Origin: Acidobacteriota bacterium
GTDB lineage: Bacteria > Acidobacteriota > Blastocatellia > Pyrinomonadales > Pyrinomonadaceae
Assembly: GCA_020199775.1 (NCBI GenBank)
Contig: JAIVJZ010000006.1
Coordinates: 124,001 to 188,000 of the forward strand
DNA: 64,000 nucleotides
Reading direction: 5' to 3'
Below the pieces are notes generated by a model that had not been told where the DNA came from, did not search any database, and was given only the letters and a program-made list of their open reading frames with translations. Both the position numbers and the translations under genes were made by a program. Of this stretch, positions 1 through 64,000 are shown one piece after another (position 1 is the stretch's first letter; every line of letters begins with the position of its first letter).

Positions 1-873
1 ACGAAAGACCCCGACGAGATCGTCCGCACGATCAAGTTGATCGCGACGGCCTTCGGCGGCATCAACCTCGAAGACATCTCCGCGCCGCGCTGCTTCGAGA
101 TCGAAGAACGGCTCAAAGAGGAACTCGACATTCCGGTCTTTCACGACGACCAGCACGGCACGGCGGTCGTCGTCCTCGCGGCGTTGATCAACGCGGCGAA
201 GTTGATCGGCAAAGAGATGAGTGAGTTGAAAGTGGTGGTCAACGGCACGGGCGCGGCGGGCGTCGCCTGTACGAAGATCATCATGGCGGCGGGCGTGACG
301 AACATCATCGGCTGCGACCAGCACGGTATACTTTACAAAGGCCGCCGCGAGCACATGAACTGGGTCAAGGAGTGGTACGCCGAGAACACCAACCCCGAAG
401 GCGTGCGCGGCACGGTGCACGAAGCGATGGATGGCGCGAACGTCTTCATGGGTCTCTCCGCGCCCGGCGTCATCGGCCGCGAAGACGTGAAACGCATGGC
501 CGCGAAACCCGTCATCTTCGCGATGGCGAACCCGACGCCGGAAATCATGCCCGAAGAGGTCGCGGACATCGTCGCCGTGATGGCGACGGGAAGGTCGGAC
601 TACCCGAACCAGATCAACAACGTCCTTTGCTTCCCCGGCATCTTCAAAGGCGCGCTCGCCTGCCGCGCCACGCGCATCAACGAGGAGATGAAACTCGCCG
701 CCGCCCACGCCATCGCCGCGCTCATCTCCCCAGACGAACTCCACCCCGAATACATCGTCCCCTCAGTCTTCGACAAACGCATCGCCGAAGCCGTCTCGCG
801 CGAAGTCGAAGAAGCCGCCTACCGCACCGGCGTCGCCCGCCGCGAACGCGCCGCCGCCGACGTAACGGTGTGA
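1..873 (+). CDS. Malic enzyme (NAD(P)-dependent), C-terminal part; 5' end outside window
   Basis: Frame open from base 1 (TKDPDEIVRTIKLIATAFGGINLEDISAPRCFEIEERL..DIPVFHDDQHGTA..), classic malic enzyme motifs; the ORF start at 37 is an internal TTG. Confidence 0.92.
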   Translation, partial: TKDPDEIVRTIKLIATAFGGINLEDISAPRCFEIEERLKEELDIPVFHDDQHGTAVVVLAALINAAKLIGKEMSELKVVVNGTGAAGVACTKIIMAAGVTNIIGCDQHGILYKGRREHMNWVKEWYAENTNPEGVRGTVHEAMDGANVFMGLSAPGVIGREDVKRMAAKPVIFAMANPTPEIMPEEVADIVAVMATGRSDYPNQINNVLCFPGIFKGALACRATRINEEMKLAAAHAIAALISPDELHPEYIVPSVFDKRIAEAVSREVEEAAYRTGVARRERAAADVTV

Positions 874-945
874 AAGACAGCGTGCGACCGGCTTTGTCAC
901 GATACGAGGCGTCTCCGCCGCCAACTTATGGATACGCAAAATAAC

Positions 946-980
946 TCCGCCGCGTTTTGGCATGCGCAAAACGCGGCGGA
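946..980 (+). terminator. Rho-independent-like terminator
   Basis: Perfect 13-bp inverted repeat TCCGCCGCGTTTT/AAAACGCGGCGGA followed by ACTTTTT. Confidence 0.7.
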
Positions 981-1020
981 ACTTTTTCTCGGAAAGACTG
1001 TTAACGGCGTCCGGCAGGAA

Positions 1021-2772
1021 TCACCTGAGGAAATCGAACAGTTTAAGTAAGTCAAGCCCGAAGCCCAGGTAAGCCTTCTTACGATCTACGGCGAGGTTGC
1101 CGCCGTAAGTAAGCTGCAAGTTGTTTCCGAAGAAAGTGGCGACCACGCCGAGACCCATTTGAACGTCAGAATCTTTGTTGAAAATTTGGTCTTGGATAAT
1201 CTGCACGTTAAAGTTTTGCAGATTTATGGACTGGTCATTGAAATCCATAAATGTAGCATTGAAGCCGAAACCCGGCTTGAGGAAAGACAAAATCTTACTG
1301 CCGGTTTTTGCTTTATCTTTATTCCGCGACTCGCCCTTGTAGGTGAAGGTGTAGTTGACGCCGGGGAATGGCGAATAGTTCACCGGGTTGATGGGATTTG
1401 CCAGAGTACCTCCGACAGGAGGGGTGGTATTAGCAGGAAGGGTGGTATTAATGGCTTGCTCGTCAACTCTGCGCACGCGCTGGCGGTTGAGCAGGAACAG
1501 TGACGGCGAAACGCCCTGCTCCCATCCTAAGTCAGTCAACTCGATGTCGTAGCTGCGCCTCCCCATAACCCGCATCTCAGCAGACTGGGTAGGTGATTCA
1601 CAGACGGCTTCGATGACGAGCTTCACCTGATCCTTAGCCCCGGCGTTCGACTGTTTCAGATTTACGGTCGCGAGCGGAGACTCCGTGCTCAGTTGCACCT
1701 GGATAGAGTCGGGGTCGGTGGTAGCCCCGCTCTGGATACGAACCGATGCTACCGGGGTACCTATGAGCGAGAGCGGTGTCGAGCCGTTTTCCTTAACGAG
1801 TTCGCCGGAGACAATGTATTTTAGTAGTCCCTTCGAAGTAGCCTGTCCCGGCACGTAGAGGCAGGCTGCCGATGGCGGTTCGATTCTCTGGATGATGATG
1901 GTGCTCTCATGATCTGATCGAAGTCTAAAGTTAACACCCTCGAGCGGCTTTAATATTTCCTCGGTGGACTTTACCACCGCATCATTGTTTCCGGCTTTCG
2001 ACACAGCCTTCTGCCTCAGATCATCTATCAGATCAGCCGCCACTTTTGCCGGTATAGTGAGAGGGTATCTATTGCCGCTGGTGGTCTCTTCAGCAATGTA
2101 TATGTACTGCTGAACCTTGAGAGATTCGAGTGGACTCAGTTCTTCGGGGGTCTGGGTGGGGGTGGCCTCATTCTCCGCGGTTTGGGGCTGAACCGTCGGT
2201 GTCACCGAGAAACGTGACGCCCTCGCCGCCGGTTGCGCCGCGCCGTTCTCCGATGCCGCGCCGACATTGCCGTTCCCGTTTCCGTTTCCATTTCCCTCAG
2301 CCGAAGCGACCGATGTGGAACCGGCGGGGGGACTGGACTGTTCCGGCGCGCTGTAGGTGGGCACGAGTCTGGGGGCGTTGCTGCTCACCAGTTTGATACG
2401 CGGGGGCAACATCTGGATGCTGAAAGTCAGTTCGAGAGCCTCTGCGTCGCGGATAGACCTGTCCGTGATTTTCACCCGGAAGCGATAAGGCTGTGCCTGA
2501 TGCGACTGGGGGACGCCTGTGATCATTCCGTCGCTATTGAGTCTCAACCCCGCCGGTAAGTTCTCGACCGCCGCCCATTCAAATGCCGCCCCCTGCACGC
2601 CGGTCTCTAATTTCAGGCGGTATTTTTGGGCTAAGATTTTATCTATGCTCTGCTGGTAAACTTCCCCCACACGGCCGGAGGTTAATTCGAACTCCGGTTC
2701 CTGAGCTAAGGACGAAGTGAAGCCGCAGACGATGAAAAGTAAGGTGGCGATCAACCGGCGCGGTGTGCTCAT
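1021..2772 (-). CDS. Secreted protein with putative Ig-like domain and NG-repeat linker
   Basis: Signal peptide MSTPRRLIATLLFIVCGFTSSLAQ; 'LPAGLRLNSDGMITGVPQ' putative-Ig motif; low-complexity GNGNGNGNGN linker. Confidence 0.6.
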   Translation of the reverse strand: MSTPRRLIATLLFIVCGFTSSLAQEPEFELTSGRVGEVYQQSIDKILAQKYRLKLETGVQGAAFEWAAVENLPAGLRLNSDGMITGVPQSHQAQPYRFRVKITDRSIRDAEALELTFSIQMLPPRIKLVSSNAPRLVPTYSAPEQSSPPAGSTSVASAEGNGNGNGNGNVGAASENGAAQPAARASRFSVTPTVQPQTAENEATPTQTPEELSPLESLKVQQYIYIAEETTSGNRYPLTIPAKVAADLIDDLRQKAVSKAGNNDAVVKSTEEILKPLEGVNFRLRSDHESTIIIQRIEPPSAACLYVPGQATSKGLLKYIVSGELVKENGSTPLSLIGTPVASVRIQSGATTDPDSIQVQLSTESPLATVNLKQSNAGAKDQVKLVIEAVCESPTQSAEMRVMGRRSYDIELTDLGWEQGVSPSLFLLNRQRVRRVDEQAINTTLPANTTPPVGGTLANPINPVNYSPFPGVNYTFTYKGESRNKDKAKTGSKILSFLKPGFGFNATFMDFNDQSINLQNFNVQIIQDQIFNKDSDVQMGLGVVATFFGNNLQLTYGGNLAVDRKKAYLGFGLDLLKLFDFLR

Positions 2773-2954
2773 GAACCCTCTTCTTGAAACAGCCTTCAGT
2801 CGCAGCGTGAAGCGTCTTCGCGACGGCTGCTTAACCTGACAATATGTTGATGAGAAAACAGAACGTCAGCAAACGTAAAGTATCAGCTAACGCTCGAAAT
2901 CATGCGGGATTGCATGATGATCTTGGCAGTGGCACGGGAAGTATACGTGTTCCT

Positions 2955-2994
2955 TTAAATCTGTCAACGGGAAGTTAAATCCGTCAACGGAAAG
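2955..2994. repeat. 20-nt direct tandem repeat, 2 copies
   Basis: ttaaatctgtcaacgggaag / ttaaatccgtcaacggaaag. Confidence 0.7.
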
Positions 2995-3050
2995 TTGCCG
3001 GGCGTTTAAGCGGTTAAGTACACGGGTGGCCGGAACCGAAGTTTATATCG

Positions 3051-4058
3051 TTAAACCGTCGTGCGGAAGCTTTGCGCGATGAGCGGGACGATGCGGCGGG
3101 GAACGGCGATGGCCTGTTTGATGTGGCGGGCGTGGGTGAAGTGGCCGGCGACGTAGAGGCCGGGAACGTTGGTTTCGTAGGTGTCGGGGTTGTAGACGGG
3201 CACTTCGGCGAGTCCGGCTTTTGCGAATTCGACTCCGGCGCGGCGCAAAAGCGTGTGGTCGGCGTCCGCGCCGATGAGGATGAAGACGGCGTCGTTCGGG
3301 AGCGTGCGAACGACGCCGTCTTCCGTTTGGAGGCGGACTTCGCGCCCGGTGATCTCTTCGAGTTGGGTGAAGAAGGCGAGGCGGAGCCGCCCCTCTTCGA
3401 GTTCGCGTTCGAGGGGCGCGCGCACCCAGTGTTTGATGGCGTTCATCTTGGGGTCGCGCTGTTCCCAGTCGGCGCGCCAGATGGCGAGCGTGGTGTGCGC
3501 GCCCTCTTCGGAGAGGAAGAGCGCGGCCTCGGCCGCGGAGTTGCCGCCGCCGACGACGAGCACGTCTTTGCGCACGTAGGGGTAAGGCTCGACGAAGCGG
3601 TGTTGAACTTTCGGCAGGTCTTCGCCTGCGACGTGCAGGCGGCGCGGGTAGGCCATCGCGCCCGTCGCCACGAGAACGCGCGCGGCACGGTATTCGGCGC
3701 GCGTCGTGCGCAGCGTAAATACGCCGGTCTCTTCGTGGCGTTCAATCGACTCCGCGCCTTCTTCGGTGTGGATGCGCAAGCCTTCGTCGAGGGCGAAGCG
3801 AACGTAGTGCGAGAGCAGTTCTTCGCGCGTCGGCTTGTCGCGACAGGGGCGCAGGGAATTTTCGCGCAACTCCAATTCGTCGGGCGTGGAGAAGACCGTG
3901 CGGCCGACGGGGTAGCGATAAATCGTGTCGGCGAGCAAGCCCTTTTCGATGACGAGATAGTTGAGTCCCTCGCGTGCCGCCGCGCCGGCGGCAGACAACC
4001 CGGCGGGGCCTGCGCCGATGATCAACAAGTCCAATTGCTCGTCACGCGCGTTCGACAT
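3051..4058 (-). CDS. ypdA: YpdA-like FAD/NAD(P)-dependent oxidoreductase (putative bacillithiol disulfide reductase)
   Basis: LLIIGAGPAGLSAA, TIYRYPVGRTVFSTPDELE, VVGGGNSAAEAAL; ATG at 4058 preferred over the ORF start at 4187. Confidence 0.75.
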   Translation of the reverse strand: MSNARDEQLDLLIIGAGPAGLSAAGAAAREGLNYLVIEKGLLADTIYRYPVGRTVFSTPDELELRENSLRPCRDKPTREELLSHYVRFALDEGLRIHTEEGAESIERHEETGVFTLRTTRAEYRAARVLVATGAMAYPRRLHVAGEDLPKVQHRFVEPYPYVRKDVLVVGGGNSAAEAALFLSEEGAHTTLAIWRADWEQRDPKMNAIKHWVRAPLERELEEGRLRLAFFTQLEEITGREVRLQTEDGVVRTLPNDAVFILIGADADHTLLRRAGVEFAKAGLAEVPVYNPDTYETNVPGLYVAGHFTHARHIKQAIAVPRRIVPLIAQSFRTTV

Positions 4059-4432
4059 TTGAATTAATACTCGCACGCGCCCGCGCCCGACGGCAACCCC
4101 CCGCTCGTCTCTCCCGTGCGCGCCGATTCGCGCCGCCCGCCCCCGCCCGACGCGCACGCAAAACGCCCGGCGGAAAAGTCTTGACACTTAATTCTCACTT
4201 GCTTTATCGTTCGCGCGCGTTCATGCACCTTACTTTCGCGCAAGCGGTTGCACCCTTCTCCGCTCATCTCATGGGACGTATCCGGCGAGGCCGTCGCCGG
4301 TTCTCAATAACTTACCCACCGACTTTTTCAACTGCGCCGAGCAGCCGCGTAACCTTTGAACATGCGTGACATTGATTAGGAGAGAGGCGGCCGAATAGCC
4401 CGCCGCTCGGCCCTTTCGCCCGGAGTCGAGAG

Positions 4433-7400
4433 ATGACAAATTCAGAAACCGAAAATGCCGCCGCCGTCGCGTCGCACGGTTATACAAAACTGGAAGATGA
4501 TTGCGAGCGGCAACACATCTACCCGCTGTACCGAGTGTTGGAGGACGAGTTCGTCCATCAACACGGCGCGCTCCCGCCGGACTACCTCGCGGCGAAGAAG
4601 AGAATCGACCTCGAAGTCGAGGCGCAACTCGCGTCACGGATCGAAGTTGAGATCAAGTCGGAGCTACAGCGCGAGGCCGAAGAAGATCGGAGGGCGGCTG
4701 TGCGCCGCGGCGCACAGCATGACGTTTCCGAAGAGGAAATTCATGCCCGCGCTGTCAGGCAGATCGAGGAGACGTTCAAGCAGCGGAGGGAGGGGAAGCA
4801 GCACCGGTACGTCGTCCTGCTGAACGAAAGGTTCACGGCGGAACTCTACAAGCACATCCACGACCTGCCCGAGAAGCGCACCGCGCTCTGTTTCTCCGGC
4901 GGCGGCATCCGTAGCGCGAGCTTCGGACTCGGCCTCGTGCAGGGGCTGGCGCGCTACGGCATGCTTGAACGCTTCGACTACCTCTCGACCGTCTCCGGCG
5001 GCGGCTATCTGGGAAGCTGGCTGTCGGCGTGGATTCACCGCGCGCGCCTCGCGCCCGTCATCGCCGCGCTCAGGAACGAACCGGAGAAGAACAAACTCCA
5101 ACCCGAACCCGAACCCATCCGTCACCTGCGCAACTACAGCAACTATCTGACCCCGAAACTCGGCTTCCTCTCCGCCGACACGTGGACGGTCGTCGCCATC
5201 GTCCTGCGCAATCTGGTGCTCAACTGGCTGGTGCTCATCCCCGTTATTCTGGCCGCGCTCATGCTGCCGCGCATCGTCGTCGCCGTCGTGAGGATGGACG
5301 CGGAGACAATCGCGCGCGTCGGTTTCAATTGGACGTTCTGGCTCGGCACGATCTTCGGCCTTCTGGCAATCGTCTACATGGGCGTGGCGCGTCCGAGCGC
5401 GAACCCGCCGCGCAAGATCAACAGTCAACGTTTGAACCAGCAGGGGTGGTTTCTGACGCTGTGCCTGCTGCCGCTGTCGCTGTCGGCCGTCTGCCTGACG
5501 AGTTGGTGGGCGTGGCGGCGCATCTCCGGGGGCGGGCTGTTCGATGCGGCGTGGCCCGAGTTTCTGCTCTACGGCATCACGCTGCACTTAGCGGGCTATC
5601 TCCTTTACATGCTCATCCTGCTCGGCAAAAATTTCAAATTCTGGCGGCAACGTTGGGCGCGAAACTGGCCGCGCCTCGCGTGGGAGCCGCTCGCCGTCGT
5701 TCTGGTCGGCGGCCTCTGGGGCATCCTCGCGTGGTGGGCGGCGCACGCCGTCTTCCCGACGCCCGTCAGCGTCAACCCCGCCTCCATCCCCCTGACGGAA
5801 CTCTACGCCTGCTTCGCCGCGCCGCTCTTCGTCCTGCTGTTCCTGCTGGCGGTGATTTTGTTCGTCGGCATCACGAGCGATTTCACGGACGACGAAGACC
5901 GCGAGTGGTGGGCGCGTTTCGGCGCGTGGATGCTCATCGTCTCCGTGTTGTGGGGCGTGGTGAGCGCGCTCGTCATCTTCGGCCCCTACGGATTGATGTG
6001 GTTGAGATACGAATTCAGGGTGATTCTGGCCGCGCTCGGCGGCGCGTCCGGCGTCCTCACCATCCTCGGCGGCAAGAGTGAAAAGACCAATTCGCACCCG
6101 GAGCAGGAAGGGAAGTCGGGCGGGTTGGCCGACCACGTGATGGCGCTCGCCGCGCCCATCTTCGCCCTGACGCTCCTCATCGTCTTCTCGCTCGGCACGA
6201 GTTTGCTCATCAGGAAACTCGCGGGCGCGTCGTTTGACTGGCACGACGCCGAGCGGCTCAAGGACGACCCGGCCGGTATTTTGAACACCGTCCACTACGC
6301 CCCGCTCGACGTGCTCCTGATCCTCGCTTTCGCGCTCATCGTCCTCAGCCTCGTGATGGCGACGCGCGTCAACGTCAACAAGTTCTCGCTCCACTCGATG
6401 TATCGCAATCGCCTGATCCGCGCCTACATGGGCGCGTCGCGCCCGGAGTCGGAACGCCGCCCCAACCCGTTCACGGGGTTCGACGCTTACGACAACCTGC
6501 CGATGCACGAACTGCGTCACTACCACGGCGCGCCCGACGAGCCGAAGCCCAAACTCATGCACGTCGTCAACATCTGTCTCAACCTGACGAGCGGCCACAA
6601 CCTCGCCTGGCAACAGCGCAAGGCCGAGACGTTCACCGTCTCGCCGCTCCACTGCGGCAGCTTCCGGCTCGGCTACCGCAAGACGCAGGAGTACGGCGGC
6701 GGCAGCGCGCCTCCCGGCGACGGCATCAGTCTGGGCACGGCCGTCACGATCTCAGGCGCGGCGGCAAGTCCCAACATGGGCTACCACTCCTCGCCCGCGC
6801 TCGCCTTCCTGATGACGCTCTTCAACGCGCGGCTCGGCTGGTGGCTCGGCAACCCCGGCCCCGCCGGGAACGACAAATACTTCTCAACGCTCCACTCCTA
6901 CAATCGCTCCGGCCCGCGTTTCGCGCTGCGCCCGATTCTCGCCGAGGCGCTCGGCCACAGTGACAACACCAACCCTTACGTCTACCTTTCAGACGGCGGC
7001 CACTTCGAGAATCTCGGACTTTACGAGATGGTCTTGCGCCGCGCGCACCTCATTGTCGTGGGCGACGGTTCGCAAGACCCGCAGAGCCGCTTTGAAGACC
7101 TCGCGGGCGCGGTGCGTAAAATTCGCATCGACCTCGGCATCCCGATTGACTTCATCGGCGGCATGCCCATCTACTCCAAAGACGACAAGGATCACAAGAC
7201 CAAGTACTGCGCCGTCGGCCTCATCCGTTACTCGTGCGCCGACCGGGACACGTCCGGCAACGCGGCGAAAGACGGCGTCATCATCTACATCAAACCCGCC
7301 ATCACGGGCGGCGAGCCGATTGACATCCTCAACTACGCCAGCACCAGCCGCACCTTCCCGCACGAAAGCACCGCCGACCAGAACTACACCGAACAGCAAC

Positions 7401-7573
7401 TCGAAAGCTATCGCGCGCTCGGCTCGCACGTCATCCAGACCATCTGCGGCGTCTCCCCGCGCAACCTCCCGCTCATGGCCGACAACGCCGACAACCTCAT
7501 CAAAAACGCCTACTACCAACTGCCGTCCGCCATGCAGCCGACCGAACTCAAAGGCCGCTTCGACATTGCTTAA
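4433..7573 (+). CDS. Patatin-like phospholipase with large transmembrane insertion
   Basis: SGGGIRSASFGLGLVQGL, STVSGGGYLGSW nucleophile elbow, C-terminal SDGGHFENLGLYE; several hydrophobic helices in between. Confidence 0.8.
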   Translation: MTNSETENAAAVASHGYTKLEDDCERQHIYPLYRVLEDEFVHQHGALPPDYLAAKKRIDLEVEAQLASRIEVEIKSELQREAEEDRRAAVRRGAQHDVSEEEIHARAVRQIEETFKQRREGKQHRYVVLLNERFTAELYKHIHDLPEKRTALCFSGGGIRSASFGLGLVQGLARYGMLERFDYLSTVSGGGYLGSWLSAWIHRARLAPVIAALRNEPEKNKLQPEPEPIRHLRNYSNYLTPKLGFLSADTWTVVAIVLRNLVLNWLVLIPVILAALMLPRIVVAVVRMDAETIARVGFNWTFWLGTIFGLLAIVYMGVARPSANPPRKINSQRLNQQGWFLTLCLLPLSLSAVCLTSWWAWRRISGGGLFDAAWPEFLLYGITLHLAGYLLYMLILLGKNFKFWRQRWARNWPRLAWEPLAVVLVGGLWGILAWWAAHAVFPTPVSVNPASIPLTELYACFAAPLFVLLFLLAVILFVGITSDFTDDEDREWWARFGAWMLIVSVLWGVVSALVIFGPYGLMWLRYEFRVILAALGGASGVLTILGGKSEKTNSHPEQEGKSGGLADHVMALAAPIFALTLLIVFSLGTSLLIRKLAGASFDWHDAERLKDDPAGILNTVHYAPLDVLLILAFALIVLSLVMATRVNVNKFSLHSMYRNRLIRAYMGASRPESERRPNPFTGFDAYDNLPMHELRHYHGAPDEPKPKLMHVVNICLNLTSGHNLAWQQRKAETFTVSPLHCGSFRLGYRKTQEYGGGSAPPGDGISLGTAVTISGAAASPNMGYHSSPALAFLMTLFNARLGWWLGNPGPAGNDKYFSTLHSYNRSGPRFALRPILAEALGHSDNTNPYVYLSDGGHFENLGLYEMVLRRAHLIVVGDGSQDPQSRFEDLAGAVRKIRIDLGIPIDFIGGMPIYSKDDKDHKTKYCAVGLIRYSCADRDTSGNAAKDGVIIYIKPAITGGEPIDILNYASTSRTFPHESTADQNYTEQQLESYRALGSHVIQTICGVSPRNLPLMADNADNLIKNAYYQLPSAMQPTELKGRFDIA

Positions 7574-7583
7574 CTGCGGAAGA

Positions 7584-7627
7584 AAACGGCGAGGCGCGTT
7601 GGGCAAGTCCGACGCGCCTCGCCGTTT
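7584..7627 (+). terminator. Terminator-like hairpin after patatin gene
   Basis: AAACGGCGAGGCGCGT / ACGCGCCTCGCCGTTT 16-bp inverted repeat. Confidence 0.65.
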
Positions 7628-7745
7628 CTCCGCGCACGCCGGATTTCCACAAACGACAAACCCCGCCGGTTCTTCACGCCGAAACGCGACGCGGCCTGAG
7701 CCGGGGTTTGCGCGCTCTCCGGCGCGGTCGTTATAATGCCTTCGC

Positions 7746-8738
7746 TTGAAACCGCACGACACAACTCATCAGGGAGACGGCCGCACCGGTAAGTTTACGG
7801 CGAAGAAACTGCGCGGCATTCTGCTGCCCTGCACGACGCCGTTTGCGGAGAGCGGCCAAGTGGTGGACGCACGCGCCCTCGGCGCGAATATCGCGCGCTG
7901 GAACGAGACGGGCATCGGCGGTTACGTCATCCTCGGCTCGACGGGCGAGCGCGTCCATCTGGACGAACGCGAAACGCTCGAAGTCGTCAACACGGCGCGC
8001 GCGTGTGTGCCGGAGCATCTGGCCTTCGTCGTCGGGGTCGGGCAGCACGGCACGCGCCAGAGCATCGCGGAGGCGCGGCGCGCGGCCGGGGCGGGCGCGG
8101 ACGCCGTGCTCGTCATCACGCCCCATTTTTACCGCGCGCAGATGACGCCCGCCGCCCTCGCGGATCATTACGAATCAATCGCCGCAGCCTCGCCCGTCCC
8201 CGTCGTGCTCTACAACATCCCGCAGAACACGGGGCTGGCTTTGTCGCCCGAGACGGTCGCGCGCCTGTCTGGACACGGGAATATCGTCGGCATCAAAGAC
8301 AGTTCGGGCGACATGGTCAACTTTCTGGAGATGCTCAGGCTCTCGTCCGACGAGTTCGCCGTGTTGACCGGGCACGCCTCTCTGCTCTACGCGGCTTTGT
8401 CGGCGGGCGCGCAAGGGGCGATACTGGCCGCCGGGTGCGTCGCGCCCGAAGTCGCAGTGGAGATCGCGCGGTTGGTCGGGCGCGGCGAACACGACGCGGC
8501 GCGGGAGTTACAAAGGAAGTTCACGCCGCTCGCCCGCGCCGTCACCACGCGTTCCGGCATCGGCGGTTTGAAATACGCGCTCGACCTCAGGCGCGGCTAC
8601 GCGGGCGGCGAGGTGCGCGCGCCGCTCACGATGCCGGACGAGGCGACGCGCCGCGAGATCGAGCGAACGTTGGAAGAGTGTCGTCCCGTCGCCCGGACGG
8701 AGAGCGAGACGAAGTTGGCCGAAGGAGCAGTCAAGTGA
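7746..8738 (+). CDS. Dihydrodipicolinate synthase/N-acetylneuraminate lyase family protein
   Basis: GILLPCTTPF, GGYVILGSTGERVHL, VVLYNIPQNTGLAL, IVGIKDSSGD; start codon TTG uncertain. Confidence 0.85.
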   Translation: MKPHDTTHQGDGRTGKFTAKKLRGILLPCTTPFAESGQVVDARALGANIARWNETGIGGYVILGSTGERVHLDERETLEVVNTARACVPEHLAFVVGVGQHGTRQSIAEARRAAGAGADAVLVITPHFYRAQMTPAALADHYESIAAASPVPVVLYNIPQNTGLALSPETVARLSGHGNIVGIKDSSGDMVNFLEMLRLSSDEFAVLTGHASLLYAALSAGAQGAILAAGCVAPEVAVEIARLVGRGEHDAARELQRKFTPLARAVTTRSGIGGLKYALDLRRGYAGGEVRAPLTMPDEATRREIERTLEECRPVARTESETKLAEGAVK

Positions 8739-10444
8739 ACACCGAAGTTTCCCCCACGACAACCGAACCCGCCTGTTTCAGCACGCCGCAAGAGGCCGGG
8801 CTGCGTATCGCGACTTTGCCCTTCGCGCGCATCCCGCACCAGTCGCGCCTCTTTCTCGAATACCTCGCGGACGCGACCGCGCTCCGGCGTTACTACCCGA
8901 ACGCCGTCCGCTTTCACCACGAACTCGCCGCGCGCGCGCCCGAAGTGCTCGCCGCGCACAAGACCGACCGCGCGGCTCTCTGCGACGCCCTCGAAGAGAT
9001 GAACACGCGTTGGGGCGCGGGCGCGGAGACTTTGCGAAACATCGCGCGCCTGCGTGCGCCCGCATCGGTCGCCGTCGTCTCCGGCCAGCAGGTCGGACTC
9101 TTCACCGGCCCGCTCTACACAATTTACAAAGCCCTCTCCGCCGTCAAACTCGCCGGCTGCCTGACGCAACGCGGCACGGAAGCCGTGCCCGTCTTCTGGA
9201 TGGCGACCGAGGATCACGATTGGGAGGAAGTGCAGGCGGCGGAGTTCACGGCCTGCGACGGCCGGCTCGCCTCGACCGGCATGGCCGACGCGCTCCACCG
9301 CGAAGGCTCGCCCGTCGGCGGCGTCACGCTCGACGAGACGGCGAATGACACCGTCCAACGCCTGCTCGATCTGTTGCCGACGACCGAGTTTCTCCCCGAC
9401 CTCGAAACGCTGCTCCGCGATGCTTACCGACCGGGGCGCACTTACGGCGAAGCCTTCGCGCGCCTCCTGACCGCGCTCGTCAGCCGCCACGGGCTCATCC
9501 TGCTCGACCCGCTCGACGCGCGCCTCAAGCAACTCGCCGCGCCGCTCTACGCGGAGGCCGCGCGCCGCGCGCCCGACATCGCAGCGGCCGTCGAAGCGCG
9601 CAGCCGCGAACTCGAACGTGACGGCTATCACGCGCAGGTTCACGCCTCGCCCGACGCCTTCCCGCTCTTCATTCACCTCGACGGCTCGCGCCGCGCCATC
9701 ACGCGCCGCGCGAGCGACGGCCGCTATCAGGCCAAGGGCGCGAAAGACGACGAGAGCTACACGGCGGAAGAACTAGGCGAGTTGGCCGCGAGCGACCCGG
9801 AACGCTTCAGCCCGAACGTCACGCTGCGCGCCGTCGTGCAGGATTATCTCCTGCCCTCAATCGCTTACTTCGGCGGCGCGGCCGAGGTCGCATACTTCGC
9901 GCAGACCGCCGAAGTCTATCGTCTGTTAGACAGACCCGCGACGCCCATCCTGCATCGCGCCAGCCTCACGCTCGTCGAACGCCGCACCGGGCGCACGCTC
10001 GAACGCTACAACCTGCAACTCGCGGACTTCTTCGCCGGACTCGACGCCGTGATCGCGCGCGTCGTCGAAGAACACCTCGGCGCGGAACAGGCGCACGCCT
10101 TCGACCACGCCGAAGCGACCGTGGGCGGCGCGCTCGCCGAACTCGGCGCGAACCTGCGCCGCTTCGACCCGACGCTCGCCGACGCGCTCGCGCACGGCAC
10201 GCAGAAGATCGAGCACCAATTGGCGGGCTTGCGCACGCGCTTTCACCGTGCGCAGATGGCGCGCGACCGCGCCGTCCACCGCCAACTCGAACGCGCCTGC
10301 GCCGCGCTCTACCCCGAAAAGACTTTGCAGGAGCGACATCTCAATATCACCTCTCTCCTCGCGCGCCACGGTCGCTACTGCCTCGACTGGATTTACGACG
10401 CGATTGATCTCGGCTCGGTCGAACATCAAATTGTTTACCTGTGA
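8735..10444 (+). CDS. bshC: Putative cysteine ligase BshC (bacillithiol biosynthesis)
   Basis: SVAVVSGQQVGLFTGPLYTIYKALSAVKLA, VPVFWMATEDHDWEE; GTG start overlaps the dapA-like stop; ORF extension to 8003 is out-of-frame antecedent sequence. Confidence 0.9.
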   Translation: MNTEVSPTTTEPACFSTPQEAGLRIATLPFARIPHQSRLFLEYLADATALRRYYPNAVRFHHELAARAPEVLAAHKTDRAALCDALEEMNTRWGAGAETLRNIARLRAPASVAVVSGQQVGLFTGPLYTIYKALSAVKLAGCLTQRGTEAVPVFWMATEDHDWEEVQAAEFTACDGRLASTGMADALHREGSPVGGVTLDETANDTVQRLLDLLPTTEFLPDLETLLRDAYRPGRTYGEAFARLLTALVSRHGLILLDPLDARLKQLAAPLYAEAARRAPDIAAAVEARSRELERDGYHAQVHASPDAFPLFIHLDGSRRAITRRASDGRYQAKGAKDDESYTAEELGELAASDPERFSPNVTLRAVVQDYLLPSIAYFGGAAEVAYFAQTAEVYRLLDRPATPILHRASLTLVERRTGRTLERYNLQLADFFAGLDAVIARVVEEHLGAEQAHAFDHAEATVGGALAELGANLRRFDPTLADALAHGTQKIEHQLAGLRTRFHRAQMARDRAVHRQLERACAALYPEKTLQERHLNITSLLARHGRYCLDWIYDAIDLGSVEHQIVYL

Positions 10445-10450
10445 AGGGTT

Positions 10451-10516
10451 CAGCCGTCAGCCGTCAGCCGGATCAAACACCGGCGGCCCATGGCTGGCGG
10501 CTGGCCGCTGATTGCT
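10451..10516. repeat. Heptad-periodic inverted repeat (GTCAGCC type)
   Basis: cagccgt cagccgt cagccgg ... ggctggc ggctggc cgctgat; lies immediately upstream of mutL ATG (10521). Confidence 0.75.
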
Positions 10517-10520
10517 ACTC

Positions 10521-12686
10521 ATGTCAAAGATTCGTGTTTTATCAGATCATCTCGCAAATCAGATCGCGGCGGGCGAAGTCGTTGAGCGACCGGCGTCGGT
10601 GGCGAAGGAGTTGGTCGAAAACTCCATCGACGCGGGCGCGCGCCGGATAGAGGTTGAGGTTGAGGCGGGCGGGCGCAGGCTCCTGCGCGTCTCCGACGAC
10701 GGCGACGGGATGACGCAGGACGACGCGTTGCTCGCCTTCGAGCGTCACGCCACGTCGAAGATCAGCACGGCCGACGACCTGAACAACATCAGCACGCTCG
10801 GCTTTCGCGGCGAGGCTCTGGCCTCCATCGCCTCGGTCGCGCGCGTCGAACTCGTGACGCAGACCGAAGGCGAAGCGGAGGGCACGCGCGTCGCTATCGA
10901 AGGCGGCCGCATGCGCGACGTGAAGCCCGCGGCGCGGCCGCGCGGGACGACCATCACCGTGCGCGATCTCTTCTTCAACATCCCGGCGCGGCGCAAGTTT
11001 CTCCGTTCCGAGGCGACGGAGAGTTTTCACCTGACGAGCCTCGTCACACACTACGCGCTGGCCCACCCGGAAATCGCGTTCGTCCTGACGAACAACGGGC
11101 GCGAGTCGCTGCGCGCGGCGGTCGCCGCGAATTTGCGCGAACGCGCCTATCAAATCTTCGGCGCGGAATTTCTCGACAGCCTGTTGGAAGTCGGCGGCGG
11201 GCACAATCAGGTCGCGCGCGTCTCGGGCTACGTCTCCGCGCCGCGCGAGAGGCGCACGACGCGCGACGCGCAATACCTGTTCGTCAACGGCCGCTACGTG
11301 CGCGACCGTCTGGTGAGCCGCGCGCTCGGCGAAGGTTATCGCACGGTGCTGCCGCAGGGCGTCTACCCGGCGGCGTTGTTGTTTCTCGAAGTGCCGCTCG
11401 AAGAGGTTGACGTGAACGTCCATCCGGCGAAGACCGAAGTGCGCTTCCGCCGCGCCGCCGCCGTCGCCGACGCCGTGCGCGAAGCGGTGCGCGCCGCGCT
11501 CGCCGCGGGCGGCTACGTCCGACTCACGGACGAGCAGGACGTGCGAACACCTTCCGCTCAACATGCTAACTCGCGCGACGATCTTTCGACGGGCGCGCCC
11601 GGCGAGATGGCCGCCGGTTGGAACGCGGCGGGCGGTAGTAGTGATGCCGCGCGCGAGTCGTCGAATTTGGGGGCGGTGGGCGACGACGACCGGGCGAGCG
11701 TTGGAGCGGAGCGGGGCGCGCGGGTTCAAACGCCACGGCCGCAACAGGAGAGCATCGAATTCGGCTTCACCCCGCCGCCGGACGACGAGTTGCTCTTGGC
11801 GACCGAAGAGTTTGCGGCGCGCGCATCCGGGATGCCGCCCCTGATGCCCGCCGCGCTCGATGCGATTGCGCGCAACGCCGAAGTCACCTCGCAAGAAGGA
11901 CGCGAGGAGAGCCTTGCCGGGCGGGACGCGCCGGACGCTTCTCCGGCTGCGTTGGCGGGCGAAGCGGCGACGCGACATCGAGCGCAGGATGAAAGCGCAG
12001 CGTTGACGGGTGCGACCGGCGCGGGCGGCGCAAACCCGTCGCGCACGCCGCTCCCGCCGCTCAATTCAATCGCGGGCGCGATGTACGAAGTGGAGGTCGA
12101 ATCCGTCTCCAACAACATCCGGCCGCTCTACCAACTCGAAGAAAGCTACATCATCGCGATAGACGCGGAGGGCATGTTGCTGATCGACCAGCACGCCGCG
12201 CACGAGCGTATCCTCTTCGACAAATACCGCAAACTCGAAGAGACGCGCGCGGCCGAATCCCAACAACTGCTCATGCCCGAAACCTTCGACCTCACGCCCG
12301 CGCAGGCCGCCGCCTTCGACACCGTCGCCGCCGAACTCGAAACTTACGGCTTTAGCCTCATGCGCCTGTCGGGTCGCACCGTCGCGATCAAGGCCGTGCC
12401 CGCAGACCTGCCCGCGAGCGAGGCGCGCAACATGCTCGCCGAAATTTTGGAGACGGTTGATGCCGAACGGCGCGGCGCGGCGCGCGAGACTTTGCGCGAG
12501 CGCGTCGCCGCCTCGCTCGCCTGTCACGCCGCGATTAAGGTCAACATGCCGCTCGCGCCGGAGAAGATGCGCTGGCTCATAGACCGCCTGCTCACCACCT
12601 CTTCGCCCACCACTTGCCCCCACGGACGCCCGGCCATCCTGCGCCTGACGACGCGCGACATCGAGCGCGGTTTCCACCGCCCTTAA
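10521..12686 (+). CDS. mutL: DNA mismatch repair endonuclease MutL
   Basis: MSKIRVLSDHLANQIAAGEVVERPASVAKELVENSIDAGA..., GFRGEALASI; C-terminal dimerisation domain. Confidence 0.97.
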   Translation: MSKIRVLSDHLANQIAAGEVVERPASVAKELVENSIDAGARRIEVEVEAGGRRLLRVSDDGDGMTQDDALLAFERHATSKISTADDLNNISTLGFRGEALASIASVARVELVTQTEGEAEGTRVAIEGGRMRDVKPAARPRGTTITVRDLFFNIPARRKFLRSEATESFHLTSLVTHYALAHPEIAFVLTNNGRESLRAAVAANLRERAYQIFGAEFLDSLLEVGGGHNQVARVSGYVSAPRERRTTRDAQYLFVNGRYVRDRLVSRALGEGYRTVLPQGVYPAALLFLEVPLEEVDVNVHPAKTEVRFRRAAAVADAVREAVRAALAAGGYVRLTDEQDVRTPSAQHANSRDDLSTGAPGEMAAGWNAAGGSSDAARESSNLGAVGDDDRASVGAERGARVQTPRPQQESIEFGFTPPPDDELLLATEEFAARASGMPPLMPAALDAIARNAEVTSQEGREESLAGRDAPDASPAALAGEAATRHRAQDESAALTGATGAGGANPSRTPLPPLNSIAGAMYEVEVESVSNNIRPLYQLEESYIIAIDAEGMLLIDQHAAHERILFDKYRKLEETRAAESQQLLMPETFDLTPAQAAAFDTVAAELETYGFSLMRLSGRTVAIKAVPADLPASEARNMLAEILETVDAERRGAARETLRERVAASLACHAAIKVNMPLAPEKMRWLIDRLLTTSSPTTCPHGRPAILRLTTRDIERGFHRP

Positions 12687-12693
12687 GAAAGCA

Positions 12694-12774
12694 AACGATG
12701 AAGTAGGAACGCGGAACGATGAAGTAAAGACAACTTGCTTTTACTTCATCGTTCCGCGTTCCTACTTCATCGTT
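12694..12774. repeat. Heptad-periodic inverted repeat (ACGATGA type), perfect 35-bp arms
   Basis: aacgatgaagtaggaacgcggaacgatgaagtaaa (12694-12728) and its exact reverse complement (12740-12774), 11-nt spacer; between convergent mutL and HAD gene. Confidence 0.95.
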
Positions 12775-12812
12775 CTTTTCTATGATTGTTGACGGGCGCG
12801 TTCGCTGCGTCT

Positions 12813-13574
12813 TCACAGGGCGTCGAAAGTTTCGAGGACGAGTTCCGTGTCGGACAGGTCTGGGAGTAGGGCGTCGGGGTTGTGCGCGGCGAGCGTCGCG
12901 TGGCTGTCGAAACGCCCGGTGCAGACGGCGACCGAGCGCGCGCCGAAATGTTTGGCGCAGGCGATGTCGTTCGGCGTGTCGCCGATGACGATGAATTGCG
13001 CGGGGCGCAAAGTCTGTCCGAGTCGGGCGTTGACGCGCGCGGCGGCGATGGCGGGCAGGTCGCGCCGGTCGTGCGAGTCGTCGCCGAATGCGCCGCGGAG
13101 TTGTTGGAAGAAATCGGAGAGCCCGACGAGGCGCAACTTCAAATGCGCGGCGGGTTCGAGGTTGCCCGTCAGGAGCGTCGAGCGGTAGCGCGGGCGCTCC
13201 CGGACGCGCTCCAGAATCTCACGCGCGCCGGGGAGCAGCCGGAAGAGCGGGCTGTCCGCGCTCGCCGTGGCCGCGACGCGCTCCATCTCGATCATAAACC
13301 GCGTGCGAATCTCTTCGACGCGCTCGCGGACGTGCTCGTCGCTGATGCCGTGTTCGCGGAGGGCTTCGCCCATGATCTGCAAGTCGGTCATGCCCGACAC
13401 GCGCATCTCGTGGATGCGCCCCGCCGTGCCGAAGATGCTCTCCAGCGCGGGGACGACGTAATCCTTGAACGCGCCGGGGCGCACCGAGCGCAAAAGCGTC
13501 CCGTCGATGTCCCACAGCAGCACGCGCAAATCTTCCGGCGCGACGGTTGAGCGTTTCTCAGTGTGTCGGGTCAT
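12813..13574 (-). CDS. HAD family hydrolase (phosphoglycolate phosphatase-like)
   Basis: LLWDIDGTLLRS, LLTGNLE, FIVIGDTPNDIACAKHFGARSVAV. Confidence 0.88.
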   Translation of the reverse strand: MTRHTEKRSTVAPEDLRVLLWDIDGTLLRSVRPGAFKDYVVPALESIFGTAGRIHEMRVSGMTDLQIMGEALREHGISDEHVRERVEEIRTRFMIEMERVAATASADSPLFRLLPGAREILERVRERPRYRSTLLTGNLEPAAHLKLRLVGLSDFFQQLRGAFGDDSHDRRDLPAIAAARVNARLGQTLRPAQFIVIGDTPNDIACAKHFGARSVAVCTGRFDSHATLAAHNPDALLPDLSDTELVLETFDAL

Positions 13575-13661
13575 AAATTGAAACTGGACGTGAGAGCGCG
13601 CGGGCGTAAAGCTGAAGTTTCAACTTCGCGCCCGCGTGCCTTCGCCTTGAAATGTGTCGGC

Positions 13662-14666
13662 TCAATAGGGGTTCTGGCTCAGTTGGCCGTTCGTGACGCT
13701 GACGAGATAGCTCCAGCCGCCCGTGGGTCTGTTCTGTAGATCGAACGTGCCGCCGGCGGGCACTTTCCAGATTTTGAAGTTCGAGAAGGTCAGCGGCGTT
13801 CCGGCAACGCAGACCTCCGGCGGGTGATCGCCGAGCACGAAGTAGACCGCCCCGTCGCCCATGACGTGCGCCAACCCGTTTCGATCCACGACGAGCGATG
13901 TCCGCTCGTTGACCGCGACGCCGAGCACGCTCGTGGCGACGCCGTCCTTGATCTGCCGCGCGATGAAGGCCATCAGCCGCCCCATCCGGTCGCGCGGGAC
14001 GAAGTGCGTCTCGGCCAGAGTCGTTCCCATGTTCGCCCACTTGAAGAAGTCGTAAGTGAAACTGATCGTGCGGTGATACGGGTTGGCGAGCGCGTCGGAC
14101 GACAACGCGCTGCCGGAGCAGCCGTCATAGGTAAAGTCGCTCATGATGGCGAAGCCCGCGCTCGTGCCGCCGACGCCCCCGCCTCTCGCGTAGACGGACT
14201 CCACCGCCGTCTCGATTGGCGTCCCCTTGAAAAACTGCACGTAGTTGCACTGGTCGCCGCCCGCGAAGAAGATCACTTCCGCGTTCCTGATGGACGTCAG
14301 TACGGCCGCGTTGCTCGCGTCGCGGCGACTGGTGATGACCAGCGACTCGACGGAATCCACGCCGTTCATCGCGAAGATGTAATCGTTGTAGCCGTTCGAC
14401 CCGGAGGAGCGCAGCACGACGACATCGAGCTTCGTCGCGCAACTCGTGCAGCCGCGCACCTCGTCGATGATCCACTGGAGCGCGGCGTCAACGTCCGTGC
14501 TCCCGCCGCCGAAATCATGCGCGGGGCCGACGAGCGTCGGGTTCACGTCCGCCGCGCTGCCCGTCAGATAGCTCGTCACCTTCGCCTCGGCCGCGACGCT
14601 CAAGAGCGTCAGCCACAAAACCGCCGCCGCACACCGCGTCGCGAAATAACTCGCCTTCTTCATCAT
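13662..14666 (-). CDS. Secreted cyanophycinase-like peptidase S51 family protein
   Basis: Signal peptide; AEVIFFAGGDQCNYVQFFKGTPIE, GGGVGGTSAGFAIMSD. Confidence 0.8.
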   Translation of the reverse strand: MMKKASYFATRCAAAVLWLTLLSVAAEAKVTSYLTGSAADVNPTLVGPAHDFGGGSTDVDAALQWIIDEVRGCTSCATKLDVVVLRSSGSNGYNDYIFAMNGVDSVESLVITSRRDASNAAVLTSIRNAEVIFFAGGDQCNYVQFFKGTPIETAVESVYARGGGVGGTSAGFAIMSDFTYDGCSGSALSSDALANPYHRTISFTYDFFKWANMGTTLAETHFVPRDRMGRLMAFIARQIKDGVATSVLGVAVNERTSLVVDRNGLAHVMGDGAVYFVLGDHPPEVCVAGTPLTFSNFKIWKVPAGGTFDLQNRPTGGWSYLVSVTNGQLSQNPY

Positions 14667-14771
14667 GTCCGTGTTCCTCCTGTTTCCGGTGAGAGAGACC
14701 ACAAGGGTGAGACTTTAAGCATTCCAACCGCAACACAATCGCTTCCGGCCATCGCTCCTTTCTTCGGACGT

Positions 14772-15284
14772 TCATTCGACCACGACCAGCACGTCGCCCG
14801 CGTTGACGGTCGCCCCCGCCTCGGCTCGCACTTCGACTACCGTCCCGCCCTTCGGCGACTTCAACTCGTTCTGCATCTTCATCGCTTCGACGACGACGAG
14901 CCCGTCGCCCGCCTCCACGCTCGCGCCCGCCTCGACCAACACGCGCACGACCTTGCCCGGCATCGAAGCCGCCACCTGCGCCCGCCCGCTCGCCTCCGCG
15001 CCCGCGCCGCGCGCGCCGCGCAGACGCTTCGGGTCGATTAACCTGACCTGAAACACCTCGTCGCCGATCTGCACTTCGCGCGCCCCGCCCGCGACGGCCG
15101 CCGCACGGTTCGCGCGGCACTCGTAGACGCGCCCGCCCGCCGCGAGCAGCAGGAACGCCCCCGCCTCCGTCTCGCGCGCTTCGAGTTCGTAACGCCGCCC
15201 GTCAACCGAGGCTTCCACGCGCGCGCCCTCGCGCCGCACGTCGAGCGCGTAGCTCCGGCCGTCAACTTCCGCTATGAATTTCAT
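14772..15284 (-). CDS. Biotin/lipoyl attachment domain protein (acyl-CoA carboxylase biotin carrier)
   Basis: VVEAMKMQNELKSPKGGTV biotinylation motif; ATG at 15284 chosen. Confidence 0.85.
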   Translation of the reverse strand: MKFIAEVDGRSYALDVRREGARVEASVDGRRYELEARETEAGAFLLLAAGGRVYECRANRAAAVAGGAREVQIGDEVFQVRLIDPKRLRGARGAGAEASGRAQVAASMPGKVVRVLVEAGASVEAGDGLVVVEAMKMQNELKSPKGGTVVEVRAEAGATVNAGDVLVVVE

Positions 15285-15290
15285 ACAACG

Positions 15291-15344
15291 CTTATTCCAA
15301 GACGAGTTTCGTGCTTGCTTATTCCAAGACGGGTTTCGCACCCG
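15291..15344. repeat. 27-nt tandem repeat, 2 copies, upstream of biotin-carrier CDS
   Basis: cttattccaagacgagtttcgtgcttg / cttattccaagacgggtttcgcacccg. Confidence 0.75.
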
Positions 15345-15427
15345 CTCGCGGGTAAGATTTCAAGACTTCAAATTTGATACTTTGAAATCCGGGACTCAAC
15401 CTCTTTGAGGTTCGAGATTCGACCTCT

Positions 15428-17014
15428 TCAAAACAGATCGCGCGAGCGATGTTGCGCGACGCGACCCATGACGCGCCACTGGCTCGGCGGTTGGGCAGCC
15501 GTCTGATCGACGTTAGGTGTCGCCTGTGCGTTCGGCGCAGCGGCGAGCGCGGCCGCGATGATGGCGATGTCGCGCATCGTGTCGGCCTCGGCGGCATCGT
15601 CGCCCTCTCGCGCGGCCTGATCCGTTCCCCCGGCCTCGGCGGTTGCCGCCGCACGCGCGGCGTCGGCGCGTCGCCGGTTGAAGCGTTCGATGAAGCCGGT
15701 GTCGAGTTGCCCCGCGATGAACTCCTCGTCGCGGACGACCTCGCGGAAGAAGGGCAGCGTCGTCTTGATGCCGCCGACCGTGTACTCGGCGAGCGCGCGA
15801 CGCATACGCGCGATGGCTTCGCCGCGCGTCCGCCCCCACGCCGCGAGCTTCGAGATCATCGGGTCGTAGTAGATGGAAACTTCCGCGCCCGCGTAGACGC
15901 CGCCGTCGTCGCGCACGTTCGGCCCGGCGGGCACGCGCAGAGAAGTGATGCGGCCGGGCGAGGGAAGAAAGTTATTGTCGGGGTCTTCCGCGTAGACGCG
16001 GCACTCGATGGCGTGGCCGCGCCATTCGATGTCGTCCTGCGTGAAAGAAAGCGGCTGGCCCGCGGCGACCGTGATCTGCTCGCGCACGAGATCAACGCCC
16101 GTGACAAGTTCCGTCACCGGGTGCTCGACTTGCAGGCGCGTGTTCATCTCAAGGAAGTAGAACTCGCGCGTCACGTCCGACACGAGAAACTCGACCGTGC
16201 CCGCGCCGACGTAGTTCGCCGCGCGCGCGACGCGGACGGCCGTCTCGCCCATGCGCGCGCGCAAGCCGGGGTCGTCAATGGGCGAAGGGCATTCTTCGAT
16301 CACTTTCTGGTGGCGGCGTTGGATGGAACACTCGCGCTCGCCGAGGTGGACGGTGTGGCCGCGCGCGTCGGCGAAGACTTGAATCTCGATATGGCGTGGG
16401 CGTTCGACGGCCTTTTCCAGATAGACCGCCGCATCGCCGAAAGCCGCCTGCGCTTCGGACTGCGCGGCCTCGAAAGCCGACGCGATCTCGTCCGCGTTCA
16501 AGACGAGTCGCATGCCTTTGCCGCCGCCGCCCGCCGCGGCTTTGAGCATGACGGGATAGCCGAAACGCGCCGCCGTCTCGCCCGCCTCTTCCGCCGAGCG
16601 GAGCGGTTCGGTCGTGCCCGGCACGACGGGCGCGCCCGCCTCGATGGCCGCGCGCCGCGCGTTGATCTTCGAGCCCATCAACTCCATCGCTTCGGGCGGC
16701 GGCCCGATGAACGTCAGCCCGGCGGCCGCGCACGCGCGCGCGAAATCCGCGTTCTCCGCGAGGAAGCCGTAGCCGGGATGAATCGCCTCCGCGCCGGAGG
16801 CGCGCGCCGCTTCGATGATGCGTTCGATACGCAGGTAACTTTCGGTTGAAGGCGCGGGGCCGATCAAGTGGGCTTCGTCGGCGAGACGCACGTGGAGCGC
16901 GGCCGCGTCGGCCTCCGAATAGACGGCCACCGTCGCGATCTCCAACTCGCGACACGCGCGCAGCACGCGCACCGCGATCTCGCCCCGGTTGGCGATCAGA
17001 ATTTTACGAAACAT
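15428..17014 (-). CDS. accC: Acetyl-CoA carboxylase biotin carboxylase subunit
   Basis: MFRKILIANRGEIAVRVLRAC, KAAAGGGGKGMRLV, FLEMNTRLQVEHPVTE. Confidence 0.95.
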   Translation of the reverse strand: MFRKILIANRGEIAVRVLRACRELEIATVAVYSEADAAALHVRLADEAHLIGPAPSTESYLRIERIIEAARASGAEAIHPGYGFLAENADFARACAAAGLTFIGPPPEAMELMGSKINARRAAIEAGAPVVPGTTEPLRSAEEAGETAARFGYPVMLKAAAGGGGKGMRLVLNADEIASAFEAAQSEAQAAFGDAAVYLEKAVERPRHIEIQVFADARGHTVHLGERECSIQRRHQKVIEECPSPIDDPGLRARMGETAVRVARAANYVGAGTVEFLVSDVTREFYFLEMNTRLQVEHPVTELVTGVDLVREQITVAAGQPLSFTQDDIEWRGHAIECRVYAEDPDNNFLPSPGRITSLRVPAGPNVRDDGGVYAGAEVSIYYDPMISKLAAWGRTRGEAIARMRRALAEYTVGGIKTTLPFFREVVRDEEFIAGQLDTGFIERFNRRRADAARAAATAEAGGTDQAAREGDDAAEADTMRDIAIIAAALAAAPNAQATPNVDQTAAQPPSQWRVMGRVAQHRSRDLF

Positions 17015-17145
17015 AAGAGAGCTATCAGCAGTCGGCCGTCAGCGACCGGCAAAGAGTTTGTGATAACGGAGATGCGCCACCTGTTTTAACAGATTTTGTT
17101 GACTGCTGACTACCATCGGGTGACGGGGCTGAGGCTGACGGTTTT

Positions 17146-17436
17146 TCAGACGACTACGGAGTTGGCCGGACGGTGCGGGTCGTAGCGGACGGTAATGCGC
17201 GCGCCGGGATAGTAGTCGGCCTGATGCTGGCGTTGGGGTTCGTCGAGAGTTTGGGAGGATTCGTATTCGACGCCGTTGACGCTGTAGTTATAGAAGACGT
17301 GCGTGATGTCGCCCGCATCGGTGATGGTTACGTCGAGAATGACGCCCTCGCCGACGCGCCCGGTGCGCAGCAAAGCGGCGCGTCGCGCCGCCTCGGTGTC
17401 AACCTTTTTCCGCTTGAAGAGATCGAGTAGTCCCAT
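17146..17436 (-). CDS. Hypothetical protein (DUF3592-like)
   Basis: Short ORF MGLLDLFKRKKVD...YYPGARITVRYDPHRPANSVV. Confidence 0.6.
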   Translation of the reverse strand: MGLLDLFKRKKVDTEAARRAALLRTGRVGEGVILDVTITDAGDITHVFYNYSVNGVEYESSQTLDEPQRQHQADYYPGARITVRYDPHRPANSVVV

Positions 17437-17454
17437 TCGCTTGAGTGAAGGGCG

Positions 17455-18483
17455 TCAGGGTTTCTTCGGCGTGCCGTGGCCGACGGTCGCGCCGGTGCGC
17501 GAAGAGGTTTGCGGCAGCGGCGGCGCGGGGATGATCATGCCGTCGCGGATCATCAGGTCGTCTGCCGTGCCGAGCGTGTTGTCTTTGCCCGGCAGACGCA
17601 ACTTGTAGTTGGTGAAGGAGAGGGCTTCGCCCGCCACGTCACCGCCGATGGAGGTGCGTAGCGCGATGGGGCGGATCGGCATGTTGGCGGCGGCGCGCGG
17701 CGCGCTCGTCTTCGCCGTTGCCGGCGGCAGCGCGGCGATGGCCGACTGCGGCTCGTAAGCCTCCGAACGCATCGAGGCCATCAGGCGCGCGACGGAGCCG
17801 TCCGGGTCGGGCAGTTTTTGTAAATCTTCGGCGGTCGCCGGGAACGAGTTGAAGCGCGCGCGATACTCGTAGAGCACTTTGATCGCCTCGTAGCCCTCGA
17901 CGTTCTTCGCCGCCTCGATGCCGCGCTCGCGCTGGCGGAGGCGTTCGGGGATCGTCAGACCGATGAGGACTGTCAACCCGACGGCCAATACGACCGACAG
18001 TTTGAAACCCGCGTCGGCCAGCCGGAATCCCGTGAAGCGCGACGGCTCGCGGACGATTCCGGCCGACACGCGCGCGCTCGCCCAGATGACGGCGAAAGAG
18101 AGCGGCAGCGCGAGCCATTTCAGACGCCACGCGGCCGTCTCCCCGGCGGCGACGATGTTCCAGAAGTCGAATGCGACGGGCTTCTGCTCGAAGAGCGCGA
18201 GCAGCGTATTGACGAGAAAGACGACGCCGAGCAACGCGCTGCTCGCGCCGACGGCGAGCGCGCTCAGGTAAGAGGGGAGTTCCTTTTCAGGACGCGCCAG
18301 CGGCGGGCCGACGGCGTGTGCGCCGCAAGCCTCGCAGGCCGACATGAGCAGATCGGCGTCCGTCTTCGCGCCGCAGCAGGGACAAATGTTCAATGTGGGA
18401 GACCTCAAGTTTATAAGATAACGCGACCGAATAAACGGGAACCGATCAGATAACACGGGAACGGCCGAAATCATTCCGGTCAT
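17455..18483 (-). CDS. Zinc-ribbon membrane protein, hypothetical
   Basis: CPCCGAKTDADLLMSACEACGA followed by TM segments; exact start uncertain. Confidence 0.6.
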   Translation of the reverse strand: MTGMISAVPVLSDRFPFIRSRYLINLRSPTLNICPCCGAKTDADLLMSACEACGAHAVGPPLARPEKELPSYLSALAVGASSALLGVVFLVNTLLALFEQKPVAFDFWNIVAAGETAAWRLKWLALPLSFAVIWASARVSAGIVREPSRFTGFRLADAGFKLSVVLAVGLTVLIGLTIPERLRQRERGIEAAKNVEGYEAIKVLYEYRARFNSFPATAEDLQKLPDPDGSVARLMASMRSEAYEPQSAIAALPPATAKTSAPRAAANMPIRPIALRTSIGGDVAGEALSFTNYKLRLPGKDNTLGTADDLMIRDGMIIPAPPLPQTSSRTGATVGHGTPKKP

Positions 18484-18510
18484 TAGAGCCGAAGTCGTTC
18501 CGGCCAGATA

Positions 18511-19254
18511 CTAATGCGACGCGGGCGCTTCGTTGGCGATCTTCGCGGCGGGCGAGTTTTCTTTGGCCGGTTCGCCGCCTTCGGACGCGCGCCCGGTCTT
18601 AGATGCATCTTTCGCCGCTTGCGCTGTCGCCATGTCGGCGCGCCACACCTCGCGCCACGTGTGATACATGCGATGCGCAAACGTCCAGTAAGAGCCGACG
18701 GCGAGAATCCAGAGCACGGCGGGCATCCGGTTGGCGAAATAGTTGGTCGAGCCGGGATGGGTTGACAACCCGCCGATGATCAAGAGTACCACACGTTCCG
18801 GCCGCCGCAGGAAGCCCACGTCGCACTTCTCGATCAGGCTTTCGGCGCGCGCGCTCGCGTAAGAGACCATCACCGAACCCATCATCGCCGCGCCCGCGAG
18901 GAACACGTTCAGAGTCGAATGAAACTCCGTGTCGCGCGCGTAGAAAACCATCAGCCCGACGAAGACGACCATGTCGGAGAGCCGGTCGAGCGACGAATCG
19001 AGAAAACCGCCGAAGCGCGTCACCCGCCCGGAGAGCCGCGCGACCTGCCCGTCGAGCATGTCAAATAGATTGGCGACGATGAGGATGACCCCCGCCCAGA
19101 AGAAATGGCCGAGGCCGAACAGCAGACCGGAGAGCACGTTGATGCCGACGCCGATCACGGTCAGCACGTTCGGGTTGATGCGCCCATAGGCCAGCCAGCG
19201 CACCATCCCGCTGATGATTCGCTGCGCCCCGCGCCCGATGCTCGCCCCGAACAA
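18511..19254 (-). CDS. CDP-alcohol phosphatidyltransferase family protein
   Basis: NLFDMLDGQVARLSGRVTRFGGFLDSSLDRLSD = D-G-x2-A-R-x8-G-x3-D-x3-D motif. Confidence 0.92.
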   Translation of the reverse strand: MFGASIGRGAQRIISGMVRWLAYGRINPNVLTVIGVGINVLSGLLFGLGHFFWAGVILIVANLFDMLDGQVARLSGRVTRFGGFLDSSLDRLSDMVVFVGLMVFYARDTEFHSTLNVFLAGAAMMGSVMVSYASARAESLIEKCDVGFLRRPERVVLLIIGGLSTHPGSTNYFANRMPAVLWILAVGSYWTFAHRMYHTWREVWRADMATAQAAKDASKTGRASEGGEPAKENSPAAKIANEAPASH

Positions 19255-19471
19255 CTTCTTTCCAGCCTTTCTTCTAAAACACCGACCGGAGGCGATTTAA
19301 CGCACTTGCCCCCGAAATAAACAGTGCATGATAGGGATGCGCGTCAGGGTCTGTCAAGAAAAGTAAGGAGGTCGCCCGCGCATTGAAGCGTACGCGCTTT
19401 GGCTTTCACCTCCGGCGTTTTGTGGGATGTGGGTTTAACGGGTTAAGAAATGAACTTCGACACTTTTACCT

Positions 19472-19711
19472 TTAAGCATAGAGCAGTTCGCCGCTCGCGT
19501 AATATTCCAAATATCCGCACGTTTTGCAGCGCAACACTTTATTAACTGTTCTCATCTGCCGGCCCGCAAAACCCGAAAGGAAGGAATCTGGTTCGGGCGC
19601 TCCCTCGATCCAGAAAGGTTGACGCTGAACGCCGGCGCTCAACGTGTCGAGCACAAAGCCCTGTTCGGTTTCCCCTTTGCACTTGAGGCAGGAATTGTTT
19701 ACTTCGACCAT
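19472..19711 (-). CDS. Small zinc-ribbon protein
   Basis: CLKCKGETEQGFV...LRCKTCGYLEYYA. Confidence 0.6.
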   Translation of the reverse strand: MVEVNNSCLKCKGETEQGFVLDTLSAGVQRQPFWIEGAPEPDSFLSGFAGRQMRTVNKVLRCKTCGYLEYYASGELLYA

Positions 19712-19757
19712 AAATTATGACTCCTCTCGGATGAGATTCACTTATACAAACGTCGCC

Positions 19758-20276
19758 CTACTCATCCGACTCGCCTGCTGACTCGCCCGCGCCGGTCTCC
19801 TTCGCTTTCAACTCGTCGTGCAGGGTGGTGAGGCGGCGAATCTCGAAAGAGCGCGCGCCGTTGGGAGTATGCACCTTCACTTCGTCGCCCTCTTCGCGCC
19901 CCATGAGGCTTCTGCCGACGGGCGAGGTGGTCGAGATGAGTCCGGCCTGCGGGTCGCTCTCTTCGGGCGTGACGAGGCGGTAGGTGACTTCTTCGTCGCG
20001 CTCGGCGTCGTAGAGCAGGAGCGTCGAGCCGTAGGCCGCTTTGTCGTGCGGCACTTTGGTGACATCGATGGAAGAGATTTCGCGGATACGCTGGCGCAGT
20101 TGGCCGATGCGCGCCTGAACGAACTGTTGACGCGCGAGCGCGGCGTGATATTCGGCGTTCTCGCGCAGGTCGCCCCACTCTTTCGCGGTCTTGATCTGCT
20201 TCGGCAGGTGGACGCGCAGTTCGGTGTCGAGTTCGTCGAGTTCCGCTTGCAGGCGGTCTTTTACGTTTTGTGTCAC
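19758..20276 (-). CDS. greA: Transcription elongation factor GreA
   Basis: Coiled-coil N-terminus LQAELDELDTELRVHLPKQIKTAKEWGDLRENAEYHAAL; C-terminal SPVGRSLMGREEGDEV. Confidence 0.93.
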   Translation of the reverse strand: MTQNVKDRLQAELDELDTELRVHLPKQIKTAKEWGDLRENAEYHAALARQQFVQARIGQLRQRIREISSIDVTKVPHDKAAYGSTLLLYDAERDEEVTYRLVTPEESDPQAGLISTTSPVGRSLMGREEGDEVKVHTPNGARSFEIRRLTTLHDELKAKETGAGESAGESDE

Positions 20277-20310
20277 TGTGCGGTTCGCTCCGTTTTTCAG
20301 AATATAGACA

Positions 20311-20412
20311 AAGTAAGGGTAAGGGGAAAAGGGTAAAGGGTAAAGGTTGAAAACACGTCGCCATCGACGCCCGTCTTCTGTTGCCTTTTACCTTTACCCC
20401 TTATCTTTCCCC
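20311..20412. repeat. Heptad-periodic inverted repeat (GGGTAAA type)
   Basis: ggggaaa agggtaa agggtaa agg ... ccttttacctttaccccttatctttcccc; long spacer. Confidence 0.65.
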
Positions 20413-20421
20413 GAGACTTCT

Positions 20422-21546
20422 TCAGCAACTGGCCTTGCCGTGGTGTTCGGCCTCGTCAATCGCGCCGAAGGAGACGCCGATGTCGCGCGCCGTGCGGATC
20501 AGTTGGCTGTCGAGGGCGACGGTCTTGACGTTGGCGATGGCCTTCGCGAGCGGGACGGTGATGATGTCCGCCGAGTGCAGCGCGACCATCTTGCCCCTCT
20601 CGCCGCGCATCAGGGCGCGCACGGCGCACGAGCCGTAGTTGGTGGCGAGCATGCGGTCGAAGGCGTTCGGCGTGCCGCCGCGCTGGAGGTGCCCGAGCAC
20701 GACGCAACGCGTCTCTTTGCCGGTGAGGCGTTCGAGTTCGCGCGCGACGTGATGGCCGACGCCGCCGAGGCGCGGGGCATGCTCGCGGTCGCCCGCGTCC
20801 TGATAAATTTCCAAGCCGCCCGCCTCGCGCGCGCCTTCGGCCGCGACGATGATGCTGAACTGCGAATCGCAACGCTCGCGCTCCTCGATCTTCTGCGCCA
20901 CCGCTTTGAGCGAAAAGGGAATTTCGGGGATGAGGATCACGTCCGCGCCGCCCGCGATGCCCGAGTGCAGCGCGATCCAGCCCGTGTGCCGCCCCATCAC
21001 TTCGAGGATCATCACGCGGTCGTGCGAGGCGGCGGTCGTGTGCAGGCGATCAAGCGCCTCGGTCGCGATGTCGAGCGCGGTGACGAAGCCGAAGGTCAAT
21101 TCGGTGCAGGCCAGATCGTTGTCGATCGTCTTCGGCACGCCGACGACCGGCACGCCCAACTTATCGAACTCCGCGGCGATCCCCAGCGTGCCCTCGCCGC
21201 CGAGCACGATGAGGGCGTCGATGCCGAGCCGCCGGAGGTTGTCGGTCGCCTCGCGGTAGACGTGCTCCGGCTTGATGTCGCCGCCGTCCGCGCCGCCGCG
21301 CTCGACGAAATGGCCGCGGTTACGCGTGCCGAGGATCGTGCCGCCGCGCGGCAGCAGGCCGCGCACGTCCGCGGGCTTCAACTCGCGCGCGTGCGGCTCG
21401 CCGAGCAAACCTTCAAAACTATCTTCTATCCCGATGACACGCAGGTTGTACTCCGTCACGGCGGTCTTCACCACCGCGCGAATCACCGCGTTCAACCCCG
21501 GCGCGTCGCCGCCGCCCGTCACCAGCCCGATTGTTCGTATTGTCAT
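20422..21546 (-). CDS. pfkA: 6-phosphofructokinase
   Basis: IGLVTGGGDAPGLNAVIRAVV, PKTIDNDLACTELTFGF, VMGRHTGWIAL, GHLQRGGTPNAFDR. Confidence 0.95.
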   Translation of the reverse strand: MTIRTIGLVTGGGDAPGLNAVIRAVVKTAVTEYNLRVIGIEDSFEGLLGEPHARELKPADVRGLLPRGGTILGTRNRGHFVERGGADGGDIKPEHVYREATDNLRRLGIDALIVLGGEGTLGIAAEFDKLGVPVVGVPKTIDNDLACTELTFGFVTALDIATEALDRLHTTAASHDRVMILEVMGRHTGWIALHSGIAGGADVILIPEIPFSLKAVAQKIEERERCDSQFSIIVAAEGAREAGGLEIYQDAGDREHAPRLGGVGHHVARELERLTGKETRCVVLGHLQRGGTPNAFDRMLATNYGSCAVRALMRGERGKMVALHSADIITVPLAKAIANVKTVALDSQLIRTARDIGVSFGAIDEAEHHGKASC

Positions 21547-21550
21547 AAAA

Positions 21551-21626
21551 GTTTCAGGTTTCAAGTTTCAAGTTTCAAGTCTGAAAGGTCTTCGAGTTTT
21601 AACCTGAAACTTGAAACTTGAAACCT
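21551..21626. repeat. Heptad-periodic inverted repeat (GTTTCAA type)
   Basis: gtttcag gtttcaa gtttcaa gtttcaa gt ... acctgaaacttgaaacttgaaacct. Confidence 0.85.
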
Positions 21627-22359
21627 ACTTGGCTTTGACCGAAGGCGGGTCGTACTGCTCGCCGTAGTCGGCGTATTCGCGCGTGACGACCTCGCCGGGG
21701 CGCGTGTTCTCCGAGAGCAGGGAGAGCGCGTCGGCGAGCACCTGCCGTTGGAGCGCGCGCATGCCTGGGCGGCCCAGGCTGTTGCCGACACGGAAGCCCT
21801 TCGGGTAGAGCGCGCGCGGCGGGCGCATCTGCGCCGAGACCTCCGGGCTGACCGTGATGAGCACTGTCGGGATGCCGCGCATTTCGATCTCACGTTGAAC
21901 CGCCACGACCGTGCGGTGACAGACGTTCGGTCAACCGCCCGTCAGGATAACGGCGTCGGCGCGGCTGCCTTTATCGATCTCGTTGGCGATCTCCGGCGCA
22001 GTCCCTTCGTACATCGCCTTGAGTTGCATGGTGTAGCCCATGTAGCCGACGTGCTTGCGCGCGAGCCCGCCGATCACTTTGTCGGCTTCGAGTTCGCGCA
22101 GCGCGTCGAGCGGGAAGACGACGTTGATGTCGGCGTCGGCGTCCGTGTGGTCGTAGTGATGATGCGTCACCATCAACTGCGCGGTGTCCGTGTCGGGCGG
22201 GATGATGCGGAAGCCGAGGTCGCCCATCTCGTCCGCGATGTTGAAAGGCTCCTGATCGCGCAGGTGGACGCCCGCCGCCGTCACGATGGCGATGTTACTC
22301 TTCGCCAGTTCGCGCTCGAACGGCGTGAAGGGGACGCACTTTCTTGCCAGCGTAGTCAT
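21625..22359 (-). CDS. Glycine/betaine/sarcosine/D-proline reductase family selenoprotein (PrdB/GrdB-like) with in-frame TGA (Sec) at 21931-21933
   Basis: ORFs 21931..22368 and 21625..21906 are in the same frame, joined by TGA: ...RADAVILTGG-U-PNVCHRTVVAVQREIEMRG...; Sec would be residue 143 from ATG 22359. Confidence 0.85.
21900..21916 (-). promoter_or_regulatory. Candidate bacterial SECIS hairpin
   Basis: mRNA CCGCAC-GGUC-GU-G-GCGG begins 15 nt after UGA; GGUC loop resembles the E. coli fdhF SECIS apical loop. Confidence 0.5.
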
Positions 22360-22368
22360 AACGTTCAA

Positions 22369-22438
22369 GAGGTGAGAGGTCAGAGGTTAGTAGGAATCAG
22401 TTTTTGTCTTTCACCGATCTCCGGCCTCTGACCTCTGC
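22369..22438. repeat. Heptad-periodic inverted repeat (GAGGTCA type)
   Basis: gaggtga gaggtca gaggtta gtaggaa ... ccggcctctgacctctgc. Confidence 0.7.
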
Positions 22439-22441
22439 TTT

Positions 22442-22906
22442 TCACAGGTTGCGCAGCGCGTCGAACAAGACTTCGTTGTCGGGCTGATCCGAGATGTCGT
22501 GAATATCCTTGTAAGCGATCTTGCCTTCCTTATCCACGATGAAGATGGCGCGTTCGGAGATTCCATCTGACGCGCGGTATGCGCCGAAGGCCCGCGCCAC
22601 TTCGCCCTTCGGCTCGAAGTCGCTCAATAAATCATAGGACAGTCCGCCGAGCGATTTCGCCCAGGCGGTGTTACACGGGACGCTGTCAACTGAAATGCCC
22701 AGAACCTGAGCATCATAGCCTTTGAAGCGTTCGAGGTCTGCTTCATAGGCCGGCATCTGCGCCGTTCAGACCGGCGTCCACGCGAGCGGGTAAAACGCGA
22801 TCACGACATTGTTCTTGCCGCGGAAATCCGAGAGCTTCACCTTCTTGCCTTTTTCGAGGCTCGAACCAAGCTCGAAGTCCGGGGCTAAATCTCCCACTTC
22901 AGGCAT
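22442..22906 (-). CDS. Peroxiredoxin (AhpC/TSA family) with selenocysteine at peroxidatic position; in-frame TGA at 22766-22768
   Basis: Reading through: [75 protein letters not shown]...; TPVC is normal in Cys homologs. Confidence 0.9.
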
Positions 22907-23100
22907 CTTGAAATAACCCTCCTTTTAGAGTTGCCGGAAAACTAAATTGTTGCTGTGCTGTTAAAGCTGCGCATTAGACTACATGCAAAAGCCGGTCGAT
23001 TCAAGCACCCGCGCCTTCTGATTTTGTCACCTGAATGTGGCGCGGGCGTGCTTTACAAACGTGGCCGGGAAAGGGCAAAGTCATTGCCGATTCAGCAGCC

Positions 23101-24276
23101 ATGAAAACAACAACCATCACCGTCTCGCGCAAAGGCGCGGAGCGCGCCCGCGCCGGCCACCTCTGGATTTATCGCAGCGACCTCATCGACGCCGGGGGGG
23201 GCGTCGCGGCGGCGGGCGCGCCCGTCCACGTCCGCGACGAGCGCGGCCGCTTCGTCGGCTCGGCGCTCTACAGCGACCGCTCGCAGATCGCCCTGCGCCT
23301 TCTGACGTGGCGCGAAGAGCCGATTGACCGCGACTGGTGGCGCGAACGCCTGCGCGGGGCAATCGCCCGCCGCGCCGGGCTCGAACGAGAGGCCGACGCC
23401 TTTCGCCTCGTCTACGCCGAAGGCGACGCGCTGCCCTCGCTCATCGTTGATCGCTACGCCGACGTGCTCGTCCTCCAGACGCTCTCGCAAGGTACTGACG
23501 CGATCAAGAGCACGCTCGTCGAACTGCTCGTCGAACTGCTCGCGCCCCGTGCCGTCATCGAACGCAACGACGTGCGCGTCCGCGCGCTCGAAGGCTTGCC
23601 GCTCGTGTCGGGCGTCGTCTACGGCGACGCGCCCGAAGAGATGGAGGTCGTGCAGCACGGCACGCGCTTCCGCGTCGCGCCGCTCGGCGGGCAGAAGACC
23701 GGCGCGTTCCTCGACCAGCGCGAGAATCATCTCGCCGCCCGCCGCCTCGCGCGCGGTCGCGCCCTCGACTGTTTCACCTTCAACGGCGCGTTCGCGCTCC
23801 ACATGGCCGCCGCGTGCGAGAGCGTCCTCGGCCTCGACATCTCCGCCGACGCGGTCGCCGCCTCGCGACGCAACGCGGAATTGAACAACTTCTCGAACGT
23901 CGAGTTTCGCGAGGCCAACGTCTTCGACGCCCTGCGCGAGATGCAGGACGCGAACGAACGCTTCGACACCATCGTCCTCGACCCGCCCGCCTTCGCCAAA
24001 AACCGCGCCAGCGTCCGCGCCGCCGCGCGCGGCTACAAAGAGATCAACCTGCGCGCCCTGAAACTACTCAACCCCGGCGGCACACTCATCACCTGCACCT
24101 GCTCCTACCACATGACCGAGCCGCAATTCCACGAAGTGATCGCGGAAGCGGCGGCGGACGCGCGCCGCCGCTTGCAGATCGTGGAGAAACGCATCCAGTC
24201 GAGCGACCATCCCGTCCTCGTCGGCGTTCCCGAAACGCTCTATCTGAAATGCGTTATCGCCCGCGCGGTCGATTGA
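23101..24276 (+). CDS. Class I SAM-dependent rRNA methyltransferase, PUA domain (RlmI-like)
   Basis: ARAGHLWIYRSDL, GAFLDQRENH, DCFTFNGAFALHMA, DTIVLDPPAFAKN. Confidence 0.9.
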   Translation: MKTTTITVSRKGAERARAGHLWIYRSDLIDAGGGVAAAGAPVHVRDERGRFVGSALYSDRSQIALRLLTWREEPIDRDWWRERLRGAIARRAGLEREADAFRLVYAEGDALPSLIVDRYADVLVLQTLSQGTDAIKSTLVELLVELLAPRAVIERNDVRVRALEGLPLVSGVVYGDAPEEMEVVQHGTRFRVAPLGGQKTGAFLDQRENHLAARRLARGRALDCFTFNGAFALHMAAACESVLGLDISADAVAASRRNAELNNFSNVEFREANVFDALREMQDANERFDTIVLDPPAFAKNRASVRAAARGYKEINLRALKLLNPGGTLITCTCSYHMTEPQFHEVIAEAAADARRRLQIVEKRIQSSDHPVLVGVPETLYLKCVIARAVD

Positions 24277-24459
24277 AATTTCGACCGGGGATGGTCTCAC
24301 ACCGCCCGGCTGCCGCAAATATGTTTCAGGTGTCGTAACAACTTGAAGCGATAAAAACTCTTTCCCGCGTTTCGCGCGGGCGTTCGGCGGCCTGCGGCCT
24401 GCGGCGCGCGGATTGCTTTGTCCGACTTCGGAGATTTGATCTCCGCGAGGGGAAAAAGT

Positions 24460-24876
24460 ATGTCTAAGAAAATTCTGTCATCAATGCTTATCGCTCTGCT
24501 GATTAATATGTTCATGGTGGTGATGCCCGTGCGGGCTGGCGCGCAGGTGGTCGAACAGACTCGCAACGTCGAGCGGGTGAAAGAGAATGTTCGTAAGCTC
24601 GGGATCGGCGAGGCCGCGCGCCTTGAGTTGAAGCTGTGGGACGGGAGGAAGCTGAAGGGCTATCTGCGCGAAGCGGGGGAGGACGACTTTACCGTCGCGG
24701 ACGTGAATACCGGCGGGGCGACGACGCTAGCCTACGCGCAGGTCAAAGGGGTCAAAGGCAGCAACCGTTCGGACGCCGCTCAGGTCGGGCTGACGCTTGC
24801 CAAAGGCGCGGCGATAGTCGGGGCAATCGCCATCGGCTTCACGCTTCTGATGTTGGTTACAATCCCGAAAACCTAG
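24460..24876 (+). CDS. Hypothetical secreted/membrane protein
   Basis: N-terminal signal peptide and C-terminal TM segment. Confidence 0.65.
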   Translation: MSKKILSSMLIALLINMFMVVMPVRAGAQVVEQTRNVERVKENVRKLGIGEAARLELKLWDGRKLKGYLREAGEDDFTVADVNTGGATTLAYAQVKGVKGSNRSDAAQVGLTLAKGAAIVGAIAIGFTLLMLVTIPKT

Positions 24877-24940
24877 TCGTCTCACCCGCCCGTTGTCGGC
24901 GGTGTCGGGACGCGCGTGCGGCGCGGCCGGTTGTTCGGCG

Positions 24941-26665
24941 TCAGCTTTGCGACGCGCCGTTGCGCACCATCTCTGCGAGGCGTTTGGCGTCGGGGAAGAC
25001 TTCGAGCGCGCGCAGGAGTTGCGGGTCGCCGTCGAGCAGGGCGCGGACGGAGGCTTCGTTGCCGTAAGCGGCCGTCACGATCTCTTCTCGGATGCGCAGG
25101 CGAACGTAATCGAGGTCGGCGTCGATTTGCGCATTCGTCAAATTCGATTCGGCGTCGCGGCGGACGTGGGCGCGAAAGGCTTCGATGACGCGCTCGTTCA
25201 CGGGATAGTCGGACGAGCGCGGGAACTGGCCGTAGAGGGTTTTCTCCACGCGGTAACTTTCGAGGCCGGGGATTTGACCGGCGACGAGTTCGCGCGTGAA
25301 CTGGAAAGCGGCCTCGAAGATGCGACCGCGCGCGGGGCTGCTCACGTCGAGCGGTTTCACTTCGATGTCGGGCGTGATGCCGCCGCCGCCGTAGAAGATT
25401 CGACCGGCGGCCGTCTTGACGGCGGGGCCGGTGGGCGGGTGCGGCGTGGGAGCCGGGGTCGGCTCCGGCGTCGTCGTGTGTGTGCTCGGCGTCACGGGCA
25501 AACTGGGCGTGAGCGGCGTGCTCGGGCGCGGTTCGTCGTCGGCGTCGTGGCGGACGTAGTAATCGTAGAGCGAGCCGTTTGAGTAGTCGCGTTGAATCGA
25601 GCGGCCGTAGGGCGTGTAATATTTTTGCGTGGTGAGCGTCAGACCCGTGCCGTAGTCGAGCGAGAAGACGCGCTGCACCAGACCCTTGCCGAAGGTCGTC
25701 TCGCCGACGAGGTAGCCGCGCCCGTAATCCTGTATCGCGCCCGCCACGATCTCGGAAGCCGACGCGGAGTTGCGGTTGACCAAGACGACGAGCGGAAAGT
25801 CTTCGGGGTCGTAGGCCGTGTTCTCGAACGTCTGCGGCGTACCGTACTCGCCGCGCCCGCGCACGCTCACGATGGTTTGCCCACGCGGCAGGAATTGGCT
25901 CGCCACGTTGATCGACTCTTTGAGCAGGCCGCCGGGATTGTTGCGCAGGTCGAGGACGAGTTGGCGCAAGCCTTCATCCTTGAGCCGCTTGATGGCCTGT
26001 TCCAGTTCGTCGCTCGTCGTGCTGGTGAAGCCGCCCGTGAGGGCGACGTAGCCCGTCGAGGGGCGGATCATGTAGGCCGTGCGGATCGAGGGCTGCGAGA
26101 CGGCGTCGCGGACGATGGTGAAGTAGAAGGGCGCGTTCGCGCCCGCGCGTTCGACTTTAAGGTTGACCGGCTCGCCGCGCTCGCCGCGCACGGCTTTCGA
26201 GACCTGTTCGCTCGTCCACTCGCGCGCGCCCTTGCCGTCAACTTCGACGATGCGGTCGCCGTAGCGCAGTCCGGCGCGCGCCGCCGGAGTGTTCGGCACG
26301 GGCGACTGCACGTAGACGCCGTCGCGGTGGCGCAGGATGGTCACGCCGATGCCGAAGAACTCGGAGTCGTGATCCTGTTTGAGCTTGTCGTAGTCGGTGC
26401 GCGTGAAAAAAGTCGAATGCGGGTCGAGCGTCGAGAGCATGCCCTGGATGGCGGCCTGATTGGCCTTCTCGTAGTCGATCTCGTCGGCGTACTCGTTGGC
26501 GATGAGCGAGAGCACTTCCTTGTAGTCGTGCTCGATGATGGCGTCGGCGTCCGCGCTCGTGCCCGTCACGATGCGCTGCTCGACGCGCCGTGCCACGATG
26601 CCGCCCGCGATAGCTGCCACGGCCACGACCACTGCGGCGACGATGAGACCCAACCTCTTCTTCAT
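24941..26665 (-). CDS. S41 family C-terminal processing peptidase
   Basis: PDZ domain GIGVTILRHRDGVYVQSPVPNTPAARAGLRYGDRI; LVLDLRNNPGGLL; NRNSASASEIVAGAIQDYGRG catalytic region. Confidence 0.93.
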   Translation of the reverse strand: MKKRLGLIVAAVVVAVAAIAGGIVARRVEQRIVTGTSADADAIIEHDYKEVLSLIANEYADEIDYEKANQAAIQGMLSTLDPHSTFFTRTDYDKLKQDHDSEFFGIGVTILRHRDGVYVQSPVPNTPAARAGLRYGDRIVEVDGKGAREWTSEQVSKAVRGERGEPVNLKVERAGANAPFYFTIVRDAVSQPSIRTAYMIRPSTGYVALTGGFTSTTSDELEQAIKRLKDEGLRQLVLDLRNNPGGLLKESINVASQFLPRGQTIVSVRGRGEYGTPQTFENTAYDPEDFPLVVLVNRNSASASEIVAGAIQDYGRGYLVGETTFGKGLVQRVFSLDYGTGLTLTTQKYYTPYGRSIQRDYSNGSLYDYYVRHDADDEPRPSTPLTPSLPVTPSTHTTTPEPTPAPTPHPPTGPAVKTAAGRIFYGGGGITPDIEVKPLDVSSPARGRIFEAAFQFTRELVAGQIPGLESYRVEKTLYGQFPRSSDYPVNERVIEAFRAHVRRDAESNLTNAQIDADLDYVRLRIREEIVTAAYGNEASVRALLDGDPQLLRALEVFPDAKRLAEMVRNGASQS

Positions 26666-26790
26666 AACTTACGCCCGGATTCTTTCCCGCTAATCAACTC
26701 TTTCGACTGCCCGAATTTTAACACACCGGCGCGCGCGCCGCCGAAACCGCGCGCGCGCCGGAGGCCGTGTGCTATAAAGAAGCGACATGC

Positions 26791-26857
26791 GACGGGTGAC
26801 GGGTGACGAGATTGACTTCGTCTTGATCCTGTCGCCCGTCACCTGTCACCCGTCACT
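26791..26857. repeat. Heptad-periodic inverted repeat (GACGGGT type)
   Basis: gacgggt gacgggt gacgag ... cgcccgtcacctgtcacccgtcact; just upstream of ATG 26874. Confidence 0.8.
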
Positions 26858-26873
26858 GTTTCAGGGAGTTTTC

Positions 26874-27731
26874 ATGTCGTTGAATCTTTCACTCGTCATC
26901 CCGGCCTATAACGAGTCGGCGCGTCTGGGGAGAACCTTGCAGACCGCCTTCGAGTACCTGAACGCGCAAACGTCCGAGAGCGAGATCATCGTCGTCGATG
27001 ACGGCTCGACGGACGAGACGGCGCAGGTCGCCGCCGAGAGTTTCGAGAATTTTTCCGGCCGGGTCAGCAGCCACGTCATCCGCGTCCCCGTCAATCGCGG
27101 CAAAGGTCACGCCGTTCGCGCCGGGCTGCTCGCCGCGCGCGCGCCCGTCGCGCTCTTCTCCGACGCCGACCTCTCGACGCCGCTGATGGAGACGCCGAAG
27201 CTCGTCGCGCCGATACGCGCGGGCGAATACGACCTCGTCTTCGGCTCGCGTGCGCTGGATCGCCGTCTCATCGGCACGCACCAGCCGTGGCGACGCGAAC
27301 AGAGCGGGCGCGTCTTCAACCTCGTGATGCGGCTCGCGACGGGGCTGCCGTTCTGGGACACGCAGTGCGGCTTCAAAGCCTTTCGCATGGACGTGTGCCG
27401 CCCGCTCGTCGAAGCCGGGAAGATCGACCGCTTCGGCTTCGACGTTGAACTGCTCTACGTCGCGCATCTGGCGGGCTTGCGGCTGCACGAGCGCGCCGTG
27501 CGTTGGAATGATGTCGCGGGCAGCAAGGTGAGTTTTATGAACGGCCTCCACGGCTTCCTCGAACTGCGCGAACTGCGGCGGGAGGCGCGACGCGGCAGCT
27601 ACGACCGCGCCGTCGAAGCGGCGCGCGCCCTCGCCGACACGCCGCAGGCGCGCGCCCCCATCTTCAACGCGGGGGATGCGCCGGAGAGCGACGTTTCACC
27701 CGAACTTGCCGGCGCGGCGCGGCGTATTTGA
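26874..27731 (+). CDS. Glycosyltransferase family 2 (dolichyl-phosphate glucosyltransferase-like)
   Basis: LSLVIPAYNESARLGRTL, IIVVDDGSTDET, ALFSDADLSTP. Confidence 0.92.
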   Translation: MSLNLSLVIPAYNESARLGRTLQTAFEYLNAQTSESEIIVVDDGSTDETAQVAAESFENFSGRVSSHVIRVPVNRGKGHAVRAGLLAARAPVALFSDADLSTPLMETPKLVAPIRAGEYDLVFGSRALDRRLIGTHQPWRREQSGRVFNLVMRLATGLPFWDTQCGFKAFRMDVCRPLVEAGKIDRFGFDVELLYVAHLAGLRLHERAVRWNDVAGSKVSFMNGLHGFLELRELRREARRGSYDRAVEAARALADTPQARAPIFNAGDAPESDVSPELAGAARRI

Positions 27732-27768
27732 CGAGTTAGACGGGACAGACCTTTGACCGGAGGCGTCT

Positions 27769-28518
27769 ATGACAGCGCGACTCAACGTTAACATCGATCA
27801 CGTGGCGACCGTCAGGCAGGCGCGGCGTGCGCCCGAACCGAGCCTCGTCGCGGCGGCCATGCTCTGCGAGCAGGCCGGGGCTGACGGCATCACCATCCAC
27901 CTGCGCGCCGACCGCCGCCACATTCAGGACGCAGACCTCCACACCCTGCGCGGGGCAGTCACGACCTATCTCAACGTCGAGATGAACGTCTCCGACGAGA
28001 TGATCGGGATCGCGCTCGAAGCGCGCCCCGACGCCGTGACGCTCGTTCCCGAAACCGCCAACGAGATCACGACCGAGGGCGGACTCGACGTGCGCTCACA
28101 ACTCGAAAACGTCCACGGCGCGATTGACAACTTACGCAAAGGCGGGCTCTTCGCCTGCGTCTTTCTCGACCCAGACGCCGAACAGATCACCGCCGCGCAC
28201 GAGGCGGGCGCGCAGCAGGTCGAACTTTGCACCGCGCTCTATGCGGAGGCCACGCTCGGCGCGCGTGGCTTTCACGGCGAAGGCGCGGCGCGCGCCGCAC
28301 ACGAACTGCAACGCCTGCACGAAGCCGCCACGCTCGCCGCGCAATACGGCCTGCGCGTCGCCGCCGGGCACGGCCTCACTTACCGCAACGTCGGCGCGGT
28401 CGCCCGCATACAAGAGATCACCGAGTTCAACATCGGCCACAACATCATCTCCCGCGCCGTCCTCGTCGGCCTTGAGCGCGCCGTCAGGGAGATGCGCGAA
28501 GAGATTATCCGGGGTTGA
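27769..28518 (+). CDS. pdxJ: Pyridoxine 5'-phosphate synthase
   Basis: [49 protein letters not shown]. Confidence 0.96.
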
Positions 28519-28724
28519 ACCGCGCCCGGTCGCGCCGCCTGCCCGGCGCATGGGCTATGCAAATAAAAACGCCGGAGAGCTACACGGTCGAAGAGCGGCT
28601 CCCGATCCGCTCCCCAACCGATACGCTCTCCGGCGTTACCTCCGGCCGGACAAAACTGCCCGACCGAATCTCTAGAGATTGTCAGACGCTCCGCGAAATT
28701 GTCAGACGCGCCGCGCCGCCCGGC

Positions 28725-28967
28725 TCAGGCCGACTGCGACTTGTTCTGTTCCACGCCGCGCCCGGTCTGCCGCTGCAACTCGTCGATGCGCTTCGACGCT
28801 TCGGCCTTCGTCAAATTCTCGTCAAACTCCACTTTGGCCTCTTCCGAAAGCGTCTTCAGATACGAACGCTGCGCGCCGGTCATCGGCTCGTCGCCCGTCG
28901 TCCAGTCTTCCGGGTTCTTGATGGTGTTGCTCTCGTTCGCCTGTTCCTGCGTCTGCTTGTCAGTCAC
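28725..28967 (-). CDS. DUF3072 domain-containing protein
   Basis: MTGAQRSYLKTLSEEAKVEFDENLTKAEASKRIDELQ. Confidence 0.8.
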   Translation of the reverse strand: MTDKQTQEQANESNTIKNPEDWTTGDEPMTGAQRSYLKTLSEEAKVEFDENLTKAEASKRIDELQRQTGRGVEQNKSQSA

Positions 28968-29012
28968 TTTCTCTCTCCCCCTTTTGTTCGTCGCTTGATG
29001 TTTTGTTCAGAT

Positions 29013-30068
29013 TCAACTCGCCAACAAATCCTGCTGCACCTTCGGCGGCGCGAGTCCGAGATGCTTATATGCTGCGCGCGTGGCGACGCGGCCGCGCGGC
29101 GTGCGATTCAAAAAGCCGATCTGGATCAGGTAAGGCTCGATGATCTCTTCGATTGACTCGCGCTCCTCGCTGATCGAGGCGGCAATCGTGCCGATGCCGA
29201 CCGGCCCGCCGTCGAACTTCTCGATGATCGCCGTCAGAATCTTGCGGTCAACTTCGTCCAGCCCGAACTTGTCAACTTCCATCTCGTCGAGCGCGCGCTT
29301 CGATAGAGCTTGCGTGATGCGCCCGTCGCCCAGCACTTGCGCGTAGTCGCGCACGCGCCGGAGCAGGCGATTGGCGATGCGCGGTGTGCCCCGCGCCCGC
29401 CGCGCGATCTCTTTCGCGCCCGTCGCCTCGATCTCCGCGTTCAGAATTTCCGCCGAACGGTGGACGATGATCTCAAGGTCTTTTTGCGAATAAAAGTCGA
29501 GATGAAAGACGATGCCGAAGCGGCCGCGCAAAGGTGCGGTGATGAGACCGGCGCGCGTCGTCGCCCCGACGAGCGTGAACTTCGGCAAGTCCAGTTTGAT
29601 GGAGCGCGCGGCCGTCCCCTGCCCGATCATGATGTCGAGTTGATAGTCCTCCATCGCCGGGTAGAGCACTTCCTCGATCTGCGGCTTGAGACGATGAATC
29701 TCGTCTATGAAGAGGACTTCGCCTTCCTGCAAGTTGGTCAAGACGGCCGCGAGGTCGCCGCCGCGTTCGATGGCGGGCGCGCTCACGCTCTTGAGCGGCG
29801 CGTTCATCTCCTCCGCGATGATCTGCGAGAGCGTCGTCTTGCCGAGCCCCGGCGGGCCGAAGAACAGCACGTGGTCGAGGGCTTCGCGCCTTCCTAGCGC
29901 GGCGCGCAAAAAGATTTTCAGATTGGTCGTGATCTTGTTCTGGCCGACGTACTCGTCGAGCGTGCGCGGGCGCAAACTCGGCTCGGCCTGAAGGTCTTCC
30001 GGCGTCGCTGCGCCCGAAATTTCGCGCGCGGCATCCGTCCTCTCAAGCGTGGATTCCTGTGGCATCAA
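29013..30068 (-). CDS. ruvB: Holliday junction branch migration helicase RuvB
   Basis: [45 protein letters not shown]. Confidence 0.97.
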
Positions 30069-30174
30069 CTCTCTCCCCGGTGTCTCTTTCCGCCATCCTT
30101 CAAACGAGACGGATTATACCGCTTTTGAATCGTTGTTGCAAGTGTGAAACAAAAAAAAGATGTCGATAAAAATG

Positions 30175-30213
30175 AAAGCGGAGGTTGAGCACACCGGTCT
30201 CAACCTCCGCTTT
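30175..30213. terminator. Terminator-like hairpin
   Basis: AAAGCGGAGGTTGAG / CTCAACCTCCGCTTT; downstream of atpC on the minus strand. Confidence 0.7.
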
Positions 30214-30242
30214 CGCCGGCCGGTAAATTTTAACTTAGGGGG

Positions 30243-30668
30243 TTAGCTCGCCGTGCTGCTGCTGCTGTCGCCCGCGATCTGGAGGCGCGCCACGGAGCGT
30301 TCGAACTGGGTGCGTGCGTGTGATAAATCATCTTCCGAGCCGGTGGTCGTGCCGAGCAGTTTTTCGGCTTGATCGCGTTCGGCGCGGGCGCGTGCGGCGT
30401 CGATCTCTTCGGGACGTTCGGCCAACTCGGCGAGCACGGCGACGCGGTCGTCGCTCACTTCGACGAAGCCGCCGGAGACGTGCAGGCGGCGCACGGTCGT
30501 GCCTTGCGTGTAAGAGAGGACGCCGGTTTGCAGTTGCGAGATGAGCGGCGTGTGGCCGGGCAGGATGCCGAGTTCGCCGCCCAAGGCCGGCAGCGTCACC
30601 GCATCGACCGCCTCCGACAAGACGCCGCGCTCCGGTGTGATGATGTCGAGTTGTAATCTGTCAGCCAT
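30243..30668 (-). CDS. atpC: F1F0 ATP synthase subunit epsilon
   Basis: LQLDIITPERGVLSEAVDAVTLPALGGELGILPGHTPLISQL. Confidence 0.95.
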   Translation of the reverse strand: MADRLQLDIITPERGVLSEAVDAVTLPALGGELGILPGHTPLISQLQTGVLSYTQGTTVRRLHVSGGFVEVSDDRVAVLAELAERPEEIDAARARAERDQAEKLLGTTTGSEDDLSHARTQFERSVARLQIAGDSSSSTAS

Positions 30669-30675
30669 AAATTAA

Positions 30676-30754
30676 ATGATGAAGGAGGAACGCGGAACGT
30701 TGAAGTTAAGAGCAGTTGTCTTTACATTCATCGTTCATCGTTCCTACTTCATAC
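30676..30754. repeat. Heptad-periodic inverted repeat (ACGATGA type), inverted orientation
   Basis: atgatgaaggaggaacgcggaacgttgaagtta...tttacattcatcgttcatcgttcctacttcatac; in the atpD-atpC spacer. Confidence 0.8.
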
Positions 30755-30761
30755 TTTTCTT

Positions 30762-32342
<1,581 letters not shown>

Positions 32343-32645
32343 TTACTTAAGTGTGTGAAGATAGCATAACCGCTCAAACTAAGGCAAAGCGCAGTCGTGC
32401 CTTGGTTTCCGTCTTCCTCCGCGCCGCCTTCGTATGCTCTGTGCTGACGGTGATGAATAACAACAAACTCACTGGCGCAGGCACAGAGAGGGCGCGGAGA
32501 GTGCAAATCAATCGAGGATGAACTAAAAGCGCGAATAGTTGCGACTACGATGATGCGGCGGCGTGGCGCTTCGCAAGCGGGCGCGCGATGTGGGACGAAA
32601 CGCGGCGCGACATGACGCGGGCCGGAGCGTGCGCGCCGGACGAGA

Positions 32646-32686
32646 AAGAGGCCGCCCGAGGGTCTAGCGAACCGGGGCGGCCTCTT
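32646..32686 (-). terminator. Terminator-like hairpin downstream of beta-propeller gene
   Basis: AAGAGGCCGCCC / GGGCGGCCTCTT. Confidence 0.55.
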
Positions 32687-32751
32687 GATCTTTATCTTTT
32701 TGCCTGCGGCGTCCTCGCAAAGGAAGGCGAAGAGTCGCAAGCATCCGACTC

Positions 32752-34905
32752 TTACTTCTGCTTCCGGCTGGCCGCCGCCTTCGTGGCGTCGGTCTTCGTA
32801 TTGGATTGACCGTCCGCAGAAAAATTCGTCGGACTCGTCAGAGCTTCAATGTTGACGAAGAAGTGGAAGTTGCCGTCTCTGACCACGGCGAAATTAAACT
32901 CCACGTTGATCGTCGCGCCCGGGATCAACGGTTGCGCCAGCGTGGCCGCGAGCGTCGTGTTGATGCCCCCGCCGTTGGCCGATTGCGTGGGAGGTTCCTC
33001 CCTCGTCAGCGCGGCGAGCAGCGCGCTCTGCCCGTTGCTCAACGTGACGGCATAGTCGCCGGAGTTCTTGAGCAAACGCAGATCGGCTTGACCCGCCGTC
33101 GCGCCCTGCGACACGTCTACGACGCGGAAGCGCAGGCGCGTGATGTTCTGCGAGGTCGAGTTCTTGAAGGCGCGTCTGAGCTTGAGCGTGCCGTAATTGG
33201 GCTGCGTAAATTCCGAAGGGAGTGCGCCGCTCCGCACGCGGTTGACGCACGCGCCCGCGCCGTTGCACGCGTCGAGTTGCATGCCCTTGATCGTGGCGTT
33301 GTGCTGGACGGGCGAGGCGAGATTTTCGGGGCCGGGCGCGCCGAGTTGCGCACCGCTTCCCACCACCGCCGGATCGGTCGCGACCAGAATGAAATCCATT
33401 GCATTGTCGGCGCTATCCTGCGGTATCCCGCTGTTAAGGCGGCGCAGGAAGCTGTACTCGCCGTCCACGGCGGGGAATCCGGCGATGCCTGCGCCTTCAC
33501 GGTAGAGCGGGTCGGGGCTGCCTGCTCCGGGAGCGAAGCCCACGGCGTCGAGGCGCGTCGTCCTGTCGAAGACGGTAGCGGAGTTGAAGAGGGCGATGCC
33601 GCCGCCGTCCGGTAAATCGGCGGTGAACTGCGCGTCGCCCGCGCCGACCACGCTCGCGCCCGCCGGATAGTTGCTCAGCGGGTGAGAGGTGAAGCCGGTG
33701 GCGGGGCTGTTGTTGACGACGAGATAATGCCCGCGCGACGGAATCTGCACGCCCGAAGGGATGTTGGCGATTGTGGCGAGCGCGCCCGTCGTGTCCGTGC
33801 GCCGGAGCGTCCAGCCGCCGTCGGGCACGGTGAGAGTCGTCGCCGTATTGTTGTACAACTCGATAAACTCGTCGCCCGCGCCGCCGAGGCCGCGGAAGCG
33901 GAACTCGCTGATCATCACGTTATTTCGCAGGAAAATGACGGAGACGGTTCCGTCGTTAGTTTGATTCGCGACGTAGGCTCTTCTGCTGAACGAGTTGACC
34001 GCCACGGACGCCTGCTGATCGCCGCCGGCGAAGGTCGTCAACACAGAGTTCGACGCGCCGCTGATGATGTCAATCGGGTCGGCGACCGCGTCCGACTGGT
34101 TCGGCACGATAATCTCATTGGTCGTCGTATCAATGCCGACGCCGAACGGGTTGCCGCTCGTGGAGATGTTAGTGATGACCGTATCGGTCGCGCCGTTTAT
34201 CACGGACACGTTCGAGGAGGAATAGTTCGCCACGTAAATTCGATTGGTCGCGGAGTTGACAGCTATTTTCTGGGGGCTGGAACCGACGGGAATCGTGCCG
34301 ACGATAGTGTTGGTCGCCCCGTTGATGACGTTCACGGAGTTGCTGCCGTTGACGACATATATTTTGTTGGTCGCCGTATTGACTGCCGAAGCGTAAGCCG
34401 CGCCGGCGGGCATCGCCACGCTGCCGATAACGGTGTCGGATGCGCCGTCAAGGACAAATATGATGGAGGAGTTGGCATCGGAGACGTAGATTCTGTTGGT
34501 GACGGGGTTGACGGAGATGCGCCAAGTATAACCGCCCGTATGCACGACCTTGCTCACCGTGTTGGTCGCGCCGTCAATGACGTTGACGTTACCGTCGTAA
34601 GCGCTGGTCACGTAGATTTTGTTGGTGACGCTGTTTACCGCGAGGTCGCCCATGTGTGTGCTGACTCCGGTGATCGTGGCCGTCACGGTATTCGTCGCGC
34701 CGTCTATGACGGAGACGCTCCTATCCACCACATTCGCCACATAGACTTTGTTGGTCGTGGTGTTCACGTCCAGACTGGCCGGCTGGTGGCCGACGGCGAT
34801 GGTCGTGTTTACAGATTGAGCGAGGGTTGAAGAAGCGGCAATAGCCAACGCGCAAAAAGCCAGCGCAAGGGTAGATATTCGGTACTGACGAGCTAATTCA
34901 TGCAT
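32752..34905 (-). CDS. Secreted YVTN-type beta-propeller protein with lamin-tail-like domain
   Basis: Repeated 'NxxTNKIYVxNxxSxxVxVIDGATNTV' units; MISEFRFRGLGGAGDEFIELYN lamin-tail-like motif. Confidence 0.85.
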   Translation of the reverse strand: MHELARQYRISTLALAFCALAIAASSTLAQSVNTTIAVGHQPASLDVNTTTNKVYVANVVDRSVSVIDGATNTVTATITGVSTHMGDLAVNSVTNKIYVTSAYDGNVNVIDGATNTVSKVVHTGGYTWRISVNPVTNRIYVSDANSSIIFVLDGASDTVIGSVAMPAGAAYASAVNTATNKIYVVNGSNSVNVINGATNTIVGTIPVGSSPQKIAVNSATNRIYVANYSSSNVSVINGATDTVITNISTSGNPFGVGIDTTTNEIIVPNQSDAVADPIDIISGASNSVLTTFAGGDQQASVAVNSFSRRAYVANQTNDGTVSVIFLRNNVMISEFRFRGLGGAGDEFIELYNNTATTLTVPDGGWTLRRTDTTGALATIANIPSGVQIPSRGHYLVVNNSPATGFTSHPLSNYPAGASVVGAGDAQFTADLPDGGGIALFNSATVFDRTTRLDAVGFAPGAGSPDPLYREGAGIAGFPAVDGEYSFLRRLNSGIPQDSADNAMDFILVATDPAVVGSGAQLGAPGPENLASPVQHNATIKGMQLDACNGAGACVNRVRSGALPSEFTQPNYGTLKLRRAFKNSTSQNITRLRFRVVDVSQGATAGQADLRLLKNSGDYAVTLSNGQSALLAALTREEPPTQSANGGGINTTLAATLAQPLIPGATINVEFNFAVVRDGNFHFFVNIEALTSPTNFSADGQSNTKTDATKAAASRKQK

Positions 34906-35140
34906 AGTTATTCCTTGTACTTGGTGTGCTAGAGACTCCGTAGGGCGGGGTAAGCGGCTAGTGATTTGAATTACGCGGCTGATAGGCAGGCGCGCGAGGT
35001 TAAGCGCGGACGCGAGAAAATAGCATAGCTACAGCCAATATTCCAAAGCCGCGCGTGCGCCTGGCGGGATTTGTCTTTGGCGCGGCAGCGGGCGCGCCGC
35101 TTTTGAGGTCGCGTCTCTCTAAATTAAGGGGGTTTGGGGT

Positions 35141-35440
35141 CTATTCGCCTTCGTCGAAGCGGATTTTCATGCTGCGCAGGGTGCGGCGGTCTTCGTCCGT
35201 GAGTTCGAGCGTGGCGGCGGCCTGTGCGCCGTCCTCCTCCTCCGCCGCCGCCGCGCCGTCCTCTTCGCCCGCGTCGGTCTCGCGCAGGCCGATCTCCAGT
35301 TTCAGCGTCAACTCCATCTCATAGCCCGCCGCGCGCAGGCGCGAAATAGCGTCGGCCACCTCCGGCGAACGCTCCACCGCCCCGTTGATCGCCTCGCCGA
35401 TCTCCTGCACCAACTCTTTTGCGTCGTCGTTGATCTCCAA
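35141..35440 (-). CDS. Hypothetical acidic protein
   Basis: ORF with Ala/Glu-rich centre; no family recognised. Confidence 0.5.
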   Translation of the reverse strand: MEINDDAKELVQEIGEAINGAVERSPEVADAISRLRAAGYEMELTLKLEIGLRETDAGEEDGAAAAEEEDGAQAAATLELTDEDRRTLRSMKIRFDEGE

Positions 35441-35630
35441 CCCGTTCCCTCGCGTTCCGGCTATCCTGCGGCAGTATGAAAGATGCCCGCGATGCTACGC
35501 TTGTCGCGCTCGTTTGGTCAACCGGGAGACGGGCGAAGGGCGCGAAGTGTGTAACTCCGCGCCCTCAAGTTTTTCCGGATCAGCGGACGGCGCGCGCCGT
35601 CCGGGAGATGGATGTCGGAGGTGAAAAATT

Positions 35631-36761
35631 TTAGGAGCGTTTCTTGAAGTCCACGAGGCTATCGACCGAGGCGTAGATGCGCAGGTACATCTGCGTCTCG
35701 GCGGGGATGAGCGTGCGCCAGTTCGTGCCGCCGCGTTCGAGATAGAGGTGCAGGCGCATGGGGTTCGAGTTGTAGCCGGCGGCCAGCAATTCGGTCTGCG
35801 TGGCGACGTTCCGGCGAAGCGCGTCTCTCACCTCTTCGTGCTCCAGCAGGTCGTCCCAGGTGCCTTGCATGTAGAGCAACATGGCTTCGAGGGCGTTCGA
35901 GTGGTCGCGCATCCCTGAGACGAAGTCGGGCTCAAGCCCGACCGCCGGGTGCATCTCGCGGATCGCCTTGTAAGTCGGCGGGATCATCTGCACCATGCCG
36001 CCCGCACCCGCCGAACTGACGGAGAAGCGATAGGTGTCGCCCGCGTTCAGGGCGTAGAGCGTGAAAATTTCGTTGTAGAGCGAGGCGTGATCTTCCGTCT
36101 TGAAACGCTTGTGATCCGTGTGCTCGACGATGCAGAGCCGCTCGGCGGCGTCGATAATTTCGGGCGAGATCACTTTGCCGTGCCCGGCCAGACGCGCCGC
36201 GGCCTCGTTCAGCATGCGGTGGACGTAAGACCTGCCGCCGCGCACGAGTTCGGGCGAATGGAGCGCGGGGTGCGCCGACGAGTAGTAGGCGACTTCGCGG
36301 AGCGCGCCGCCCTTCTCGACCGGATACTGCACGACGAGCGGCTGAAACTCGCGCCCCTCGGCGTCCGTCACGCGGACGGCCGTGTTGACGTAGTTCGGGC
36401 GGACGGCGCGGAATTTGAAAGTCTTACCCGACGCGGACGCGGCGATGGTCTCCGCGTCTTTGTCCATAAAAGCGGTTTTAGAGAGTTTCAGCAGGTGCAC
36501 GTCCGAAGAGGACGCGTCCGCGACGGCGACCGTCACGGAGTCCGTCGTTTGCGGGGTTTCGCGTTGGAGCAGGCGTTTGGCCGCCCCGATCCGCGTCTGC
36601 ATTTTGTTTAAGCTCGCTTGTTCGTCGGCGGAGCGTTCGGCCACCGTCTTCGAGACTCCGAACAGAGACAGGCCGAGCGCGTTCAGGAAGGAGAATTGCG
36701 GGAGCGCCGGGACAAGAAACACAACTAGAGGGAAGACAGAAACAAAGAGCATTCTTCTCAT
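35631..36761 (-). CDS. Secreted protein with lytic-transglycosylase-like C-terminal region
   Basis: Signal peptide; SSAGAGGMVQMIPPTYKAIREMHP...AGYNSNPMRLHLYLERGG. Confidence 0.55.
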   Translation of the reverse strand: MRRMLFVSVFPLVVFLVPALPQFSFLNALGLSLFGVSKTVAERSADEQASLNKMQTRIGAAKRLLQRETPQTTDSVTVAVADASSSDVHLLKLSKTAFMDKDAETIAASASGKTFKFRAVRPNYVNTAVRVTDAEGREFQPLVVQYPVEKGGALREVAYYSSAHPALHSPELVRGGRSYVHRMLNEAAARLAGHGKVISPEIIDAAERLCIVEHTDHKRFKTEDHASLYNEIFTLYALNAGDTYRFSVSSAGAGGMVQMIPPTYKAIREMHPAVGLEPDFVSGMRDHSNALEAMLLYMQGTWDDLLEHEEVRDALRRNVATQTELLAAGYNSNPMRLHLYLERGGTNWRTLIPAETQMYLRIYASVDSLVDFKKRS

Positions 36762-36996
36762 CGGGTACGGGTCTTTCTTTGTGAGCTGCTTGTTACGACG
36801 GAAGTGTTGGGGGTGGACGTTTACGGACGTTCTTCAGACGCTTTAAGCGGGGGTTCGGTTGCCAGCCGGGGTGCATTCAAAATGCACGACGCGGAGGCTC
36901 AAAATGATGCATTGCGAGGGGTGCGCGCCGTGTGCTAGCGTGCTCGTCGTACGGGCGACAAGGAAGCTGATTTCAACCTGCGAAACGAAACCGAAT

Positions 36997-38628
<1,632 letters not shown>

Positions 38629-38705
38629 GGCGCAGCGACGGTGTGGAAGCGACGGTGTGGAAGCGACGATGTAGAAGCAGCGACGGTGTAAGAGGCGGTT
38701 TAAGA

Positions 38706-38903
38706 AGTCCCGTCAGGGACGGTTGATAATAGCCCGGCACTTTAGTGCCGGGAATAAGTTGAGATAATGAATCCGAGTCCCGTAGGGACGATTGAAAATT
38801 GCATTGGAGAGATTCAACCGTCCCTACGGGACTCTATAAAATTGATGCGTGTTACCCCCGGCGATAAATCGCCGGGCTATTATCAACCGTCCCTGACGGG
38901 ACT
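38706..38903. repeat. Nested palindromic element: outer perfect 33-bp inverted repeat, inner ~21-bp inverted repeat
   Basis: agtcccgtcagggacggttgataatagcccggc (38706-38738) vs exact RC (38871-38903); inner gagtcccgtagggacgattga (38775-38795) vs RC (38814-38834), 1 mismatch. Confidence 0.95.
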
Positions 38904-38982
38904 CCTGAAACTGCCTTTCGAGCGCGTGTCACGCAGCCGGGTGATTTCAAGTCGGTAAGGTAACGAAACGGGGAGAGGTTCG

Positions 38983-40005
38983 ATGAAGAAGCTAACAAGC
39001 GTGTTCGCGCTGATGCTCTGCGCGGCTGTGGCGTGTCTCGGTCAAACGGCGTCACCGCCGACCGCCGCGCAACTCACGGGGTTGTATCGCATAGACCTCG
39101 CGCGCAGCGACAAGTTGTACTCGGTCGTCGCGGGCGCGTCGAGCAACCTGCCGTTCGGCGAGCAGCAGAGATTCTTCATTGATCTGACCGTGCGACTCAC
39201 GCCGCCCGACCTGCTTGCCATCGAGCGGCGCGGACGCCGCATCACGCTCGCGTCTTCGCGCGCGCCGCGCATAGACTTCGACGCCGACGGCATCACGCAC
39301 AGCGAACGCGGCGGCGACGGCCAGACCGTGAACACGCTCGCCGCGCTGCGCCCGAACGGCCTGACGGTGAGCGTCAGCGGCCAGAGCGGGGATAAGTTCA
39401 ACGTCACGTTCGAGCCGCTCGAAGGCGGACGTGCTCTGCGCGTCACGCGCCGACTCAGCAACGAGCAACTGACGCAGCCCGTCCTCATCCACAGCGTCTA
39501 CGAAAAAATCTCCGGCATCCCGCAGTGGGACATCTACGACGCGCCGCCGCCCCGCCCCGGCCTGCCGCCCGAAAATCCGCCCGTCGCCTCTGCCGGCGCT
39601 TCCGCGCGAACCGCACGCGGCGTCGAACGCGACGCGGCCACCCTGCGCCGCGCGCTCGACGAATGGATCGCCGCCACCAACGCACGCGACATCGACCGGC
39701 AGATGAGTTTCTACCCGCCCGTCGTCCGCGCCTTCTACCTTCAGCGCAACGCCTCGCGCGGTGCGGTGCGCGCCGAAAAGGAGCGCGTCTTCCTGAATGC
39801 GCGCAGCATCGAAGTGCGCGCCGACGCGCCGGAACTCATCTTTCAGGAATCCGGGCGCGCCGCCGTCATGCGCTTCCGCAAGACTTACGCCATCGAGGGC
39901 AGCGGCCAAAACCGCAGCGGCGAAGTCATCCAGGAACTGCGCTGGCAACTCACGCCGCAGGGCTGGAAAATCTACAGCGAACGCGACGTGCGCGTCATCC
40001 GTTGA
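38983..40005 (+). CDS. Hypothetical secreted protein with SnoaL/NTF2-like C-terminal region
   Basis: Signal peptide MKKLTSVFALMLCAAVACLGQ; C-terminal LDEWIAATNARDIDRQMSFYPPVVRAFY. Confidence 0.65.
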   Translation: MKKLTSVFALMLCAAVACLGQTASPPTAAQLTGLYRIDLARSDKLYSVVAGASSNLPFGEQQRFFIDLTVRLTPPDLLAIERRGRRITLASSRAPRIDFDADGITHSERGGDGQTVNTLAALRPNGLTVSVSGQSGDKFNVTFEPLEGGRALRVTRRLSNEQLTQPVLIHSVYEKISGIPQWDIYDAPPPRPGLPPENPPVASAGASARTARGVERDAATLRRALDEWIAATNARDIDRQMSFYPPVVRAFYLQRNASRGAVRAEKERVFLNARSIEVRADAPELIFQESGRAAVMRFRKTYAIEGSGQNRSGEVIQELRWQLTPQGWKIYSERDVRVIR

Positions 40006-40055
40006 ACTCATTCTGGAAGAGCCGTCTATAATGGAGATTGAAAGGGAATTGAGTC

Positions 40056-40253
40056 GTGAAATATAAGATCGTCTTGGAAAAGTCCGAAGAAGGATACAGC
40101 GTTTCGTGTCCCGGTCTGCCCGGCTGCTGGTCGCAGGGGGCGACGGAAGAGGAAGCGATTGAGAATATACAGGACGCGATTCAAGAGTATCTCGCCGCCA
40201 TTGAAGACACTTTCAAAGATGCGGACGTGCGGGAAGTGGAAGTTTCGATTTAA
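40056..40253 (+). CDS. hicB: HicB family antitoxin
   Basis: MKYKIVLEKSEEGYSVSCPGLPGCWSQGATEEEAIENIQDAIQEYL. Confidence 0.85.
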   Translation: MKYKIVLEKSEEGYSVSCPGLPGCWSQGATEEEAIENIQDAIQEYLAAIEDTFKDADVREVEVSI

Positions 40254-40255
40254 TT

Positions 40256-40468
40256 ATGCCCAAGATACCGGGCGTTAATCATCTTCAGGCAGTGCGTGCT
40301 CTGGAGAAGGCGGGCTTTCGCGTTGTGAGACAGGGCAAGCATATTGTGATGTCGGACGGTACGCGCCTACTCACCATCCCGCGTCACAATCCTGTGAACG
40401 CCATCACGATGGGCGGTATCGTGAGGGATGCGGGATTAACAGTTGAACACTTTAAGAAGTTGATTTGA
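40256..40468 (+). CDS. hicA: HicA family toxin (mRNA interferase)
   Basis: LQAVRALEKAGFRVVRQGKHIVMSDGTRLLTIPRHNPVNAITMGGIVRDAGLT, retains GKH. Confidence 0.87.
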   Translation: MPKIPGVNHLQAVRALEKAGFRVVRQGKHIVMSDGTRLLTIPRHNPVNAITMGGIVRDAGLTVEHFKKLI

Positions 40469-40529
40469 TATTGCGTTTGGCGGTCGTCGCTTGCCCTTCG
40501 CGCCGACTTGCACATACTCTTTCTAACAG

Positions 40530-41558
40530 ATGCCGCATTTGCTCGAAGTCAAAAATTTGCAGACGCATTTCTTCACGCGTGCGGGCGTGGTGCGCTCGGT
40601 TGACGGGGTGAGTTTTCATCTCGACCGGGGGGAGTTGTTGGGGCTGGTGGGCGAGTCGGGGTGCGGGAAGAGCGTGACGGCGCTTTCCGTGATGCGTCTG
40701 GTCGCGTCGCCGGGGAAGATCGTCGGCGGGGAGATTTGGTTCGACGGCGAGGACTTGCGCGCGGCGTCGGAGAATCGCCTGCGCGAGATTCGCGGCGACG
40801 ACATCGCGATGATTTTTCAAGACCCGATGACTTCGCTGAACCCCGTCTACACCGTGGGCGAGCAGATCGCCGAGGCGTTGCGCCTGCATCGAAAACTCTC
40901 ACGCGCACAGGCGCGCGAGGGCGCGATTGAGGCGATGCGCGAAGTGGCGATCCCCGACCCGGCCAGACGCGCGGCCGACTACCCGCACCAGTTGTCGGGC
41001 GGGATGCGGCAGCGCGTGATGATCGCGATGGCGCTCGCGTGCGACCCGAAACTGCTCATCGCGGACGAGCCGACGACCGCGCTCGACGTGACCATTCAGG
41101 CGCAGATACTCGAACTCTTGGACGGCCTCAGGAAGTCGCGCGAACTGGCGGTGCTCTTGATCACGCACGATCTGGGCGTGGTGGCGGAGGTGGCCGACCG
41201 GGTGGCGGTGATGTACACGGGGCGGATCGTGGAAGAGTCGCCGGTCGCGGAGTTGTTCGCGCGCCCGAAGATGCCTTACACGGAAGGGCTGTTGAAGTCG
41301 GTGCCGAAGCTGACGGTGGGCGAGGCGCGCAAGGCCGAGCGTTTGCAGACCATCGAAGGCACTGTGCCGAAGCCGACCGACCTGCCGCCGGGTTGTCACT
41401 TCGCGCCGCGCTGCCAGTATCGCATGCCGCGTTGCACCGAGGGCGACCGGATTCCTCTCTACCAACTCGAAGGCGGCGTCAAAGTTCGCTGCGTGCTCTA
41501 CGACATGGCGGCGGCGGTCGCGGCGGACAATCAAGCGACGGAGGGCGCGCCAACTTAG
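40530..41558 (+). CDS. Oligopeptide/dipeptide ABC transporter ATP-binding protein (OppD/DppD-like)
   Basis: Walker [25 protein letters not shown], oligo_HPY C-terminus [14 protein letters not shown]. Confidence 0.94.
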
Positions 41559-41591
41559 AAGGATTTTGTTTGCGGCTTTAGTTTCTACTTT

Positions 41592-42650
41592 ATGAGCACC
41601 AACGAACGCATGCAGTCTGTTCCCGCAGCCGAAGCGACGGCGGCGCACGCGGGGGACGCGCGCCGGGCGAGCGCGGAGGAACTCGTGCGCGTGCGCGCCC
41701 TCTTCAAGCACTTTCCCGTCGCGGGCAGCGACGACGTGGTGCGCGCGGTTGACGGCGTGACGTTCGAGATTTTCAAGGGCGAGACGCTGGGGCTGGTTGG
41801 CGAGTCGGGCTGCGGGAAGTCCACGGTCGGGCGTTGCCTGTTGCGCCTGATCGAGCCGACGCGGGGCGAAATCTTTTTCGAGGGTCAGGACGTGCGCGCG
41901 CTCTCCGGCAAGTCTCTCAGGGGCGTGCGCGCCGAGATGCAGATCATCTTTCAAGACCCTTACGCCAGCTTGAACCCGCGCCTCAAGGTGCGCGACATCG
42001 TGGGCGAACCGCTCGTGATTCACGGCGCGGGCACGAAGCACGAGCGGCGCGAGCGCGTCGCCGAACTGCTCTCGAAGGTCGGCCTCGACCCCGATTACAT
42101 GAACCGCTACCCGCACGAGTTTTCGGGCGGCCAGCGGCAGCGGCTCGGCATCGCGCGCGCGCTCGCGCTGAACCCGAAGTTGATCGTGGCGGACGAGCCG
42201 GTGTCGGCGCTCGACGTGTCGGTGCAGGCGCAGGTCATCAACCTGCTCGAAGATTTGCAGGCCGAGTTCGACCTCACTTATCTCTTCATCTCGCACGGCC
42301 TCGCCGTCGTCGAACACATCTCGAACCGCGTGGCCGTGATGTATCTCGGCCGCATCGTCGAGGTGGCGTCGGCCGTCGAGTTGTACGCGAACCCGCAGCA
42401 CCCCTACACGCGCGCTCTGCTCTCGGCCATCCCCGTGCCCGACCCGACGCGCAAGCGCGAACGCATCATCCTCACGGGCGACGTGCCGACGCCGATCAAC
42501 CCGCCCTCCGGTTGCCGCTTTCACACGCGCTGCCCCGACGCCATCCCCGAATGCTCGCAGATCGACCCGGACTTGCGCGAGGTCGCCCCCGGCCACACCG
42601 TCGCCTGTATCCGCGCGCCCGGTTGGGCTGACGCGCCGACTTCCGCTTGA
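41592..42650 (+). CDS. Oligopeptide/dipeptide ABC transporter ATP-binding protein (OppF/DppF-like)
   Basis: [46 protein letters not shown]. Confidence 0.94.
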
Positions 42651-42820
42651 GCGACCGCGCACGCGGGACGGTAAACGACCCGGCCGACCGACTCTCGAAA
42701 CCTGCCGGCTCTTGAAACCCGGCCGCCGCCCCGGTCGTAACAACAGGGCTTTCGCATCCATGCCCGGCGCAAGACGCTGATCACAGCCCTCGCCAAACTC
42801 TCGACAGGAACAAAAACTTT

Positions 42821-43609
42821 ATGAGCGAAACCAACTCTCCCACGACCCTTCCGGCGGGCGCGGCGCACGAAGCGAACGCCATGACCACGCCGCAAACGCT
42901 CGGCAACATCTTCTTCGAGCCGGGGCCCACTTTCGAGGCGTTGCGTGAAAGGCCGCGCTTCCTCGTCGCCGCCCTCATCATGCTCGTCGCGTTCATGGCT
43001 TTCTACCTCGCTTACATCCAGTGGGTCGGGTACGAAAACCTCATCAACGCCGAACTCGAAACCAGATCGCAGGTCACGGAGATGAGCGACGAGCGGAAGG
43101 CCGCCGGTCGTGACATTCAGTTGAAGCCTTTCGTGAAGGCGATCCGTTACAGCGTGCCCGTGACCGGCATCGCGATTTTGCTCGCGGCCGGTGCGGGGAT
43201 TTACCTGCTCGGCGCGATGTTGATGGGCAAGGGGATGAGCTACAAGCAGGCGTTGTCCGTCTGGACTTACTCGTCGCTGCCGCCGCTCGTGCTTTTGATG
43301 ACGGCGAACCTGATACTGCTTTTGGTGAGAACCCCGACGCAGGATTCGGAGATCGCGCGCGGGTTGAACGGCTTAGTCCAGGCCAATCCGGGCATCATGG
43401 TGGACGCGGCGGCGCACCCCGTGCTCGCCACCGCGCTCGGCGCGCTCGACCTGTTCGCCCTCTACGGTCTGTTCCTCGCCGCGCTCGGCATGCGTAAAGT
43501 GGCGCGCCTCTCGTCCGGCTCGGCCTGGGCTGTCGTGCTCGGCTTATGGCTGCTCGGCGTCATCGGCCGCATCATCATCGCGGCGACGACGGGCACGCCG
43601 ATGGCGTAA
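42821..43609 (+). CDS. Yip1-family membrane protein
   Basis: Multi-TM; NIFFEPGPTFEALRERPRFLVAALIM. Confidence 0.75.
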   Translation: MSETNSPTTLPAGAAHEANAMTTPQTLGNIFFEPGPTFEALRERPRFLVAALIMLVAFMAFYLAYIQWVGYENLINAELETRSQVTEMSDERKAAGRDIQLKPFVKAIRYSVPVTGIAILLAAGAGIYLLGAMLMGKGMSYKQALSVWTYSSLPPLVLLMTANLILLLVRTPTQDSEIARGLNGLVQANPGIMVDAAAHPVLATALGALDLFALYGLFLAALGMRKVARLSSGSAWAVVLGLWLLGVIGRIIIAATTGTPMA

Positions 43610-43697
43610 AAGTCGCATCCGAAGAACGAGGGCGGCGCGAGGGGAGAAGTGTGATAACTCCTCCCCCGCGCCGCCCTCGTTCTTCGGATGCGACTTT
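43609..43697. terminator. Bidirectional terminator-like palindrome, perfect 31-bp arms
   Basis: AAAGTCGCATCCGAAGAACGAGGGCGGCGCG and exact RC; abuts both convergent stop codons. Confidence 0.8.
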
Positions 43698-44952
43698 ATT
43701 CGTAACGCAGGGCTTCAATCGGGTCGAGGCGCGCGGCTTTCCACGCAGGCCAGAGACCGAAGATGAGACCGATGCCGACGCTCGCGACGAAGCCCGCCAC
43801 GGGAGCCCAGAGAGGGACGTAAGAGGGCACGACCATGCTGATCAGGAAGGTCGTCGCCCAGCCGAGCAGAAGGCCGACCAGGCCGCCGAAGCCGGTCAGC
43901 GTCATCGCCTCGATGAGAAATTGCCAGAGGATGTCCGCGCGCCGCGCGCCGATGGCCTTGCGCACGCCGATCTCGCGCGTGCGCTCCGTCACCGACACGA
44001 GCATGATGTTCATCACGCCGATGCCGCCCACCATCAGCCCGACCGAAGAGATGACCACCATCGCAATCGCCACGCCCGAAGTGATCGAGCGAAAGTTAGA
44101 GATGGCCGATTCGGCCGTCGTCACGCCGAAGTTGTTCTTCCCGCCGAAAGGCGTCTGGCGGCGCACGCGCATCATGTCCACCACCTGATCCTGCGCCGCC
44201 TCCATCTGCCCCGGTTTGGCGACGGCGAGGATGGTCACGTCGTCGGCGTTCGGCTTGAGCTTGCGCGCGACGTTGTAGGGGACGTAGATGACGTTGCTGC
44301 TGTCGTTGTTGCCGCCGCCCCCGCCGAGTTGTTCGCGCTTCTCGAACACGCCGATGACGCGAAACTTGTTGCCGCCGATGTCTATCTCCTGTTCGAGCGG
44401 CGAGCCGTAGGGGAAGAAGTTTTCCGCCACGCTCGCGCCGATAATGCAGACCTGCTGGTTCTGATCGTTCTCGAACTCGGAGAAGAAACGACCCTCGGAG
44501 ATATTTTCGATCCCGGCGCGCTCGTAATCGGGCAGCGTCCCTTCGAGGCGGACGGCGGAAGAGGTCTTGCCGTTGGCCGAGACGTTGATCTTCGAGCCGA
44601 AGAAATTGTTCGTGATGTCGAGGAAGGGCACGGAGAGTTCGACGGCCGGGAGCGCGCGCAAGGCTATCGCATCGTCGAAGGTCAACTCCTTGCGCATGCG
44701 CTCCTCGCGCGAGCGGCGGCCGACGTGGATGCCGGTCTCGAATTTCGTCAGGATGATCGAGCGCGTGCCGAACGACTCGATCTCTTTGGTGACGGCCAGA
44801 TCGATGCCGCTGATGATCGAAGCAATCGCCATCACCGTCCAGACGCCGATGATGACGCCCACCACGGTCAACACCGAGCGCAGTTTGTTCGTGCGCAGCG
44901 TCGCCAGCGCCATCTTCAGGTTTTCGTAAATATCGCTTCGCAGCAGTTTCAT
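43696..44952 (-). CDS. MacB/FtsX-type ABC transporter permease
   Basis: LRTNKLRSVLTVVGVIIGVWTVMAIASI; GGIGVMNIMLVSVTERTREIGVRKAIGARR. Confidence 0.93.
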   Translation of the reverse strand: MKLLRSDIYENLKMALATLRTNKLRSVLTVVGVIIGVWTVMAIASIISGIDLAVTKEIESFGTRSIILTKFETGIHVGRRSREERMRKELTFDDAIALRALPAVELSVPFLDITNNFFGSKINVSANGKTSSAVRLEGTLPDYERAGIENISEGRFFSEFENDQNQQVCIIGASVAENFFPYGSPLEQEIDIGGNKFRVIGVFEKREQLGGGGGNNDSSNVIYVPYNVARKLKPNADDVTILAVAKPGQMEAAQDQVVDMMRVRRQTPFGGKNNFGVTTAESAISNFRSITSGVAIAMVVISSVGLMVGGIGVMNIMLVSVTERTREIGVRKAIGARRADILWQFLIEAMTLTGFGGLVGLLLGWATTFLISMVVPSYVPLWAPVAGFVASVGIGLIFGLWPAWKAARLDPIEALRYE

Positions 44953-44965
44953 AAGAGAAGCTCTC

Positions 44966-45032
44966 AGCCATCAGCCATCAGCCGTCAGCTTACAGTTTTT
45001 AGCTGAAAGCTGACGGCTGATGGCTGATGGCT
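44966..45032. repeat. Heptad-periodic inverted repeat (GTCAGCC type), perfect 26-bp arms
   Basis: agccatcagccatcagccgtcagctt (44966-44991) and exact RC (45007-45032). Confidence 0.92.
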
Positions 45033-45034
45033 TT

Positions 45035-46315
<1,281 letters not shown>

Positions 46316-46400
46316 GGGTGGCGATGCCCGTCGCCGTCCCTCCCTGAGTGTCTGTTATGCGGTGGATTATGGGGCGCGTGGCGGCGGCGGTCAAACGCGA

Positions 46401-46456
46401 AAAAGTCGGAAGGGGAAGGCGAGAGTTAAAACACGCGCCTTCCCCTTCCGACTTTT
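46401..46456. terminator. Terminator-like hairpin
   Basis: AAAAGTCGGAAGGGGAAGGCG / CGCCTTCCCCTTCCGACTTTT perfect 21 bp. Confidence 0.65.
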
Positions 46457-46474
46457 ACAGCGTTGACCTTCGGC

Positions 46475-46770
46475 TTACCTGATCTTCTCGTCCTTGTCGA
46501 TGTTGCCGTCGCGGATTGAGATGACGCGGTGGGCGCGGGCGGCGATGTCCGGTTCGTGCGTGACGACGATGATCGTGTTGCCCTCGGCGTGCAGTTTCTC
46601 GAAGAGGTTCATGATCTCGATGCTGGTTTTGGAATCGAGCGCGCCCGTCGGCTCGTCGGCCAAGAGGAGCGAGGGGTGGTTGACGAGGGCGCGGGCGATG
46701 GCGACGCGCTGGCGTTGGCCGCCGGAGAGTTCGTTGGGGCGGTGCGTCATGCGGTCGCCGAGTTCGACGC
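46475..46770 (-). pseudogene. Truncated MacB-type ABC ATPase (C-terminal part only, left copy)
   Basis: [47 protein letters not shown]...; no Walker A or Q-loop. Confidence 0.85.
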
Positions 46771-46947
46771 TTACGCCGCAGTTACCCTTTACAAGTAATT
46801 TTACAGCAGTCTTACAAATGAACGTTGACACGCAAATGCGATGAGCATATAAGGTATCTGTCGCAAAAATCATGATGACGAAATACCTCATGATTCTGTC
46901 CGAAACTCACATCCGCTAATTATTCAAATTAGGCAAGGAATTAACTT

Positions 46948-47904
46948 ATGAACAAAAAAGCTGTTGCAGTGACTTTAGTTGTATTTGCGATGCTGGTCAG
47001 CATCTCGGCTGCTCTTGTTCGAGGGAGTAATACCGTGCATATCACTTTCAACGTCAAAGACGTTCCAAATGATGGACTTGAAATTGTTAGTCCTACTCAT
47101 TCAGAGTTTTCCAACATGAAGTCTGAACTTCTTAAAAAGAAGCAGAATGTTTTTAGTGAGGATACTACTCCTGCGGCTGTATTTATCAAAAACAAGAGTA
47201 AGAAGGATGTTGTAGCCTACATCCTAAAGTGGGAGGTGACTAGGTCTGATGGGCGAGTTGAAACAATTGTAAATAGTTATTCACGTCCAGACATCTTGAT
47301 GGGTAAGAAAACCTATAAAGATGAGAATTTACGTGCTTCCCTTGTATTACGTTCTAATAAGGCTCGATTCTTTTCTCTATCTGAATCTAGCGCACAAGGC
47401 TTTGAGATAGGGTTAGGGACCGAAGCGAATAACGATAGTGCTGCTAGCGTCGGTCAAGCAGTAGGAATAGGCACATCAGCAGATATTAAGAGTGACGATC
47501 TAGCTGAGGTAAGAAGTATAACCGTTTCTATCGATGGTGCTTTTTTCGATGATGGGATATTTGTTGGTGAGAACAATACGAGATACTTCGAGCGCACTAA
47601 GGCTGAGATAAACGCCAAATTTGACATGCTACAAGACATCAAAAATAGATTGAAGAGTGGTGACAAGCCTAGTGATGTCATGAAGCATTTAGAAGATGTG
47701 AGTTCAGCACTCAGAGCACCTGAATCTCTGATAGGGCCTGATGAACCAGTTGATGTGTACAACTTTTTCAGAAAGATGTACCACAACGAAGTTCTTCAGA
47801 GGCGGGCAATAGTTGGAAGTGATGAGCTTTTGTTAAACCGTGTACTTCTATCCACTCTTGACGCATGGCCCATCCTTCGCAAATCCGATAGTACTAAGGA
47901 TTAA
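46948..47904 (+). CDS. Hypothetical secreted protein (low-GC island gene 1)
   Basis: Signal-peptide N-terminus; AT-rich codon usage; no family recognised. Confidence 0.75.
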   Translation: MNKKAVAVTLVVFAMLVSISAALVRGSNTVHITFNVKDVPNDGLEIVSPTHSEFSNMKSELLKKKQNVFSEDTTPAAVFIKNKSKKDVVAYILKWEVTRSDGRVETIVNSYSRPDILMGKKTYKDENLRASLVLRSNKARFFSLSESSAQGFEIGLGTEANNDSAASVGQAVGIGTSADIKSDDLAEVRSITVSIDGAFFDDGIFVGENNTRYFERTKAEINAKFDMLQDIKNRLKSGDKPSDVMKHLEDVSSALRAPESLIGPDEPVDVYNFFRKMYHNEVLQRRAIVGSDELLLNRVLLSTLDAWPILRKSDSTKD

Positions 47905-47909
47905 TCGAA

Positions 47910-48449
47910 ATGAATAAGACTCAAGCAAAAGAGCATCTTGAAGTTCTAACCAATTTAGCGGTGTTACTGGCAGCAGTCTCTATTCTAGCAGTTCTAACTT
48001 TGAACTACTTCGGCGGTCGAAAGCCAGTACCCCAGATCGTTGAGGGGCTACAGAAGGGTCAACAATTTCCAGCAATTCCGGGTGTTGACTACAGGGGATC
48101 GGCCTCAACGTTGCTGGTAGCCATGAGCACAGAATGTGGTTACTGTACCCAAAGCATTCCCTTTTACAATCAACTTGCCGACATGAAAAATACCGGCAAA
48201 ATCTCGTTGCGTACCGTGGCTTTATTTCCGAATTTGGATGATGAAGTTCAACAGTACACCCGACAGCATCAGTTGAAAACTGATCACAAAAGTTCTGTTG
48301 ATTTTGGGCAACTTAAATTAGCAGGAACGCCGACAATGATACTAGTTGATCAAAATGGTCGAGTTATTAACTTTTGGGTGGGCGCGCTTAAACCTGATGC
48401 TCAACGGCAGTTTCTCAACTCGCTCGAGACTCAATACTCAGCTTCGTGA
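47910..48449 (+). CDS. Membrane-anchored thioredoxin-like/redoxin protein (island gene 2)
   Basis: N-terminal TM; STECGYCTQSIPFYNQL (CxxC); LAGTPTMILVDQNGRVINFWVG (cis-Pro region). Confidence 0.82.
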   Translation: MNKTQAKEHLEVLTNLAVLLAAVSILAVLTLNYFGGRKPVPQIVEGLQKGQQFPAIPGVDYRGSASTLLVAMSTECGYCTQSIPFYNQLADMKNTGKISLRTVALFPNLDDEVQQYTRQHQLKTDHKSSVDFGQLKLAGTPTMILVDQNGRVINFWVGALKPDAQRQFLNSLETQYSAS

Positions 48450-48536
48450 CATCTCAAGCGTAGAATTACGACTCATACAAGTGCTGATTGCTCTAGTCAC
48501 TCCAACAGAACCTAGCTAGATAAGGAGGATACTACC

Positions 48537-49664
48537 GTGCCTACCCCACCAGCCAAACATGTCTCACTTATCAGCCTAAAAGTAATAAGGAATGTAGTGT
48601 TGTTGTTAGCAATGACACCGGCTTTTCTACTTCTTGATGTACAAAGCGCATTTGCTTCTATCAGCCTTGTTTTCTATGGTGGAGATTGCTATTCGTCGTC
48701 TTGGGATGGGTATGCATCCTGTGATGTGTTGGCCTATTGCTGGCCTGAAGACAGTATGATTACTGCATATGCCTGGTCAAATTTGAGGTGTGACAATGGA
48801 GTGTCAGTTGACAACACCGCTAAGTCAGTCGGCGTTTATGGTGGTCAGGGAGTAAGCGCGGAGGCCAAAGCAATAACAACTTACTTCGTAACGAGAGGGT
48901 ATTCTTGGAAAACAAAAAATTGTAATTTAAATGCTTGGGGTGATACAAAAGATTACGGGCAAGCTGCGTGTTATGACATCTGGGACGGCGGTGGCGGAGA
49001 AAAGTGGTGCGACCCGTATTGCTCCGGCGGTGCGCGCCACCAGCAGCGCGATGACCAGCCGCAGTTTGTCGCGGCGGCATTCGCTCCCAGTGCCATGTTC
49101 AATGTTGATGCCTGCTGCACTAACACGCCGATTCTCATCGACGTGCGCGGCGATGGCTTTGCACTGACAAACACGGCGGATGGCGTCCTCTTCGACTTCA
49201 ACGGCGATGGCGTGCGAGGTCGCATCTCCTGGACGGCTGCCAACTCCGATGATGCCTGGCTGGTCTTGGACAGAAACGGCAACGCAACGATTGATACAGG
49301 GATGGAGTTGTTCGGCAATGCCACGCCGCAAGCAGTCTCCGGCAGACGCAACGGCTTCCTCGCGCTCGCCGAGTATGACCGGGCGGCCAACGGAGGGAAC
49401 GACGACGGGATGATCAACCGCCGCGACGAGATTTATGCTTCGCTGCGACTGTGGCAGGACACGAATCACGACGGGCTGTCACAGCCGGCAGAACTCTCCA
49501 CCGTGCCCGCGCTCGGAGTTACCAGTATCGAACTTGGTTATAGAGAATCAAGACAACACGACAAATACGGCAACGAGTTTCGGTATCGGGCGAAAGTGTA
49601 TGGGGCAGAAGGCGTTCGGCTCGGACGTTGGGCTTATGATGTATTGCTCGTCACCGAGCAATAA
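48537..49664 (+). CDS. Secreted Cys-rich protein with C-terminal Ca-binding-like (DxNxDG) module (island gene 3)
   Basis: FDFNGDGVRGR, LDRNGNATIDTGMELFG, WQDTNHDGLSQPAEL; composition changes from AT-rich to GC-rich near 49000. Confidence 0.72.
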   Translation: MPTPPAKHVSLISLKVIRNVVLLLAMTPAFLLLDVQSAFASISLVFYGGDCYSSSWDGYASCDVLAYCWPEDSMITAYAWSNLRCDNGVSVDNTAKSVGVYGGQGVSAEAKAITTYFVTRGYSWKTKNCNLNAWGDTKDYGQAACYDIWDGGGGEKWCDPYCSGGARHQQRDDQPQFVAAAFAPSAMFNVDACCTNTPILIDVRGDGFALTNTADGVLFDFNGDGVRGRISWTAANSDDAWLVLDRNGNATIDTGMELFGNATPQAVSGRRNGFLALAEYDRAANGGNDDGMINRRDEIYASLRLWQDTNHDGLSQPAELSTVPALGVTSIELGYRESRQHDKYGNEFRYRAKVYGAEGVRLGRWAYDVLLVTEQ

Positions 49665-49689
49665 ACAATAATTCCGAAGAGACAAAACG

Positions 49690-49729
49690 AGACTGCCTGT
49701 TACTCTTCAATGAGAGTAACAGGCAGTCT
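49690..49729. terminator. Terminator-like hairpin at end of island
   Basis: AGACTGCCTGTTACTCT / AGAGTAACAGGCAGTCT perfect 17 bp. Confidence 0.75.
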
Positions 49730-49786
49730 TGTTTCAAATGGAAACTTGGGCGCATGTTAGTTCGCTCGACGCGCCTAACCTGTATG

Positions 49787-50406
49787 CTATTTGATTCGTT
49801 CGTCCCGGTCGATTCGGCCGTCGCGGATTGAGATGACGCGGTGGGCGCGGGCGGCGATGTCCGGCTCATGCGTGACGACGATAATGGTGTTGCCCTCGGC
49901 GTGCAGTTTCTCGAAGAGGTTCATGATCTCGATGCTCGTCTTGGAGTCGAGCGCGCCGGTCGGCTCGTCGGCCAAGAGGAGCGAGGGGTGGTTGACGAGG
50001 GCGCGGGCGATGGCGACGCGCTGGCGTTGGCCGCCGGAGAGTTCGTTGGGGCGGTGCGTCATGCGGTCGCCGAGTTCGACGGCGCGAGTTCGTCGTCGTC
50101 CATGTCGGAGACGAGTTTCGAATTGATCCAGTAGCGACCCTGCGAGGGCGTGTCGAGACAGCCGATGAGATTCATCAGCGTCGACTTGCCGCTGCCGGAA
50201 GGGCCGATGATGGCGACGTATTCGCCGCGCTGCACGTCGAACGAGACGCCGCGCAGCGCGTGCAACTCTTCCGAGCCCATCTGGTAAGTCTTCCAGATGT
50301 CGCGCATCGAGATGAGCGCGGCGGGCACGGCGTCGTGCGCGAGCAGGTCGCCGTGTTCGAGACGTTGTTCGATGGGCGCGTCCGCCAAAGTTCCTGCGTT
50401 GCTCAT
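49787..50406 (-). pseudogene. MacB-type ABC ATPase with internal deletion and frameshift (right copy)
   Basis: N-part 50059..50406 has Walker [10 protein letters not shown] and stops ...[14 protein letters not shown]-part 49787..50062 resumes in another frame at [19 protein letters not shown]-loop region absent. Confidence 0.85.
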
Positions 50407-50435
50407 AACTTATTCCCGGTCTACTCGCCCACGGC

Positions 50436-52007
50436 TTACTTGCTCTCGCCCGACTTGCCCTCGCCCTCGCCGGGCTTGCGCGTCTGTTTCTTGGCCGTCG
50501 CGTTCTCCTTCAAAGTGCGGAGCACGCGGCTCGGCCCGGTGATGACTTCCAAGCCCTCTTTCAGGCCGCTCACGATCTCGATGTCGGACTCGCCCGTGAT
50601 GCCTGTTTCGACTTGCAGGAACTTCACCTTGTTGCCTTCGAGCACGTAGACGCCTTTGATCTCTTTCGCCTTCTCGCCTTGCGCGGTGGGCGCGGGCGTC
50701 GTCGCCGCCGCCGGGCTGCCGCTACCGGCGGGCGTCGGCGCGGGTTTCTCGATCACGGCTTGGAGGGGCACGGCGAGCACGTTCTGTTTCGTCTTCGTCG
50801 TGATGTTGGCCGTGGCGGTCATGCCGGGGCGCAGTGCGTTGCGCACGTCGTCGGGCATGTTACGCAGTTCGACGATGACTTTGAACTCTTTCGCCTCCTG
50901 CACGTTGACGCGGTTCTGGAGGCCGCCGCCCTGCGTGTCGGACTTGCCGACGGCGAGCGGGTTCTTCTGCGTGACGACGCCCTCGACCTCTTTTTCTCCG
51001 AGCGCGTCGATCTTCACCTTCGCCATTTGACCGACCTCGACGTTCCCGATCTCCGTCTCATCGACGTTGACTTCGACGTTGATCGTGGACATGTCGGCGA
51101 TGGTCATCAAAGGCGTTGAAGTCAGGTTGGCGAGCGCGAATTGACCTTGACGTGCGGGGATGTCGGCGACGACGCCGGTGAGGGGCGACAGTTGCGTGGC
51201 CTTCGAGCGTTGGCTCGACTGGCCGCGCAGGATGGCCTGCTGCTGGTTGACGCGCGCCTCGCTCGAAGCGACGCCCGTGCGCGCGCGCTGCACGCCGATC
51301 TGCGCGTCGCGCACGGCCACCTTCTGCTGGTTGACGCGCGCCCTCGATTCTTCCACTGAGATGCGCTGCTGTTGCAGTTGCGCCTGCGCGGTGCGCAGGG
51401 CGACCTGAGCCTGTTCCAGACGGTCGCGCGCCGCGTCGTACTCGGCGCGCGAGGCGACGCCCGCCTCGACGAGTTCCGTCTGCCGCCGCAGTTCGCGTTG
51501 CGCGGTGTTGAGATCAACCTGCGCGCGGTCAACGCTCGTCTGCGAGGTGACGACCCCCTGCCGCGCCTGCGACAGACCGGCCTCGGCCACCGTCAATCCC
51601 TGCTGCGCCTGCGAGACATTGTTCTCGGCGGCGGTGACGGACGAGCGCGCGTTCTGCACGTCGCTGATGGCGACCTGAACGCCTGCGGTCTGCGCCTCCT
51701 GCGAAGACTGCAACTGCGTCGGGTCGAGCCGCACGAGCGGCTGGCCGAGCGTCACGGCGTCGCCGGGGTTGACGAAAATCTCTTCGATGCGCCCGTTGAC
51801 CTCGCTCGTCAGGTTGATGAACTTGACGGGGCGCACTTCGCCCGAAGCCGTCACGGTCGAGCGCAGTTCGGGGCGCACCTGCACTTTCACGACCGTCACT
51901 TCCGGTTCGTCTTTGCGTCCGGCGGCGATGCTGATGATCACGACGAGGGCGAGGGCGGCCACGACCGCCACCACGATAATGATTTTCTTCTTACGGCTCA
52001 GAGCCAT
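50436..52007 (-). CDS. Efflux transporter periplasmic adaptor subunit (HlyD/MacA-like)
   Basis: [34 protein letters not shown]; coiled-coil hairpin; [11 protein letters not shown]. Confidence 0.92.
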
Positions 52008-52220
52008 ACGTCTTCAACTTCCTTTAGCTTAGGGGATCAGGCGTTCAGTCGGGGCGACAGACCAATCACGCGGCCAGGCGAAATCGCTGCTGTAACTATA
52101 ACGCCTGAACCGACAAACCTTTTACGTCTCGTTTGCAAAAACAGTTTCATAATCTCGGATTTGGTAGTCGTCGAGCGTCAATAACCGTAAATCGTTCAAG
52201 AGCCTTGAATCGTCGAGAGC

Positions 52221-52302
52221 CGTAACGTGAATCGTGAATCGTAAATAGATTAAACTCCGCCTTGGTTTTTCTATTCACGATTCACGATTCACGGATTTAC
52301 GG
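52221..52302. repeat. Heptad-periodic inverted repeat (CGTGAAT type)
   Basis: cgtaacgtgaatcgtgaatcgtaaatag ... ctattcacgattcacgattcacggatttacgg. Confidence 0.85.
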
Positions 52303-52381
52303 CCGTTGACGATTTACTAGCTTTTCCGTTTCGCGTTACAATCCGTCCGTATATTAGTTGCGACCGGGGCGGCGGAAGACC

Positions 52382-53062
52382 ATGATCACTTGCGAGCGAT
52401 GCCAGACGGAAAATGTGGACGGCGCGCAATACTGCGACGAGTGCGGGCTGCCGCTTGTGATCGGCGCCGGCGGGTCGGCGCGCGCTGAAAGCCGGACGCC
52501 GATCCTGCAAATGCTCAATAAACCCGTGACGCTCGCGGGCGACTCTTCCGGTGCGGCGGCGTCTTCCGAAATGATCTCGCCCGACGCGCCGACGAAAAAC
52601 GACGGGAGCGGCGGCGATGTTTCCTCCGTCGTCATCTCGGAAGCGGCCTCGGCCGTCAGGGCTTCGGCCGCGGCGCGTGCGACGCCCGTGACCGCGCCGC
52701 GCGGCGCAACGGGCGACGGCGCACACGCCGCGCACGCCGTGCTCGTCATCAATCGCGGGCGTTCGGCGGGCAAAGAGTTTCCCGTCCACGAGGACGAAGC
52801 CTACATCGGGCGTTGGGACGCGGACAGCGGCATCTTCCCCGACGTAGACCTCGACTCCGACGACCCGGAAGCGAAAGTCTCGCGCCGCCACGCGCGCGTC
52901 ACGCGACGCGGCGGGCAGTATTACATCGAAGATTTGGGTTCGACCAACGGCACTTTTATCAATCGCGGCCGACGCCTGCTCCCCGGCGACCGCCAACCCT
53001 TGAACGATGGCGACGAGATCATCATCGGCAAGACGTTTTTACGGTTTCATGTGACGAAGTAG
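52382..53062 (+). CDS. Zinc-ribbon FHA domain protein
   Basis: CERCQTENVDGAQYCDECG; SRRHARVTRRGGQYYIEDLGSTNGTFINRGRRL. Confidence 0.9.
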   Translation: MITCERCQTENVDGAQYCDECGLPLVIGAGGSARAESRTPILQMLNKPVTLAGDSSGAAASSEMISPDAPTKNDGSGGDVSSVVISEAASAVRASAAARATPVTAPRGATGDGAHAAHAVLVINRGRSAGKEFPVHEDEAYIGRWDADSGIFPDVDLDSDDPEAKVSRRHARVTRRGGQYYIEDLGSTNGTFINRGRRLLPGDRQPLNDGDEIIIGKTFLRFHVTK

Positions 53063-53154
53063 CAGTCAGCCATCGGCAGTCAGCCGGAACAAAACCGGCT
53101 GTTAACTTATCTGGCTGCCGACCTGTCCCGCTGATTGCTGATAGCTGATAGCTT
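53061..53154. repeat. Heptad-periodic repeat (AGCAGTC/ATAGCTG type), imperfect palindrome
   Basis: agcagtc agccatc ggcagtc agccgga ... ggctgcc gacctgt cccgctg attgctg atagctg atagctt. Confidence 0.65.
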
Positions 53155-53162
53155 TTATTGTG

Positions 53163-55088
53163 ATGTCCTCCTGTCCAAAATGCGGGGCGGAAGTTACGCC
53201 CTCGGATCGTTTTTGCGGCGACTGTGGAACACCGCTCGCGGCGGGGACGGGTGCGCCCGCCGACGGCGCGGCGTCGTCGGCGGACGCGGCGGTTGCCTTC
53301 GCGCTCGGCGCGGCTTCCACGCCCGCGTTCGAGCCGGTGATTGAATCCACGTTTGAAAAAGAGCCGGGTGAGGAAAGCGAGCGCGCCGCGTCCGCACCGC
53401 TCGAAGGCGTGCGGGCGGAGGGAGAGTCTGCGTCGCCCGTGTCGGCTTCGCGTGGAGAAGCTGTCGAGTCGTCAAAGGTCGAACCGGCGGGCGAGGCAGG
53501 AGCGCGCGGAGAAGGCGCGGACGCGGCGAAAGATGTCGCGGAAGCGGGCGGCGCGGAGGCTGCGCCGGAGGCTGCGAGCGAACGTGTGAGCGAGGCCGCG
53601 CGTCAGGCGGGCGCGGCGGCGGTAGAGACGCCTTTCGAGAGCAAACACGTGACGGGCGGCGAGCAAGGCCACAGCAGGACGAACGCCGTGGGCGGCACGT
53701 CGCGTTCCGGCTCGACGGGGCGTTTGCGTCATCAGGCCAAGCAACTCGACCCCGGCACGCTCCTCTATTCGCGTTACGAGATCGTGCGGCGCATCGGCGG
53801 CGGCGGCATGGGCGCCGTCTATCTCGCGCGCGACCGCAACCTCGGCGACCAGCCGCGCGCCGTCAAGGAGATGATCCAGTCGAACATCGACGAGTCGCAG
53901 CACGAGAAAGCCATCAACGATTTCAAGCGCGAGTCGATGCTCCTCGCCTCGCTCGAACACTCCTCGATCCCGACCATCTACGATTATTTCTACGACGAGG
54001 ATGCCGGACGCTTCTACCTCGTCATGAAATACATCTCCGGCGGCGACTTTCTCGCGCGCCTGCGCAACGCCCCCGGCGGCCGCATCGACGAGAAGACCGT
54101 CACCGACTGGGCGTGCCAGGTGGCGGACGTGCTCGAATATCTGCACCGCCGCAACCCGCCGATCATCTATCGCGATCTCAAACCCGCCAACCTGATGATC
54201 GACGGCAACTCCGGCCGCGTCATGCTCATCGACTTCGGCATCGCGCGCTGGGTGACGACGCACGAGAAGGGCGTCACGGCCGTCGGCACCATGGGCTACG
54301 CGCCGCCCGAACTCTTCAGCGGCAAGGTCGAACCGCGCTCCGACATCTATTCTCTGGGCGCGACGATGTTTCACCTCCTGACGGGCACCGACCCGCAGGA
54401 CAACCCGCTGCTCATCTTCGACTTCAACAAGAACCCGCGCCCGCGCCAACTCGCCCCCTCGCTCTCGAACGAGATGGAGGCCATCCTCATCCGCGCCGTC
54501 GGCTACAAGCCCGAAGAGCGTTTCCGCTCGGCGGCCGAGTTGCGCGACGTGCTCTCGGCGCATCTGGAAAAACTGCGCGCCGGGGCCGTCACCTACGGCG
54601 CGGCGCAGAATGATCGCGGCGGCATGAAGACGATGCAGGTCGAGATGGTCTACTGCGGTTTCTGCGGCGGCCGCATCGCCTACGACGACGTGTTCTGCGC
54701 TCACTGCGGCCAACGCCAGCCGCTCGCCGTCGCGAGCGCGGCCTTGAGGACGGCGCGCGCCACGGCCAAACTCGTCGTCATGGGAACAACGGAACTCGAT
54801 TCGTCGTTCCAGTTGCACAAGGAGTCGAGCCACATCGGCAGGAGCGACCCGCATTCGCAGATTTTCCCGGAGGTTGATTTATCGAAGTTCGACCCGCAGA
54901 CCAAAATCTCGCGCCGCCACGCGCGCATCTTCCGCAAAGGCGACGTGTACCTCGTCGAAGACCTCGGCTCGGTCAACGGGACGGTCTTGAACGATTCCCT
55001 GCGTCTCGCGCCGCACCAGCCGCGCGCCTTGGAGAGCGGCGATAAATTGCGTCTCGGCGAAACTACGCTCCACTTTTTGATAGGATAG
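53163..55088 (+). CDS. Serine/threonine protein kinase with N-terminal and internal zinc ribbons and C-terminal FHA domain
   Basis: CPKCGAEVTPSDRFCGDCG; YEIVRRIGGGGMGAVYLARD; IIYRDLKPANLMI; IDFGIAR; SRRHARIFRKGDVYLVEDLGSVNGT. Confidence 0.94.
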   Translation: MSSCPKCGAEVTPSDRFCGDCGTPLAAGTGAPADGAASSADAAVAFALGAASTPAFEPVIESTFEKEPGEESERAASAPLEGVRAEGESASPVSASRGEAVESSKVEPAGEAGARGEGADAAKDVAEAGGAEAAPEAASERVSEAARQAGAAAVETPFESKHVTGGEQGHSRTNAVGGTSRSGSTGRLRHQAKQLDPGTLLYSRYEIVRRIGGGGMGAVYLARDRNLGDQPRAVKEMIQSNIDESQHEKAINDFKRESMLLASLEHSSIPTIYDYFYDEDAGRFYLVMKYISGGDFLARLRNAPGGRIDEKTVTDWACQVADVLEYLHRRNPPIIYRDLKPANLMIDGNSGRVMLIDFGIARWVTTHEKGVTAVGTMGYAPPELFSGKVEPRSDIYSLGATMFHLLTGTDPQDNPLLIFDFNKNPRPRQLAPSLSNEMEAILIRAVGYKPEERFRSAAELRDVLSAHLEKLRAGAVTYGAAQNDRGGMKTMQVEMVYCGFCGGRIAYDDVFCAHCGQRQPLAVASAALRTARATAKLVVMGTTELDSSFQLHKESSHIGRSDPHSQIFPEVDLSKFDPQTKISRRHARIFRKGDVYLVEDLGSVNGTVLNDSLRLAPHQPRALESGDKLRLGETTLHFLIG

Positions 55089-55091
55089 CGT

Positions 55092-55188
55092 TTAGCCGTC
55101 CGTCGTCAGCCGTCGGCTAAAACTTAAAACCGGTTGCCGACCTGTCCGCTGAACGCCGACGACTAATTCTGCCGATAGCTGATAGCTT
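55092..55188. repeat. Degenerate heptad-periodic element (ATAGCTG type)
   Basis: cgctgaa cgccgac gactaat tctgccg atagctg atagctt; weak palindrome. Confidence 0.45.
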
Positions 55189-55192
55189 AATT

Positions 55193-55717
55193 ATGACCGC
55201 AGAGATGGAAGCGAGGGTGGCGCAGCGTAAGCAGGAACAGGCGCGCGGGCGCGTCGTCGTGGAGGCGCGCAGGCGCAGGGTGCGCGCTCCCTTCTCGCTC
55301 AGGTGCGGCGCGCTCCTCGTGGATTACACGCTGGCCGTCTCGATCAGCGCGTTTGCGACTCTCTTGGCGCGCACGCTCGGCGGCAGCATCAGCCTGACGG
55401 GCGAGGCGACGCTCGGCATCGGCTACTTGCTCAGTCTCGGCGCGCTGCTGCTCAACTTTCTCGTGCTGCCCGTCTTCACCGGCACAACCGTCGGCAAGTG
55501 GGCGACGGGCTTGCGCATCGAACGACACAGCGGCGAGCCGCTCGGGTTCGGCCACGCCACGCTGCGCCACACCCTCGGTTATCTGGTTTCTCTCCTCACA
55601 TTCGGCTTCGGATTTCTCCTCGCCGCCTTCGACGCGGAGGGTCGCGCGTTGCACGACCGCATCGCCGGCACGGTAGTCGTCCGCGACCTCGGCGGCGAAC
55701 GTCCCCGAATGCGTTAA
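55193..55717 (+). CDS. RDD family membrane protein
   Basis: SLRCGALLVDYTLAVSI; GTTVGKWATGLRIE; RALHDRIAGTVVV. Confidence 0.85.
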   Translation: MTAEMEARVAQRKQEQARGRVVVEARRRRVRAPFSLRCGALLVDYTLAVSISAFATLLARTLGGSISLTGEATLGIGYLLSLGALLLNFLVLPVFTGTTVGKWATGLRIERHSGEPLGFGHATLRHTLGYLVSLLTFGFGFLLAAFDAEGRALHDRIAGTVVVRDLGGERPRMR

Positions 55718-55746
55718 AATTCACCTCCACGTTTTAGAGGAGACGG

Positions 55747-57525
55747 ATGACGAAGACTTGCCCCAGTTGCGATGTTCTGGCTCCGCACGACGCGCGTTAC
55801 TGCCGCCATTGCGGCGCGCCGCTTCAACGCCTCGGCGCACCCGGAGGAAACACGGGCGCGAACATCTCGCCCATCGCCACCACCGTCCCTCTGTCCGGCA
55901 ACAACCCGACGGACGAGATCGTCGCCAACCCTGCGCAGCAAGCCGCTGCCTCCCACACCTCGGAAGTCACGCCCGCAGAGATGTACGACCTGTGGAGGCG
56001 CGACACGCCGGCGGGAAAAGTTCGGGACGCGGCTGAAGCAGGGAGGGCGAACGACGGGCAGCAGAGCGCGTCCGCACGAGACGCGCGCGAGGGGCATAAC
56101 TTCTCGCACACGCACCAGACCGGAAATCTTCAAACTAACTCGCCGCACGATTCCGCTCCTGACGACTACGACCCCGAACAGACTCAGATCACGATCCCCG
56201 TGCGGCCGTTCACTTCGCGGAACTTACCGGCGGACGCCGCCGCCGCCGCCGCTGCCGTCGCCGCGCGCGCCAACGGCAAGCCGCAATTCAACCACGCGCC
56301 GCAACAGGTCACGCTGTCTCCCACGGGCTCGCTGCTACCGCTGGCGGCGTCGCCCGCCTCGACAGCGGCGGCCGACACGCCTTCTCCGGCGCAGCCGAAC
56401 GAGCGGCGCGCGTTTCGCGTGTGGCTGGGAATGGGGGTTTTGTCCGTCGTCGTTATTTGTTGCGTGGTCGCCGCCATCGTCTGGCTGGGCGTGCGCGGGT
56501 TCCGGCGCACATCGGAAACTCCGTCGCCCGCCGTCGCCACGGGGGGCGAGGCGTCCGCGCCCCTCGTGGACGATCCGAAGCAACTGGCAAACGCGAAGTT
56601 GGCCGAGGCCGCCACGCTCATCGCTTCCGGCAACGCGGCGGAGGCACAGGCGCGCCTGCGCGAGGCGGCCGTGCTCGACCCGTCCAACGCCGAACCGCAT
56701 CACCGGCTCGCGCGCCTGCTGCTCGCGGACGGTTCGCGGCGCGAGGCCATCGAGGAGTTGCGCGTCGTCACGCGCCTCACGCCCGCGAACACGGAGGCGT
56801 GGCGCGCGCTGGCCTCGGCGCAGTTCGCCGAAGGACTTTACCGCGACGCTCTGGAATCCTATCGCGGACTCGGCGAAGCTTCGCCCGCCGCGCTCGCGCG
56901 CGACTCCGTACAATTAGCCTACGCCGACACGCTGCGCCTCGCCGGTCGCACGATGGAGGCGCGCGCGATTTATCGCCGCCTTGCCGAAACGTCTTCCGAC
57001 GCGCAGGTCGCCGCCGCGAGCAAGCGACAACTCGGACAGCCCACGCCGTCGCCCACGGGCGAAGGCGCGGCCGAAGCCGGCAACGCCGACGCTCAAATTG
57101 CCGACGCGACGCGCGCCGCCACGGCAGGAGGGTCGCCCGTGACGCCGCGCAACGGCGACGCGAACCGGCAGCCGGACGCGCCCGCGGCGACGCCCGCGCC
57201 CCACCCCACGGCCGCGCCGTCGAGAGCGTCTTCCGGTTCGCCCTCGGATCAATACCAGCGCGGCGTCGCGTTGTGGACGACGAACCGTGGGGCGGCCGTC
57301 GCGGAGTTTCGCGCCGCGGCCGAGCGCGGCAACTCGGACGCCAGTTATTATCTCGGCCTGAGCATCGCCGAAGGGCGCGACCCGCGCTCGCTGAGGCGCG
57401 CCGAACTCGTCGCCGCGCTCGTCCATTTCGGCCGCGCGCGCCGCGGCAAATTCCGCGGGCAATCCGTCACCTACGAAGAACAACTCGGCAGGGAACTCGA
57501 CCGGAGAAGAAACGATGAACGATGA
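55747..57525 (+). CDS. Zinc-ribbon, TM and TPR/Sel1-like repeat protein
   Basis: CPSCDVLAPHDARYCRHCGAPL; TM; ASGNAAEAQARLREAAVLDPSNAEPHHRLARLLL; C-terminal Sel1-like. Confidence 0.8.
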   Translation: MTKTCPSCDVLAPHDARYCRHCGAPLQRLGAPGGNTGANISPIATTVPLSGNNPTDEIVANPAQQAAASHTSEVTPAEMYDLWRRDTPAGKVRDAAEAGRANDGQQSASARDAREGHNFSHTHQTGNLQTNSPHDSAPDDYDPEQTQITIPVRPFTSRNLPADAAAAAAAVAARANGKPQFNHAPQQVTLSPTGSLLPLAASPASTAAADTPSPAQPNERRAFRVWLGMGVLSVVVICCVVAAIVWLGVRGFRRTSETPSPAVATGGEASAPLVDDPKQLANAKLAEAATLIASGNAAEAQARLREAAVLDPSNAEPHHRLARLLLADGSRREAIEELRVVTRLTPANTEAWRALASAQFAEGLYRDALESYRGLGEASPAALARDSVQLAYADTLRLAGRTMEARAIYRRLAETSSDAQVAAASKRQLGQPTPSPTGEGAAEAGNADAQIADATRAATAGGSPVTPRNGDANRQPDAPAATPAPHPTAAPSRASSGSPSDQYQRGVALWTTNRGAAVAEFRAAAERGNSDASYYLGLSIAEGRDPRSLRRAELVAALVHFGRARRGKFRGQSVTYEEQLGRELDRRRNDER

Positions 57526-57630
57526 ACGCGGAACGCTGAACTAAAAGACAAAAGCATCCTGATCGTTTATCATTCCGCATTCATCGTTCCGCGTTCATCG
57601 TTCCGCGTTCATCGTTCCGCGTTCATCGTT
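57511..57630. repeat. Heptad-periodic inverted repeat (ACGATGA type) with extended right arm
   Basis: aacgatgaacgatgaacgcggaacgctgaacta ... tttatcattccgcattcatcgttccgcgttcatcgttccgcgttcatcgttccgcgttcatcgtt. Confidence 0.9.
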
Positions 57631-57637
57631 TAAAATC

Positions 57638-59401
57638 ATGCCTGACTTAATCGTTAATTATCCCGACCGCGCGCCCGACACGTTTCCGCTCGGCCGCCTG
57701 CGCATCACCATCGGCCGCTCGGCGCGCAACGACGTGTGCATCCCCGACCCGTTCGCCTCGCGCGTCCACGCCGAAGTGCGGCGCGAGGGCGACGCCTACA
57801 TCTTGCAGGATTTGGGTTCGGCCAACGGCACGATCTACAACGGCGACCGCGTGGGATCCGCCCTCGCGCTCACGCCGGGCGGGCGCATCCAGATCGGCGA
57901 GACCGAGATCGTCTTCCGCGACAAAGACGCGGGCGCGGGCGCCACCATGATCTCCGACCCGTCGGCCGGCGCGCTCCCCGAAGCGACCATCGCGCTCAAC
58001 TCCGACCAACGCTCCACCTCCGGCCTGCTCGACGCCATCGAAGACGCGCGCACGCAAGGCTCGGCCGAGCAGCCCCGCCCCGCCGCCGTCGGGACGATCA
58101 TCAATTCGACGCGCGGCACGACGGCGAACGCCGTCCGGCAGGGCGACCTGCTCGCGCTCATCAGCAAGGTCTCGGTCACGCTGCTCGCGCCCGCGACGCT
58201 CGACGAGACGCTGCGCCAGGTGGTCGCGCTCGTCTTCGAGGCCGTGCCCGCGGAGCGTTGTTTGATCATGCTGCGCGACGCGGAGAAAGAACTCAAAATC
58301 CGCGTCGCGCAGTTGCGCAACAGCAAGGAAGAGACGGGCGAGGTGAGAGTCAGCCGTTCGATCATCGAAGAGGTCGTCGGGCAGGGTCGCTCCGTGCTCA
58401 CCTCCGACGCGCAACACGACCCGCGTTTCATGTCCTCGACGATGACGATTCAGGGCATCCGTTCCGTGCTCGCCGTGCCCCTCGGCGTCGGCGAACGCAT
58501 CTTCGGCATGATCTACGCCGACTCGCCGCTCGCCGAAGCCAAGTTCTCGCAGGATCACCTGACCGTCCTGACGACGCTCGCCTCGGTGGCGGCCATCCGC
58601 GTCGAGAACGCGCGCCTGATGGAAGAAGACCTGGAGCGCGAACGCTTCGAGCGCGAACTGAGCCTCGCGCGCGAGATTCAACAACGCTTCCAGCCGAGCG
58701 GCGCGCCGAACGTCGCCGGTTACGAGATGCAGGGCATCAGTTTCCCCTGCTACGAGATCGGCGGCGACTATTACGATTTCATCGAGCGACCCGACGGGCG
58801 CATGGTCATCGCGCTCGGCGACGTGTCGGGCAAGGGCACGTCGGCCGCGCTCCTGATGTCGAGTTTGCACGCGGCGATGCACGCGCAGATTCCGGCGCAC
58901 AAGACGCTCGGCGACACCATCTCCGCCGTCAACCGTTATCTCGCCGAGACGATCCCGATGAACCGTTTCATCACGCTCTTTTGCGCCGAACTCGACCCGG
59001 CCACCGGCTCGCTCTCGTTCCTGAACGCCGGGCACAACCCGCCGCTCATCGCGCACGCCGGGGGCTCGATGGAGCAACTCGCGGCGGGCGGCATCCCGCT
59101 CGGCATCGTCGGAGAGGCCGTCTACCGCGAAGGGCGCACGCAACTCCAGCCCGGCGACGCGCTCGTCATCTATTCCGACGGCGTCTCCGAGACGCAGAAC
59201 GCGGCGGGCGAAGAGTACGGTCCCGTGCGCCTCTACAACACCGTGGCGCGCTACCTCGAATCCACCGCCGCGGGCATCCGTGACAAGATCGAGGCCGACC
59301 TCACCAAGTTCGCGCAAGGGACGCCCGCCTCGGACGACATCACGCTCGTCATCGTCAAACGGCAGGCCGAAGGCGTGATGGTCGCGTCGAGCCGGGCATG
59401 A
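57638..59401 (+). CDS. FHA-GAF-SpoIIE (PP2C) phosphatase
   Basis: ITIGRSARNDVCIPDPFASRVHAEV; GAF region; SLAREIQQRFQPSGAPNVAGYEMQGISFPCYEIGGDYYDFI. Confidence 0.93.
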   Translation: MPDLIVNYPDRAPDTFPLGRLRITIGRSARNDVCIPDPFASRVHAEVRREGDAYILQDLGSANGTIYNGDRVGSALALTPGGRIQIGETEIVFRDKDAGAGATMISDPSAGALPEATIALNSDQRSTSGLLDAIEDARTQGSAEQPRPAAVGTIINSTRGTTANAVRQGDLLALISKVSVTLLAPATLDETLRQVVALVFEAVPAERCLIMLRDAEKELKIRVAQLRNSKEETGEVRVSRSIIEEVVGQGRSVLTSDAQHDPRFMSSTMTIQGIRSVLAVPLGVGERIFGMIYADSPLAEAKFSQDHLTVLTTLASVAAIRVENARLMEEDLERERFERELSLAREIQQRFQPSGAPNVAGYEMQGISFPCYEIGGDYYDFIERPDGRMVIALGDVSGKGTSAALLMSSLHAAMHAQIPAHKTLGDTISAVNRYLAETIPMNRFITLFCAELDPATGSLSFLNAGHNPPLIAHAGGSMEQLAAGGIPLGIVGEAVYREGRTQLQPGDALVIYSDGVSETQNAAGEEYGPVRLYNTVARYLESTAAGIRDKIEADLTKFAQGTPASDDITLVIVKRQAEGVMVASSRA

Positions 59402-59501
59402 GCCGTGCGTGAGCGGCGCGCGGGGGCGCGGATAGGTCGCGCCGTCGGACTGCTTGAGCGGAATTACGACCGTCTTGTATGATCGCGGCCGGGTGCTACT
59501 T

Positions 59502-59828
59502 ATGAGCGAAGAGACCGCGCAAAATATCTCGGACGGCGATAGACGCTCCTTCGAGGAACGAGTGTTCGCGCGCTTCGATGCTCTCGATTCAAGCGTGCGT
59601 GATCTCGATTCAAACATGCGCGACATTGATGCGCGCCTGCAAAAACTTGGAACGCGCGCTTACGACACCAAGCCGATTTGGGAGCAGGCGCTCAAAGAGA
59701 TCGTCGAGACGAGGCGCGAACTCTCCAAGCGTCTCGACCGCATCGAAGCTATCGCGCACGAGACTCACGCCGATTTGCGAGACGCCGAAGATCGTATCGG
59801 GAAACTCGAATCGGAACCCACACAGTAA
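59502..59828 (+). CDS. Hypothetical coiled-coil protein
   Basis: Heptad-like VRDLDSNMRDIDARLQKL; start uncertain (ORF from 59454). Confidence 0.5.
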   Translation: MSEETAQNISDGDRRSFEERVFARFDALDSSVRDLDSNMRDIDARLQKLGTRAYDTKPIWEQALKEIVETRRELSKRLDRIEAIAHETHADLRDAEDRIGKLESEPTQ

Positions 59829-59847
59829 AGCCCAAGCGTGAAAGACT

Positions 59848-60219
59848 GTGAACAGGCAACGCCGCTCGATCATTAAAACGCTGTCGCGAGCCTTGCGCCT
59901 CCGGTGTCCGGTCTGCGGCGAGTCGTCAATCGTCCACAGCCCTTTCCACATCAAGCACGCGTGCCCGGCCTGCGACGCCCTCTTCAAACGCGAGGACGGC
60001 TTTTTCGTCGGCGCGATCATGGCGAACGTGGTCACGACCGAGTTCGTGATTCTCGTCCTCTACGTCCTGTGCCTGCCCGTCATCGACACGCGCTTCGACT
60101 TAGTCCTGACCTGCCTCTCCGCCGTCGCGCTCCTCTTCCCCGTCGCCTTCTACCATCACAGTTGGAGCTTCTGGCTCGGCTTCGATCATCTCGTGGAGAC
60201 ATTACCGAAGGCGTCTTAG
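59848..60219 (+). CDS. DUF983 family protein
   Basis: LRLRCPVCGESSIVHSPFHIKHACPACDALFKREDGFFVGAIM. Confidence 0.85.
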   Translation: MNRQRRSIIKTLSRALRLRCPVCGESSIVHSPFHIKHACPACDALFKREDGFFVGAIMANVVTTEFVILVLYVLCLPVIDTRFDLVLTCLSAVALLFPVAFYHHSWSFWLGFDHLVETLPKAS

Positions 60220-60319
60220 ACTCGGAACTGATAGGGACGAACAGCACTTTGTCGTTACCGTTCAATTCAAGGCGGATGAAGTCTCTACAATTTATGACGC
60301 ATTTGTTATAACTCACCTT

Positions 60320-60584
60320 ATGAGTAAGTAAGAGAAGTTGCTGTTGCAGATATTGCGGGGAACTTCGGATGCTAATGTGACCTTTGATAGCTTCGCGCGG
60401 ATTGCTTAAACACTTGAATTTCGATGAACGTATTCGCGGCAGCCATCATATCTTTACCAGAGAAGGCATCGAGGAAATCTTGAACTTGCAACCGCGCGGC
60501 GCAAAGGCCAAAGCATATCAAGTCAAACAAGTGCGCGGCGTGATCTTAAAATATGGGCTGGGTGGGGGTGAAAGCGATGAGTGA
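60320..60584 (+). pseudogene. hicA: HicA toxin remnant (early stop and frameshift)
   Basis: atg agt aag TAA gag aag ctg... then KLLLQILRGTSDANVTFDSF|frameshift|RGLLKHLNFDERIRGSHHIFTREGIEEILNLQPRGAKAKAYQVKQVRGVILKYGL. Confidence 0.75.
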
Positions 60585-60795
60585 AAAATATAAATACGAG
60601 ATCATTATCTATTGGAGCACGGAAGATAGTGCTTTTATCGCCGAAGTGCCCGAACTGCCGGGTTGTATGGCGGATGGGACGACGTACACCGATGCGGTCG
60701 CCAACGTCGAGATGATAATTGACGAATGGATTGAAACGGCGAAGGCGTTGGGGCGGGAGATTCCTGAACCAAAAGGCCGTTTAACGTTTGCCTGA
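60577..60795 (+). CDS. hicB: HicB family antitoxin
   Basis: KYEIIIYWSTEDSAFIAEVPELPGCMADGTTYTDAVANVEMIIDEWIETAKALGREIPEPKGR. Confidence 0.9.
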   Translation: MSEKYKYEIIIYWSTEDSAFIAEVPELPGCMADGTTYTDAVANVEMIIDEWIETAKALGREIPEPKGRLTFA

Positions 60796-60828
60796 CCGAC
60801 TCTCTACAAAATCAGTTCTGACAAATGC

Positions 60829-61287
60829 TCAGAGTCGCCGCAGGCTCGCTTCGATCCTCTCGGCGGTTTTCTCGCCCACGCCGTCAACCATGTCGAGGCC
60901 GCCGCCCGCGACGAATTTCTTGAGATCGTCGAGCGATGAAATTTTAAACTGCCGGTGGAGCACGGCGGCCGTCTTGATGCCGACGCCGGAAACGTCGAGC
61001 AAGTCGAGCACGGTTTCGGGCGTCTCCGACGTGAGTTTCTCGTAAGCCTCGAACGTGCCGCGCTCGCAGAGTTCCACGATCTTGCCGCTGATCGCCTTGC
61101 CGACGGAGGGGATGGCCTGCAAGCTCTTCGCGCCTTCCGCGCGCGCGACATCGGCGAGCGGCACAGGCCACGTCTCGATCACCTCGGCGGCGTTGCGGTA
61201 TGAGCGCACGCGGTAACGGTCGTCGCCGCGTATCTCCATGATGAGCGCGAGGCGTTGGAAGCGTCGCGCGATTTCCTCGTTCCGCAT
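60829..61287 (-). CDS. Helix-hairpin-helix protein resembling the N-terminal part of family-X DNA polymerase
   Basis: RRFQRLALIMEIRGDDRYRVRSYRNAAEVIE...LQAIPSVGKAISGKIVELCERGTFEAYEKL; no palm or PHP domain. Confidence 0.8.
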   Translation of the reverse strand: MRNEEIARRFQRLALIMEIRGDDRYRVRSYRNAAEVIETWPVPLADVARAEGAKSLQAIPSVGKAISGKIVELCERGTFEAYEKLTSETPETVLDLLDVSGVGIKTAAVLHRQFKISSLDDLKKFVAGGGLDMVDGVGEKTAERIEASLRRL

Positions 61288-61318
61288 AAGTTTCAGGCTT
61301 CAGGGTTCAAGACTGAAT

Positions 61319-61401
61319 AGTTTCAAGTTTCAGGTTTCAAGTTTCAAGTTTGAATGTTGTTCGGTCTTTAACTTGAAACCTGAAACTTGAAACCTGAAAC
61401 T
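61319..61401. repeat. Heptad-periodic inverted repeat (GTTTCAA type)
   Basis: agtttcaagtttcaggtttcaagtttcaagtttgaa ... acttgaaacctgaaacttgaaacctgaaact. Confidence 0.85.
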
Positions 61402-61482
61402 CATTCCGGGGCATCCCGGCGCGCCTTATGATACTCTAAACGAGTTCACTCCCAACACATTCAACCTTTTTCGAGGAGCAAT

Positions 61483-63576
61483 ATGGATTTCAGAAAACTG
61501 TCGCGCGCACTGCTGGCTGCGCTGATCACTTTTTCATCCCTGGCGGGCGTCGCCACCACGACGGCGCGCGCCGACGAGGGCATGTGGCCTTTCAATCAGG
61601 TGCCGCGCGCCGAGATTAAACGCAAGTATGGTTTTGAAGTCACCGACGAGTTCCTCAAAAAGCTGCAACTCGCCTCGGTGCGTTTCCCCAACGGCTCGGG
61701 TTCGTTCGTCTCGCCCGACGGCCTCATCCTGACCAACTATCACATCATCGAAGACGCCGTCGGCGAACTGAGCACGGCCGAGCGTGACTACGCCAAGAAC
61801 GGCTTCGTCGCACGCACGCGCGCCGAAGAACTCAAGATTCCCGGCTACGAACTGAACGTCCTCCAGAGCATCGAGGACGTGACGAATCGCGTCAACGCGT
61901 CGGTCAAGCCGGAGATGTCGGCGGGCGACGCCTTCAGCGCGCGCCGCACGGCGATTGCCGCCATCGAGAAGGAATCCACCGAGAAGACCGGCCTGCGCTC
62001 GGACGTGGTGACGCTCTATCAGGGCGGCAAGTACAATCTCTATCGTTACAAAAAGTACACGGACGTGCGCCTCGTCTTCGCGCCCGAATTTCAGGCCGCG
62101 TTCTTCGGCGGCGACCCCGACAATTTCGAGTACCCGCGCTTCAACGTCGATATGGGTTTGGTGCGCGCCTACGAGAACGATAAGCCCGCGCGCCCCGACA
62201 GCTATCTCAGGTTCTCGAAGGAAGGCACGAAGGAAGGCGACCTCGTGTTCGTCACCGGCCACCCCGGTTCGACGCAACGCCTGAACACCGTGGCGCACAT
62301 CGAGGCGTTGCGCGACACGAGCATCCCGCTCGTCATCCGCATGCTCGAACGCCGCGAAGCCCTCTTGAAGAAGTACATGGCGATGGGCGAGGAGCAGACG
62401 CGCCGCGCGCAGAACGAACTCAACAGCACGCAGAACGCGCTCAAGGTCTACCGCGGCCAACTCGCCGGCCTGAAAGACCCGACGCTCATCTCCTACAAGC
62501 AGAAGTCCGAGGGCATGCTGCGCAAGGCCGTGATGTCGAGCCCGCAGCGGCAGAAGGAGTACGGCGACGCGTGGGACGCCATCGCCAAGGGGCGGCGCGG
62601 CTTGTCCGCCTACGAGCGCGACCGCCGCTTCCTCGACCTCGCCGCCGGCTTCAACACCGTCCTCTTCAACTACGCGCGCGCGCTCGTGCGCCTCGCCGAA
62701 GAGAGCGCGAAGCCGAACGCCGAACGCCTGCCCGAATACACCGACGCGCGCCGCGCCTCGCTCGAAAACGTGCTCTTCGCGCAGACGCCCATGTACGACG
62801 ATTACGAAAAGATGAAACTCGCCGATTCGCTCGACTTCATGCGCGAGGCTTACGGCGCGGATCACGAACTCGTCAAGCGCGTCCTCATGGGCAAGACGCC
62901 CGAAGCGCGCGCCGCCGAATTGATCGACGGCTCGAAGTTGAAGGACGCGGCCTATCGCAAGCAACTCGCGGCGGGCGGCAAAAAGGCGATTGACGAATCG
63001 ACCGACCCGATGATCCAACTGGCGCGCGGCATCGACCGGGAAGCGCGCGAGTTGAGCAAGCGTTACAACAACGAAGTCCTCGCCGTCGAACGCTCGGCCT
63101 ACGCCAAGATCGCGCGTGCCCTGTTCGAGACCGAAGGCGACCGCATTTACCCTGACGCCACCTTCACGCTGCGCCTCTCCTACGGCGCGGTCAAGGGCTA
63201 CACCGAGGACGGCAAGCCGGTCGTGCCCTACACCACGCTCGGCGGCCTCTACGAGCGCGCGAACTTGAAGGGCAATAAGTTCCCCTACGTGCTCGCGCCG
63301 CGCTGGTCGGAGAAGAAGGCGGCGGTTGACCCGAAGACGCCTTTCAATCTCGTCTCGACCAACGACATCATCGGCGGCAATTCCGGCTCGCCCCTCATCG
63401 ACAAGAAGGGCGAACTGATCGGCCTCGTCTTCGACGGCAACCGGCAGTCAATCGTCGGCAACTTCTATTACGACGAGTCGATCAACCGCACGATCTCCGT
63501 GGACTCGCGCGGCATGCTCGAAATTCTCCGCAAGATTTTCGACGCCAAAGAGATCGCGGACGAGTTGACGAGGTAG
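61483..63576 (+). CDS. S46 family peptidase (DPP7/DPP11-like)
   Basis: GMWPFNQVP; NGSGSFVSPDGLILTNYHI; FGGDPDNFEYPRFNVDMGLVRAYEN; GGNSGSPLIDKKGELIGLVFDGN. Confidence 0.92.
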   Translation: MDFRKLSRALLAALITFSSLAGVATTTARADEGMWPFNQVPRAEIKRKYGFEVTDEFLKKLQLASVRFPNGSGSFVSPDGLILTNYHIIEDAVGELSTAERDYAKNGFVARTRAEELKIPGYELNVLQSIEDVTNRVNASVKPEMSAGDAFSARRTAIAAIEKESTEKTGLRSDVVTLYQGGKYNLYRYKKYTDVRLVFAPEFQAAFFGGDPDNFEYPRFNVDMGLVRAYENDKPARPDSYLRFSKEGTKEGDLVFVTGHPGSTQRLNTVAHIEALRDTSIPLVIRMLERREALLKKYMAMGEEQTRRAQNELNSTQNALKVYRGQLAGLKDPTLISYKQKSEGMLRKAVMSSPQRQKEYGDAWDAIAKGRRGLSAYERDRRFLDLAAGFNTVLFNYARALVRLAEESAKPNAERLPEYTDARRASLENVLFAQTPMYDDYEKMKLADSLDFMREAYGADHELVKRVLMGKTPEARAAELIDGSKLKDAAYRKQLAAGGKKAIDESTDPMIQLARGIDREARELSKRYNNEVLAVERSAYAKIARALFETEGDRIYPDATFTLRLSYGAVKGYTEDGKPVVPYTTLGGLYERANLKGNKFPYVLAPRWSEKKAAVDPKTPFNLVSTNDIIGGNSGSPLIDKKGELIGLVFDGNRQSIVGNFYYDESINRTISVDSRGMLEILRKIFDAKEIADELTR

Positions 63577-63608
63577 ATCGCGCCAAACGTTCGGGCGAAT
63601 AAAGATGA

Positions 63609-63646
63609 AGGCGGTCGTGGTTCAAATCCACGGCCGCCTTAGCTTT
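63609..63646 (+). terminator. Terminator-like hairpin downstream of S46 peptidase
   Basis: AAGGCGGTCGTGG TTCAAAT CCACGGCCGCCTT then AGCTTTT. Confidence 0.75.
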
Positions 63647-63649
63647 TCA

Positions 63650-63733
63650 AAACGATGAAGGAGGAACGCGGAACGATGAACTAAAGACAAACTGCTTTCA
63701 CTTCATCGTTCATCGTTCCTACTTCATTGGTTC
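63650..63733. repeat. Heptad-periodic inverted repeat (ACGATGA type)
   Basis: aacgatgaaggaggaacgcggaacgatgaactaaag...tttcacttcatcgttcatcgttcctacttcattggtt. Confidence 0.88.
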
Positions 63734-63736
63734 CTT

Positions 63737-64000
63737 TCACTCCGTCAGGTTGCGGTCAACGCTGAGGGCGCGGATGGCGGCGTCGAGTTGCGGTTGGAGA
63801 CGCCCGCGTTCCTCGTTGGCGGCCTGCCGCTCCTTCGTGAGTTGTTCGATGCGCGTCTCCTGCTGGTCGGCCTTGGCGACGTAGCGCGCGATGAGTTGTT
63901 TGGCCTCGGCCGTCTGCGAGAGCGTTTCGATGTTCTCGCGCAGGCGCGTTTGATCCGCGCCGATCTCCGTGATCTCGGCCTCTATCGCCTGAAGGCGCGT
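63737..64000 (-). CDS. C-terminal coiled-coil part of an unidentified protein, 5' end outside window
   Basis: Open minus frame TRLQAIEAEITEIGADQTRLRENIETLSQTAEAKQLIARYVAKADQQETRIEQL...DRNLTE*. Confidence 0.65.
   Translation of the reverse strand, partial: TRLQAIEAEITEIGADQTRLRENIETLSQTAEAKQLIARYVAKADQQETRIEQLTKERQAANEERGRLQPQLDAAIRALSVDRNLTE

Follow-up and report, generated by a model that had tools for sequence, protein, structure and literature searches.

A heptamer palindrome downstream of mutL and the exchange of hairpin families at conserved intergenic sites in a genus of Pyrinomonadaceae

Results

An exact palindrome lies between convergent genes

The window analyzed here is a stretch of 64,000 nucleotides (G000:C25:124001-188000) from a 5.9-Mb, 77-contig Acidobacteriota (Pyrinomonadaceae) MAG, hereafter G000. 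An exact palindrome at 12694-12774 is situated between mutL upstream and an opposing gene for a HAD-type hydrolase (Table 1), beginning 8 nt beyond the mutL stop codon. As the preliminary description had reported, the flanking genes are convergent and the 35-bp arms, separated by an 11-bp spacer, are reverse-complementary throughout. The nearest named relative of this MutL is from Pyrinomonadaceae isolate BP_17 (83% identity). Two features had been missed in that description. Each arm is a series of 7-bp words (AACGATG AAGTAGG AACGCGG AACGATG AAGTAAA), and the spacer is itself near-palindromic, with a one-base bulge that sets its orientation. The predicted RNA fold of the palindrome reaches -65.9 kcal/mol (z -14).

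An Rfam search of the window returned no curated family at the palindrome, and its sole match was Acido-Lenti-1, elsewhere. There, at 38706-38903, two inverted matches to the Acido-Lenti-1 RNA (RF01687) surround a non-heptad palindrome, GAGTCCCGTAGGGACGATTGAA (38775-38834), an arm of which is found again at C40:656986. The Acido-Lenti-1 RNA may belong to a palindromic repeat. The window also holds a 35-nt inverted repeat at 43609-43697 that is 97% complementary, has a 19-nt loop and is without 7-bp periodicity. A second, non-heptad hairpin family, TGTAGGGGCAGGGCTTGTCCCTGCCCGC, occurs in G000 at C40:140274, 158292, 235826, and 671911 (L148, L152, L174).

Table 1. Genes and heptamer hairpins in the window, with the hairpin families found at the corresponding sites of other genomes.
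Feature	Position	Strand	Evidence or comparison
mutL, upstream neighbor	10512..12686	+	NCBIfam TIGR00585, E=3.6e-166
Left arm of ACGATGA-family palindrome, five heptamers	12694..12728	+	Exact reverse complement of right arm; copy alignment
Spacer GACAACTTGCT	12729..12739	.	Apex conserved across ACGATGA family; one-base bulge
Right arm of ACGATGA-family palindrome	12740..12774	-	Exact reverse complement of left arm
HAD-type hydrolase (phosphoglycolate-phosphatase-like), convergent neighbor	12813..13574	-	
GTTTCAR-family hairpin	21556..21626	+	GTGACRR in G001 and G002
GTGACRR-family hairpin	26791..26854	+	
Imperfect ACGATGA-family hairpin between atpD and atpC	30675..30752	-	Other heptamer families in other genomes
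CAGCCRT-family hairpin	44966..45032	+	GTGACRR in G002
Degenerate GGGGAAR-like hairpin	46401..46456	+	GGGGAAR in G002
CGTGAAT-family hairpin	52226..52293	+	GGTCAAT in G002
ACGATGA-family inverted arrays, right arm extended	57511..57631	+	GTGACRR in G002
GTTTCAR-family hairpin	61320..61393	+	GGGGAAR in G002
ACGATGA-family copy after Dpp7-like peptidase gene	63651..63732	+	

The palindrome belongs to a dispersed family of hairpins

A first search of G000 for copies of the palindrome gave 177 candidates, 40 of which were scored, and the ACGATGA family, with a unit of ~81 bp, occupies at least 40 non-redundant places in this genome. The 25 copies that we extracted measure 79-83 bp and have the common word order AACGATG-AAGTAGG-AACGCGG/AACGATG-AACGATG-AAGTAAA/AACTGAA. 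Their left flanks are purine-rich and their right flanks pyrimidine-rich. By inspection, the words are without G-tracts. The spacers that had been quoted for the copies at 63650 and 30676 were correct, and the claim of a shared spacer in two orientations extended to the larger set, where AAAGACAASTTGCTTT or its reverse complement was present (12 vs 10 copies, with 3 unassigned). Spacer likeness thus persisted with more copies aligned.

The two arms of a copy differed at 1.16 of 28 positions, compared with 2.78 between copies (re-pairing p<0.001). Changes were paired on both sides at 9 of 36 pairs, and this covariation was reached in none of 500 shuffles and exceeded all slides; since the copies are related, we regard it as support rather than proof. 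Words 2-5 occurred in 19 combinations among the 25 copies, and therefore variant words have been reassorted among copies. In the ACGATGA-family hairpin of G012:C104 (L245), both arms have AACGACG in place of every AACGATG word, as though a single change had spread across the unit.

Among 297 genomes sampled across the phylum, the ACGATGA family was present only in G000 and in G037, which belongs to another family of Blastocatellia. The plasmid and phage collections that we searched contained no match to it.

Many heptamer families share one architecture

Hairpins with an arm score of at least 18 numbered 137 in 864 kb of G000 sequence, 127 of them in the 800-kb part, and there were none in an 800-kb Markov-3 control. 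Arm self-identity was 0.66 at a lag of 7 and 0.65 at a lag of 14, whereas the remaining lags gave 0.20-0.32. The architecture of the ACGATGA family is common to nine or more additional heptamer families (GTTTCAR, CGTGAAT, GGGATGA, GGGGAAR, CAGCCRT, AGTGAGC, GTGACRR, AGAGGTY, and GCGGAWT), and a few octamer families are also present. These families were defined by eye from the same data, after seeing them, and some are only two bases per word apart (GTTTCAR/GTGACRR, CAGCCRT/GTCMGTN).

Across the families scanned, every one of the 205 two-armed arrays had inward arm polarity. The preliminary description had proposed dispersal as discrete units, and the two-way spacer, fixed length, paired arm changes, and strict arm polarity support this. 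Unit dispersal is favored over independent hairpin formation because spacer likeness survives, length is confined to 79-83 bp, and polarity is uniformly inward.

On contig C40 of G000, 122 of 125 hairpins were intergenic. In tandem gaps they started a median of 4 nt past the upstream stop (interquartile range -2 to 11), with genes called by a simple dicodon model and start positions approximate. Divergent gaps contained about half as many hairpins per gap.

Hairpin sites are conserved between congeners

The congeners G001 and G002 are collinear with the window at ~86-87% nucleotide identity. Nearly every hairpin in the window was matched by a hairpin in G001 and G002, of another family. In 187 syntenic gaps, G002 was occupied at 41 of the 47 gaps occupied in G000 and at 11 of the 140 vacant ones (OR 80, p=1e-24). 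A family-independent detector gave 43/51 versus 14/130 (OR 44.5, p=2e-21), although it missed families, such that some sites scored as vacant were in fact occupied. Hairpin positions also agreed, with a mean offset of 10.6 bp versus 70.6 bp at random (p<5e-5) in the 14 gaps with 100 bp or more outside the hairpin, one or two of which hold ordinary non-heptad hairpins. Alignment of the non-coding flanks extended to the boundary of the hairpin, as at C40:452094, 453133, and 425615, the last of these hairpins sitting between two apparent tRNA genes as judged by eye. The main comparison used assemblies that are 83-92% complete, and the in-depth comparison was within one genus.

We found no clean empty site for the palindrome at 12694. 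Strict synteny of the copies had been set against dispersal; the sites were indeed syntenic with the congeners, but the sequences standing in them were mostly of other families.

Two further observations concern particular sites. Hairpins at identical coordinates in G003:C334 and G027:C246, two different assemblies, suggest a cross-binned contig. At C40:450694-452094 in G000 and G002:C72:50285-51712, a gene has hairpins on both sides, AGAGGTY in G000 and GTGACRR in G002, and its start looks, by eye, like that of an SbcD/Mre11-type nuclease. Nucleases of this type cut DNA hairpins.

Whole hairpins are exchanged at shared sites

Only 9 of the 41 sites shared by G000 and G002 had the same primary family; 2 more shared CGTGAAT nested in GTGACRR, and ~30 shared none. 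Between G001 and G002 (92.8% identity) the family was the same at 5/5 scored sites. At switched orthologous sites, the apexes were no more alike than in shuffled pairs (p=0.62), while at same-family sites they were more alike than shuffled pairs (p=0.008, n=5). This implies that the whole hairpin was exchanged and not just its words. At switched sites, the family in G000 still predicted that in G002 (p=0.003), for example CAGCCRT with GTCMGTN. Given this dependence, some of the families may be diverged versions of one.

The gap between atpD and atpC extended the comparison across the class. Of the 27 genomes in which this gap was readable, 20 showed significant 7-bp periodicity, most of them with their own heptamer; gaps without periodicity included those of G019, G023, G044, G004, G011, and G022.

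Concentric hairpins of the form GTGACRR+ CGTGAAT+ CGTGAAT- GTGACRR- were recurrent in G002 and occurred once in G000. At C40:401887, G000 and G002 have the outer ACGATGA arms in common, which enclose an octamer hairpin in G000 and one of GGAGACA type in G002. Such nesting, with a shared exterior and a different interior, indicates that a hairpin can be inserted within an existing one. Beside new hairpins, remnants of the previous family were not clearly enriched (3 of 32 switched sites, p=0.06), and this rarity weakens a model of insertion followed by decay.

No tested enzyme tracks the family

A transposase of the RAYT/TnpA_REP type had been suggested as the mobilizing enzyme. G000 contains two Y1_Tnp matches, both with in-frame stops, and none was detected in G001, G002, G012, G013, or G036, all of which are incomplete MAGs carrying the ACGATGA family. 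Among genomes within the family, Y1_Tnp was lower in those rich in ACGATGA hairpins (p=0.003). There was no excess of target duplication at k=1-9 among the 25 copies. The frequent lack of any Y1 transposase in family-rich relatives and the lack of target duplication speak against the suggested origin. At 1438-3141, locus L031 has an IS200-like TnpA that is truncated and interrupted by an in-frame stop, adjoining IS5-like transposase fragments.

Other candidates were rejected as well. The reverse transcriptase domain RVT_1 had no match in G000, G001, G002, G003, G012, G013, G014, or G027. Transposases of the IS110 type are known to target REPs; there are 8 in G000 and none in G001, G002, G027, or G036, without co-occurrence with the ACGATGA family. 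A search through 1.6 Mb for an autonomous element flanked by hairpins of one family revealed, by eye, only ordinary genes. Hence, none of the enzymes tested across genomes (Y1, RVT_1, and IS110) tracks the family, and no mobilizing enzyme was found.

Discussion

Our results demonstrate that these units disperse, that arms are matched within copies, that slots are conserved, and that in most slots whole hairpins have been exchanged with the flanks undisturbed. STRR heptamer repeats of heterocystous cyanobacteria and TAACTGA repeats are intergenic tandem heptamers, several per genome and scattered across phyla, and are described as direct arrays. Inverted symmetry characterizes MITEs and other small palindromic repeats (ERIC, Correia, and RUP), which are short, dispersed, and non-coding. 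The hairpins described here differ from the latter group in that we found no target-site duplication and recognized no parent transposon in 1.6 Mb, and the entire unit is palindromic. They resemble heptameric SSRs and STRRs in their tandem 7-bp words (lag-7 self-identity 0.66) and intergenic placement (122/125). Most sets of TAACTGA repeats are upstream of start codons (PMC4679880). Unlike STRRs and TAACTGA repeats, the units here are inverted and follow stop codons.

The nearest known kind is the heptameric SSRs of Xanthomonas and cyanobacteria, and the best match is the work on GGGAATC repeats of Xanthomonas and GGGGA(C/T)T repeats of Nostoc/Anabaena (PMC4692102). Those heptamers are intergenic near upstream gene ends, form convergent inverted pairs, are fewer between divergent genes, and show 83% site conservation (PMC4692102). 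Inverted pairs are likewise convergent here (205:0), and position is conserved in the congener G002 (OR 80). However, shared sites hold the same family in Xanthomonas, whereas here only 9/41 have the same primary family. Each Xanthomonas or Nostoc genome studied has one G-rich, quadruplex-forming family with many single arrays (PMC4692102), in contrast to the ~13 families here, whose two arms in most cases form a single hairpin. The novelty lies in the large number of families that one genome holds as paired hairpins, with exchange at fixed sites. We found no earlier description of exchanged heptamer hairpins in the literature searched, which was mostly outside subscription journals.

Like REPs and REPINs (PMC3116915, PMC3733652), the units are extragenic inverted doublets that form a hairpin, occur in many copies, show compensatory changes, and lie near gene ends. 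Mobilization of REP doublets in trans by RAYT or another Y1 HUH transposase would explain the inverted-arm doublets, which match the published description of REPINs (PMC3116915), and GTAG is present in the common second heptamer. Membership nevertheless fails on tag and transposase. No GTAG or CGTC end tag is invariant, the ACGATGA ends being AACGATG...CATCGTT; the GTAG is internal to the arm, and several copies have another word in its place (AAGGAGG, AACGCGG). Moreover, REPINs would not lead one to expect the 7-bp internal periodicity, the exchange of families at conserved sites, five family-rich genomes without Y1_Tnp (with MAG incompleteness as a caveat), its lower number in rich genomes, or the in-frame stops in the G000 matches. 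We therefore regard this origin as very improbable.

Amplified simple intrinsic bidirectional terminators would account for the convergent and 3' positions and for T-rich downstream flanks (outside divergent gaps, 3.6-4.2 T per 10 nt, against an expectation of 1.8). Yet a clear T-run (at least 5 in 10) follows only 31-44% of hairpins outside divergent gaps, so termination alone is insufficient, above all inside the atp operon. Many hairpins occur within probable operons, where a start codon follows after 10-40 nt, a terminator scan gave no consensus match at 12694, and both the heptamers and the exchange of families are left unexplained, making this account unlikely. Already disfavored, and to us less probable still, is an origin in situ, in which slippage creates heptamer arrays, fold-back copying turns them into palindromes, and each slot drifts independently. 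In many bacteria the most frequent long SSRs are heptamers, for which polymerase slippage has been proposed (Mrazek 2007, cited in PMC4679880), and both within-copy arm matching and the dependence between families at switched sites fit such drift. On the other hand, the same 81-bp unit, word order, and apex recur at 25 extracted sites, polarity is invariant, and apexes are not conserved at switched sites.

A more serious, though still doubtful, competitor is that hairpins of every family are acquired and lost independently, and that lineages coincide by constraint because only the short segment following a stop codon can accommodate them. This is consistent with the proximity of hairpins to stop codons, their depletion in divergent gaps, and the nested hairpins, which confirm that insertion does happen. 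Some genomes also lack a hairpin between atpD and atpC (G019 and G023, with gaps shorter than 40 bp, and G044). Nevertheless, G000 and G002 have a common hairpin position even in gaps of 200-480 bp, and few gaps occupied in G000 are vacant in G002 (6/47) despite ~75% family turnover.

We give roughly equal weight to belief and doubt in the explanation that we prefer, namely long-lived hairpin slots at 3' ends, probably kept for an mRNA function and refilled by whole-hairpin replacement. In this reading, the palindrome at 12694-12774, a copy of the non-coding, ~81-bp heptamer hairpin repeat of the ACGATGA family, resides in such a slot immediately 3' of mutL. If donors of replacement hairpins were random, the prediction of the G002 family from that of G000 at switched sites would be left unexplained. 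A slot may be retained because a hairpin in the RNA immediately past the stop codon would be advantageous, its predicted role being to shield upstream mRNA from 3' decay or to tune gene-to-gene expression in operons such as that of atpD-atpC. If so, any strong hairpin would do. A new hairpin could enter by ectopic copying into the resident hairpin, with the old arms subsequently lost. Candidate routes are insertion targeted to a loop or cruciform and template switching at a fork stalled by a hairpin. Correction of the palindrome by fold-back templating might keep arms matched within copies. More tentatively, hairpins may home to hairpins, copying into residents without a dedicated transposase, such that successive families sweep a class-wide map of fixed 3'-end slots.

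A clade of soil bacteria with many families in a single genome, fixed sites, and rapid exchange separates the function of a site from its sequence. Why bacteria favor heptamers as a long repeat unit and what role heptamers have are both questions testable in Pyrinomonadaceae. These hairpins also carry a warning: intergenic synteny can persist in structure without sequence homology, and alignment-based searches miss such cases.
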